A stretch of DNA of 41,104 nucleotides, taken from NCBI GenBank assembly GCA_017476665.1, contig JAFUZJ010000046.1, positions 1 to 41,104 of the forward strand. The letters run 5' to 3'. Numbering within the stretch: position 1 is the first letter of the stretch; each line of letters opens with the position of its first letter. The stretch is from Lachnospiraceae bacterium. GTDB lineage: Bacteria > Bacillota > Clostridia > Lachnospirales > Lachnospiraceae. Position numbers and translations under genes: made by a program. Of the stretch, positions 1-41,104 are shown piece by piece. The notes under the pieces were generated by a model that worked only from the letters and a program-made list of their open reading frames with translations, made no database searches and had not been told where the DNA came from.

Positions 1-1200
1 CGGCAGTCGAATCAAAAACGACTGGATCAACCCCTGCACCATCACAAAGGTAGACCGTGAGTGCCCGTTGAAATAACCGTAAAAGCTGAACAAAATGCTT
101 GTCACCACCGCCTCCGGCGCAAATCCCCGCAGATACTCAAAGGACCTGGCCACCACTGCCGCGTCTTTCGCAAACGCCATAGACAACAGATCTCCGTGGA
201 AGAACGCCAGAAGTCCCACCGGAATTCCGATCACCACCCCGATGAGCATGCCAAACTTCATCGCCTGTTTTGCTCTCTCTTCCTTTCCCGCGCCCACATT
301 CTGTGCCACAAAAGAAGCCATACTCTGCATGATTGCCGACGGGATCAACATCACAAATCCCACCAGCCTCTGGGACACTCCATACCCGGAAGAGGCCTCC
401 AGCCCCAGTTTATTCACAAAAGCGCAGATTGCCAGAAATGTCACATTTGTCAGCACATCCTGCAGCGCCAGCGGAGCCCCGATCCGAAAAAACCTTCCGA
501 TCTCACTTCCAAAATAGAAATCCGGCTTTGTCAGTGTAAAAGGCAGCTGCTGCTTCCGGATCACAAACAATGAGATCACCACACTGACCGCCTGAGACAA
601 TATGGTCGCAATCGCAGCTCCCGCCACATTCATGCGAAATCCCGCCACCAGCACCAGATCTCCCACGATATTTACTGCGCAGGCAATCCCTACGAACAAA
701 AGCGGCAGCTTTGAATTCCCCATGCCTCTGAAAATACAACTGATAAAATTATAAAATACCACGAACAAAAATCCGGCGCCGCAGATCCGGATATACAGAA
801 CCGTCAGCTCCACCGCCTCCGCCGGTGCCTGCATGATGAGCGCGATCGGTCTGGCCAACGCGATCAGCACCACAGACGACACCGCTCCCAGCGCCGCAAA
901 AAAGCACACCGCATTCCCCAGAAGCGTGCCGATCCGGTCTGCCCTGCCCTCGCCGATATACTGCCCCATGAGCACCGTCACCCCCGTGGTCAACGATACC
1001 ATGACAAATGTAAACAGCTGTAAGATGCTTGCCCCCGTGGATACGCCCGATATCCCTTCCGTGGTGCCAAACTGCCCGACGATCATCAGATCCACCGCAC
1101 TGTACATGGACTGTAAGATTAGCGCCCCCAGGATTGGCAGCATAAACCCTACCAGCTTTTTCGGGATACTCCCCTGTGTAAAATCCGCTTTATTTTCCAT
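1..1200 (-). CDS. MATE family multidrug efflux transporter (3' end outside window)
   Basis: An ATG at 1200 opens a reading frame that stays open to base 1, giving about 400 residues with no stop, so the C-terminus lies outside the window. The translation is strongly hydrophobic with repeated transmembrane segments. It carries MATE-like stretches such as QSMYSAVDLMIVGQFG near the N-terminus, LMGQYIGEG, FRGMGNSKLPL and a second-half ASFVAQNVGAGKEERAK. MATE proteins export cationic drugs or metabolites using Na+ or H+ gradients, and are normally about 450 residues. The start overlaps the stop of the upstream hypothetical gene by 11 bases, and a GGCGGAGA stretch just upstream can serve as ribosome site, so the two are probably co-translated. 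Substrate cannot be inferred. Confidence 0.9.
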   Translation of the reverse strand, partial: MENKADFTQGSIPKKLVGFMLPILGALILQSMYSAVDLMIVGQFGTTEGISGVSTGASILQLFTFVMVSLTTGVTVLMGQYIGEGRADRIGTLLGNAVCFFAALGAVSSVVLIALARPIALIMQAPAEAVELTVLYIRICGAGFLFVVFYNFISCIFRGMGNSKLPLLFVGIACAVNIVGDLVLVAGFRMNVAGAAIATILSQAVSVVISLFVIRKQQLPFTLTKPDFYFGSEIGRFFRIGAPLALQDVLTNVTFLAICAFVNKLGLEASSGYGVSQRLVGFVMLIPSAIMQSMASFVAQNVGAGKEERAKQAMKFGMLIGVVIGIPVGLLAFFHGDLLSMAFAKDAAVVARSFEYLRGFAPEAVVTSILFSFYGYFNGHSRSTFVMVQGLIQSFLIRLP

Positions 1201-1939
1201 TCTCCGCCACTTCCTCCAACATTGCCCGCAGCCTCGCAATTTCAATCACAAATTCCTGCTCCTCATTCGCTTTCACCACCAATACATCTTTTTCCCACCG
1301 CGCAAAATCAATATCATCATAATTTTCGTAATCCGGATCTACCAATTCATGTATATTGACTAAATATGGCACAAAGTTCAAAGGATCCGACAACTCTCCG
1401 ATCATCACTTCAGAGCATCCTGCCCAATAACAGCCTCCATATGCTACCAAATTTTCCGCCTTATCATAATGAATATCCGTAATAATAAATGACTCTCCTG
1501 CTTTATAGTGCTGATCATGTATATACCCTTCCGGGATATAATCATATACTTCTTTCGTATCCAGGTCAAAATAACTGATCCCGTATAAATCCCTATGATA
1601 AGCAAAGTACCTATGCCCATTGCCATGCTTCAAAAACTCTGTAAACGGCTTCACCTGATAATCTACATTGATAAAAGAATGTATCGCCTCTCCATTCTTT
1701 TTCAGAACATTCTGACTAAATCTATGGCAGGAAACCAACCTGTCTCCATCCCATCCCTCCAATGCATATGACCTCACATCCAATGTATATCCGTCCGCCA
1801 GCTCATACGTTTGCTGCTCCTTAAAATACTGCTCATCCTCCACATACTGCCGCCACTCACTGTCATACTCCGCATCATATACATTTCTGTAGTACATCTC
1901 CGATTTTGCCACCACAACTTCCTCCGTCTCCTTATCCAT
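1190..1939 (-). CDS. Hypothetical acidic protein upstream of the MATE gene
   Basis: I do not recognise this family. The protein is soluble and rich in Asp, Glu and Tyr, with no signal peptide or membrane segment. It contains tandem aromatic phrases (RYFAYHRDLYGISYFDLDT, VAYGGCYWAGCSEVMIG, DIDFARWEKDVLVV) that suggest a beta-rich fold. The frame extends to a TTG at 1978, but the ATG at 1939 (MDKETEEVV) is preferred because GGAAGA stands just before it. The gene follows the XRE/membrane regulator closely and overlaps the MATE start, so it is probably the middle gene of a regulator/hypothetical/MATE operon. Function unknown. Confidence 0.6.
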   Translation of the reverse strand: MDKETEEVVVAKSEMYYRNVYDAEYDSEWRQYVEDEQYFKEQQTYELADGYTLDVRSYALEGWDGDRLVSCHRFSQNVLKKNGEAIHSFINVDYQVKPFTEFLKHGNGHRYFAYHRDLYGISYFDLDTKEVYDYIPEGYIHDQHYKAGESFIITDIHYDKAENLVAYGGCYWAGCSEVMIGELSDPLNFVPYLVNIHELVDPDYENYDDIDFARWEKDVLVVKANEEQEFVIEIARLRAMLEEVAENGK

Positions 1940-1981
1940 TTCTTCCACTATCTTCCCACAAATAGAAAAGAAGTGCAAGAC

Positions 1982-2677
1982 CTACGCCTGCACTTCTCTT
2001 TTTACTTCCCTTTTTACTTTTCTTATATCCAGCCGCCTCGCCAGTACGCCAATGCCCATTCCCAATGCTGATATCATCATACCAATCCAAAAAAGCCTTG
2101 TCTTAGGTATCCGCATGATGAGATCCGTCCTTATACCGCCGGCAACCAGTTTTTCTCCATACACAAAAATATAATTCACTACCCAATACCACACTCCCCA
2201 GAACACCACCCATATCCACTTCCACATCCCCCAAAAATCGTGTTTCCCTATCATCCCCGAGATTACAAAAGTAGAAATAGGAAGCCACATCCAAAGCACC
2301 ACAAGCTGATACAACATGATATCCGTCGGTTCCAGCAAAACCCACTTCCAGATCAGCGCGATCATCCATACCCCCAGATAAGTTGTCGCCACCAGAATCC
2401 TTCCCAGCTTCTCCCTGCTCTTCACCATATCCGTGCTTTCTTCCAGATAATCCAGATACCTTCCATGCTCATCCATTGCCTCTTCCTCCTTCAACAGATG
2501 GTCTAGACTGATATGATACAGGTCGCTCATCTTCACAACACTCACTATATCGGGATATGTCTTTTCATTTTCCCAATTGGAAATGGTCTGCCTGCTCACT
2601 CCAAGCGCCTCCGCCGCCTGCTCTTGTGTGAGCTCCGCCTCCAATCTGGCACTCTTGATCTTGCTCCCTATATCCAT
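1982..2677 (-). CDS. XRE-family HTH regulator with C-terminal membrane domain
   Basis: Residues 1-65 form a classic Cro/C1-type helix-turn-helix (IKSARLEAELTQEQAAEALG, then VSRQTISNWENEKTYPDI). After a charged linker, residues 95-215 hold about four tryptophan-rich transmembrane segments (WMIALIWKW, VVLWMWLPIST, WKWIWVVFWGVWYWVV, LFWIGMMISALGMGIG) and a basic tail. DNA-binding heads tethered to membrane tails are common in Firmicutes and are thought to sense membrane state or interact with neighbouring membrane proteins. It lies directly upstream of the hypothetical gene and MATE transporter, which makes it their likely regulator (inference). The ATG at 2677 follows an AGGAGGCAGAT ribosome site. 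Confidence 0.85.
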   Translation of the reverse strand: MDIGSKIKSARLEAELTQEQAAEALGVSRQTISNWENEKTYPDIVSVVKMSDLYHISLDHLLKEEEAMDEHGRYLDYLEESTDMVKSREKLGRILVATTYLGVWMIALIWKWVLLEPTDIMLYQLVVLWMWLPISTFVISGMIGKHDFWGMWKWIWVVFWGVWYWVVNYIFVYGEKLVAGGIRTDLIMRIPKTRLFWIGMMISALGMGIGVLARRLDIRKVKREVKREVQA

Positions 2678-2764
2678 CTATCTGCCTCCTGATTTTTTGT
2701 GCCTATTGTAATCCGGAAGAAACACTCCGTCTATCAAATCCCTTTGACTTTTGGGATTTTCTCC

Positions 2765-2846
2765 TGTCAAAATGCTTTGACAACCACTGAAACCGCCCTT
2801 TTCAAGCAACAAAAATGCAATATAAATTAAAACCCTAACCTTCCAA
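2765..2846 (-). promoter_or_regulatory. Candidate promoter and inverted-repeat operator of the XRE regulator
   Basis: An inverted repeat TGTCAAA-ATGC-TTTGACA (2765-2782) lies about 90 bases upstream of the XRE start. Farther upstream, inside the 3' end of the helicase gene, TTGGAA (2841-2846) and TATATT (2819-2824) are spaced 16 bases apart and could be a promoter. An XRE protein autoregulating through the dyad is plausible but unproven. Nothing else is visible in this gap. Confidence 0.35.
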
Positions 2847-5063
2847 CCGCATCCCCGACCGGAACGCAATCGGAAACATAAACGCCTTCTCCACTCCTGA
2901 ATCAAAAACCACAGTAAACTTACTTGCCCTGCCAGCCGCATCATACTCCACATCATTCACCACGCCGGCACCATATTTTCTCTGAATCACGCGTTCTCCA
3001 ATAATCAGTTCGACATTTACACTGTCCTTCCCCGTATCCGCTTTCCCTGCATATATCTCATACGCTTTTCGTACCTCCCGTTTCCGCCTGGGTGTCTGAG
3101 CCATAGCCGCTCTGTCGCCCCTCCCTGTTTCCTGTGCATTTCGTCCCAACGCGGACCGTACCTCCCGCACAAAACAGGACTCTCGATCCGCCAGTTGAAA
3201 GAGGATCAGCTCGTCCTTAGCCCGCGTCATTCCCACATAAAACAGCCGTCTTTCCTCCTCAAACGCTTTCCTCTCCTGAGACGTCGCCGCAGTTTTCGGA
3301 CCGATCGCCTGAGCAGGGAACACCCCATCACAGACATCCAACAGATAAACCCGTTCATATTCGAGCCCTTTGGCCGAATGAATCGTGGACAGGATAAATT
3401 GACACTCCTCATCCTGCCGCCCCTCCTGCAACAGCAACCGCAGCTTCTGCAGCCGCTCCAGGAAACCGTTGACAGCCTCTTCCTGCTTCGCCAGCATCCG
3501 CAGGATAAACAGCTTGTTCCCGTCTATATGGTTCCGCTCCAGATACTCCCCATATCCCAACGGTGTTTCAATCCGGTACAACGCCTTTCCCGGTGTCTCA
3601 TCCAGCATATTCCGCAGATGTGTCTGGAACGCCTTACATTTTCCCCGCACCACATCGCTCACGTCCCGCAGCTCGTCTACCGCATCCAACACGGGTATGT
3701 TCTCCGTCTCACTGATCCGGCACAACTGCTCCGCCTGCGGCTTCTTCAGATACGTCTTACACTTAAAATAAATCCGGAGAAACAATTCCGTATCATAGGG
3801 ATCCTGCGCAAACCGCAGGATATTCGTGACATCCGTCACCACCCGATGGGTAAAAAATCCCATATCCATGCCCCGCATCCGATAGGAGATCCCCTGCCGG
3901 AGCAACAGATCGATCAGCGGCAGCGCGCTCTCATTGTCTCGATACAAGACCGCCGTCTCCCTGCTGCAATCCGCCGCAACCTTGCAAAGATACCCATATT
4001 GGTTCGCCCGCCCTTTCAGCTCCGTGACACGGACTTCCGCTTCCGTCTCCCTTACCGCCACCATGTGCTTCTCATGCCTGTCCTGATTGCGCCCGATAAA
4101 TCGGTCCGCCACGGCGACAATCCCCGCGCCTGATCTGTAATTTTGATCCATCACCAGTACCTGCGCGCCGGTATGCTCTCTTTCAAAGGCCAATAGCGCC
4201 TCCGGATAAGCCGCCCGAAACCCATAAATGCTCTGATCCTCATCCCCCACCATGAACAGGTTTCCGTTCTCTCCTGCGAGCAGCTTAATGATAATGTGCT
4301 GAATCTTGGATGTATCCTGTGCCTCGTCCACACAGATATATCGATACCGCTCCTGATAAAACCGCAACAGCTCCGGCACCTGTTTCAAAAGCCGATAGGC
4401 ATAGAGCATCTGATCGTCATAATCCATCAGCCCATGCTCCCGCAAATAAGCGTTATAAGCTCTGTAAACCTCCCACAGCGGGACACCCTCCTGCTCCCCC
4501 AACTTTTGGATCTCGGACTCGGACAAGAGCATATTCTTGCAATAGGTGATCAGCGTTTTCATCCCATTCACATCACTTTCTGTGGGATATTCCTCCATAT
4601 AACTCACCATGATATTTGTCAGAACCCTGCCCAGTTCCTTTTCCTCTGTCACCAGCTCAAACGCCTTCTTTCCAATCATCCCTGCGTAACGCTGTATGAC
4701 TTTCGCGCAGATTCCGTTAATCGTCCGAAATTCCAGTCTGCTTCCCAAGACAAGTTCTCTGCCAACATCCTTCTCACCAACGCCGTCCCCATCAACTCCA
4801 TTGCCAGACCTTCCGCCAAAAATCTCTCCGAACCGTCTCTCCATATCCCGCGTCGCCGCCACCGTATACGTGAGCGTCAGAATATTCTGCGGCGAAATTC
4901 CCTCGCAAAACAGCATATATCCGAGCCTTGTCACCAACACTGTGGTCTTCCCGCTCCCCGGTACCGCCAACAGCAAAACCGGTCCATGCACCGCACAGAC
5001 CGCCTGTAATTGCTTTTCATTCAATTGCTTTGCATACTTTGCCCAAAATTCACTTTTATTCAT
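2835..5063 (-). CDS. UvrD/PcrA-like superfamily 1 ATP-dependent DNA helicase
   Basis: All SF1A helicase motifs are readable: LNEKQLQAV at the N-terminus (Q motif region), Walker A AVPGSGKTT (about residues 33-41), motif II VDEAQD, motif III GDEDQSIYGFRAA, QNYRSG (motif IV), TIHSAKGLEYERV (motif V) and YVGMTRAKDEL (motif VI). The family unwinds DNA 3' to 5' in repair and recombination. The open frame reaches a TTG/ATG pair at 5120/5117, but those sit right against the T-run of a terminator. The ATG at 5063 (MNKSEFWAKY) has AGAAGG just upstream and gives the usual UvrD N-terminus, so it is preferred. The C-terminus (FTVVFDSGVEKAFMFPIAF) is a short beta tail like that of other PcrA proteins. At 742 residues it is of normal length. 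Confidence 0.9.
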   Translation of the reverse strand: MNKSEFWAKYAKQLNEKQLQAVCAVHGPVLLLAVPGSGKTTVLVTRLGYMLFCEGISPQNILTLTYTVAATRDMERRFGEIFGGRSGNGVDGDGVGEKDVGRELVLGSRLEFRTINGICAKVIQRYAGMIGKKAFELVTEEKELGRVLTNIMVSYMEEYPTESDVNGMKTLITYCKNMLLSESEIQKLGEQEGVPLWEVYRAYNAYLREHGLMDYDDQMLYAYRLLKQVPELLRFYQERYRYICVDEAQDTSKIQHIIIKLLAGENGNLFMVGDEDQSIYGFRAAYPEALLAFEREHTGAQVLVMDQNYRSGAGIVAVADRFIGRNQDRHEKHMVAVRETEAEVRVTELKGRANQYGYLCKVAADCSRETAVLYRDNESALPLIDLLLRQGISYRMRGMDMGFFTHRVVTDVTNILRFAQDPYDTELFLRIYFKCKTYLKKPQAEQLCRISETENIPVLDAVDELRDVSDVVRGKCKAFQTHLRNMLDETPGKALYRIETPLGYGEYLERNHIDGNKLFILRMLAKQEEAVNGFLERLQKLRLLLQEGRQDEECQFILSTIHSAKGLEYERVYLLDVCDGVFPAQAIGPKTAATSQERKAFEEERRLFYVGMTRAKDELILFQLADRESCFVREVRSALGRNAQETGRGDRAAMAQTPRRKREVRKAYEIYAGKADTGKDSVNVELIIGERVIQRKYGAGVVNDVEYDAAGRASKFTVVFDSGVEKAFMFPIAFRSGMRLEG

Positions 5064-5123
5064 CTGCCTTCTGCCCACTATCTCATATAATTTGCTAAAT
5101 ACATCTGCTTTTTCCATCAACCA

Positions 5124-5179
5124 AAAAACAAGCAGGAGCAGAAAACAAACTCCCGTCTGCCACCTGCCTGCTTGTTTTT
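5124..5179 (-). terminator. Rho-independent terminator after the oxidoreductase gene
   Basis: AAAAACAAGCAGG (5124-5136) and CCTGCTTGTTTTT (5167-5179) are perfectly complementary 13-base arms around a 30-base loop. Read on the minus strand the stem ends in a run of six T. It lies 48 bases past the stop of the oxidoreductase gene and just before the helicase gene, so the helicase probably has its own promoter or depends on readthrough. Confidence 0.7.
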
Positions 5180-5226
5180 ATATTAGAAAACAAATTGAAA
5201 CTTGTCAATCAAAACCACCACAGCAA

Positions 5227-6576
5227 TCACATCTGCTTCAACAGCGGGATCAATGCCGAAACCACTGAATAGGTCTGGGTCGGGAATGCAAAGATCATCT
5301 GCCTGAGTTCCAACCCCGTCATCTTCTTGTTGATGATCAGAGTCAGGAAATCCAACATCATCGCAGCCTCCGCCGTATAAAGCGCCGCACCGGCCAAATA
5401 CCCTTCCCTGTCAAAGATAAAAGTGATTGCCGCATCCTTCTCACGATTGTTCACCCATTCATTCTGCTGTCCGAACGGCACTTCCACCACCTTATATTCT
5501 TCCGCCGCAGCTTTCGCCTCATCCACGGTCACACCCACCTGGGCGATACGCGGCAGGGTGAACACCAGATTCGGGATTGCCGGATAACATATAGGCGCAT
5601 TGCTCAGCCCCAGGATCTGCGCTGCAATATAATTGGACTCAAACTCCGCCGTAGGTGTCAGCTTCGGAATCCGCTTCGCCACCACATCGCCGCTGGCATA
5701 GATGTTCGGTACTGCCGTCTGCATATGGTCATTGACCACGATTCCCTTGGCGGATGCCGCTATACCCAACTCCTCCAAGCCAAGCCCTTCAATATTCGCC
5801 ACACGCCCGGTGGCCTCCAATACGTAATCACACTCGACCACAAGGCCGCTTTCTGCCATCACCTTATAACCGTTCTCCGTCTGGGCTATTCCGCACACAT
5901 CCTCTTTCCAGCAGAATTCCGCTCCCTGAGACTCCATCTTTGCGATGATCTTCGCCACATAATCTGCCGGATACTGTCTGAGCGCCCGGTTGCCATGCAC
6001 AATGATCGTCACCTTCTTACCGAGCTGCAGTGCCATGGACGCAAACTCCATGGAAATGATACCCGCCCCGATAAACACAATGTGTTCCGGCATCTCGTCC
6101 AGATCCAGGAAATCCTTGCTGTCATGGATAAACTCTTTCCCGGGGATATCTAGCTTGGAATCTCTCGCCCCCGCGCCGATCACAATATACTCCGCTGTGT
6201 ATGCCTTCCCTTCCACATCGACCGTATGGGCATCTGTGAGCTTTCCATGCCCATGGAGCATGTCCACGCCCATACCGGTAAACGCCTGCTCCAATATCGG
6301 ATCGAATGCCCCGATGATCTGCTTCTTGTACGCCATCAAGCTCTTCCAGTTGATTTCCGGCTTTTGCATGCCCAGATCCTCATATCTCTCCAATCCTTCC
6401 TGGTACTCAAAAGGCCCGTCCAGCACAATCTTCGCGTCACAGCCAAAATTTGTACAGGTTCCACCGTTCTTGAACTGTTCCACCATGGCCACTTTCTTGC
6501 CCGCCATCTTCAGGGCGATTGCCCCATGATTGCATGCATGCCCGCTCCCGATAAAGATCACATCATAATCATACAT
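5227..6576 (-). CDS. FAD-dependent pyridine nucleotide-disulfide oxidoreductase-like protein with atypical C-terminus
   Basis: The fold is that of the dihydrolipoamide dehydrogenase/mercuric reductase family. It has an N-terminal FAD Rossmann motif (IFIGSGHACNHGAI), a redox-active pair C41-x4-C46 in GGTCTNFGCDAK, a central NAD(P) motif (FIGAGIISMEFASMALQLGK), an ATGR motif, and a FAD-contacting ASGDV segment. Length (449) is normal. The oddity is the C-terminal catalytic region: the family's HxHPTxxE-type dyad is replaced by FAFPTQTY, so the usual His and Glu are both missing and classic dithiol/disulfide chemistry is doubtful. GCAGGAAAAATT precedes the ATG. The gene stands alone between a long structured leader and a terminator, with a TetR gene immediately upstream as likely regulator. 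Substrate unknown. Confidence 0.85.
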   Translation of the reverse strand: MYDYDVIFIGSGHACNHGAIALKMAGKKVAMVEQFKNGGTCTNFGCDAKIVLDGPFEYQEGLERYEDLGMQKPEINWKSLMAYKKQIIGAFDPILEQAFTGMGVDMLHGHGKLTDAHTVDVEGKAYTAEYIVIGAGARDSKLDIPGKEFIHDSKDFLDLDEMPEHIVFIGAGIISMEFASMALQLGKKVTIIVHGNRALRQYPADYVAKIIAKMESQGAEFCWKEDVCGIAQTENGYKVMAESGLVVECDYVLEATGRVANIEGLGLEELGIAASAKGIVVNDHMQTAVPNIYASGDVVAKRIPKLTPTAEFESNYIAAQILGLSNAPICYPAIPNLVFTLPRIAQVGVTVDEAKAAAEEYKVVEVPFGQQNEWVNNREKDAAITFIFDREGYLAGAALYTAEAAMMLDFLTLIINKKMTGLELRQMIFAFPTQTYSVVSALIPLLKQM

Positions 6577-6640
6577 AATTTTTCCTGCCTTTCACTGTTC
6601 TTTTAGGTCACCCCCGCCGCACGAATCGAACTCTCAATCC

Positions 6641-6673
6641 TGGTGTACCCCAAAGGGGGGATGGGGTACACCA
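6641..6673 (-). promoter_or_regulatory. Strong 11-bp hairpin in the oxidoreductase leader
   Basis: TGGTGTACCCC (6641-6651) and GGGGTACACCA (6663-6673) are perfect inverted arms around an 11-base C-rich/G-rich loop. The hairpin lies about 65 bases upstream of the oxidoreductase start and is not followed by a T-run, so it is not a simple terminator. A second dyad, TTCCTGC-CC-GCAGGAA (6732-6747), lies further up the same leader. No riboswitch class was recognised. Confidence 0.5.
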
Positions 6674-6790
6674 ACCTGCATAGCATGATCCATTCACCAA
6701 CCGGTCAGACATACAAGCATGCTGCCAAGGCTTCCTGCCCGCAGGAATCAATTACACGCGTCTCCTTCAGCCTAATAGTATATGCAATTA

Positions 6791-6844
6791 AATTGTGTGC
6801 AATTGATTTGTTTATATAATATATCCTGCACTCCATCAAGGCAA
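6791..6844 (-). promoter_or_regulatory. Promoter of the oxidoreductase gene with an overlapping operator-like dyad
   Basis: On the minus strand TTGCCT (6839-6844) and TATTAT (6816-6821) are spaced 17 bases apart. Transcription would start near 6809, giving a leader of about 230 bases. Immediately downstream is an inverted repeat AATTG-TGTG-CAATT (6791-6804), positioned where a repressor would block initiation. The adjacent TetR-family gene is the natural candidate regulator (inference). Confidence 0.45.
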
Positions 6845-6900
6845 TGCAGAATATTCACGATTCGTCAACTTTTAGAGCATTTTGTAATATACTCTAAATT

Positions 6901-7452
6901 TTATTCTGAAAAATAAATCTTAAGCGGTTCCGGCATGATATCCGCAAGATACCCGGCAAACACCTCCGGTGTCGTATCCTCCATGCGAAAAGCCCACTCC
7001 GCATAGGCGTACGGACCTACTGCGGAATACATCTTCAGACAAAAATCCACCTGCTTGGACAGCTCCTTTAATCCATGCTTCTCTTTAATATAGCGACTTA
7101 ACACCTGATACAGATTATCTGCTGATGCCTTAGCATAGGATTCCTGTCCCTGCGTATTGGACAAAGCATTCAACATAAAATCCTTGTGTTCATAGTAAAA
7201 CCGGATATTCTCCAATGTCGCATCATAAAGTGTATAGCCATCCTTCCCAATTTTATCCATGATCTCATCAAAAGCCGATTTGTGTACCCACAAGACCAGA
7301 TCCGCCTTGTCCATAAAATGATTATAAAAGGTTTGCAAAGACAACCCACTCTCATCCACAATCTGTTTCACCGTAATCTTATCCATCGGCATACGCTTCG
7401 ACAGCTCTAACAACGTTTCCGCAAAAATTTGCTTTGATGTCCTCTTCTTCAA
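6901..7452 (-). CDS. TetR/AcrR-family transcriptional regulator
   Basis: The N-terminal 50 residues are a TetR helix-turn-helix: SKQIFAETLLELSKRMPMDK, then ITVKQIVDESGLSLQTFYNHF. The helical C-terminal half (FYYEHKDFMLNAL, KQVDFCLKMYSAVGPYAYAEWAF) resembles the DhaS-like TetR C-terminal class. The start is TTG at 7452, supported by an AGGGGCG ribosome site upstream; no ATG is better placed. The protein is 183 residues, normal for the family. It is encoded directly upstream of the oxidoreductase in the same direction, and a dyad overlaps that gene's promoter, so it probably represses the oxidoreductase in response to an unknown ligand. Confidence 0.85.
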   Translation of the reverse strand: MKKRTSKQIFAETLLELSKRMPMDKITVKQIVDESGLSLQTFYNHFMDKADLVLWVHKSAFDEIMDKIGKDGYTLYDATLENIRFYYEHKDFMLNALSNTQGQESYAKASADNLYQVLSRYIKEKHGLKELSKQVDFCLKMYSAVGPYAYAEWAFRMEDTTPEVFAGYLADIMPEPLKIYFSE

Positions 7453-7504
7453 AGTTTCTCGCCCCTATCCTTATTTCTATCTCTCGATCAATCTTCACCA
7501 ATTA

Positions 7505-7532
7505 AAAATACCCCACAGGTTGGTCTCGTCAA
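7505..7532 (-). promoter_or_regulatory. Promoter of the TetR-family gene
   Basis: TTGACG (7527-7532) and TATTTT (7505-7510) with a 16-base spacer on the minus strand, about 55 bases upstream of the TTG start. The site lies just past the stop of the cyclase gene. Confidence 0.4.
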
Positions 7533-7539
7533 CTCCCTG

Positions 7540-8136
7540 TCACTCTTTATCAATTAGAACTGCCCTGCATGGCGCGCCGTCCGCTCCCCCCAGATTCAGC
7601 GGCGCAGCATTTAACAGATAAACGCCCTCAGCCACTTCATCCAACCGTATTCCTTCCAGCAGAACAATCTTAGCTCCCAGCATGATTAGATGCACTTCTC
7701 TCGGCGCATCCTCCGGTCCCACTGTCTGTGATTCATTGCCAAACAGTAAAATTCCTGCCTTTGCAAAGACCTCCGCGGCTTCCTTTGTCAACACCGCTTT
7801 TCCTTTCACCAATATCCTCTTATCCGCCCGCGCATCCGCAAATCTCGCCCGTTCCAGTATTTCCGCCGCACCCTGCGCCGTGATATCCCCTTGATGCTCC
7901 GCCACATACGCATATCCGATAAAATGCTCCAACGCCACCTGATCAATGGTCTTTCCGTCATCCCAAAAATGATACGGCGCATCCACATGGGTTCCGTTAT
8001 GGGCACACATCGAAAACTGCGTTAGATTGCATACATCCCCGTCCACCAGCTTCATCAATACTCTCCGCTCAGGCGCCGGATCCCCCGGAAATACCGCGCA
8101 ATGAAACACTTCCTGCGAAATATCATAAATCTTCAT
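7540..8136 (-). CDS. Cyclase-family (kynurenine formamidase-like) metal-dependent hydrolase
   Basis: The signature HNGTHVDAPYHF (His46, His50, Asp52, His56 by my count) is the metal-binding motif of the Cyclase family (PF04199), which includes bacterial kynurenine formamidase and isatin hydrolase. The N-terminus MKIYDISQEV and a later VYLLNAAPLNL match the same fold. Length (198) is typical. The substrate cannot be decided: no other tryptophan-catabolism gene is nearby. The start overlaps the HAD gene stop by four bases (ATGA), and AGGTGGG precedes it, so translation is coupled. It is the last gene of a VOC/HAD/cyclase operon. Confidence 0.85.
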   Translation of the reverse strand: MKIYDISQEVFHCAVFPGDPAPERRVLMKLVDGDVCNLTQFSMCAHNGTHVDAPYHFWDDGKTIDQVALEHFIGYAYVAEHQGDITAQGAAEILERARFADARADKRILVKGKAVLTKEAAEVFAKAGILLFGNESQTVGPEDAPREVHLIMLGAKIVLLEGIRLDEVAEGVYLLNAAPLNLGGADGAPCRAVLIDKE

Positions 8137-8756
8137 AATAACCCACCTGTAATATTTATAATTTCATTCAAATTATTTATAGTGTAGTCCTGATTCATAT
8201 ACCGTTTTTCTCCGCTTCTGTCGATCAGCACCGCTTTACATCCAAACCTTTTCGCCGTTTTTATATCCTTTTCCTCATCACCAACCATGATCATTTCATC
8301 CGGCGTAACCTGATACTGTTCCGCGATTTCAAATAACCCTTTGGGATTCGGTTTCCGCCAACCGCAGCTGATCGATGAAACATACCTATCAAAAAGGGGC
8401 AAAAGTTCCGTAAAATAGCTTTTGTGAAGTTCATCCGGCATTCCGATCGCAACATCCGAAAGCGCAGCAATGATATATCCATCTGCTCTAAGTTTTTTCA
8501 GTAGAGAACACGTCTCCGGGTAAATGAACGCACTTAAATTCATCGAGGCAAAGAATTCGGATATCACATCATCTAACTTGAAATCGCCTGTCCAATGCGC
8601 GGTTGCCTCACTGAAAATTACCTCCGGACTATAATCAATTTCGCGATAATTTATGCGAGGATTATATTTTTTCAGAATTACATAGGAAAGCGGCATATTC
8701 CTATACTCCATAAGTGTTCCGCCTATATCAAAGACAATTACCTTGATCTTCTTCAT
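8133..8756 (-). CDS. HAD-superfamily hydrolase (phosphatase-like)
   Basis: HAD motifs in order: motif I VFDIGGT (nucleophile Asp, with Gly where many HADs have a second Asp), motif II ALSD, motif III RKPNP with its Lys, and motif IV VGDEEKD. A helical cap sits between motifs I and II (residues about 15-85), consistent with subfamily I. It most likely hydrolyses a small phosphorylated metabolite. The gene overlaps its neighbours on both sides by four bases (ATGA), and GGGAGAGACGGT precedes the ATG. The DIGGT variant could make it a weak or regulatory phosphatase, though many active HADs carry it. Confidence 0.85.
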   Translation of the reverse strand: MKKIKVIVFDIGGTLMEYRNMPLSYVILKKYNPRINYREIDYSPEVIFSEATAHWTGDFKLDDVISEFFASMNLSAFIYPETCSLLKKLRADGYIIAALSDVAIGMPDELHKSYFTELLPLFDRYVSSISCGWRKPNPKGLFEIAEQYQVTPDEMIMVGDEEKDIKTAKRFGCKAVLIDRSGEKRYMNQDYTINNLNEIINITGGLL

Positions 8757-9115
8757 ACCGTCTCTCCCACCTCGATCAGATTTCCGTCCGGATCATAAAA
8801 CCGTACGATTTTTCTGCCAAAAGAATTTACCGCTGGTTCATTCAAATATCGAATTGCATCACCATATGCCTCCAGCTTGTCCACAAATCTTTCCCAATCC
8901 ACTTCTTCAAAATACAACTCCGTCGCATGGTTCCCCGGCACAACATCCTTCTGAATCGTCTGCTCCCAAATCTGCCTGTCCTGCAATACAAGCCCTTCTG
9001 TCATGATCACATTGCCGTCCGACTTGAAAACAACCTGCAACCCGAACAAATCCCTATAAAATACAATAGACTTTTCCACATTACTGACTACAATTAATAC
9101 GTTTTTCAGCTTCAT
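8753..9115 (-). CDS. VOC-family (glyoxalase/bleomycin-resistance fold) protein
   Basis: The 120-residue product starts MKLKNVLIVVSNVEKSIVFY and ends VRFYDPDGNLIEVGE, both hallmarks of a VOC protein with its beta-alpha-beta-beta-beta repeats. Such proteins bind metals and act as glyoxalases, dioxygenases or drug-binding proteins. The frame extends upstream to 9250, but the ATG at 9115 is chosen because GGGGGAT precedes it and homologues begin here. The stop overlaps the HAD start (ATGA). Probably first gene of the VOC/HAD/cyclase operon; its role there is unknown. Confidence 0.85.
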   Translation of the reverse strand: MKLKNVLIVVSNVEKSIVFYRDLFGLQVVFKSDGNVIMTEGLVLQDRQIWEQTIQKDVVPGNHATELYFEEVDWERFVDKLEAYGDAIRYLNEPAVNSFGRKIVRFYDPDGNLIEVGETV

Positions 9116-9134
9116 CCAATATCCCCCTATGCCA

Positions 9135-9422
9135 CTAAGCCTCAATTTCCAACATACCAGCTTTCCGCAGCAACTCCACCGTTCCTTGCATTTCCTGTTC
9201 ACTAATGCTGCTTTGACTTGAGCCCAGTATATCATTGTACACTTCTTCATAGGATTTATCGGTAAATCGTGCCATCAATTCTGCAAGGTTTCTGTCGCTG
9301 TATTCTTCATATAAGACTTTGAGTAATATCCTATATTCATTTTCACAGACTTTGTTCGGAAAGATAGTCTTTAACGCATTCAGATCATCTGCAATGTCAT
9401 ATTCTGTCTTAAAATCATCCAT
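9135..9422 (-). CDS. Small hypothetical acidic protein
   Basis: A 95-residue acidic, helical protein (DDLNALKTIFPNKVCENEYRI, ELMARFTDKSYEEVYNDILG, GTVELLRKAGMLEIEA) that I cannot assign. It begins at an ATG preceded by GAGGTGACAATCA and sits six bases after the stop of the 407-residue gene, so the two are co-transcribed. Its size, acidity and company resemble small partner or immunity proteins, but nothing in the sequence proves this. Confidence 0.6.
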   Translation of the reverse strand: MDDFKTEYDIADDLNALKTIFPNKVCENEYRILLKVLYEEYSDRNLAELMARFTDKSYEEVYNDILGSSQSSISEQEMQGTVELLRKAGMLEIEA

Positions 9423-9428
9423 TGATTG

Positions 9429-10652
9429 TCACCTCAATTGAAATCCATCTCCCACATTGAATATCAACTTTGTCAACCGCACATTCCCCGTTTCGCCACC
9501 TTTTTCTTTCACCTGCTCCATCACATTGTAAATTGAACTGCAACTGACCAATCCACCATACAGTTGGTTCGCTTTCTCCCCGAAAGTTCCATCGCTAAAT
9601 ATTTCAAACAAAAGTTGTCCCAACAGATAATAGTCCGCCAACTGTGATTTATACAAGACAACTGACGTACCGTCCGCCATCTCAAGCTCTATCTCATCAT
9701 TAATCGCGACCTCATCCACAAAAGCATGCTCCGCACAGATTTCCGGCAAAAAGCTGAAACACTCTGCCGCCAATACCTTATCACCCAGTTTCTGCTCCGC
9801 GTCCCTCTCCAGTCTATCATATGCCTCCTGCGAATCCACCGCATGCAAAAGCTTCAGATACTCCACAAGCAACGCCTTCAACCTCGCTCTGCCCTCCTGC
9901 CCATCATACATCTGCGGCAAAACGGTCTCTGCATCCTGCTCAATGAAGAAGAACTGCTTATGGGAAGCAAACTCATTGGTCTGCCATTTTGCTACAATCC
10001 CCGCCACCTTCTCTCCAAGCTCCGGGATCGCAACATCATCAATCCGGCACTCCCCCACCACCTGATCCGGCAGCTTCGCGCCGTATATCTTCACATACAC
10101 CATCCTCTGGTTTCCCAGCCTTTTAATGATATCCTCCCGCAACAAGTCCCAGTATACTGCGACATTATGAGCGATCTCCTCATCATGATAGTTCCCTGTA
10201 CCTACCACATCGCTCAAATACACATCCCATTTATGCCGCGCGCCCAGAAATTCACTTTCCACCTTCCGAGGCTCATCCTGCTCTACCATCCGTTTCAAAC
10301 CCTGCATAAAGGCAAACGCAAACGAACTGATTGCCATCCCTACAGACGTGTGCATATCCTGCCCCATGCCCGTAGAACTCTCATACAGATACTTATCCCA
10401 CTTTCCACAATACATATCAAACCCAAGGTTAATAAAACCATACTGCATCTGCTGCACCATCGGTCTGATTGTCATCTGCAATTCAGGCAGCCACAAATAA
10501 TCTCCCGCACGCTCTGCCACAAACCCTAATATATCCTTCAATTCATCATTCAACAGATACTCCAAAACCTTTTCCTCGTTGGAAAGATCCAGTGTAATGT
10601 TTTTTGCTTTTTCTGTTTTTCCGCCCCAGTTCTTAAACAAATTTTTCATCAT
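9429..10652 (-). CDS. Hypothetical 407-residue protein (possibly DUF6348-like)
   Basis: The protein is soluble and acidic, with no signal peptide. Residues 60-130 (MTIRPMVQQMQYGFINLGFD, YESSTGMGQDMHTSVGMAIS) loosely resemble DUF6348-type proteins, but I hold this weakly. The C-terminal half is a mixed alpha/beta region with a conserved-looking DDVAIPELGEKVAGIVAKW and ADYYLLGQLLFEIF. Double ATG codons at 10652/10649 follow a GGAAGGG stretch about 11 bases upstream. It shares an operon with the 95-residue protein and probably with the small proteins at 10745-11517. Function unknown. Confidence 0.6.
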   Translation of the reverse strand: MMKNLFKNWGGKTEKAKNITLDLSNEEKVLEYLLNDELKDILGFVAERAGDYLWLPELQMTIRPMVQQMQYGFINLGFDMYCGKWDKYLYESSTGMGQDMHTSVGMAISSFAFAFMQGLKRMVEQDEPRKVESEFLGARHKWDVYLSDVVGTGNYHDEEIAHNVAVYWDLLREDIIKRLGNQRMVYVKIYGAKLPDQVVGECRIDDVAIPELGEKVAGIVAKWQTNEFASHKQFFFIEQDAETVLPQMYDGQEGRARLKALLVEYLKLLHAVDSQEAYDRLERDAEQKLGDKVLAAECFSFLPEICAEHAFVDEVAINDEIELEMADGTSVVLYKSQLADYYLLGQLLFEIFSDGTFGEKANQLYGGLVSCSSIYNVMEQVKEKGGETGNVRLTKLIFNVGDGFQLR

Positions 10653-10744
10653 AATATGCCAACATCCCTTCCTTTTCTCTTCCCACTTAAAGCCTCAAGC
10701 TCTTCCATTGTAGTCTCTCTTCCCATCCTTGCCATCGTCAATGT

Positions 10745-11059
10745 CTAAATAAGCGTCCCCAACACAATCTCAAATTCTTCCGCCAACTCCTCACATATCC
10801 TCTGATAAATCTGCTTTGCCCTTTCTTTAAATGCTTTCTGCTCCTGTCCTGTCCACACAGGACCATTCTGGGGACACTCCCAATCCAATGCCAAATCATG
10901 TTCCTCGCACAGTCTGACCATACATTCACACAATTCTTCTGATATTGGAAGTTCATCAATATCCACCGCATACCCATACTTTGCTCTCGCGGCATTATTC
11001 GCTGCCCAAATACAAGTCCCGCTTCCCCAGTCAAACATAAACTTTAGTTTGTATTTCAT
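10745..11059 (-). CDS. Small hypothetical protein of immunity-like type
   Basis: A 104-residue protein beginning MKYKLKFMFDWGSGTCIWAA. It continues with DIDELPISEELCECMVRLCEEHDLALDWECP and ends in an amphipathic helix (QIYQRICEELAEEFEIVLG). I recall similar FMFDWGSG..LW proteins scattered in Firmicutes genomes near polymorphic-toxin loci, which suggests an immunity protein; this is recollection, not proof. A TTG at 11074 is open in frame, but the ATG at 11059 with GGGAGAAAA before it is the better start. It follows the zinc-ribbon-like gene by 11 bases. Confidence 0.65.
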   Translation of the reverse strand: MKYKLKFMFDWGSGTCIWAANNAARAKYGYAVDIDELPISEELCECMVRLCEEHDLALDWECPQNGPVWTGQEQKAFKERAKQIYQRICEELAEEFEIVLGTLI

Positions 11060-11070
11060 TTTTCTCCCAT

Positions 11071-11517
11071 TCAATAGTGCGCCTCTATAATCTTCAATTC
11101 GACTCCCGCAATTTTCTCCATCGCAGATCTGTACTTTTCATCTATTGCCACTTGCAGATTTCTGATCGCAATTTCTTCTTTTGCAAACCCACAGGGGAAA
11201 TAATATTCCAGATGATTGAGTGAACTCTCCTCTCCACAACATGGCAATACCACGCGTAAATCCACAAATTTATTCTCCCCTGCCATGTCCATAGCCTCGC
11301 CCCACCAGCCAAAATCTATCACTTTCCCACATTCCGGACAATAGATTGTTTCCAGATTGCTCCCACAGTCGATAAAGGTAACTGCACCATACTCTGTATA
11401 ATCGACTGCATCCGCGCCCATTTGTTTTCTGATGTAGTCCACCAACTGCGAAACTATTATTTTATCCATGTGCATATTTATATCTTTCGGAATAATTTTT
11501 ACAACCTGTTCAGACAT
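11071..11517 (-). CDS. Hypothetical protein with CxxC/CC cysteine clusters
   Basis: A 148-residue protein. An N-terminal helical segment is followed by YCPECGKVIDFGWWG and, about 30 residues on, LPCCGEESSLN, so four cysteines are placed as in a zinc ribbon. The C-terminus is a mixed helix/strand region (AIRNLQVAIDEKYRSAMEKI). I do not recognise the family. An in-frame extension reaches 11559, but the ATG at 11517 with AAGGAG seven bases upstream is clearly the start. It begins right after the stop of the DUF4143 ATPase gene at 11519 and may be co-transcribed with it. Confidence 0.65.
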   Translation of the reverse strand: MSEQVVKIIPKDINMHMDKIIVSQLVDYIRKQMGADAVDYTEYGAVTFIDCGSNLETIYCPECGKVIDFGWWGEAMDMAGENKFVDLRVVLPCCGEESSLNHLEYYFPCGFAKEEIAIRNLQVAIDEKYRSAMEKIAGVELKIIEAHY

Positions 11518-11518
11518 C

Positions 11519-12724
11519 CTAATCTCCTTTATCTCTACACAGCCACACAACAATGTCAATGATCAAAATGCCTTCATAGGTATAACTTTCATGTCTTGTT
11601 CTTGCAATAATTATCTTGGGATAAGCATCGCCTATTGACAGCAGCGGTTCATATTCTCTTTTGAATGTTTTATTGTTCGATATATCGTCACTCACCTGAA
11701 TGTACACCTTTTCGGACTGTTTTATAGCTACAAAATCTATTTCTTTTTTATAAAGTTTTCCAACGTACACTTCATAACCCCTACGTAAAAGCTCTAGATA
11801 AACAATATTTTCGTATATTCTTCCAAAATCCATATTTCGCGTTCCCAGCATCGCATATCTTAAACTACTGTCGCAAAGATAATATTTCTGATTCGTTTTC
11901 AAATACTTTTTCCCTTTCAAATCATATCTCTTTGCTCCATAAAAGAGAAAGGCATTTTCAAAGTATGTTATATATTTTGATACTGTTTTTCTGGTAATTG
12001 CACTTCCATTTGTATTCAGTGCATCACAAATATTGTTTGGTGAGAGGAGATTCGCAACATTATCCATCATAAACTCTGCTATTCTCTGCATCTCCTCCTT
12101 ATTTCGTACATTATATTTCTGCACCAGATCCCTTAACAGAATTGTTTGATAAACATCTTTGATATAATCAAATCTCGTCTTTTCATCTGCATATATATAG
12201 GAGCCGGGAAAACCACCGCTACGCACATACTCGTCAAACGCACTTTCCAAATCTGCATCGCCGGAAAAGTATTCCAGATATTCCGAAAATGAAAAGGGAT
12301 AAACTTCCACCCGCATGACTCTTCCGGTAAACAAAGTTGCCAAATCACTGCTAAGCAAAAAAGCATTTGATCCTGTCAGGTAAATATCAAATATTCCCTT
12401 TGTATGTAGACTATTGATTGCCATCTCAAACTTGTCGCATAATTGAACTTCATCAATAAAGAGTACATTATGCTTATTCTCCACATAATGTTCCAATACA
12501 TACTGATGCAACATATGATATTCTTTGAGCTGGTCATACTCCAACTCCTGAAGATTTATTTCAACTATATTAATATCCGATTCTTGCTGCTGTAAATACT
12601 TGATATATTCCTTCATTAAGACAGATTTCCCACATCTGCGGATGCCGGTAATCACTTTAATATCCGGTGTATTATTCAGTAAGATCAATTGGTTCATATA
12701 TTTTTTGCGATCTATTATCTTCAT
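11519..12724 (-). CDS. AAA-type ATPase with C-terminal DUF4143 domain
   Basis: Residues 20-170 form an AAA_14-type ATPase: Walker A TGIRRCGKSVL, Walker B VLFIDEVQ, and sensor LTGSNAFLLSSDLATLFTGR. The second half has the winged-helix and nuclease-like DUF4143 region (SKYITYFENAFLFYG, YLCDSSLRYAMLG, ENIVYLELLRRGYEVYVG, KEIDFVAI). The family is abundant in gut anaerobes, and its members are often surrounded by mobile or defence genes. Their biochemical role is not settled. A GGGGTGAGG ribosome site lies just before the ATG. A 41-bp perfect palindrome overlaps the promoter, suggesting repression or autoregulation. Confidence 0.9.
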   Translation of the reverse strand: MKIIDRKKYMNQLILLNNTPDIKVITGIRRCGKSVLMKEYIKYLQQQESDINIVEINLQELEYDQLKEYHMLHQYVLEHYVENKHNVLFIDEVQLCDKFEMAINSLHTKGIFDIYLTGSNAFLLSSDLATLFTGRVMRVEVYPFSFSEYLEYFSGDADLESAFDEYVRSGGFPGSYIYADEKTRFDYIKDVYQTILLRDLVQKYNVRNKEEMQRIAEFMMDNVANLLSPNNICDALNTNGSAITRKTVSKYITYFENAFLFYGAKRYDLKGKKYLKTNQKYYLCDSSLRYAMLGTRNMDFGRIYENIVYLELLRRGYEVYVGKLYKKEIDFVAIKQSEKVYIQVSDDISNNKTFKREYEPLLSIGDAYPKIIIARTRHESYTYEGILIIDIVVWLCRDKGD

Positions 12725-12741
12725 GCCCTCACCCCATTTCT

Positions 12742-12791
12742 ATTATAACATTATTCCCGAAAAATAAAAATATTTTATTTTTCGGGAATAA
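12742..12791 (-). promoter_or_regulatory. 41-bp perfect palindrome overlapping the DUF4143 gene promoter
   Basis: Bases 12751-12769 and 12773-12791 are perfectly complementary 19-base arms around ATA; the arm core is ATTCCCGAAAAAT. A TATAAT -10 (12742-12747, minus strand) lies directly downstream, and the A/T part of the palindrome covers the -35 and spacer. Placement 27 bases before the start codon fits an operator. As RNA or extruded DNA it could also form a long hairpin. Confidence 0.7.
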
Positions 12792-12855
12792 AATTCAAAT
12801 AACAACCTATTTTACCGTAACCCCAAAGTTTCAACGCCCTTTGAAAATAGATGTT

Positions 12856-13242
12856 TCACATACGTCTATTATAGATGCAATCATACAACATATCCGTATC
12901 ATTCATATACTTTTCTTTCACATAAAAAGGAAAACATGCAACAATAGATAGGAAAAACGCATTGAGTCCGCCATAGTCGTATAGCCCGCCCTCATTTTCA
13001 TTTGCAAGCATATCGGGCTCTACCTTCATGAGTGCATATACTGTTTCCTGTAATTTAACCAACAGCGCCTCCTCATTCAATGAGTCATATTTCTGGTACA
13101 ATTCTTCTATCAGTGCATCCAATATATGATTCATCTCAAATAGGGAGTCTGCCTTTAACAAAGTATCCGAATTCCAATTATATTTCCACCATATATCTTC
13201 ATAAATTTTCTTATCTTTCAGTTTCCGTAAATCTTCCTTCAT
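12856..13242 (-). CDS. Hypothetical protein downstream of the GNAT gene
   Basis: A 128-residue soluble helical protein (EDIWWKYNWNSDTLLKADSL, HILDALIEELYQKYDSLNEE, LNAFFLSIVACFPFYVKEKY) of unknown family. It lies 24 bases after the GNAT gene in the same direction and is probably the last gene of the NimA-like/GH25-PARG/GNAT operon. AGGGGAC precedes its ATG. Size and composition would fit an immunity-type protein, but no motif shows it. Confidence 0.6.
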   Translation of the reverse strand: MKEDLRKLKDKKIYEDIWWKYNWNSDTLLKADSLFEMNHILDALIEELYQKYDSLNEEALLVKLQETVYALMKVEPDMLANENEGGLYDYGGLNAFFLSIVACFPFYVKEKYMNDTDMLYDCIYNRRM

Positions 13243-13266
13243 AAATAAGTCCCCTATGTTGACATC

Positions 13267-13755
13267 CTAATCATCCAAACACTTTACCATAATATACTCT
13301 TCTTCATTTTCCTCTACAATCTCAAACCCTGTCTTCACATACAATTTCACCGCATAATTTGCCTTTTGAACCGAAAGGGAAACCTTTTTATATCCATCCT
13401 CTTTCAGTAGCAAAAGTATTTGCCGCATCAGCTCCGTGCCTATGCCACACCCGCGATACTCCCGATACAGGGAGATTGCCAGCGACGGCGTTTGGGCATC
13501 CACATGTCCATAATCATTCATAATGCGCGTCCAGACAGCCCCAACTACCTTTCCGCCCATCTCTGCCACCAGACATCTGTCATCCTTGTACTGCCCAAAG
13601 TTCTCCACATAGACCTGCAATTCCGGCTTTTTTATAATACTCCTATCCGGCGGACTCACTCCCTCCGGAATAAAAATAGCCTCATACAAAAAATCATCCA
13701 GCAGACCATATTCTGTTTCTTTTATTTCCCGTATCACAAGACCATCTTCTCTCAT
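13267..13755 (-). CDS. GNAT-family N-acetyltransferase
   Basis: The acetyl-CoA-binding motif A is readable as SLYREYRGCGIGTELMRQIL (Q/RxxGxG pattern), followed by motif B with SLSVQKANYAVKLYVKTGFEIVEE. This is a standard 162-residue GNAT fold. The acceptor (amine metabolite, ribosomal protein or antibiotic) cannot be inferred. Its start overlaps the stop of the GH25-PARG fusion by four bases (ATGA), so translation is coupled. An antisense open frame through it is ignored. Confidence 0.9.
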   Translation of the reverse strand: MREDGLVIREIKETEYGLLDDFLYEAIFIPEGVSPPDRSIIKKPELQVYVENFGQYKDDRCLVAEMGGKVVGAVWTRIMNDYGHVDAQTPSLAISLYREYRGCGIGTELMRQILLLLKEDGYKKVSLSVQKANYAVKLYVKTGFEIVEENEEEYIMVKCLDD

Positions 13756-15281
13756 GAAAACCTCTCCCGAAACGCCGTAATATTCTTTCCATCCACACTG
13801 CCGTAAATCGCAAAGCAGACCTCGTCAAAGCACCGCCCATACGCTTCCTCTACCAGCACTTGATAAAAATACCCCGACACATCCTGCGGCTTATTGCCGA
13901 AGGCACCGCACCCCCATGCGCCAAGCACTAGATTGCGATATCCTTTCTTCGCCGCAATCCGCAGCATGATACGAATCCTGCGCACCATAGTCTCCTCAAT
14001 CAATTTCCCGGAAGCCAACAATGCCGCGCCGTATCGATTTGGCGCCGGAACGGTAATCACAGCCGCATGAAACGGTTTCTCCAGCAGCTCATATTTTTCA
14101 TTGCGAAACACACATACAGAGGGGGAAAGTAACATATAATCCGACTCCACGGAACGAAGATGCGTATTGTTATAAACATACATCTCAGACGCCGCCTTGG
14201 AAGTGATCGACGCATACAAAGTGCTGCATCTGCAAAGCGCCTCCTCCTGCGCATTAGCTCCCAGCAGAAAACCGCCGCCCGGACCGTGCGCATTGGCAAA
14301 GTTCATCACAAAAGGATTTTCCAATCTCCGCGCCGCCTGAAAGGAATCCTTATTCACCACACTGATCCTGCACATCTGCTCCCCAAATGATTCAGCGATG
14401 TTCCATGAAAGCAATTCCTCACCGGCTATCGGTGAAAACACCTCCACAGCCTGAAAATCCATCTCCGGCAAATGGATGGTCTTCCCGTTGATCTCAAATT
14501 TCTTTTCTGCCGTGATTTTCATGGTCTCTTTTGCAATCTGAATATTGTTCATCTTCAACTCCTCAAACTCCTCTGCGCTCCCATAGAACACATCCATATC
14601 AATATATCGTTCCTCTCCCGCATACCCGTCCAGCACAACCCGATCCGCATACTGCCAAAGCGTCCAGTCCTCTCCCGGCTCAAAGTACACATTCCGCAGC
14701 CAAAGCGGATACTCATCAAAATCCCCCTGTATGTACTTTCTGTAAAACGGATAGGTGGTATAGATCATTGGTTTTACACCATACTTCGTCTCCAGAATAT
14801 CCAGCATCTTTTGCAGAGATGTTCGCACAGCACTCTCCCCTGGCGGATTCTGCCTCTTATCCCCATAATACTCAATATCCACGGCAGGAATCAGTGTACT
14901 TTCCGAGCCAACTGTCTCTATGTACCATTCCGCCTGGGTTTCTGCCGGACTGTCAAAACTGAAAAAGTGATAGGCTCCCGGCACAACTCCTGCCTGCCCT
15001 GCCCCAATCACATTCTGCTCGAAATACGCATCTGCATAGGAACTCCCTTCTGTAGCCTTAATATACGCGAAAGAAATACCTTGTTCCCGTATTGTGTTCC
15101 AGTCAATCTCACCCTGATAGTGAGAGACATCAACGCCGCAAATTTCATATTTTCCGGCTTGCACCCTGGTGGGGATCTGCTGCCAAATCATGACACCCAA
15201 ACTTCCCATCACCAATATCGCCATTGCGCAGGCAATGAACCCGGCAACTTTTCTCCGCCCAGCCTTACCGTTCATGCACAT
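13752..15281 (-). CDS. Membrane-anchored GH25 lysozyme fused to a microbial-type poly(ADP-ribose) glycohydrolase domain
   Basis: One continuous 509-residue frame holds two unrelated enzymes. Residues 12-33 are a hydrophobic signal anchor. Residues 45-240 are a GH25 lysozyme (GVDVSHYQGEIDW, FAYIKATEGSSY, PGAYHFFSF, catalytic-type VDIEY with Asp135 and Glu137, YIDMDVF). Residues 244-509 are a bacterial PARG of the TIGR02452/DUF2263 type, starting NNIQIAKETMKI and carrying the signature GPGGGFLLGANAQEEALCR (GGG 335-337, QEE 345-347). GH25 enzymes cut peptidoglycan outside the cell. PARG removes ADP-ribose, normally in the cytoplasm. Joining them in one exported chain is contradictory unless the PARG part is also made separately. 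An ATG at 14552, with GAGGAG six bases upstream, sits exactly at the junction. The start overlaps the NimA-like gene by 17 bases; the stop is ATGA-coupled to the GNAT gene. Confidence 0.9.
   Translation of the reverse strand: MCMNGKAGRRKVAGFIACAMAILVMGSLGVMIWQQIPTRVQAGKYEICGVDVSHYQGEIDWNTIREQGISFAYIKATEGSSYADAYFEQNVIGAGQAGVVPGAYHFFSFDSPAETQAEWYIETVGSESTLIPAVDIEYYGDKRQNPPGESAVRTSLQKMLDILETKYGVKPMIYTTYPFYRKYIQGDFDEYPLWLRNVYFEPGEDWTLWQYADRVVLDGYAGEERYIDMDVFYGSAEEFEELKMNNIQIAKETMKITAEKKFEINGKTIHLPEMDFQAVEVFSPIAGEELLSWNIAESFGEQMCRISVVNKDSFQAARRLENPFVMNFANAHGPGGGFLLGANAQEEALCRCSTLYASITSKAASEMYVYNNTHLRSVESDYMLLSPSVCVFRNEKYELLEKPFHAAVITVPAPNRYGAALLASGKLIEETMVRRIRIMLRIAAKKGYRNLVLGAWGCGAFGNKPQDVSGYFYQVLVEEAYGRCFDEVCFAIYGSVDGKNITAFRERFS
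14550..14576 (-). promoter_or_regulatory. Internal ribosome binding site and start codon at the GH25/PARG junction
   Basis: On the minus strand GAGGAG occurs twice just before an in-frame ATG at 14552, the nearer copy at six-base spacing. From there the frame encodes a complete 266-residue PARG beginning MNNIQIAKET, where free-standing homologues begin. A separate cytosolic PARG could therefore be translated from the same message. Confidence 0.55.
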
Positions 15282-15747
15282 ATTTCCCTGTCATATGGTC
15301 AATGCTGATACCCACCATCTGCACCCGCTTCACCGCATTTCCCAGCTCCTTCGTCACTTCTTCCTCCGTGGGAAAATACTTCCGCCCCAACTCTCTTGCC
15401 TTCTCGTAAGTGATGGTCTCATCTGTCACAAGCTCCGCCCGACCCATGATCACTACGCTGGTCACATAATAAGACCAGTCACCGTCCTTCTGCTCTCCCT
15501 GATTCCACACGGTAAAGCACACCTTGTCACAGTTTTTGATAGCATCCAATTTATGTCCTTCCTTGGCGCAGTGAAAATACACCTTCTCCTCCGCCTCGTC
15601 AAAATAAAAATTCAAGGGAATCGCATAAGGGTATCCGCCGTCGCCGATCATCGCCAACACACCGCGTTTCTCTTCTCTCAAAATCTTGAAACATTCCTCT
15701 TTGCTGATCTCCTGTTTTGCCCTGCGCATCTTACGAAATTCCATCAT
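15265..15747 (-). CDS. NimA-like/pyridoxamine 5'-phosphate oxidase-fold flavoprotein
   Basis: The 160-residue protein starts MRRAKQEISKEECFKIL after a short leader and continues with GVLAMIGDGGYPYAIPLNFYF and YFHCAKEGHKLDAIKNCDKV, the pattern of the FMN-binding split-barrel family that includes 5-nitroimidazole reductase (NimA). Members reduce nitro-compounds or bind flavin; it may therefore contribute to drug or redox stress tolerance. A strong GAGGAGAACAA precedes tandem ATGs. It is the first gene of an operon with the GH25-PARG fusion, GNAT and hypothetical genes. Confidence 0.85.
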   Translation of the reverse strand: MMEFRKMRRAKQEISKEECFKILREEKRGVLAMIGDGGYPYAIPLNFYFDEAEEKVYFHCAKEGHKLDAIKNCDKVCFTVWNQGEQKDGDWSYYVTSVVIMGRAELVTDETITYEKARELGRKYFPTEEEVTKELGNAVKRVQMVGISIDHMTGKYVHER

Positions 15748-15794
15748 TTGTTCTCCTCACATTCTTGCAATTTTTTGTCATATTCAGTTTATTT

Positions 15795-15879
15795 TATCAT
15801 AATTTCTGTGCATCCAGAGAATTTGCCGCTCTTGCAAATTCTCCGTAATAAACTCGCTTGCGAGTTTATTTTATCACAC
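15795..15879 (+). repeat. Double-hairpin intergenic repeat, copy A
   Basis: The element begins TATCATAATTTCTGTGCA and ends TTTTATCACAC. It contains two hairpins: GAGAATTTG/CAAATTCTC (15817-15843) and AATAAACTCG-CTTG-CGAGTTTATT (15847-15870), both perfect. A second copy with the same ends but different stem sequences is at 32802-32890. The unit lies between convergently ordered minus-strand genes, outside coding sequence. Confidence 0.6.
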
Positions 15880-15929
15880 GTCTAATATAAATAAAACTCC
15901 CAAAGCAAAAACCTCATAAACATAAAACA

Positions 15930-15971
15930 AAACACTTATTGCGCCATTCAACCATATCACAATAAGTGTTT
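15930..15971 (-). terminator. Terminator of the RR/ABC/HK operon
   Basis: AAACACTTATTG (15930-15941) and CAATAAGTGTTT (15960-15971) form a perfect 12-bp stem. It starts 14 bases after the histidine kinase stop and is followed on the minus strand by TTTGTTTT. Confidence 0.7.
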
Positions 15972-15984
15972 CTAAATTCAACTT

Positions 15985-16851
15985 TTATAACTCTATTCTG
16001 ATAGTCAGTCTGTTGTCAGTATATTCCGCATTTATTCTACCACCCATACGCTCCACAAGTGTCCTTGCGATAGACAGCCCCAGCCCAGTAGAATGGTGTG
16101 CGTCTTCAACTGTATAAAACCTGTTAAAGAGCTGTTCCACTTCGACTGTGGACAGCTCTTTCGCAGTATTGGAAAATATGATCTCACCCATATCAGACAG
16201 CGCAATATTCAGATCACCATCGCTGTACTTGACTGCATTGTTCAGCAGATTAGAAAAAATCCTATACAGTGCTGCCTTATTGACCTGCCGAATGATACGC
16301 TTGTCAGTAATGCTGATCTGCGGCCTGATTCCCTTATCGGAAAGTTCAGGATAAAAGCTGCTGATACTCTCCGCAAGCACCTGATTGACAAAGACCTCCT
16401 CTGTTGTTCCCTCTCCCTCATTTGAGAGAACCACGGAATAGCGGAACAATTCTTCTGTAAGCTGTTTCATCAACTCTGCACGGTCTTTCATGATTGAGAT
16501 GTAACGAGCCTGCTTCTCGGCATCGTCCGTTTTCTGTATCATATCGAGATAGCCGTAAATCGCCGTCAGTGGTGTGCGTATATCGTGTGAAATATTCGTT
16601 ATCGCATTTCTTAGCTCCATATTGCCCTGATGATATTGTAGGTGTTCTTTCCTCAATATCTTTAACTGTTTATTGATACTGTCGGCAAGATGCATCATAT
16701 CCCTGTCACGGCAAGAAATATCTATCAGCGCATTGGTATCGTTTTGCAGTCTGTCGGCAAATTCATCCGCTATCTCCCGTGCAGATTTCTTCATCAGATA
16801 GATTTTCACACATAGAGCGATGATCATAATACACAACAGACTGTAAACCAT
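15985..16851 (-). CDS. Sensor histidine kinase with a single N-terminal membrane segment
   Basis: Residues 1-20 form one hydrophobic segment, with almost no extracellular part. A linker of about 60 residues then leads to the phosphoacceptor helix with the H-box NISHDIRTPLTAIYGYLDMI. The ATPase domain has an N-box NLLNNAVKYSDG and G-box STGLGLSIARTLVERMGG. Kinases of this slim type usually depend on a partner transporter for sensing. It is the last gene of a response regulator/ATPase/permease/kinase module and starts 13 bases after the permease gene. The signal may be a peptide antibiotic exported or sensed by the ABC transporter (inference). Confidence 0.9.
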   Translation of the reverse strand: MVYSLLCIMIIALCVKIYLMKKSAREIADEFADRLQNDTNALIDISCRDRDMMHLADSINKQLKILRKEHLQYHQGNMELRNAITNISHDIRTPLTAIYGYLDMIQKTDDAEKQARYISIMKDRAELMKQLTEELFRYSVVLSNEGEGTTEEVFVNQVLAESISSFYPELSDKGIRPQISITDKRIIRQVNKAALYRIFSNLLNNAVKYSDGDLNIALSDMGEIIFSNTAKELSTVEVEQLFNRFYTVEDAHHSTGLGLSIARTLVERMGGRINAEYTDNRLTIRIEL

Positions 16852-16863
16852 AGTATCACTCCT

Positions 16864-17727
16864 TTATTTCAGATCCTTACGGCGGAACACAAACACACCA
16901 GTTATTGTTGTCAGCAATATAATCACGCAATCATACATCACAAACCTGTCCCAATGCTCGGGAACAACACATTCTGAAATCTGGTCGGCTTGTGCTGATG
17001 GGAGAAAATCATCTAAAAATCTGTAAACTCTGAGCTTTAGTCCTGTAAGAGACGGTTTCACATAATATCCTTCTTCCTCGCCATTGTTATCATCTTCAGA
17101 AACGCCAATAAACGCATTCTCGTACAATTCAGGATTATTTGTAAATTTTTCTGTGGCAAGTTTTTGATACACAGTCATACCAAAAAGGAACAGCATCATA
17201 GCCGTTATCAGTGCCGTCACCGAAGCGGCTGACTTTGATTGAATCAGCATTGCAATCAGCGTGAATATTGCAGAATATGCCGCTGTGACACATACACCCA
17301 GCATTTGCATTTTTATTATCTCTGCTTTCGGGATAGTAAACGGTCCAAAGAAAATTCTACTGAGTGTATAAGCAGATACAAGGTATGATGTCTGTAAAAT
17401 AATACCGCCTGTCATTGATACGATGAGGTTTGAAAGATAAATATCCGCCCTTGTGTGTCCAACTATCAGTTTGTTGCGTATCACCAAATCGCCATATTCC
17501 CGACCGATGAACAGCGAGACAACAACAGCTATTACCACTCCTATAAACATAAGTCCTGCATTGAGAAATCCATCCAAAGGCTCTGCATAGTATTCGGGAT
17601 AGCGAAGTGTATCGACAAAGCGGACGGCTACAACAAACGCTGGGAATCCGACCATAAATGCAAGTCCCACATAAAAAACGGTACTTTTGAAAAGTTTGAC
17701 AAATCCTGCTGAAAGTAATTTACTCAT
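16864..17727 (-). CDS. ABC-2-type transporter permease
   Basis: A hydrophobic protein with about six membrane segments (FYVGLAFMVGFPAFVVAV, LMFIGVVIAVVVSLFIG followed by REYGDLVIRNKL, LIVSMTGGIILQTSYLV, VTAAYSAIFTLIAMLI, VTALITAMMLFLFGM, a C-terminal VIILLTTITGVFVF). It has a large external loop near residues 205-260, typical of bacitracin/lantibiotic-type ABC-2 permeases. The frame extends to 17745, but the ATG at 17727 with GGAGG eight bases before it is the start. It overlaps the ATPase gene by eight bases, so the two form one transporter. Confidence 0.85.
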   Translation of the reverse strand: MSKLLSAGFVKLFKSTVFYVGLAFMVGFPAFVVAVRFVDTLRYPEYYAEPLDGFLNAGLMFIGVVIAVVVSLFIGREYGDLVIRNKLIVGHTRADIYLSNLIVSMTGGIILQTSYLVSAYTLSRIFFGPFTIPKAEIIKMQMLGVCVTAAYSAIFTLIAMLIQSKSAASVTALITAMMLFLFGMTVYQKLATEKFTNNPELYENAFIGVSEDDNNGEEEGYYVKPSLTGLKLRVYRFLDDFLPSAQADQISECVVPEHWDRFVMYDCVIILLTTITGVFVFRRKDLK

Positions 17728-18634
17728 GTTTTCCACCTCCCACAAGCGAGATATAAAAGCTCTCTAAGCTCTCGTCATGCTCCTCCACCGACAACACCTC
17801 ACAGTCGTCCTTTGCAAGTGCAAGAGATAGCTGTGTGATGTTCGGCTTTGCATATACATCGGCAGTTTTGTCGTCAATGATTTTGTAATTAACCTCCATA
17901 TTGTCAAGTACTCTCGCCAGCACCGCCGTATCCGTCACGGTAATACGCATACACTTGCGGCAGGCGGCTTCAAGCTCCTCCGCACTCATTTCACGGACGA
18001 TGCGCCCACTGTCGATAAATCCGTAATGCGTAGCAAGTCTTGACAGCTCATCGAGGATATGGGAAGAGATAAGTACCGTGATTTTCTGCTCACGATTGAG
18101 TTTTAATATCAACTCACGAATTTCAATAATGCCTTGCGGGTCAAGTCCGTTGATAGGCTCGTCCAGAACAAGAAAGTCGGGATTTCCGCAAAGCGCAACG
18201 GCAATACCTAAACGCTGACGCATACCAAGGGAAAAGTTTTTGGCTTTCTTTTTGCCCGTATTTTCAAGACCTACCAGCTGGAGAAGCTCCGTGATACCGT
18301 CAAAACTCGGCAGCCCTAAAATGCGATACTGCTGTTTCAGATTATCCACCGCCGTCATATCAAGATAGATTGACGGAGTTTCCACCACCGCTCCCATTCT
18401 GCGCCTTGATTTCGAGATAGCCTTGTCAGAATACCTGACACCATACAGCTCAAAATCACCGCTTGTGGGGAGCTGCAAACCGCATACGAGCCGGATAAGC
18501 GTTGTCTTGCCCGCGCCATTCTTGCCGACAAAACCGTAGATCGAGCCCTTAGGAACATTCATTGTCAGACCATTTAGAGCCTTGAAATTCTTGTAATACT
18601 TGCAAAGGTTGTGTGTTTTCAGAACATAGTCCAT
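17720..18634 (-). CDS. ABC transporter ATP-binding protein (BcrA-like)
   Basis: All nucleotide-binding motifs are present: Walker A GKNGAGKTTLI, Q-loop region near TAVDNLKQQY, signature FSLGMRQRLGIA, Walker B FLVLDEPINGLDP and the H-loop SSHILDELSRLATH. The C-terminal 80 residues form the extension seen in BcrA/NatA-like ATPases. Members drive export or removal of peptide antibiotics from the membrane. It is translated just ahead of the permease, with which it overlaps by eight bases, and lies 84 bases after the response regulator. Confidence 0.9.
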   Translation of the reverse strand: MDYVLKTHNLCKYYKNFKALNGLTMNVPKGSIYGFVGKNGAGKTTLIRLVCGLQLPTSGDFELYGVRYSDKAISKSRRRMGAVVETPSIYLDMTAVDNLKQQYRILGLPSFDGITELLQLVGLENTGKKKAKNFSLGMRQRLGIAVALCGNPDFLVLDEPINGLDPQGIIEIRELILKLNREQKITVLISSHILDELSRLATHYGFIDSGRIVREMSAEELEAACRKCMRITVTDTAVLARVLDNMEVNYKIIDDKTADVYAKPNITQLSLALAKDDCEVLSVEEHDESLESFYISLVGGGKHE

Positions 18635-18718
18635 ATTGTGACCTCTCTATACTCGTTTCTGAAAACATTGTACCATGAAACAGTTAAGAAAACGGTTAAG
18701 AAAAGAGTTAAGATTTCG

Positions 18719-19384
18719 TTAGGATTTTGCCATGAGCATAAATCCGATACCCCAAACAGCAGAGATATAGTCCTTGCCTGTTGCGGATTTCAATTTCCTG
18801 CGGAGATTATGGATATGTATTTTCAGCGAGTCCTCGGTACAATCCGGAGTATCTGAGCTTATATTCTCTAAGATCGTCAACTTTGCAACCACCTGTTCAG
18901 GCTTCTGCATAAGCAGTTTGAGGATAGCATATTCCGTCCTCGTCAATCTTATCTCCTCGCTGCCTGCACGGATAGTATGTGTAGCGGTATCGAGCATCAT
19001 CTCATGATATTTCATCTCTTGAGCAGGAGCGTTTGCCTTCTTGCGAAGCTGCACTGTCACCCTTGCAAGCAGCTCCTGTATATTAAAAGGCTTTGTGATG
19101 TAGTCCGCGGCACCGCCGAGCAAAAGCCCAACCTTATCAGAAATATCAGCTTTTGCACTCACTACAATAACAGGAATATCCTTGATACGCGACAGTAGTT
19201 CTTCACCACTTAATCCGGGGAGCATCAAATCAAGCAATACAAGATCAGGCTTGCTCTGTGATAAAATCATTATCGCTTCTGTTCCCGAATAGGCTTTTGA
19301 AACGGTATATCCCTCATTCATAAGTGCTTCGGAGAGCATTTCACTGATACTCACATCATCGTCTATGATCAAAATGTTAGACAC
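18719..19384 (-). CDS. OmpR-family response regulator
   Basis: The receiver domain has the acidic pocket (IIDDDV), phosphoacceptor Asp in VLLDLMLPG, VSAKAD and the conserved Lys of ITKPF. The C-terminal winged helix ends with the usual HIHNLRRKL and WGIGFML. The frame is open to 19417, but a GTG at 19384 with AAAGGAGG seven bases upstream gives the standard MSNILIIDDD start. It is the first gene of its module and presumably controls the downstream ABC transporter and itself with the kinase at 15985-16851. Confidence 0.92.
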   Translation of the reverse strand: MSNILIIDDDVSISEMLSEALMNEGYTVSKAYSGTEAIMILSQSKPDLVLLDLMLPGLSGEELLSRIKDIPVIVVSAKADISDKVGLLLGGAADYITKPFNIQELLARVTVQLRKKANAPAQEMKYHEMMLDTATHTIRAGSEEIRLTRTEYAILKLLMQKPEQVVAKLTILENISSDTPDCTEDSLKIHIHNLRRKLKSATGKDYISAVWGIGFMLMAKS

Positions 19385-19443
19385 GATCGTTCCTCCTTTA
19401 TCGGCGATAGCCAACACTTTACAACTGTGCGAATTTGCTTGTA

Positions 19444-19466
19444 AATTATATCCAATCCACCGTACA
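19444..19466 (-). promoter_or_regulatory. Weak candidate promoter of the RR/ABC/HK operon
   Basis: TATAAT (19444-19449, minus strand) with a poor -35 (TGTAGG) 16 bases upstream. It lies about 60 bases before the GTG start. The site overlaps the 83-base gap after the kinase-like gene at 19468. Confidence 0.3.
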
Positions 19467-19467
19467 C

Positions 19468-20031
19468 CTACAGACAGGAAAAATCCATAAATGCATCAAT
19501 CTTCTTCAACAGCTCCTCATCCCGCTGATATCCAAAATCAGTTGCCTCAATTACAATCACCTTTCCAATCACGACTTCATTTCTGATATACCTGGCAATA
19601 CGGAGAAAATCTTCCCTGATATGCAGTGTTGTACTCAGATGCACCGGATGCCGTTGTTCCTCATTCATTCTATGGAGATACCTCTGGTACAAGACCTCCT
19701 CATCTCCACGCAATACAAGTGTCAAAACCTCATATTGATTTTCGCGAGCAATCTCATGAAGTTTTTGTTGCTCGACTTCATGAAAATTTGCCTCCAAAAT
19801 AACTGAATTCCCTGTTTTTGCTATTTGGGAGAATGTATGACACATGATCGCTATTGTAGCATCCGAAAGTTTCTTGTTTTCCTCACGATTGTGAAATCCA
19901 ATGTGATCACCTAATATTTCTTTTACGGTGTCTTTCTGAAATACCGCCACATGATATCGCTCGGATAATATCCGGGAAAAGGTTGTCTTCCCTGCAGCTA
20001 TGTCACCCATTATCAGTAATAATTTCTGCAT
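19468..20031 (-). CDS. P-loop kinase of the AAA_33/zeta-like group
   Basis: The protein starts MQKLLLIMGDIAAGKTTFS (Walker A, residues about 9-17). It continues with FQKDTVKEILGDHIGF, SVILEANFHEVEQQ (Walker B-like) and a basic lid QRYLHRMNEEQRHPVH. These are features of small P-loop kinases related to zeta toxins, chloramphenicol phosphotransferase and polynucleotide kinases. Substrate unknown, and no antitoxin is adjacent. The open frame extends to 20067, but the ATG at 20031 follows AAAGGAATG and starts the P-loop domain properly. Confidence 0.75.
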   Translation of the reverse strand: MQKLLLIMGDIAAGKTTFSRILSERYHVAVFQKDTVKEILGDHIGFHNREENKKLSDATIAIMCHTFSQIAKTGNSVILEANFHEVEQQKLHEIARENQYEVLTLVLRGDEEVLYQRYLHRMNEEQRHPVHLSTTLHIREDFLRIARYIRNEVVIGKVIVIEATDFGYQRDEELLKKIDAFMDFSCL

Positions 20032-20117
20032 ATTTAATTCATTCCTTTCCGACTTCTCCTCTGCCAAACCAAAGCTATAAGATTCCTGCTCAAAATCTCA
20101 GCATTAATAATGTGAAA

Positions 20118-20152
20118 GCGTTTCAGGCACCACATTCTGATGCCTAAAACGC
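20118..20152 (-). terminator. Terminator after the AAA/PDDEXK gene
   Basis: GCGTTTCAGGCA (20118-20129) and TGCCTAAAACGC (20141-20152) pair around an 11-base loop with one mismatch. The stem lies seven bases after the stop of the gene at 20159. The T-run after it is weak (TTTCAC). Confidence 0.6.
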
Positions 20153-20158
20153 CGTTTA

Positions 20159-21742
20159 TTACACTCTTTCTATCACACAGCTATACTTCTTGGTCTTTTC
20201 ATCATAGTTGATTCCGGCAAGTACGATCTCCCCGCCGAAATCCTGCAACACCGCAGGGTAATTCTTCTCTTTGATTTGTGCGATTGCACCCTCTGAAGAT
20301 TTATTCCATTTCAATTCCACAACCATTGCCGGAAATCTAGACATCCGCTTCGGCAAATACACCACATCCGCTATTCCTCGCCCTGACGGCAGTTCTTCGA
20401 CCTTCAAATACTGCTCCACCGCTGCGATGTAGGCAAACTTAATCACATATCGAAGCGCCTGTTCATCGTTATAAAAGGTCGGCGCATACTGGGTATCGCG
20501 TATGGTTTCAATGGCTTTCACCACCTCAGCGGAATTTCCCGCAATCGTATCCTCCAAAAGCTTTTGAGAACGGCTGAGCAGTTCTATCCACTTATGATTG
20601 CCATTTCCATTTTTCAATATCTTACGGAACTCAGCCCGCACTTCCTCATTCGGAATTCTGGCAGTTTTTTCTTCCTCGTTATAAGTAAGATATCCCAAAT
20701 GAATCAACAGCGTCAACACATCATCTTTTCCCTTAAAAGTCTCAAAGTCATTTTCAAAGCTATCTGTATCAACCTCAATTTTCTCCCCTGAAATCAATCG
20801 GGAAATAAGCTCCTGCATTCCTTCAAAATCCATATTGATATAAGTCATCAACGATTCCGCTGCGGAAGTTTTCTGCCAGTAGGAGCGAATTTTACCTTTT
20901 CTCATCGCCGAAATGACGGAATAAGGATTGTAAATTGCATTAGCTTCAGGAAAATCGTATCCATCATACCAATTTTTCACTTCTTCAAAATTCATCTTGT
21001 GCTTTTCACAGAGTTTCTTTACCTCTCCCTCTGTGAAACCGGTAAATTGGGCAAATTCTCCCGGATCAAGAATCGGATATTCTATAAAATCTGAAATCGC
21101 CGACTGTGAACCATCTTTCTTGATCGGCAAGATTCCCGTCATATATGCGGCCGCCACAACCTGCGGCGTAAAATTATTATTCTTAAACCACTCCCGCAAA
21201 AGATTCAGATAAGCCGTCTGCGCACCTGCATCCTCCTTCGCCTCACGAATCGGTGCATCCCACTCATCAATAATAAAGATAAACTTTCTTCCCGTTTTCT
21301 CAACACACCGGATCAGACAGGATGTGAGATTTTTTTCATTTACAAGCTCCGGATAAAAGGAAACCATTTCCTCCTGTATGCTGCTCTCAATCATCTCCGG
21401 TACATTTTCAATTGATTTCTGCTGCTTTTTCATTGCGGAAATAAAATTTGTAATATCTATACTGATAACATGATATTTGTTCAAATGTAGTAGATAATTT
21501 TCCGTTTGCGCAATCTCTTTATCATCAAAAAGTGAATGAGAATCACAGGAACCATCATAATATGCGCACAGCATTTTTGCAGCAAAAGATTTACCAAACC
21601 GCCTCGGTCTGCTGATGCAGGTCAACTTCTCCATTGTTCCCACAGTCTTATTAACCAAGGCAATCAAGCCGGTCTTATCTACATATTCTGACTTAAGGAC
21701 TTCCTCAAAGCCACTACTCCCAGGGTTCAAGTAGGTTCCCAT
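20159..21742 (-). CDS. AAA-ATPase-like protein with C-terminal PDDEXK nuclease-like domain
   Basis: The N-terminal region matches the AAA-ATPase_like family (PF09820): YVDKTGLI, Walker A SRPRRFGKSFAAKML, Walker B FIFIIDEWDAPI, and FTEGEVKKL...WYDGYDF. The C-terminal region matches the PDDEXK_9 type (GIADVVYLPKRM, then AMVVELKWNKSSEGAIAQIK, with the D...ExK triad). At 527 residues it is full length. This family is greatly expanded in gut Clostridia and Bacteroidetes. A defence or DNA-processing role is suspected from the domains but not established. AAAGGGTGATTTGA precedes the ATG, and a good promoter lies 130-160 bases upstream. Confidence 0.9.
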   Translation of the reverse strand: MGTYLNPGSSGFEEVLKSEYVDKTGLIALVNKTVGTMEKLTCISRPRRFGKSFAAKMLCAYYDGSCDSHSLFDDKEIAQTENYLLHLNKYHVISIDITNFISAMKKQQKSIENVPEMIESSIQEEMVSFYPELVNEKNLTSCLIRCVEKTGRKFIFIIDEWDAPIREAKEDAGAQTAYLNLLREWFKNNNFTPQVVAAAYMTGILPIKKDGSQSAISDFIEYPILDPGEFAQFTGFTEGEVKKLCEKHKMNFEEVKNWYDGYDFPEANAIYNPYSVISAMRKGKIRSYWQKTSAAESLMTYINMDFEGMQELISRLISGEKIEVDTDSFENDFETFKGKDDVLTLLIHLGYLTYNEEEKTARIPNEEVRAEFRKILKNGNGNHKWIELLSRSQKLLEDTIAGNSAEVVKAIETIRDTQYAPTFYNDEQALRYVIKFAYIAAVEQYLKVEELPSGRGIADVVYLPKRMSRFPAMVVELKWNKSSEGAIAQIKEKNYPAVLQDFGGEIVLAGINYDEKTKKYSCVIERV

Positions 21743-21871
21743 TCAAATCACCCTTTCCAAACGCGCCATATCTCACATCTATAATGTTTGACATCGTCTC
21801 AATTCTTCTCCTTACAATCAAGGATTATGTGAGAAAATTCTTGCCTGCTATCAGTCAGCATCAACACTTTT

Positions 21872-21900
21872 ACTATACAATATTGAACGATGTTTTTCAA
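21872..21900 (-). promoter_or_regulatory. Promoter of the AAA/PDDEXK gene
   Basis: TTGAAA (21895-21900) and TATAGT (21872-21877) with a 17-base spacer on the minus strand. The leader would be about 120 bases and contains no obvious hairpin. The rest of the 220-base gap to 21963 holds nothing recognisable. Confidence 0.5.
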
Positions 21901-21963
21901 CCAAAGAATCTCTCCGTCCTCTGACCTCTGTAATACATTTTATGAGAAACTGCTACCGCATCC

Positions 21964-22797
21964 TCAATCGCTTATTGGAAGCTGTCCTTGTTTCCGATAA
22001 TACGCAAACATATACTGCTGATACACCCCGTTATACGGGCTATACCGCTCAAAAGGATACCCCTGCGGATACTCATTCTCCAAAATTCTGCGCACCCACA
22101 CATCAATTGGAAACGCATCCAAATGGTGCAAACCATATAACAGCACACATGTCGCCACCTTCTCGCCCACTCCGTACAGCGTCATCAGCCTGGCAAGACT
22201 CACCACACTGTCGAGCGCCATCAGCTCCGCCGTCTGAAACTGTCCTACAGAAACCGCCTCCGCAGCCGCCAGTACATACTTGCTGCGATACCCTAATTTG
22301 CATTCGGAAAGTCCGGTCTCACCAATCTCCAAAATAGCCTCCGGCGAAGGAAAGCTGTAGTAACTGTTTCCCGCAAAATCCGTTCTCCGCTCTCCCGCCA
22401 TAGCTGCCATCAGCTCAATGGACTTCTTGATTGCAGGAATGTTACGGTTCTGCGATATAATAAAGCTCACCAACGCCTCCCACGGCTGCTGCCGCAGGAT
22501 TCGGATTCCTTTCTCATGCTCCGCAGCCGTCCACAGAAACGGATCCCTTTCAGCATCAATCCGCGCTCGAATATTCCTGTAGTCCTCGTCCATATCAAAG
22601 TAGTCTTTCCAAATGCGGTCATACTCTTCCTGTGAGCAGTCCAGACAGTATTCTTCTTCGCTGATCTTTTCAATGGTCAGACTCGTATCTCCGTGTGGTA
22701 TCCAATATTTGTTCTCGTCCCGTTTCTGCCAGCGGAAACACTGCCCGCTCTCTGCAATTTTTTCTAAGTCAAAATCGTCCTGTATATTAATGATCAT
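21964..22797 (-). CDS. OGG1-type 8-oxoguanine DNA glycosylase / HhH-GPD DNA glycosylase
   Basis: The protein has the N-terminal OGG domain (SGQCFRWQKRDENKYW) and the HhH-GPD core. In it the helix-hairpin-helix LYGVGEKVATCVLLYGL and the following FPIDVWVRRIL carry the catalytic Lys213 and Asp232 expected for the OGG1 family. It would excise oxidised guanine and cut the strand as a bifunctional lyase. The 277-residue length is typical of Clostridial OGG proteins. AGGATACAA precedes the ATG. It is separate from flanking genes and probably a core repair gene. Confidence 0.88.
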   Translation of the reverse strand: MIINIQDDFDLEKIAESGQCFRWQKRDENKYWIPHGDTSLTIEKISEEEYCLDCSQEEYDRIWKDYFDMDEDYRNIRARIDAERDPFLWTAAEHEKGIRILRQQPWEALVSFIISQNRNIPAIKKSIELMAAMAGERRTDFAGNSYYSFPSPEAILEIGETGLSECKLGYRSKYVLAAAEAVSVGQFQTAELMALDSVVSLARLMTLYGVGEKVATCVLLYGLHHLDAFPIDVWVRRILENEYPQGYPFERYSPYNGVYQQYMFAYYRKQGQLPISD

Positions 22798-22839
22798 TTG
22801 TATCCTGCCCTGTTTAATTTTATAAAATGAAACACTTAT

Positions 22840-23088
22840 CTATTTCTTCTGCCCCACGATCAGCACATGATTGCTCATATCTAAAATAGATTTTTCGCCG
22901 CAGACAGACAGATGATATTGAAACCAAGTTTCAAACTGTTCATCATTCCATTCATCTACCTTTTGGTGAAAAAGTGGTGCCAATCCATCCTGTGCAAAAT
23001 GTTTCACAATATTTAGATCATATTTCGAATATAACTCCTGCATTTCATCACTGGAGGAGTAATAATTCTTCTCAATCCCAAAAATCAT
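22840..23088 (-). pseudogene. C-terminal remnant of a class I SAM-dependent methyltransferase
   Basis: The 82 residues (HFAQDGLAPLFHQKVDEWND, FETWFQYHLSVCGEKSILDM, SNHVLIVGQKK) match only the final third of a class I methyltransferase, where WxxYHLxTCE...SNHxLyIxRK closes the protein. The SAM-binding Rossmann part is missing. The upstream sequence is a complete SUKH gene that overlaps this frame by 17 bases, so the methyltransferase was probably cut by the insertion or rearrangement that brought in the SUKH gene. The first residues come from the overlap and are not native. A short functional protein is possible but unlikely. Confidence 0.65.
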
Positions 23089-23599
23089 CTGAATATTCAG
23101 ATTTTATTTGACTTATATCAATATCAGTTTCTATCTCTGGCATTTTTTCAATACTAAGAATAAATTTTTCTATACTTGTGTTTGCTAGAAACAATCCCTC
23201 TTGTTCCATATGTTCGTGCAACCAAATATATATTTCTTCATTTTTCGATATGCAAATATAATTTCCTCCATCCATTTCTGCTATAGGATAAATATTATCT
23301 GGTAATTGTTCTTTTAACATTTCATATGTCCTTATTAAATCATATCTTGTATTTAATCCTATAAACTCTATAAATGTTTCATATCCGTCTGTACCAGAAA
23401 ATGGTGAACACTGCTGAGCCACAAAACCATACCCATCATTTATCATAACATCTTCATAATTTTCCAAAATATAAAGGTGTTCTGGACTGACCTTTATACC
23501 AGTTAAATTCTCATATTCTTGCAATTTCACCTTGTTAATCTTTTGAGTATTTTTATTCTCAAATATTTCTTCACATTTTTTACAAAAATCCTTATTCAT
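23072..23599 (-). CDS. SMI1/KNR4 (SUKH) family protein, probable immunity protein
   Basis: The 175-residue product has the SUKH arrangement: an N-terminal helix (NKVKLQEYENLTG, then VSPEHLYILENYEDVMINDGYG), followed by the diagnostic strand region YPIAEMDGGNYICIS with EEIYIWLHEHMEQEG, and an acidic tail. In bacteria this superfamily contains immunity proteins against contact-dependent and polymorphic toxins. The first codon of the open frame is TTG; the ATG at 23599 with AGGAGG six bases upstream is the true start. AT content is visibly higher than in the glycosylase gene next door, suggesting recent acquisition. No partner toxin is in the window. Confidence 0.85.
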   Translation of the reverse strand: MNKDFCKKCEEIFENKNTQKINKVKLQEYENLTGIKVSPEHLYILENYEDVMINDGYGFVAQQCSPFSGTDGYETFIEFIGLNTRYDLIRTYEMLKEQLPDNIYPIAEMDGGNYICISKNEEIYIWLHEHMEQEGLFLANTSIEKFILSIEKMPEIETDIDISQIKSEYSDDFWD

Positions 23600-23672
23600 C
23601 AATTTCCTCCTCTCATATCTGAAACTGAGACTATATGTGGAATATTACCATAAAAATTTCCGTTTCTCTTTT

Positions 23673-23990
23673 TCATGCTTTTACAATTTTTATATCATAC
23701 CCCATTGCACTTACCATACTGTAAAATAACTTCAAAGAAGGACTATGTTCCTTTTTTTCAATCCGTGATATAACCTGCTGTTTATTTCCCGTGAGTCTTG
23801 CTAACTCGGTCTGTGAAATATTTAATTGCTTTCTGATATTGACAAGTTCATCTATTAATTCTTTTTCTTTCTCTATCGCTGTATAGGTCAATGCAGGCAT
23901 ATCTGCTTTTTCTGTCAGAGGAACCTCACCTTTTTCAATCGCAACTGCCTCTAACAACCCCTGCATTGTCTCGTCAAAAAATTTGCTCAT
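23673..23990 (-). CDS. XRE-family HTH protein, orphan antitoxin-like
   Basis: A 105-residue protein. Its N-terminal stretch MSKFFDETMQGLLEAVAIEKGEVPLTE... is of the kind seen in HigA/RelB-like antitoxins of Firmicutes. A Cro/C1 helix-turn-helix follows (IRKQLNISQTELARLTGNKQ, QVISRIEKKEHSPSLKLFY). Such proteins normally sit beside a RelE/HigB toxin, but the neighbours are a DUF523 gene and a SUKH gene, so it is an orphan. The ATG at 23990, behind AAGGGGCTAAGG, is chosen over an upstream in-frame codon at 24005. Confidence 0.8.
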   Translation of the reverse strand: MSKFFDETMQGLLEAVAIEKGEVPLTEKADMPALTYTAIEKEKELIDELVNIRKQLNISQTELARLTGNKQQVISRIEKKEHSPSLKLFYSMVSAMGYDIKIVKA

Positions 23991-24034
23991 CCTTAGCCCC
24001 TTCAAAATTTTATTTGCCCAGCCGCTCTATGCAA

Positions 24035-24463
24035 CTATATCCCCTGCTGCAAATCTGCAACATCAATTGTTTTTATTCTATATTCTTTCAAGAGCGCCGC
24101 AAAAACTCCCTGCCCCGGTATCAACCGCTTTGAAAAGGTTCCGTCATAAACATGATCAACACCACAGGAAGGACTTCTTGACTGTAAGATAACCAGCTCA
24201 ACTTCATTTGCAAGCACAATCTCGAGAGCCCGCCTCGCGCCGTTTCTAAACTCCTGATCCACCGACGAACCGTCTTTATGTCTCACCACCCCATCTACGA
24301 TTTCTGCAGGTTCCCTCGGAATTGGTAAACCACCGAGAACTTCCGGACACACGCTGATCACCTCATGCCCGCTTACATATTCCTTTACCTTCTCGCTGAA
24401 GTTGTTGACGCCGTTATATTTACAATTCTCTCCCAATAAACATGCACTCACAGCTATTCTCAT
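24035..24463 (-). CDS. DUF523-family protein
   Basis: The family is recognised by cysteine motifs in order: SACLLGENCKYNG at the N-terminus, VCPEVLGGLPIPREPAEI, and LQSRSPSCGVDHVYDGTFS, with the C-terminal PGQGVFAALL. The protein is 142 residues, of normal length. Function is not established in general; the conserved cysteines suggest metal or thiol chemistry. GAGG lies five bases before the ATG. It is probably a core gene at the edge of the accessory region. Confidence 0.9.
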   Translation of the reverse strand: MRIAVSACLLGENCKYNGVNNFSEKVKEYVSGHEVISVCPEVLGGLPIPREPAEIVDGVVRHKDGSSVDQEFRNGARRALEIVLANEVELVILQSRSPSCGVDHVYDGTFSKRLIPGQGVFAALLKEYRIKTIDVADLQQGI

Positions 24464-24494
24464 ATCAGCCTCACCGCTACAATCTTATATATGC

Positions 24495-24522
24495 AAAAAG
24501 CCCAAGCTGTTAAGCTCAGGCT
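24495..24522 (-). terminator. Terminator of the PHP/zeta-like operon
   Basis: Read on the minus strand, AGCCTGAGCT-TAAC-AGCTTGGGCT pairs fully with two G-U wobbles and ends in TTTTT. It lies about 90 bases after the stop at 24611. Nothing else is visible between 24464 and 24610. Confidence 0.7.
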
Positions 24523-24610
24523 CACTTTGCAAAAGTCCTAAAACTTCCCGCTATTATTAATTTAACACGGGAACAATCTCGATATCAACACTATTTTCTG
24601 AAATTTAAAC

Positions 24611-25168
24611 CTACAAATACCATTTACATGGTTTCCGAAATATCTCCGTCCCCTTTTCATACACCGCCACACATTCATACCGTTTGGTGTTGTCAAACAC
24701 CTCCACCCTGTCGCAAAGAGGGATGATCCGCGGCAGTGTGCGAAGCGACACCTCATAACGTCTGTGGATGTCAGCCTCGGGTACGCCGTGACCGCCCTTT
24801 CGAACCCTGTCCGCCACCCGTTGTACCGCCAAATCTGCGCTATCCAAACCGATATAAATCATTCTGACCGTATATCCACGCTCTTTCGCCTGCATGATCG
24901 TGTTGATGATTCCGCCTCCGGCAAGTGTAGTCTCCTGCTGAAAAGAAACCCTGTTTTCCAAATACCACTTAATCCGCTGCACTGCCTCCCGCATAGCATA
25001 TGCATAATCCAACGATTCTCGCCAGTCTCCGCCGCTCGCCTGCAAAATCTCATCTGCATTCACCCGATTCTCAGGAAACCCGTCAAAGGTATGGTAATAG
25101 GTTGTCTTACCTGCGCCGTTTACGCCGGCAAAGATCACATATTCCTGTTCTTTTTCATCCATCCTCAT
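24611..25168 (-). CDS. Zeta-toxin-like P-loop kinase
   Basis: The protein begins with YVIFAGVNGAGKTTYYHTF (Walker A). It continues VNADEIL, SFQQETTLAGG, TVRMIYIGLDSADLAVQRVA and a basic DRVRKGGHGVPEADIHRRY, the order seen in zeta-like kinases that phosphorylate UDP-sugars or related substrates. Standard zeta systems have an epsilon antitoxin, which is absent here, so a housekeeping kinase is equally possible. The start overlaps the PHP gene stop by four bases (ATGA). A well-formed terminator follows. Confidence 0.8.
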   Translation of the reverse strand: MRMDEKEQEYVIFAGVNGAGKTTYYHTFDGFPENRVNADEILQASGGDWRESLDYAYAMREAVQRIKWYLENRVSFQQETTLAGGGIINTIMQAKERGYTVRMIYIGLDSADLAVQRVADRVRKGGHGVPEADIHRRYEVSLRTLPRIIPLCDRVEVFDNTKRYECVAVYEKGTEIFRKPCKWYL

Positions 25169-25947
25169 ATACCTCTTGCCAATTCCTGCTTGTATGCCGT
25201 TTGTCCTGCCAATTCACTTACCTTATGCGCATCACATCCTACAATCGTGGGAACCCGTTCCGGTACCATCGCCCAGAACTCTTCCCAATAATGATGCGGG
25301 TTACGCATGGAACTTAGATTGTGTTCCAAGACCACATGATTTGCCTCTGCCGCATGGATCAATTCTCTGGAAAGTGCCTCCAAATCCGATGTCCACTCCT
25401 TCTTGCGCCGAAAAGACCTATCCGGGTGTGCACATACCTGAAAATATCCCGTATTCATTCCCTGCACCAAAGCTTTTACCAGATATTCCGCTTCCTTTGC
25501 ATCCAACTCCTCTTTCGACAGACTGAAAGAATACTGATTCGTCGCCACCGACGCCATATGCTGCCCTAACAATAAAAGCTCTATCGCGGGATTTTCGTGC
25601 AATTCACGATAATAATCCGCAAACTGCTCAAAATACTCTATCTCCAATCCGATATGGACTCTGATCTGCCCCGCATATTTTTCCCGCAACGCCGTAAGTG
25701 TGTCCAAATATTCCGGCAACTCCTCATATGCCATCCGAAGTCCGAAAGGATTCCCCGGAAACGGCGCATGATCCGTAAACCAAATATCCCCTGCATGCAT
25801 CTCCAACGCCCGTTTCACATACGCCTCATCAGGCACATTCTCAGCGTGCTTGCAGCGGAAAGTGTGCACATGAAACACGGTTTCATGAAACAAGGTCTCT
25901 TGGAACATATTTTGGGGAAAACCCATTTTCCGCTCACTCACTCCCAT
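25165..25947 (-). CDS. PHP-domain phosphoesterase (histidinol-phosphatase-like)
   Basis: Metal-binding motifs of the PHP family appear in order: FHVHTFRCKHA, WFTDHAPF, VHIGLEIEYF, LLGQHMAS, VCAHPDRSF and, near the end, VGCDAHKVSEL. Members hydrolyse phosphate esters such as histidinol phosphate; no histidine genes are near, so the substrate is open. The frame reaches 25986, but the ATG at 25947 with GGAGG six bases ahead gives a better start. The start overlaps the upstream hypothetical gene by 14 bases, and the stop is coupled to the zeta-like kinase. Confidence 0.85.
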   Translation of the reverse strand: MGVSERKMGFPQNMFQETLFHETVFHVHTFRCKHAENVPDEAYVKRALEMHAGDIWFTDHAPFPGNPFGLRMAYEELPEYLDTLTALREKYAGQIRVHIGLEIEYFEQFADYYRELHENPAIELLLLGQHMASVATNQYSFSLSKEELDAKEAEYLVKALVQGMNTGYFQVCAHPDRSFRRKKEWTSDLEALSRELIHAAEANHVVLEHNLSSMRNPHHYWEEFWAMVPERVPTIVGCDAHKVSELAGQTAYKQELARGI

Positions 25948-26335
25948 ATCGCGCCTCCATCTCCTCCGCCGATGGATGTCTGGCATCCCTCACCAGTTCT
26001 CCCATCTTGAAATCAAAGTGCGTGACTGCGCCTATCTCCTGCGCATTCATGTCAACAATATTTTTCTTCACCCACGGATTTTCCATCAACTTAGCCGCCA
26101 CCGCCATAACCTCACTGAACTTCCTGACATTGCCCGCAAAATTGACAAACATTCCGTTTCCATTGTCCTGAAATCCTTCCGCCTCCAGCACATCGACTAT
26201 ATGCTCCTGCCAAAGAGCTGCCAGCTTTGGCTTCCTCTCTAAATACTCACCAAGCGGATAACAAATCCTTTTTGTCCCCTTTAATACCAATGTAATCTGC
26301 CAGAACTGATCACCCTGCAATACTACTTCTTCCAT
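25934..26335 (-). CDS. Hypothetical protein in the PHP/kinase operon
   Basis: A 133-residue protein of unknown family with a mixed strand/helix look (VLQGDQFWQITLVLKGTKRI, GMFVNFAGNVRKFSEVMAVA) and an acidic C-terminus. AGGGAGAGATATC precedes its ATG, and its stop overlaps the PHP gene by 14 bases, so it belongs to that operon. No membrane segment or catalytic motif is visible. Confidence 0.6.
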   Translation of the reverse strand: MEEVVLQGDQFWQITLVLKGTKRICYPLGEYLERKPKLAALWQEHIVDVLEAEGFQDNGNGMFVNFAGNVRKFSEVMAVAAKLMENPWVKKNIVDMNAQEIGAVTHFDFKMGELVRDARHPSAEEMEARYGSE

Positions 26336-26377
26336 GATATCTCTCCCTTTTTAACACCGACAACAGCCCTTTTCTCA

Positions 26378-26881
26378 TCAAGCATAACAAGCCACACACC
26401 ATACCTCAATCTCTTTACCTCTTTGGCGCAACACACCCTGTCCGCCGCACTCCTCACAAGTAGTCCTTGACTTCACACGATATTGTTCAATCAATGCATC
26501 TATCCTTTCCCGTACTGCCTGAGTTGCCTCCAATACCATCTTTTCCTTCATGGCATCTGCGCCGCTATCCTTTACATCACTCATATGGTACCGGAATATA
26601 AGCTCATGATATTTCACATTCTCTGCTGTCAACTCCACTACATGCTGCGCATCAACAGCAGACGATACACCGATTTCATCTACCACCAAATCAGAAGTTA
26701 TGCCCGCCTCCTTATATGCCGCCCAAATCTCCGCACACAATTCATCCAAGATCTGATACCACCCGTCTTTTATCATACACCCAAAGTTCCCATATGCACT
26801 ATAGGGATTTTGACGCTTACTGCTTTCCCTGCGCATAAACGAATACTTTTCCGCTAATTTGTTTTCTAATGTAATATCCAT
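26378..26881 (-). CDS. Hypothetical protein with C-terminal CxxC zinc-ribbon-like motif
   Basis: The 167-residue product starts MDITLENKLAEKYSFMRR and contains YGNFGCMIKDGWYQILDELC. It closes with TTCEECGGQGVLRQRG...VWCVACYA, giving two CxxC pairs. I remember similar LENKL..KYPFM...DGWY..IDELC proteins from Clostridial and phage genomes, annotated only as hypothetical. A short upstream extension to 26905 lacks a ribosome site; the ATG at 26881 has GGAGG seven bases upstream. Role unknown. Confidence 0.65.
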   Translation of the reverse strand: MDITLENKLAEKYSFMRRESSKRQNPYSAYGNFGCMIKDGWYQILDELCAEIWAAYKEAGITSDLVVDEIGVSSAVDAQHVVELTAENVKYHELIFRYHMSDVKDSGADAMKEKMVLEATQAVRERIDALIEQYRVKSRTTCEECGGQGVLRQRGKEIEVWCVACYA

Positions 26882-27085
26882 CCCACACCTCCAACGATAA
26901 ACCAATTATAATATTTCTTCTCTGTCTCTCGATCTAAAAAATTTTATGAATGTGTTCGCCTTGGGGAAATCTACCCCTATGGAAAGAAACATTTCATTAG
27001 TTTTTATTTTCCCTTGCTGTCCTTGTGTGTCAAGCTTAATTGAAATAATAACATTATTTTAGATTGCATACAACCACTAAAGATT

Positions 27086-27385
27086 CTATATCAAAAAAGC
27101 ATTCCTTTCCAAAATAAAAAATGTATCTGCAAAACCACTTCTCATGTATGCTTGTAACCATTCATATGCATCGCCAAAATCCACCCATCCCCATGCTTGA
27201 AATATCATATTTAATGTCAATTCCCCTATATAAATATCACTCATAGGTTGATGGTTAATCCATTCTATAAGATTAGGTTCCAATGCATCTATATAATTAT
27301 CTATTATTTGTTCTGCCAAAATTTTAACATTGGCATTTGGTCTATCTTCCTTTATTCTCTCTTCTATTAACTTTCTATCTACCAT
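27086..27385 (-). CDS. Small hypothetical protein at the end of the immunity-like array
   Basis: A 99-residue protein starting MVDRKLIEERIKEDR, then a long helix (AEQIIDNYIDALEPNLIEWI), an aromatic middle (NMIFQAWGWVDFGDAYEWLQ) and a hydrophobic end. Family not recognised. GAGGACTATT precedes the ATG; an in-frame codon at 27397 is not needed. Its first 45 bases are repeated exactly at 30026-30070 in front of a short broken copy, so this gene was duplicated together with its neighbours. About 180 AT-rich bases downstream hold no gene. Confidence 0.65.
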   Translation of the reverse strand: MVDRKLIEERIKEDRPNANVKILAEQIIDNYIDALEPNLIEWINHQPMSDIYIGELTLNMIFQAWGWVDFGDAYEWLQAYMRSGFADTFFILERNAFLI

Positions 27386-27399
27386 AATAGTCCTCACAG

Positions 27400-27687
27400 C
27401 TATACTTTAATCTCAAAAAGTCTTAACAAATCTTGTGGTTCATCCTCATCTTCAAACCATTGCCATTTTGACACGTAGGTTATCCACGCTTGATGTGCTA
27501 TCCATCCCGCAAAAGCCATAAATGACATCGTGTTTTCATACTTGTTTCCATTATCCATATAGATGCCATCCCCACATATTTTTAAATTTTCATTTCTTGC
27601 AAATTCATTTAAGTGTTTATATATTTCACTTAATTTATACCTGCTTTCTACTTTTTCATTATCAACCTCAATTATCATTTTGTACAA
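27400..27687 (-). CDS. Tandem paralogue A of an unknown immunity-like family
   Basis: The 95-residue product shares its plan with the next two genes: a start like (M)xKMIIxxDNEKV, a middle GIYMDNGNKYENTMSFM, and an aromatic W-xx-(Y/F)-xxx-W-x-W stretch before an acidic end. A TTG at 27687 is proposed as start, since GGAGG lies eight bases upstream and the resulting LYKMIIEVD aligns with MLKMLINFD of the neighbour. The ATG at 27702 would put GGAGG inside the gene, and the ATG at 27678 is too far from it. Unknown function. Confidence 0.6.
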   Translation of the reverse strand: MYKMIIEVDNEKVESRYKLSEIYKHLNEFARNENLKICGDGIYMDNGNKYENTMSFMAFAGWIAHQAWITYVSKWQWFEDEDEPQDLLRLFEIKV

Positions 27688-27706
27688 AGTAATAACCTCC
27701 ATAACA

Positions 27707-28000
27707 CTACTGCCGAATTTTAAATGTATCTAACAGATTCTCTGCCTCATCACTCCCCTCATACCATAACCATTCTTTGGCAAATATAATCCAATCTCTG
27801 TCCGCAAGGATAGAGGCAACTATCATAAATGAGAAAATATCCTCCTCATCTTCACCCTTATTGATATAAATTCCCTTTTTATCTACAAATAGGTTTTCGT
27901 CAAGAACTACTTCTTCTATAAAATCATAGATTTCTTCTATGTCAACATCATATTCTTTTTTTATGCGTTCTTCGTCAAAATTGATGAGCATCTTTAACAT
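27707..28000 (-). CDS. Tandem paralogue B of an unknown immunity-like family
   Basis: A 97-residue acidic protein starting MLKMLINFDEERIKKEYDVD. It aligns over its length with the genes on both sides: (K)GIYINKGEDEEDIFSFM in the middle and WIIFAKEWLWYEGSDEAENL near the end. AAGGTG precedes its ATG. The three genes read in the same direction with gaps of about 20 bases, as expected of tandem duplicates in one transcript. AT content is visibly high. Confidence 0.65.
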   Translation of the reverse strand: MLKMLINFDEERIKKEYDVDIEEIYDFIEEVVLDENLFVDKKGIYINKGEDEEDIFSFMIVASILADRDWIIFAKEWLWYEGSDEAENLLDTFKIRQ

Positions 28001-28017
28001 AATGTACTACACCTTCT

Positions 28018-28329
28018 TCATTGCATATCTTGGGTATATCTTTTTTGCCTATAATGCATACCTAAATCAGCTTTTTCATCATCTTTATAGAATATCCAAG
28101 TTTCTACATATTGTAAAAATTTTTCTTGATCTTCTAAACGATCTATGATTTTTAAAAATCGTGCAAAATCCTGTTCGTCATTATTTCCAATAAACAGACC
28201 TTGTTCATTTTTTTCAGTAATACCGTTTTCTTTCAGTATTTCGTTAATTCTATATTCCATTTGCTTAAAATCCATTGTATTTTCACTGTATATTTTATCT
28301 TTGTCCAATGTAATTTCCATTGCCATCAT
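28018..28329 (-). CDS. Tandem paralogue C of an unknown immunity-like family
   Basis: The most divergent of the three paralogues: MEITLDKDKIYSENTMDF at the start, (Q)GLFIGNNDEQDFARFLKI in the middle, and FLQYVETWIFYKDDEKAD near the end. The tail LGMHYRQKRYTQDMQ is unlike the others. The start is the ATG pair at 28329, nine bases after GGAGG; an in-frame extension to 28365 overlaps the mini-ORF upstream and lacks a site. Function unknown. Confidence 0.6.
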   Translation of the reverse strand: MMAMEITLDKDKIYSENTMDFKQMEYRINEILKENGITEKNEQGLFIGNNDEQDFARFLKIIDRLEDQEKFLQYVETWIFYKDDEKADLGMHYRQKRYTQDMQ

Positions 28330-28365
28330 CTTTATCGTCCTCCCTCGATTTTTCATAGTAAGCAA

Positions 28366-28419
28366 TTATATATCATCCCGATCCGTCTGATTGATCACTT
28401 TATATTCGTGTAATTTCAT
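28366..28419 (-). CDS. Coupled 17-codon mini-ORF, copy 1
   Basis: MKLHEYKVINQTDRDDI then TAA. Its ATG overlaps the stop codon of the MARTYT-type gene (ATGA). A second MARTYT copy at 30154 is followed by a mini-ORF of exactly the same length and frame at 30104-30157, with 9 of 17 residues identical. Conservation of frame and length across two copies suggests it is translated, or that both are equal truncations of a lost longer gene. Confidence 0.45.
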   Translation of the reverse strand: MKLHEYKVINQTDRDDI

Positions 28420-28652
28420 CCGTGATATTCTCCTACAATAAGTTCATCTGCTGCCTGTTTCTTTACAATATCAGATAATTGCTTGTCAGTGTATTTTGGT
28501 AATTCACCTAATACTTTGTCTTTGCCAAATTCAATGATTAAATAGCTTTCGCAAAAGGTATCATTCAAATCACCTAGATTTTTTTCTAGTAAAGCAAAAA
28601 ACTTATCATCTATTGTAATCGTTCTTCCAAATGCAGTATATGTTCTTGCCAT
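28416..28652 (-). CDS. MARTYT-type small protein, intact copy
   Basis: A 78-residue protein (MARTYTAFGRTITIDDKFFA, LLEKNLGDLNDTFCESYLII, EFGKDKVLGELPKYTDKQLS, then a helix ending VGEYHG). Family unknown. The ATG at 28652 follows AGGAGG with nine bases between; the upstream extension to 28670 is not needed. A paralogue with a frameshift lies 1.7 kb upstream. The protein has no signal peptide. It is followed by a coupled mini-ORF, so it may be half of a two-protein module. Confidence 0.65.
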   Translation of the reverse strand: MARTYTAFGRTITIDDKFFALLEKNLGDLNDTFCESYLIIEFGKDKVLGELPKYTDKQLSDIVKKQAADELIVGEYHG

Positions 28653-28688
28653 GATTTCTAACCTCCTCATCCTTGACCCTCCTAAGTC

Positions 28689-28787
28689 TTAACGCTTGGT
28701 GACACTGATAACTCCCATTCCAAATCTCTCCAGCATTTCATTGAGCAGATCCATATCATATTTTTCATGCGTAATAAACCATTTTAT
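28689..28787 (-). other. In-frame coding-like tail after the stop of the 399-residue gene
   Basis: Directly after the TGA at 28788-28790 the same frame continues for 32 codons (IKWFITHEKYDMDLLNEMLE, RFGMGVISVTKR) to a TAA at 28689. The composition looks like protein rather than random DNA. It may be the original C-terminus cut off by a nonsense mutation, or the end of another gene. Confidence 0.35.
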
Positions 28788-29987
28788 TCACGGTCCCATA
28801 AACGAAATCAGTTCATACTCCGGTGCATATTCCATCATTGCCCGTATCCGTCTCACAAAGCGCCTGTAAAAATCTACAATCTCCTCTGCTGTATGACCAT
28901 CCTGCCCAAACCGTTCCTTCACCTTGACCAGCTCCTCTGCGTCATAATTCTGCTCCAACAGATTTGTGCAAGATTCAATCTCCGTAAGCATCAGGCGCAT
29001 AGTATCGTAAGTGTAAATATTATACTCCAGATTCCATTCAAATCCTTTCCCACAGAATTCATCATCCCTAATGCCGTCATATGGATAATCGCTGTCAAAA
29101 TATTTTTCCAGAAAATAATACAGGAATTGACTCACATCATCTTCTTCAATCGAAATTTCCTCCTCCAGATATTCCTCTATGGGGTCGTCATCTTCCGCCA
29201 TTTTCTCCACTCGTTTTACAGGCATGATCCAGAAATAGCTGCTGCAATCATGTCCCTCGACAATCGGAATCTGACAAACCGGTTGCGCCGCCTCCTGTAT
29301 TTTAGCATATGTAGTATGCGCGCATCCCCGCTCATCCTTTGCACATAAGCCAAAATCGAACCAACTCTCATAAGACTGCTGCATATAAAAGCTGTCTTTC
29401 TCAAGCCCGAAATCTTTTTCTGCCATAAACATGTAGGTAACATCACTGCTAACGTCTTCAGAAGGCCAGTTAACATACCCATACCTTTTGACCTCTCTGC
29501 GCAGTATTTTTTCCACACGTTTTATGCTTTTTCCGATCAACTGCCCAAACAGTACCATTGCATCAAAATTGGAATGATTTGTGCCCTCCGTAATATCCGC
29601 TCCAATCTGGTTTACAGACAATTTCAATCCTTCCCACCGTACAGGCATAACCTCAAAGGTAGAACCGTCCGTAAACACAAATACTACTGGCTCGCATATT
29701 CTCACCTTGCAGGGCATATGCGTCATGTCTATATAAGCACATTGACCATTGTTGATATCCTCGGCAGGAATTCCTGCCTGCATCAGGACAGTACGCATAG
29801 TGTGCTCATATCTCCATTTCTCCATATTTTGTGCCATGCCGATCACATGAACTGCTTTAATCTTTTTTTTGCCTATTTGATGTGCCCTAAAGAAGTCATC
29901 CAACTCCTCCTGAGTGGCGCAGACCTCTGCTTTCCATAAATGTCTGTCAAAATTCTTTTTTATCACTTGTTTCCGGCCTCCTCCCAT
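28788..29987 (-). CDS. Hypothetical 399-residue protein within the array
   Basis: A soluble protein I cannot assign. Visible parts are an N-terminal region (LWKAEVCATQEELDDFFRAH, VHVIGMAQNMEKWRYEHTM), a beta-rich middle (CKVRICEPVVFVFTDGSTFE, VMPVRWEGLKLSVNQIGADI) and a very acidic stretch around residues 270-290, followed by a helical C-terminus. An ATG opens at 29987, but the sequence right after it is GGAGGAGG. A GTG at 29966, ten bases past that site, is therefore a serious alternative start. The frame continues as coding-like sequence beyond the TGA stop. The gene sits between the two copies of the MARTYT module. Confidence 0.6.
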   Translation of the reverse strand: MGGGRKQVIKKNFDRHLWKAEVCATQEELDDFFRAHQIGKKKIKAVHVIGMAQNMEKWRYEHTMRTVLMQAGIPAEDINNGQCAYIDMTHMPCKVRICEPVVFVFTDGSTFEVMPVRWEGLKLSVNQIGADITEGTNHSNFDAMVLFGQLIGKSIKRVEKILRREVKRYGYVNWPSEDVSSDVTYMFMAEKDFGLEKDSFYMQQSYESWFDFGLCAKDERGCAHTTYAKIQEAAQPVCQIPIVEGHDCSSYFWIMPVKRVEKMAEDDDPIEEYLEEEISIEEDDVSQFLYYFLEKYFDSDYPYDGIRDDEFCGKGFEWNLEYNIYTYDTMRLMLTEIESCTNLLEQNYDAEELVKVKERFGQDGHTAEEIVDFYRRFVRRIRAMMEYAPEYELISFMGP

Positions 29988-29992
29988 AAATT

Positions 29993-30070
29993 CTATAACA
30001 AATCCCTGTGAAGATGTCTTTCCATTCTATCTTCCTTTATTCTCTCTTCTATTAACTTTCTATCTACCAT
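29993..30070 (-). pseudogene. Truncated second copy of the MVDRKL-type gene
   Basis: The first 15 codons (45 bases, 30026-30070) are identical to the start of the gene at 27086-27385. The sequence then diverges abruptly and ends after ten more codons (MERHLHRDLL). The break marks a recombination or deletion end point. Confidence 0.7.
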
Positions 30071-30103
30071 AATTATCCCCCCAATTTTCTCACCGTGAGT
30101 TAA

Positions 30104-30157
30104 TTAAGTTTCATTCTGATCCTTCCGTTTGATCACTTTATGTTCGTATAATTTCAA
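30104..30157 (-). CDS. Coupled 17-codon mini-ORF, copy 2
   Basis: LKLYEHKVIKRKDQNET then TAA, starting from TTG where copy 1 has ATG. The TTG overlaps the stop of the MARTYT-type copy. It has the same length and frame as copy 1 at 28366-28419. The partner gene upstream is frameshifted, so expression is doubtful. Confidence 0.35.
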   Translation of the reverse strand: MKLYEHKVIKRKDQNET

Positions 30158-30391
30158 CCGTGATATTCTCCTACTATCTGTTCATCCGCTGCTTGCCTTT
30201 TTACGATGTCTGATAATTGCTCATCTGTATATTGAGAGATTGCCCTTAAAACATTATCTTTGCCAAACTCAACAATAAGATAATGCTCGCAAAAACAATC
30301 GTTCAATTCACCCAAATTCTTTTCTAAAAGAGTTGAAAAAATTATTATCAATAGTAATAGTTCTTCCAAAAGCCGTATATGTTCTTGCCAT
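30154..30391 (-). pseudogene. MARTYT-type small protein, frameshifted copy
   Basis: The ATG at 30391 starts MARTYTAFGRTITIDNNFF, matching the intact gene at 28652. The frame is then lost at a run of six T on the minus strand (30336-30341). In another frame the match resumes as LLEKNLGELNDCFCEHYLIV and runs to VGEYHG. Removing one T restores the full protein. Either a real frameshift or a homopolymer error. Confidence 0.75.
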
Positions 30392-30462
30392 GATTTCTAC
30401 TTGTCCTTCCTGTTGTTTGACTATATATTATCTCAAAAACAATGTTACCATTCACGGGTTAA

Positions 30463-30500
30463 CCTTTAGGCTCTAAAGGTGCTCTCTTAATCGGGAGCAC
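30463..30500 (-). terminator. Pair of hairpins after the gene at 30513
   Basis: GTGCTC/GAGCAC (30479-30500) and CCTTTAG-GCT-CTAAAGG (30463-30479) stand side by side just past the stop at 30513. The second follows the first with little T-run, so termination is likely but not certain. Confidence 0.4.
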
Positions 30501-30512
30501 TTTTCTTTGCCC

Positions 30513-30941
30513 TTAATAATCCATCCCACATCTTTTTATTTCTTCTTCATCAAATGAAAGCCGAACCTTTAGTTTTCCGCTTTCAGGTCTGCTTTTCTTC
30601 TTCCGTCTTTTGTCATTTATTATTTCACCCGCAAGTCTCCTCTTTAACTTAGGCAATTGTACATAAATATCTTCACTTTTTCCATTTTCAATAAATTCAC
30701 ATCTTGAAACAGTTTCCGTAAACCGATCACATTCAATAAGTGATACAAGAATAGCCCATATCTTGCCGTAATTATCTTTTGTGCTATCATCTTCAAATGC
30801 CAGAATGTCGCTACTGGAAACACAGTGAAGGCCTATATTCAAATAATTCTTTGTAATAGTATAATATATATCCTCTTTTTTAAGCCCCCTAGTCTTTATC
30901 TTATTTTTGTCAAATGAAAACACCACCCGCATTCGATTCAT
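30513..30941 (-). CDS. Hypothetical protein with a duplicated, truncated second unit
   Basis: The 142-residue protein starts MNRMRVVFSFDKNKIKTRG and has a middle with YGKIWAILVSLIECDRFTET and EDIYVQLPKLKRRLAGE. After a basic linker (KRRKKKSRPES) it begins again with LKVRLSFDEEEIKRCGMDY, which repeats the N-terminal motif, and stops there. So a second domain copy was started and lost. The family is unknown; a fragment of another member is at 32671-32798. The ATG at 30941 is chosen because the protein aligns from there and AAAGGATTT precedes it. Confidence 0.6.
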   Translation of the reverse strand: MNRMRVVFSFDKNKIKTRGLKKEDIYYTITKNYLNIGLHCVSSSDILAFEDDSTKDNYGKIWAILVSLIECDRFTETVSRCEFIENGKSEDIYVQLPKLKRRLAGEIINDKRRKKKSRPESGKLKVRLSFDEEEIKRCGMDY

Positions 30942-31020
30942 AAATCCTTTTTCCTTCCTGACTTCGCAAACTTCTATCATTCTAAAGTGAGGAATCACGT
31001 ATCCCCGCATTTAATCCATA

Positions 31021-32144
31021 TTACGAATGATGATCTTTGGGCATACCTCCGCGATACTTTATGTACAGAAAAGCCACTATTATTCCTACCCCAAGCAAGA
31101 TGAATACAATAATTATTGTCCTGTGGACTTCTGTAGACTTTTCAGATCCACTCTCTTTTTCCTGTTCCGCCATAGCCTCTTTTATTTCCTGCAAGTCCTC
31201 TCCCTCAAATAACTCTGCCCTTGCAGCCTCTATTTCTCTCTTTTCTTCCTCTGAAAGTCCTGTGTTGGTGGATGATGATTGATTAAAATGTACGTTTTCT
31301 TCTCCCTCTTCTGCAAAGAAATTATAAATGGTGCCGGTATGTTCAAAGTATTTCCATTGCCAGCGGATTACCTTTTCCATGGCGTCTGCAAACACATCTT
31401 CGTTTTGATTCCTATAACTTTCTATTATTCCAGCCGCTTTAACAAATTCATCTTCATTTGAATAATTATTATTCATTAGTCTCTCATACGGCATCAGATA
31501 TGTATGCAAATATATAAATACATCATATCCGCTCATACTATTCCATTTTTCTTCTGTAATATTATCCCCCTCAAACTCCAAGAAGATTTTTTTATAATTT
31601 TCATTCTCTTGTAATAATCGGTATCTATTATATATGCTGTTTTATCTAAAAACTCTTGAATTATTTCTTTCCCGCTTTCCAACCCATTTACATCCGATCC
31701 CACTGTCTGATCCGCGGCTTGATCTAATATTGCCTGTGCTTCACTCTCTGTCACTTCCTCCAGCACCGGCAAAACAGTAAATCTGAATTCCATTTTTTGT
31801 CCCTGCACCTCACAGCTTTCCGGTATCTCGCAGCAAAAATCCGTAGAGTTCTTACGCCATGCCGAAGTCGCATAAGTTCCTTCTATGATCCATTGCACAT
31901 CCGTGTAATTATGCGCCGCCTGTAACAGAATAATTATTGTTTCCTCTTCCGATTGAAACCTCACAACAACATCTTTATCGTATCCCTCCGGAACATCCGC
32001 AATGATCGTTACTTCTGTAAATAACTTTATATCCTGATTTTGCGAAACAGCCATTGTTTTTGTAGCTGTCCCACGGAATAGCCCGGACATAATAATCAAA
32101 GCCATAAATATCTGTGCCACCAATTTCTTCCCACGAATTTTCAT
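31021..32144 (-). pseudogene. Frameshifted gene for a secreted, C-terminally membrane-anchored protein
   Basis: A 5' part starts at 32144 with a signal peptide (KLVAQIFMALIIMSGLF) and an extracellular-looking beta domain (LFTEVTIIADVPEGYDKDVV). A 3' part in another frame runs to 31021 and ends with a transmembrane helix (IIIVFILLGVGIIVAFLYI) and a basic tail. Near 31600-31625 the 5' frame reaches DTDYYK while the 3' frame reads RLLQENENYKKIFLEFEG with no start codon of its own beyond TTG. The two therefore look like one protein of about 370 residues broken by a single indel. GAGGAGAATAAAGT precedes the ATG. Function unknown. Confidence 0.6.
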
Positions 32145-32207
32145 ACTTTATTCTCCTCGTGTAGTTTCTCTCAGCCTGTCCTATTCCATTGCATTCTTAT
32201 AATAATT

Positions 32208-32375
32208 TCATGTAGCGCCGTATTTCTCTTTCAGTCGTTGCAAAATCTCATCCGTCGTCATTTCGCCGCGTTTCTCCTTTTCAATCATTTCCAGCATTTC
32301 TTCAGACGGAGTAAGTCCGTCCACCTTTAATATGCCCACGGCATAATTCCATGCGGTTTCTTTGCTGACCATCAT
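32208..32375 (-). CDS. VbhA-like antitoxin domain protein
   Basis: The 55-residue protein (SKETAWNYAVGILKVDGLTP, SEEMLEMIEKEKRGEMTTDE, ILQRLKEKYG) matches the VbhA-type antitoxin pattern of Fic toxin modules: a helix with xDGLxPS, then EKExxGExTxxDI. The (S/T)xxxE(G/N) inhibitory motif is only partly kept (I...DG). The ATG at 32375 has GGAGG seven bases ahead. No fic gene (HPFxxGNGR) is in the window, so it is an orphan. Confidence 0.7.
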   Translation of the reverse strand: MMVSKETAWNYAVGILKVDGLTPSEEMLEMIEKEKRGEMTTDEILQRLKEKYGAT

Positions 32376-32418
32376 ATTTCTTCCTCCCACATTTTCCTTT
32401 TCTCCATAACGGCAATCA

Positions 32419-32601
32419 TTAACAATGTCCCATTTTTATAATTTCCTTCACATAGCTATCCGCGAATAGCTCTCCTCTGCCAATCTTATAAAGCACATCT
32501 ATCTCTTCGTCCGTCAATATCATACCTGAACAGGCAAAATTGCCTACAACATTGTTTACCATAAATTCAATTTCCTGCTGTGTAAATTTTGTCATGTCCA
32601 T
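32419..32601 (-). CDS. Small protein, possibly a second VbhA-like member
   Basis: The 60-residue protein (FTQQEIEFMVNNVVGNFACS, GMILTDEEIDVLYKIGRGEL, FADSYVKEIIKMGHC) has the same plan as its downstream neighbour: a leading helix, a GM.LT.EE turn, and I..GE....YV.EII. The VbhA-type assignment is weaker here. GGGGGGAGA precedes the ATG at 32601; the ATG at 32595 is also possible. The gap between the two genes is about 44 bases. Confidence 0.5.
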   Translation of the reverse strand: MDMTKFTQQEIEFMVNNVVGNFACSGMILTDEEIDVLYKIGRGELFADSYVKEIIKMGHC

Positions 32602-32670
32602 TCTCCCCCCCAATCTTAATTTGCCGCTAATTCGCATACTCTTTTCTCCCCAGTTTTTTCTCTGTCTACC

Positions 32671-32798
32671 CTATTCATTTTTTCTCATAATTTCCTGTAG
32701 TTTCGGTAACTGAGATAGCACGTCTTCAGGCTCACCATCTTCTATAAACACACAAGAAGTAGCCGTTTCTATAAATCAATCACATATACATATAAACA
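32671..32798 (-). pseudogene. C-terminal fragment of a paralogue of the gene at 30513
   Basis: One minus-strand frame reads ICD-stop-FIETATSCVFIEDGEPED then VLSQLPKLQEIMRKNE and a TAG at 32671. This aligns with ECDRFTETVSRCEFIENGKSED of the gene at 30513. An in-frame TGA stands where the relative has Arg. The homology ends abruptly a few bases from the double-hairpin repeat at 32802. Confidence 0.65.
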
Positions 32799-32801
32799 TT
32801 G

Positions 32802-32890
32802 TATCATAATTCCAGTGCACGCTCTTTGCGCATCTGAAATTGCGAAGCAATTTTAAATGAAATCGTTTACGGTTTCATTTTATCATACAC
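32802..32890 (+). repeat. Double-hairpin intergenic repeat, copy B
   Basis: Starts TATCATAATTCCAGTGCA and ends TTTTATCATAC, as copy A at 15795-15879. Its hairpins are AAATTGC-GAA-GCAATTT (32837-32853) and AAATGAAATCG-TTTA-CGGTTTCATTT (32855-32880, one G-U pair). Stem sequences differ from copy A but pairing is kept. Confidence 0.6.
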
Positions 32891-32903
32891 TTTTGCAGAA
32901 AAG

Positions 32904-32974
32904 GTCACCCGCCGGATGACTTTTTGTCTTTCACAGATATTATAAAAAAGCTGCATACCCGTTTTGTATACAGC
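32904..32974 (-). terminator. Terminator region of the macrodomain gene
   Basis: On the minus strand GCTGTATAC/GTATGCAGC (32950-32974) is followed by TTTTTT, 28 bases past the stop at 33002. A second stem, GTCATCC-GGC-GGGTGAC (32904-32920), is followed by CCTTTTC. Together they should end transcription from the macrodomain gene. Confidence 0.65.
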
Positions 32975-33001
32975 CTTTCATAATGAGTTATTAGCCTTTC
33001 C

Positions 33002-34030
33002 TTATTCCCGCACAATAGAAATCATTTCCAGTCCATAATCATCCAGCGTATGATTCAACTCATATATGTCATATCGCCCATGCTCGATAAACCATCTCAC
33101 CACCACATCAGAACGGTCACAGTCAGAAAGCACATAACCCGCTTTCGCAAGAAAAATTTCCGCCTCTTTCTGTTTCATTTGCAGAGCCAAGATAAATGCG
33201 ATCACCGTATTTTTCTCCGGGTGATAATAGGTATCCTTACGAATTTTTGAAAAGGTCTGTTTGCTCACGCCCGCCCGTTTATAAATCTCCGGATCTTTGT
33301 ATCCGTTTGCATCAATATACCACAGAAGATACTGCTGCCAGGTCTGCCCCACGCTCATATCAATGTCAATCAACATCTCATCCGAAACAGCATCCCAGTC
33401 CCATTCCGGCTCTTTATAGTCGGGATCTGTCAACCTTTCCAAATATTCCTCTGCACTCTTGGACTCAGATCCATAAGTCAGGTCATGCCACATCTCACCG
33501 GCCGCCCCTTGTGCCATCCAATAGATACTCTCGTTCTCCAACACCAAATAAACTTCCATATCCTGCTCTGCAAATTCCTCATATGCATAAACGGCCTCCA
33601 GAAACACGTTGACGAAACAATCTCCCGTCCTTCCAAACCATTCTTCCCTGTCAGCTCCCGTTTTTATTTCTTCTACTATTTTTACGGGCAAAAGCAACGG
33701 AAACGCAATGCTCCCGCAGCCAAGCTCTGCCGCCCGTTTCATACACTGCACATAACAGGTTTTCGCCTTACGCTCAAAGATATTTTGCGCTTTGTCTGCA
33801 AGCTCCGCCATATAGAAAACATACATCGAACGGGATGCAATGGCAGGCGCAGCCGCAAACTCCCCCGGTGCCAAATTCTCAAGTTTATCCTGCTCACTGC
33901 TATCCAGTCCCGCAAACCGATATAATTCTTTCCCGCATTCTCCCAGATAAATCTCTGCCGGTGGTGCCAGGCTCACAACCACATCTGCCTTTACGTTTGC
34001 AATCTCACCTTTTACCAATTGATATGCCAT
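33002..34030 (-). CDS. Macrodomain protein with C-terminal HTH-like domain
   Basis: Residues 1-165 follow a macrodomain plan (MAYQLVKGEIANVKADVVVS at the start, CYVQCMKRAAELGCGSIAFP at the core). The ADP-ribose-contacting NxAN motif after VVVS is replaced by LAPP, so catalysis is doubtful. Residues 225-342 are a helical domain often seen after macro and other signalling domains in Firmicutes (TWQQYLLWYIDANG, EIYKRAGVSKQTFSKIRKD, EAEIFLAKAGYVLS), resembling a helix-turn-helix. The frame reaches an ATG at 34120, but a TATACT -10 at 34128-34133 leaves no room for a ribosome site. The ATG at 34030 has AAGGAG nine bases upstream and is preferred. Probably an ADP-ribose-sensing regulator (inference). 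Confidence 0.75.
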   Translation of the reverse strand: MAYQLVKGEIANVKADVVVSLAPPAEIYLGECGKELYRFAGLDSSEQDKLENLAPGEFAAAPAIASRSMYVFYMAELADKAQNIFERKAKTCYVQCMKRAAELGCGSIAFPLLLPVKIVEEIKTGADREEWFGRTGDCFVNVFLEAVYAYEEFAEQDMEVYLVLENESIYWMAQGAAGEMWHDLTYGSESKSAEEYLERLTDPDYKEPEWDWDAVSDEMLIDIDMSVGQTWQQYLLWYIDANGYKDPEIYKRAGVSKQTFSKIRKDTYYHPEKNTVIAFILALQMKQKEAEIFLAKAGYVLSDCDRSDVVVRWFIEHGRYDIYELNHTLDDYGLEMISIVRE

Positions 34031-34127
34031 ACTATAATGCTCCTTCACCCTTGAATCGCTTGTCTTACAATTGCCGCTGCATTTATAGTGCTTCATGCGT
34101 CTTGTCAGGTAAGTCCTCATTTCTTAA

Positions 34128-34159
34128 AGTATAACATATTTTGTATCTGATAAGGTCAA
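34128..34159 (-). promoter_or_regulatory. Candidate promoter of the macrodomain gene
   Basis: TATACT (34128-34133) with TTGACC (34154-34159), whose 20-base spacing is long. The -35 overlaps a dyad GTCAAC-TGCAC-GTTGAC (34155-34171). The start point would be near 34121. Confidence 0.3.
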
Positions 34160-34232
34160 CTGCACGTTGACTTTTGTAATTCTTTTATTTCTACATGAAA
34201 ATCTATGTCATAATGAAAATCCGTGACACATC

Positions 34233-35672
34233 TCACTTCAGCGCCGGTATCCAAATCTCCCCATCCTCCCCGTTGACCGCACAGGTAAAACAATAGTTCG
34301 GCTGGTAAAATCCTTTTGAGTCTATGCTATACTTTATTTCACATGACTCTACTGAAACAGCAATGGCGCTCCCCGGCAGATAAGAAAATTCTCCATCGGC
34401 AATTTTTTCATAAGCCTCCTGTTCACTGATTGCGGGAAAATCTTTATAGGGCACACAGGAAACCATACCGTTCCTCACGCTTCCAAGACCGAATTCGCCA
34501 TAGTAATCACAGGTAAGGGTACCATTGATCTTTATCCCCTGCTCTTCCATCATGTCTGCAGTAAATCGGTATTTCCCGGGCTGCACTTCCGCAAATTCCG
34601 CTGTTTCCGGCACGCTCGCTCCCATTTTAAACAATGCATTCCGTATGGTTTCTTTCTCCGTCCCGGTCACCGTCTCACCGACTTCTCCTGCCGCCGGATA
34701 CAAAACCTGAAAATCCGTCAATTCATACCCTCCGCCCTGATAGGAAATCCATAAACTGTACCGTGACGGATCAGAATACAGAACCAATGTATTGTCATAG
34801 ACAATCGTCCTGCTCTCATCAATCCTCGTATCCAGATTTTCGAAAATCTCCTCCCCCTTCTCTTTCGCCTCCTGCACAGAAAGGGTCGGCACCTGGTAAA
34901 CGGGAAGGGACGGTTCCGTCCGGTCAAAATCATTTCTGCCACTCATTGTGATAAGATTTTTGTCCAACACCTCCACATATCCGTTTGGATTGTTTCCCAG
35001 CGCCTGCCTTTCGTATGTTCCAAAAATCACAGCAAAACCAAGGACCGTCAAAGCCAAAGGAATCTGCGCGGTCAGAACATCTCTTACCGGAACGTGACCG
35101 CCTTGTACTTTTCTCTGACTGACCGCCAGCCACAGAAACTCTCCCAGCACAAATATTCCATACCCGATCATGGTTCCAACCGTATTTCCAAGCACATCAT
35201 CCAGCTCGAAAATCCCTCTTCGTGTCACCAATTGCAAGATCTCAATCAATAGTGTAAATCCAAATCCTGCCAGATACGTCTTCCAAAATCTGCGAAAAGA
35301 TTTTAACCCGATTGGCAGCCAGAATCCCAGCGGCACGAACATACAAAAGTTAAAAATAATATTCCTCCACGCTGCCGCGGACCAGTGAACCCATGCATCA
35401 CGATAGGAATAAAACAGAGGTTGAATCACAGCATTCTCATACCCATAGTATCCGCCGCGCAACAACAGCGTGACGCCGATCACAACAACCAAATATGCAA
35501 TCAATACTCCCCACCACAATAGTTTCATGAAGGGCAGTTTCTTCTCCCCCTTGCACAATTTTCTATACACCACATAATACCCTGCAAAGAACAGCAAGAT
35601 AAATAGCACTCCTATGATCAATCCGCCCTTTAGATATGCCATACCAATGTGAAATAATTCTGAAATGCTCAA
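34233..35672 (-). CDS. VanZ-family membrane protein with a large extracellular C-terminal region
   Basis: Residues 15-230 hold about five or six membrane segments with the VanZ core (WRNIIFNFCMFVPLGFWLPI, TLLIEILQLVTRRGIFELDDV, LGNTVGTMIGYGIF). Residues 235-479 form a hydrophilic domain with EAYEKIADGEFSYLPGSAIA and YQPNYCFTCAVNGEDGEIWI, resembling YcdB/YycI-type extracellular repeats, presumably outside the membrane. VanZ relatives confer teicoplanin or antimicrobial-peptide tolerance in some hosts, mechanism unsettled. It starts 17 bases after the subtilisin gene stop, so the two are co-transcribed. CAGGGGGATT lies upstream of the ATG. Confidence 0.85.
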   Translation of the reverse strand: MSISELFHIGMAYLKGGLIIGVLFILLFFAGYYVVYRKLCKGEKKLPFMKLLWWGVLIAYLVVVIGVTLLLRGGYYGYENAVIQPLFYSYRDAWVHWSAAAWRNIIFNFCMFVPLGFWLPIGLKSFRRFWKTYLAGFGFTLLIEILQLVTRRGIFELDDVLGNTVGTMIGYGIFVLGEFLWLAVSQRKVQGGHVPVRDVLTAQIPLALTVLGFAVIFGTYERQALGNNPNGYVEVLDKNLITMSGRNDFDRTEPSLPVYQVPTLSVQEAKEKGEEIFENLDTRIDESRTIVYDNTLVLYSDPSRYSLWISYQGGGYELTDFQVLYPAAGEVGETVTGTEKETIRNALFKMGASVPETAEFAEVQPGKYRFTADMMEEQGIKINGTLTCDYYGEFGLGSVRNGMVSCVPYKDFPAISEQEAYEKIADGEFSYLPGSAIAVSVESCEIKYSIDSKGFYQPNYCFTCAVNGEDGEIWIPALK

Positions 35673-35689
35673 TTGAAATCCCCCTGTCC

Positions 35690-36952
35690 CTAATAGTCAT
35701 CCCCAAGTGCTTCCACCAATGCTTCCGGATTCACAATCGTTCCCAATGTATACTCTCTTCCATCCTGCACAATGGTTTGCCGCATCCCTGTCTCAAAAGC
35801 CTTTTGTATGAATATATCCGGTGTGATATCCGGATATTTCTGGGCACACAGCGCATACAGCCCCGCCATCCAAGGAACCGCCCAACTCAATCCGCCCTCT
35901 GCGCAAAATTCGTATCCGTCTACACCGTCCCAGCTCGCATATGTTCTTGCGTCCATGGGAACCAGAAGTGTTTTTTCCGGATCAGGCCAGGAGCCATCCC
36001 TGTAAAAATCATCCTCCCAAAACATTCCCGGCTTATAAGATTCCACTGCATCCGGATCATCTTGAAAATTCCTCCCAAGCCCCATAATAGAAAAATCATA
36101 ATTCATATACGGAGAAGTTGTTAATACAAAGATTCCTGCTTCCTTTGCCCTCTCTATCGCCCTCTGCACCTTTCTCCCATCCGCAGTATTTCCGAACCCC
36201 TTAGAGACAGATATGACGCGGATTTTTTTCTCCTCCGGCAGCAATTCATTGATTTCTATCACCCGGTCGATGCCATCAGCCATCGAACTCACATCACTGC
36301 GGAAACCAACCGGCGTGATCCGCCCAAATGTCGATGCGATATAGTAGACATCTGCATCCGGTGCCACGCCACAGGTATTGCCGACTGCTATGCTAGTGAC
36401 TGCCGATCCGTGCATGGCAGCCCCGGTTCCAAAGCAATGTACAAGCTCATATCCCATCAGCTTGTCCTTATACTCAATGTGATCCGGGTTCAGCCCTTGG
36501 TCAATGATAGCGATACTGACTCCCTTTCCGGTAATCCCCCTCTCATGCAGGTTGCGAATCCCCAGTCCTGGATTTTTGCCAATTTCCAATATGTCTTCTG
36601 GCTCAAATCCTTCCGGCAGCTCTTTGGACCAGACTGTATTCGTATTATAAGTTACTTTCTCTAATGCATCCTCATAACCGGTCAGAGATAAAGAGGAGAT
36701 ATCGCAGCCTCGAAGATCAAATCCCATGGCTCCGTTTGCGCTCGGAAGGGCTGATAATTTCCCCCTATCCCATTGTTCATAGCTCTCTTTCTTGGCAAAA
36801 GCAGGCACTCCTGCCCTGTAATCATCATCTGCCGCCTGCTTCGTCGTGAAACCGATCATTCCCCCTAATAGCCAAACAGCGCAGATTCCTATAATAACTA
36901 TAATCACTGCAATCTTAAGTACTTTTCGAATGTGCTTCTTAAACTTTGACAT
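35690..36952 (-). CDS. Membrane-anchored subtilisin-like serine protease (S8)
   Basis: A hydrophobic N-terminal anchor (residues 12-33) is followed by a propeptide-like segment and a subtilase domain. Catalytic residues are visible: Asp151 in SIAIIDQGLN, His181 in AAMHGSAVTSIAVG and Ser356 in GGLSWAVPWMAGL (the usual GTSxAxP Thr is Leu). VISVSKGFGN marks the substrate-binding strand. At 420 residues it is normal for the family, and it would act at the outer membrane face. GAGGAG precedes the ATG by nine bases. Upstream lie a 49-residue protein and the SEDS gene; downstream is the VanZ-like gene. Its substrate may be an envelope protein from the same cluster (inference). Confidence 0.9.
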   Translation of the reverse strand: MSKFKKHIRKVLKIAVIIVIIGICAVWLLGGMIGFTTKQAADDDYRAGVPAFAKKESYEQWDRGKLSALPSANGAMGFDLRGCDISSLSLTGYEDALEKVTYNTNTVWSKELPEGFEPEDILEIGKNPGLGIRNLHERGITGKGVSIAIIDQGLNPDHIEYKDKLMGYELVHCFGTGAAMHGSAVTSIAVGNTCGVAPDADVYYIASTFGRITPVGFRSDVSSMADGIDRVIEINELLPEEKKIRVISVSKGFGNTADGRKVQRAIERAKEAGIFVLTTSPYMNYDFSIMGLGRNFQDDPDAVESYKPGMFWEDDFYRDGSWPDPEKTLLVPMDARTYASWDGVDGYEFCAEGGLSWAVPWMAGLYALCAQKYPDITPDIFIQKAFETGMRQTIVQDGREYTLGTIVNPEALVEALGDDY

Positions 36953-36985
36953 CTGGTGTACTCCTCTGTTCGTCCGTTCCGATTA

Positions 36986-37135
36986 CTATTCCCTTTCGAA
37001 ACTACTCCCTTTCCATGTTGGCGCTATTTCCATCTTTGCACTCTCATCTGCTGTTTTTGCTGTGATAATTCCACTTTTTTCTATTATGGCTATTCTTGCG
37101 TTCTCTATCAACCTACAAACTGTAGAATCTATCAT
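36986..37135 (-). CDS. Translationally coupled 49-residue small protein
   Basis: The ATG at 37135 overlaps the SEDS stop codon (ATGA), and the frame runs 49 codons to TAG. The product reads MIDSTVCRLIENARIAIIEK, SGIITAKTADESAKMEIAPT, WKGSSFERE: an amphipathic helix and a charged tail without membrane segment. It fills most of the 180-base gap between the SEDS and subtilisin genes. Coupling and protein-like composition support it, but I know no relative. An antisense frame across the gap is not credible. Confidence 0.5.
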   Translation of the reverse strand: MIDSTVCRLIENARIAIIEKSGIITAKTADESAKMEIAPTWKGSSFERE

Positions 37136-38616
37136 TCTCTTTCTGGTAGAGTATGATTTCTCGACTTAGCCTTTTCCGTAAGCGGTATATCCCGATACCG
37201 ATACACGCTCAGCACAAGTCCCAGCAGAATATAACTCACCACGGCCCCACTTCCCCCATAGGATAACAGAGGCAGATATCCTGACATGTAGGGAATCCAT
37301 CCCATATTGTTTAAAAGGTAAACCAATGTCTGGATTCCAAACACCATCCCTACACTGCATCCGACAATCGTTCCCAGTTCATTGGACTGCCGCAAAGCAA
37401 TCTGAAATACTGCCACAATCAGAGCAGCCAAAAGCACCACCGCCGCCACAACAGCAACCTTTCCGCAGCGTGCCGACAACAATGAAATTGCAAAATCGCT
37501 GCGCATAGTCGCGACATCATAGTTGATCCCACCGCCAGACACATTCTCAAGGCTGCTCTCTCCAAACAGCCTGCTGTTTTTTAGCAACCGCATGGCCGTC
37601 AACTGCATGTAATTGAACTGCTCACCATCCAAATAGGCAGCAATTCTCGCCTTTTGGTAATCCATCAACAGAGTTTTTTCGGGTTGCAGAATCACCGCAA
37701 GCATTCCGGCAAGAGCTGCTGTCAAAACACCACAAAGGGCTGCCAGCACCCGTTTTCCCTTCACCTGAAACCACCCACGCCCGATTGCAACAGATAATAC
37801 AACCATGCAGGAAAAGAATATCCATAACGCGTCCGAAGTATCCGGCAGCCGTAACAGCAGATACGGCATCGGCAATGCCCACAGAATACATTTCAGAACC
37901 CCTCCGCAGGATTCTCTGCGGTGGTCATACACGATGGCGCCATAGAATGGCAGGTAAAGATACGCTAATTGCTCCAGCGAAACATGCAGCCCACCCACAC
38001 CGATCCAGAGCATTTTCCCCCTGATCGTAATCGGAAAATAAAACGCGCCCAAGACATATAGTGCTATGAATGCCGCCGCAAGCCATCTCCCCCTGCCTGC
38101 CAGGAAACTGTAATCCAGAAGATAAACAATCACCATAGCAACCAGTCCGATCACCGTCGGTATGAGATTTCTCATGCCCGCGATATTCCATAAAAGTGTA
38201 CTAAACAAGCTAATCAGCAAAATCAATGTAAGCATCCCCCACGCCGGTCTGGGTCTGTGCACCTGATCCAATTGCGTTCCGACAACCACCGGATCTCCCA
38301 TATCCTCTACCGCCTGCGCCGCCGCTTCTTCCTCATTCATTCCCTTTGCCATATATTCTGCTGTCTGACATCCAATATGATCCCTCAATTCTTCGGCAAT
38401 CGCGGTCTGTGCGCGCTTACTCCGCATCTGCCCGGTTACCGTATGAATATACTGCTCCACACCTGCGTTTCTCTCCTTGCCGTAACCCATTTCCACATTT
38501 CTGTTTCTTTCCTCGCCATTATCCTTTTCTACATTATTGCCTTCCTGCACATACTGGTTCGACGTGAGCTTATCCAGCCTGTGAATTTTAATTCCGATCC
38601 TTCCGATTCGTATCAT
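37132..38616 (-). CDS. SEDS-family (FtsW/RodA/SpoVE-like) protein with N-terminal permease-prefix domain
   Basis: Residues 50-120 form a cytoplasmic prefix domain (VEQYIHTVTGQMRSKRAQTA, then EELRDHIGCQTAEYMAKGMN, EEEAAAQAVEDMGDP) of the type found on PadR-linked membrane proteins. Residues 125-475 hold about ten membrane segments. The SEDS-specific Asp of the large extracellular loop is kept as Asp374 in RSDFAISLL, and LPLLSYGGSG (448-457) is the family signature. SEDS proteins polymerise peptidoglycan glycan strands with a class B penicillin-binding protein, and none is encoded here. The start overlaps the PadR stop (ATGA), with GGGAGG six bases upstream. The glutamates after the usual DF..svi.EE are replaced by AR. 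Confidence 0.88.
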   Translation of the reverse strand: MIRIGRIGIKIHRLDKLTSNQYVQEGNNVEKDNGEERNRNVEMGYGKERNAGVEQYIHTVTGQMRSKRAQTAIAEELRDHIGCQTAEYMAKGMNEEEAAAQAVEDMGDPVVVGTQLDQVHRPRPAWGMLTLILLISLFSTLLWNIAGMRNLIPTVIGLVAMVIVYLLDYSFLAGRGRWLAAAFIALYVLGAFYFPITIRGKMLWIGVGGLHVSLEQLAYLYLPFYGAIVYDHRRESCGGVLKCILWALPMPYLLLRLPDTSDALWIFFSCMVVLSVAIGRGWFQVKGKRVLAALCGVLTAALAGMLAVILQPEKTLLMDYQKARIAAYLDGEQFNYMQLTAMRLLKNSRLFGESSLENVSGGGINYDVATMRSDFAISLLSARCGKVAVVAAVVLLAALIVAVFQIALRQSNELGTIVGCSVGMVFGIQTLVYLLNNMGWIPYMSGYLPLLSYGGSGAVVSYILLGLVLSVYRYRDIPLTEKAKSRNHTLPERE

Positions 38617-38948
38617 GCCAAACCTCCCATTGAAAGCACATTGAGCACTGCGTCTTTATACAATGTCCATTCCTCTGTTTTGCTCTGCAAATACTTCTTC
38701 CCGGATTTGGTGATGTGATAATATTTTCTCATTTTCCCAACTGCCTCTTCCTCGTAGGAAGTCACCAAGCCTTTCGATTCCAGCCCGTGTAACAAGGGAT
38801 ACAAGGTGCCCGCCTTTAACTCAAATACATTCTGGGAACGCTCCCGCAATGTTTCAATCATCTCGTAACCGTACATATCTTTTTCTGACAACAGTTTCAA
38901 AAGCATCATGCCTGTGCTCCCTGCTATCAACATTTTATCGATTGCCAT
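38613..38948 (-). CDS. PadR-family transcriptional regulator
   Basis: The 111-residue winged-helix protein carries the PadR pattern: MLLKLLSEKDMYGYEMIETL, LKAGTLYPLLHGLESKGLVT, KMRKYYHITKSGKKYL. PadR repressors commonly sit first in small operons of membrane proteins. Here it is coupled by ATGA to the SEDS gene. A good promoter with a dyad in its spacer lies upstream, which fits autoregulation of the PadR/SEDS/small protein (and perhaps protease/VanZ) transcript. GGAGGGATATTAT precedes the ATG. Confidence 0.92.
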   Translation of the reverse strand: MAIDKMLIAGSTGMMLLKLLSEKDMYGYEMIETLRERSQNVFELKAGTLYPLLHGLESKGLVTSYEEEAVGKMRKYYHITKSGKKYLQSKTEEWTLYKDAVLNVLSMGGLA

Positions 38949-39013
38949 ATAATATCCCTCCGTTTCGTATTTTTTCGTTAAATTATCCTTTTTAATATAT
39001 ATCGGCTGTCTAT

Positions 39014-39042
39014 ATATTATATCGACTTTCGATATATGTCAA
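39014..39042 (-). promoter_or_regulatory. PadR operon promoter with operator dyad
   Basis: TTGACA (39037-39042) with TAATAT (39014-39019, 17-base spacer) or TATAAT (39016-39021, 15-base spacer). Between them lies TATATCG-ACTTT-CGATATA (39018-39036), where a PadR dimer could block RNA polymerase. Confidence 0.6.
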
Positions 39043-39128
39043 GACCACTATTTCATATTCTTCACAAATCTCCTTGAAATTTTTTGAAACCTTTCTTAAT
39101 TTTTCTTCGAAACCTGCCTTTATAACTC

Positions 39129-39157
39129 TTGTTCATGCAAAATTCTGCCGATATAAT
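39129..39157 (+). promoter_or_regulatory. Promoter of the plus-strand gene; exact sigma-28-type -10
   Basis: GCCGATAT (39147-39154) equals the -10 consensus of the sigma-D/sigma-28 class, but no TAAA lies at the usual distance. An overlapping vegetative reading is TTGTTC (39129-39134) and TATAAT (39152-39157) with 17-base spacing. Start would be near 39164. Confidence 0.45.
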
Positions 39158-39214
39158 CCTTGCAAGGATGCCACGCCAGACAAACGGATTTGCACACATT
39201 GGCAGGGGGGATTT

Positions 39215-39838
39215 ATGAACATGAATCATTTCAATATTGCCGGAAAGGAAACCTCTTCTGTACAGTCAAACTCACTTGATGCAAAAACTAACCTTGCAAA
39301 TCAGATTCTTGACCAGATAAATAGTGGAATGGAGGAGCTTTCAGAGGAAAAACGGCAGAAAATGGATGCCAAAATACTCGCCAAACTGGAATCCGGCAAG
39401 AAACTGAGCGAAAAAGAGATGCAATATTTAAGGAAATACAATCCTGCACTATATGCAAAAGCACTGCGCATCCAGCTCAAGATCAAGCATCTCGAAGAAC
39501 AGTTAAAGCATGCGAAATCCAAGGAAGAAGTCACAACCATAGAGACTTTCGCCATAGGCAGTATTTCCAAAAATGATCCCGATAGGAAAGCTCTCATTGC
39601 CGCAATCAACAATGTGATGCAGGATTTCAAATCGTCAAAGGCTTATCAGAATCTGCCCGTCAGAGAAGAAGACGGCAGAAACATACAAAACGGCTGGAAA
39701 CCCGAGGCGGCTGAAGATGAAGACGCGGATAAAGAACAGGAATTCGGAACGAACATCTGCTATTCCGCCGAACATGGAGGCTATCAGATTCTTTTTGCAA
39801 ATACCAACTCTGCCGCTGTATGGAACACAACAACATAG
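39215..39838 (+). CDS. Hypothetical coiled-coil protein, the only clear plus-strand gene
   Basis: The 207-residue product starts MNMNHFNIAGKETSSVQSNS. It has a charged helical core (GMEELSEEKRQKMDAKILAK, LESGKKLSEKEMQYLRKYNP, LRIQLKIKHLEEQLKHAKSK) with heptad-like spacing and an acidic tail. No signal peptide. I recall related KKLSxKEMxYLRxxNPxLY proteins in motile Lachnospiraceae, function unknown. GGGGGG lies five bases before the ATG at 39215; the ATG at 39221 is also possible. A longer in-frame extension to 39074 has no ribosome site and crosses the promoter. It converges on the gene at 39915. Confidence 0.7.
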   Translation: MNMNHFNIAGKETSSVQSNSLDAKTNLANQILDQINSGMEELSEEKRQKMDAKILAKLESGKKLSEKEMQYLRKYNPALYAKALRIQLKIKHLEEQLKHAKSKEEVTTIETFAIGSISKNDPDRKALIAAINNVMQDFKSSKAYQNLPVREEDGRNIQNGWKPEAAEDEDADKEQEFGTNICYSAEHGGYQILFANTNSAAVWNTTT

Positions 39839-39840
39839 AC

Positions 39841-39884
39841 AAACGCCTGTAAGGATCTTTCCGATTCCCTACAGGCGTTTTTTC
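39841..39884 (+). terminator. Terminator after the plus-strand gene
   Basis: AAACGCCTGT (39841-39850) and ACAGGCGTTT (39871-39880) form a perfect stem followed by a T-run, three bases past the stop. It lies between convergent genes and may serve both. Confidence 0.85.
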
Positions 39885-39914
39885 CACCTCGATTTATTAT
39901 ATCTATAATGATAT

Positions 39915-41104
39915 CTATATGCTTGCATAACCCGACAGCGCACTCCATAGCTTTCTGCCCTGTTCAATCTCGCTCCATGTATGAGACAAGATTGATTCTG
40001 TAGAATCTCCGCAGATTGTATCCCCCAATATCTCTTTGAGATTTCCATTTTCCATCATATCATGTATCTCATTTTCAGCTGCCTGCGCAAACTGTGAATC
40101 CAGGAAACCACACGTTGCTGCACCGTTCCCAAATAACCCGCCAAAGTTTCCTCCTTCAAAGCCTCCGCCACCCAAAACTGAGGATAATCTACCAAAATCT
40201 GCCTGGCCCGTGAGCCAAAGCCGCATATACATGATGTGTCTTGCATGTCTCTCCGCCCACCAGTCATATTCCTCTTCCTGCCCATTCCCCTTCTTTCCGT
40301 TACTGCTCCTTCCAAAGGAATCACCTCCGCCGCAGGACAACACATTCGTAATCTCACCGTCTTCACCGATTGCAATTGCCTGCGACATTCCGGCAGTGTA
40401 TCCCGGAGCGATTGCCTCATTTCTCGCGATATCATAGTTCCACCAGGCCTCGATTCGCTCCATCACTTCTTTTGCAAACTCCGGATCATGTTCCAACCGT
40501 TCCTGTGCCTTGGGATGGATCATGACAGCCTTGCTCCCCGGCGCCGCCGCAATATAACGCTGATAGGTAGGATTTGCTCCGTTGGGTTTCCAGTTTTCCA
40601 GCATCTTGCCTGATTCCTCACTCTCCCTGAAAAGATACTCAAAGGGGAAGTCATTGCGTGTCCGCCAATAACTGTTGCTGCCGTCACCCACTTTATAGAC
40701 GAGGTTCGGATACTTCTCTTTCAGCATATCTTTCAAAGAAACTGCCTTTATCTCCGAAACATCTCTTACATAGGAAACTTCCTCCGCCTCAAAAACCTCT
40801 TCTGCCGCTTCGTCCTCTTCTTCCTCAATCTCATACATCTTATGTGTCAGATGATTGTACTGGTGAATTGCCCTCATGACAGCGTTCAGATCCTCCGGGC
40901 TAAACATACCGGCAGCTTTTGATAGAGACCCAATATTATCCACATTTACTTTCAGGCTCCCACCGCTTGGCAGGCTGATATTCATCACTTTTTTCTTGTC
41001 CGACATGTCTCCCAGTGTGATGGCATTGTGTTTATAGTCGCAGTTAAAAATCACTCCGTTATATTCAATAATGCCATTGTTTAATAGTTTTTTCTTTGAT
41101 TCCA
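39915..41104 (-). CDS. Hypothetical protein with glycine/acid-rich segments (5' end outside window)
   Basis: The frame is open from 39915 to the window edge. A GTG at 41054 could start it, but coding-like sequence continues upstream (KKKLLNNGIIEYNGVIFNCD), so the gene probably begins outside. The product has an N-terminal part (ISLPSGGSLKVNVDNIGSLS), a very acidic stretch near residues 75-95, and a middle with KYPNLVYKVGDGSNSYWRTR and PGSKAVMIHPKAQERLEHDP that reminds me of DUF6033-type proteins from motile Lachnospiraceae. A glycine-rich C-terminal region contains GGGGFEGGNFGGLFGNG. No signal peptide is visible in the part present. Function unknown. Confidence 0.65.
   Translation of the reverse strand, partial: ESKKKLLNNGIIEYNGVIFNCDYKHNAITLGDMSDKKKVMNISLPSGGSLKVNVDNIGSLSKAAGMFSPEDLNAVMRAIHQYNHLTHKMYEIEEEEDEAAEEVFEAEEVSYVRDVSEIKAVSLKDMLKEKYPNLVYKVGDGSNSYWRTRNDFPFEYLFRESEESGKMLENWKPNGANPTYQRYIAAAPGSKAVMIHPKAQERLEHDPEFAKEVMERIEAWWNYDIARNEAIAPGYTAGMSQAIAIGEDGEITNVLSCGGGDSFGRSSNGKKGNGQEEEYDWWAERHARHIMYMRLWLTGQADFGRLSSVLGGGGFEGGNFGGLFGNGAATCGFLDSQFAQAAENEIHDMMENGNLKEILGDTICGDSTESILSHTWSEIEQGRKLWSALSGYASI

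What the first reader, a model, noticed from the sequence alone, without database searches (positions are those of the whole stretch)
13752..15281. A GH25 lysozyme fused in one frame to a bacterial PARG
Residues 45-240 are a GH25 muramidase with catalytic-type VDIEY, and residues 244-509 are a complete microbial PARG with GGG...QEE. An N-terminal signal anchor would carry the ADP-ribose-removing domain outside the cell, where no such role is known to me. Either the PARG has an extracellular target (for example ADP-ribosylated envelope proteins or foreign toxin products), or the fusion is a recent accident. I do not know a described GH25-PARG protein.
Basis: partly seen in the sequence, partly recalled or inferred. 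Interest (0 to 1): 0.8.

Follow-up and report, generated by a model that had tools for sequence, protein, structure and literature searches.

The report
Deletion-fused lysozyme and PARG genes
In this gut-type bacterium a small deletion appears to have joined two neighbouring genes, a cell-wall lysozyme and an ADP-ribose-removing enzyme, into one reading frame; the nearest sequenced relative still carries them as two overlapping genes, so this is probably a private accident rather than a new kind of exported enzyme.

Summary
In detail: window 13752-15281 (-) is one 509-aa open frame with a GH25 lysozyme (residues 50-219) and a microbial PARG (248-505). The fusion was found in no other genome searched. 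A sister species (Lachnospiraceae bacterium UBA3821, 90% identical DNA) has the same order, PNPOx-GH25-PARG, but as two separate genes, GH25 of 253 aa and PARG of 266 aa, in different frames and overlapping by 4 nt. The window lacks exactly 29 bases there, flanked in the relative by a 5-base direct repeat; the loss removes the GH25 stop and brings PARG into frame. A more distant relative (G055) has PNPOx followed directly by PARG, without GH25. PARG's native start (M244) survives behind a strong Shine-Dalgarno-like sequence, so cytosolic PARG can probably still be made. No other spanning match appeared in genus (138 genomes), order (392) or GTDB-wide scans. An exported PARG with a function is not excluded, but nothing supports it. 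An assembly error cannot be ruled out, because no second strain could be examined.

The parts
13752..15281 (-). fused ORF, 509 aa, GH25 plus microbial PARG
14553..15281 (-). GH25 part, residues 1-243, with N-terminal hydrophobic anchor; orthologue of the separate 253-aa GH25 gene of UBA3821
   Evidence: Pfam; alignment to L053; hydropathy
13752..14552 (-). PARG part, residues 244-509, starting at the conserved native ATG of stand-alone PARGs
   Evidence: Pfam and NCBIfam; M244 nearly invariant in 15 aligned proteins
14552..14553 (-). point where 29 bases present in UBA3821 are missing; fusion junction
   Evidence: DNA alignment; checks
14553..14572 (-). stretch with a Shine-Dalgarno-like GAGGAG in front of the internal PARG ATG, duplex energy -8.1 kcal/mol
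15265..15747 (-). upstream PNPOx-type protein gene; overlaps the fusion start by 17 nt
   Evidence: Pfam; coordinates
13267..13755 (-). downstream GNAT acetyltransferase gene; overlaps the PARG stop by 4 nt
   Evidence: Pfam; coordinates, sequence

Best explanation
The locus was a tight run PNPOx-GH25-PARG with a 4-nt ATGA overlap between GH25 and PARG, as it still is in UBA3821. In the window lineage a 29-bp deletion between two copies of a 5-base direct repeat removed the last ten codons and the stop of GH25 and put PARG in frame. Shown: the open frame, the 29-base difference, the repeat, the two-gene state in the sister species, and no other fusion in what was searched. Inferred: the direction of change and the protein products. 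Ribosomes that start at GH25 should make a 509-aa membrane-anchored or secreted protein whose PARG half is carried outside as a passenger. Ribosomes that start at M244, behind the retained GAGGAG sequence, should make normal cytosolic PARG that removes ADP-ribose inside the cell.
For: UBA3821 has separate ORFs 2407-3168 and 3165-3965 on L053. The alignment is 90% over 2063 columns; its only gap inside the coding part is the 29 bases at the junction (the other 3 gap columns lie before the PNPOx start). The segment occurs once in L053 and not in the window. G055 has stand-alone PARG after PNPOx with no GH25 between. Of 179 loci held, both domains lie in one open frame only in L001 and L176, both the window itself. 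M244 is the native start. The internal ATG has duplex energy -8.1; 10 of 249 internal in-frame ATGs and 8 of 29 ORF starts that I picked in the window reach it; UBA3821 PARG has -6.9 and G055 -6.8. dN/dS (NG86) against UBA3821 is 0.095 for GH25 and 0.126 for PARG. The AlphaFold2 model has two folded halves with a low-confidence stretch at 245-253 and pTM 0.55.
Against: No second genome of the window's species was available, so an assembly error is possible. The direction (deletion here or insertion in UBA3821) rests on parsimony; G055 lacks GH25 and cannot polarise the 29 bases. Internal initiation is a prediction from a simple duplex energy with a generic 16S tail; the 29 comparison starts are mechanical ORF starts, some TTG, and may be wrong. 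The pairwise dN/dS may mostly reflect time before the fusion. On the window branch PARG has 5 nonsynonymous and 13 synonymous polarised codon changes against 3 and 16 on the UBA3821 branch, with 20 unpolarised: slightly more amino-acid change on the window side, too few to show relaxation or constraint.
Confidence: 0.8

Rival explanations
1. Assembly or sequencing artefact: the genome really carries the two-gene arrangement of UBA3821 and 29 bases were lost in assembly.
For: The genome is a 72-contig draft and no second strain was available. The fusion is in this one assembly only.
Against: The difference is a clean 29-base loss between copies of a 5-base repeat, too short to confuse a short-read assembler (general knowledge, not tested). 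No second copy of the region was found in the genome.
Confidence: 0.1
2. Functional bifunctional exported enzyme: the GH25 anchor carries PARG outside, where it removes ADP-ribose from envelope proteins or from foreign toxin products.
For: The frame is intact, both motifs are kept, and the N-terminal anchor is present. A bacterial PARG is reported to protect E. coli that makes an ADP-ribosylating RNA toxin (PMC11833690, passages), though there both proteins are inside the cell.
Against: No homologue spans both domains in one frame. The PARG follows GH25 with no added linker, and the model has a low-confidence stretch there. The PARG half has 7 cysteines against 1 in residues 44-243, which fits a cytosolic protein better (inference). 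Partners of eight long PARGs scanned are ADP_ribosyl_GH, Macro, GDSL, DUF1653 or none.
Confidence: 0.07
3. The fusion is ancestral and UBA3821 split it by a 29-base insertion that supplied a stop and a new start region.
For: Two genomes alone cannot polarise the event.
Against: In the relatives examined GH25 and PARG are never joined to each other, and G055 has a separate PARG in the same place. An insertion would have had to bring both a stop and an ATGA overlap.
Confidence: 0.03

Closest known systems
Microbial-type PARG (PF10021, TIGR02452; PDB 3sig)
   Same: Full domain with GGGx7QEE, native start at M244, PDB PARG match E 8.8e-38.
   Different: Relatives examined have it alone or, in long proteins, with ADP_ribosyl_GH, Macro, GDSL or DUF1653; here it follows GH25 in one frame.
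GH25 lysozyme (PF01183; PDB 2wag)
   Same: Full domain, N-terminal hydrophobic anchor, D51, D135 and E137 invariant.
   Different: In ten relatives of 246-276 aa the match to the window ends at residues 239-244 and the protein stops soon after. Two related GH25s are in proteins of 561 and 568 aa, one with an esterase domain, neither with PARG.
UBA3821 locus L053 (DFDT01000117.1)
   Same: Same gene order PNPOx-GH25-PARG, 90% identical DNA.
   Different: GH25 and PARG are separate genes with a 4-nt overlap; the 29 bases are present.

Membership tests
GH25 lysozyme (PF01183) | full-length Pfam match over the gathering score | tested here: met
   152.4 bits against cut-off 27, profile 1-179 of 180
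GH25 lysozyme (PF01183) | conserved acidic residues (D near the N-terminus and the DxE motif; catalytic role recalled, not from a call) | tested here: met
   D51, D135, E137 invariant in 26 rows
GH25 lysozyme (PF01183) | muramidase activity | not testable with these tools
   needs purified protein
Microbial PARG (PF10021 / TIGR02452) | full-length profile match over cut-off | tested here: met
   107.1 bits against 23.5; 191 bits against 50
Microbial PARG (PF10021 / TIGR02452) | GGGx6-8QEE motif (from PMC7050489, passages) | tested here: met
   GGG 335-337, QEE 345-347, invariant in 15 rows
Microbial PARG (PF10021 / TIGR02452) | ADP-ribose hydrolase activity | not testable with these tools
   needs purified protein
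Conserved GH25-PARG fusion family | homologues in other species that carry both domains in one frame across residues 235-255 | tested here: not met
   none but the window's own copy in 138 genus genomes, 392 order genomes, or 179 loci; these counts include the window's own genome or copies

The most novel reading that the evidence does not exclude
One reading frame gives two products: an exported GH25-PARG that acts on ADP-ribosylated molecules at the cell surface, and a cytosolic PARG from the internal start at M244, so that the deletion gave the species a first extracellular ADP-ribose hydrolase of this kind.
Probability: 0.07. Interest if true: 0.7.

Novelty: new member of a known kind. Interest (0 to 1): 0.3.

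Why it matters
It is a clean example of how an overlapping gene pair can become one frame through a single short deletion, with the unfused sister species at hand. It also warns that a striking domain combination seen in one genome need not be a conserved protein. If the exported PARG worked outside the cell it would be a new place of action for bacterial ADP-ribose hydrolases.

Tried and rejected
A conserved GH25-PARG family was sought and not found. All genome counts include the window's own genome. Calls: 99 relatives (weaker matches not listed there), 138 genus genomes, 80 loci kept of 135 relatives in GTDB species genomes (near copies of the window's genome may be left out by the tool), 392 order genomes (at most three first-look candidates scored per genome), PF10021 in 397 family genomes (55 with a match) and in 398 phylum genomes (13 with a match). 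In one search L053 is listed as residues 1-508, but that joins two segments in two frames. A few GH25 alignments stray past residue 243 (L091 6-267, L099 20-309; G489 9-259, G199 29-261). L091, L099 and the G489 place (L172) show no PARG by profile, and L172 is GH25 with an esterase; the G199 place, which holds a stop, was not fetched. In the other direction G011 matches 226-508 with two stops inside, and its PARG ORF starts on its own.

In one search, nine places had open frames over 400 aa; one is the window's own. The other eight were fetched (with five places), and none of the 13 loci has both domains. Pfam was run on seven of those eight (L163 was left out), on one further long PARG (L169) and on two long GH25 proteins. 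The 13 PARG loci were tested with profiles; only the window's own has GH25.

A viral origin: the viral-contig scan returned four GH25 relatives of 26-40% identity and no PARG match.

Literature, open-licence library only: PARG with GH25 and fusion, 0 papers; ADP-ribose glycohydrolase, macrodomain, muramidase and fused, 0 papers; a narrow six-term search for secreted bacterial ADP-ribosylhydrolases gave one paper, on ENPP1, seen in the listing only; fusion by deletion between short repeats, 0 papers. One search listed 18 papers on bacterial PARG; of these I read passages of PMC11833690 and PMC7050489. One search listed 6; I read the abstract and outline of PMC10666635.

GH25 gained by the window and UBA3821 or lost by G055: undecided. 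GC of the GH25 part (0.492) does not stand out from PNPOx (0.484) or PARG (0.496). No fold search was run.

Full report
The ORF at window 13752-15281 on the minus strand is real as sequence: ATG to TGA, 509 codons, no internal stop. Pfam finds GH25 at residues 50-219 (E 2.1e-44) and PARG_cat_microb at 250-394 (E 1.4e-30), and NCBIfam TIGR02452 covers 248-505. The best-scoring solved sequences are the GH25 lysozyme 2wag and the PARG 3sig.

The neighbourhood is a tight run of genes on one strand. The end of a PNPOx-type protein gene (15265-15747) overlaps the fusion's start by 17 nt, and a GNAT gene (13267-13755) begins inside the last 4 nt of PARG. So the GH25 start codon lies within the end of the PNPOx gene.

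The DNA is 90% identical over 2063 columns. There GH25 is a gene of 253 aa (L053 2407-3168) and PARG a gene of 266 aa (3165-3965), in different frames with a 4-nt overlap. The window lacks exactly 29 bases of this junction. The lost stretch begins with the same five bases that follow it, so the loss lies between direct repeats. It takes away the last ten codons and the stop of GH25 and brings the PARG ATG into frame. The stretch occurs once in L053 and nowhere in the window. Deletion between short repeats is an ordinary event; that is general knowledge, and one search found no paper for this use of it.

A second relative, G055 (L006, part of L054, a MAG from roe deer rumen), has PNPOx (90.6% identical protein) directly followed by a stand-alone PARG (84.3%) with no GH25 between them. 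Homology to the window stops one base after the PNPOx stop and resumes one base before the PARG ATG. So GH25 was either inserted between these genes in the common ancestor of the window and UBA3821, or lost in G055; this was not decided. Overlaps of 4 nt or 1 nt are by far the commonest distances between neighbouring genes of one direction and go with coupled translation (abstract of PMC10666635).

No other genome searched shows the fusion (all counts include the window's own genome). The window's copy is the only match that spans residues 1-509 in 99 relatives, in 138 genus genomes (52 of 138 have a match at E 1e-20 or better) and in 392 order genomes (86 of 392 at E 1e-15 or better). Of 179 loci held, some of them duplicates, both domains lie in one open frame only in L001 and L176, which are both the window, and in one locus only there and in UBA3821 (L035, L053, L177). 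A few alignments stray past the junction without a second domain; they are listed under Tried and rejected. Among 397 genomes of the family, 55 have a PARG. Eight of its matches outside the window lie in open frames over 400 aa, and none has GH25. Eight long PARGs were scanned with Pfam, seven of these eight and one from the genus: ADP_ribosyl_GH in four, with a Macro domain in one of these, GDSL in one, DUF1653 in one, no other domain in two. In the phylum sample 13 of 398 genomes have a PARG, and only the window's has GH25 in its frame.

What is made from the fused frame is inferred. The PARG ATG at residue 244 is the native start, nearly invariant in 15 aligned proteins. In front of it the window has a GAGGAG sequence with a duplex energy of -8.1 kcal/mol to a generic 16S tail, reached by 10 of 249 internal in-frame ATGs and 8 of 29 ORF starts picked from the window; the separate PARG genes of UBA3821 and G055 have -6.9 and -6.8, and the fusion's own start -4.0. 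So PARG can probably still be started on its own. The ribosomes that start at GH25 no longer stop and should carry PARG out with the anchored lysozyme. The AlphaFold2 model of the whole protein (mean pLDDT 83.0, pTM 0.55, 38 sequences) shows both halves folded with a low-confidence stretch at 245-253; the PARG active-site loop 330-348 is also of low confidence, so the model says nothing about activity.

Selection was looked at by codon comparison. dN/dS against UBA3821 is 0.095 for GH25, 0.126 for PARG and 0.057 for PNPOx. Polarised with G055, PARG has 5 nonsynonymous and 13 synonymous changed codons on the window branch and 3 and 16 on the UBA3821 branch, with 20 unpolarised. PNPOx has 2 and 10 against 3 and 11, with 8 unpolarised. 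PARG is not obviously decaying, but the numbers are too small to date the fusion or to show constraint after it.

What bacterial PARGs do is largely open: PMC11833690 calls their physiological roles unknown, and reports that the Streptomyces PARG SCO0909 protects E. coli that makes an ADP-ribosylating RNA toxin (passages). The window's own genome has two DarT-type matches, one beside an ORF that looks like a macrodomain DarG (that label is my reading and was not scanned), so intracellular ADP-ribosylation is plausible here. I found no paper on a GH25-PARG protein and none on a secreted bacterial PARG in one narrow search, within the open-licence library only.

Verdict: a true open-frame fusion, most likely a lineage-private deletion product with cytosolic PARG retained through its own start. 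I put an assembly error at about one in ten, since no second strain could be read. A functional exported PARG is possible but unsupported.

Noticed in passing
L053 3986-3987 against window 13267-13755: In UBA3821 the GNAT gene after PARG is cut: DNA homology jumps from its first bases to its last part (residues 134-162), so 374 nt are missing there.
   Followed up: partly
L174 392-2172 (G000 contig C21): A DarT-type ORF beside an ORF that reads like a macrodomain DarG (my reading); a second DarT-type match is in L175.
   Followed up: partly
L169 28-2691: An 888-aa protein with PARG_cat_microb, ADP_ribosyl_GH and Macro domains in one chain.
   Followed up: no
L023 1297-3540 and L164 147-1880: PARG in long proteins: L164 has a PARG with a GDSL lipase-like domain by Pfam; the L023 ORF runs on past PARG and was not scanned.
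   Followed up: partly
window 15265-15281: The GH25 start codon lies inside the end of the PNPOx gene, an overlap of 17 nt also seen in UBA3821.
   Followed up: partly
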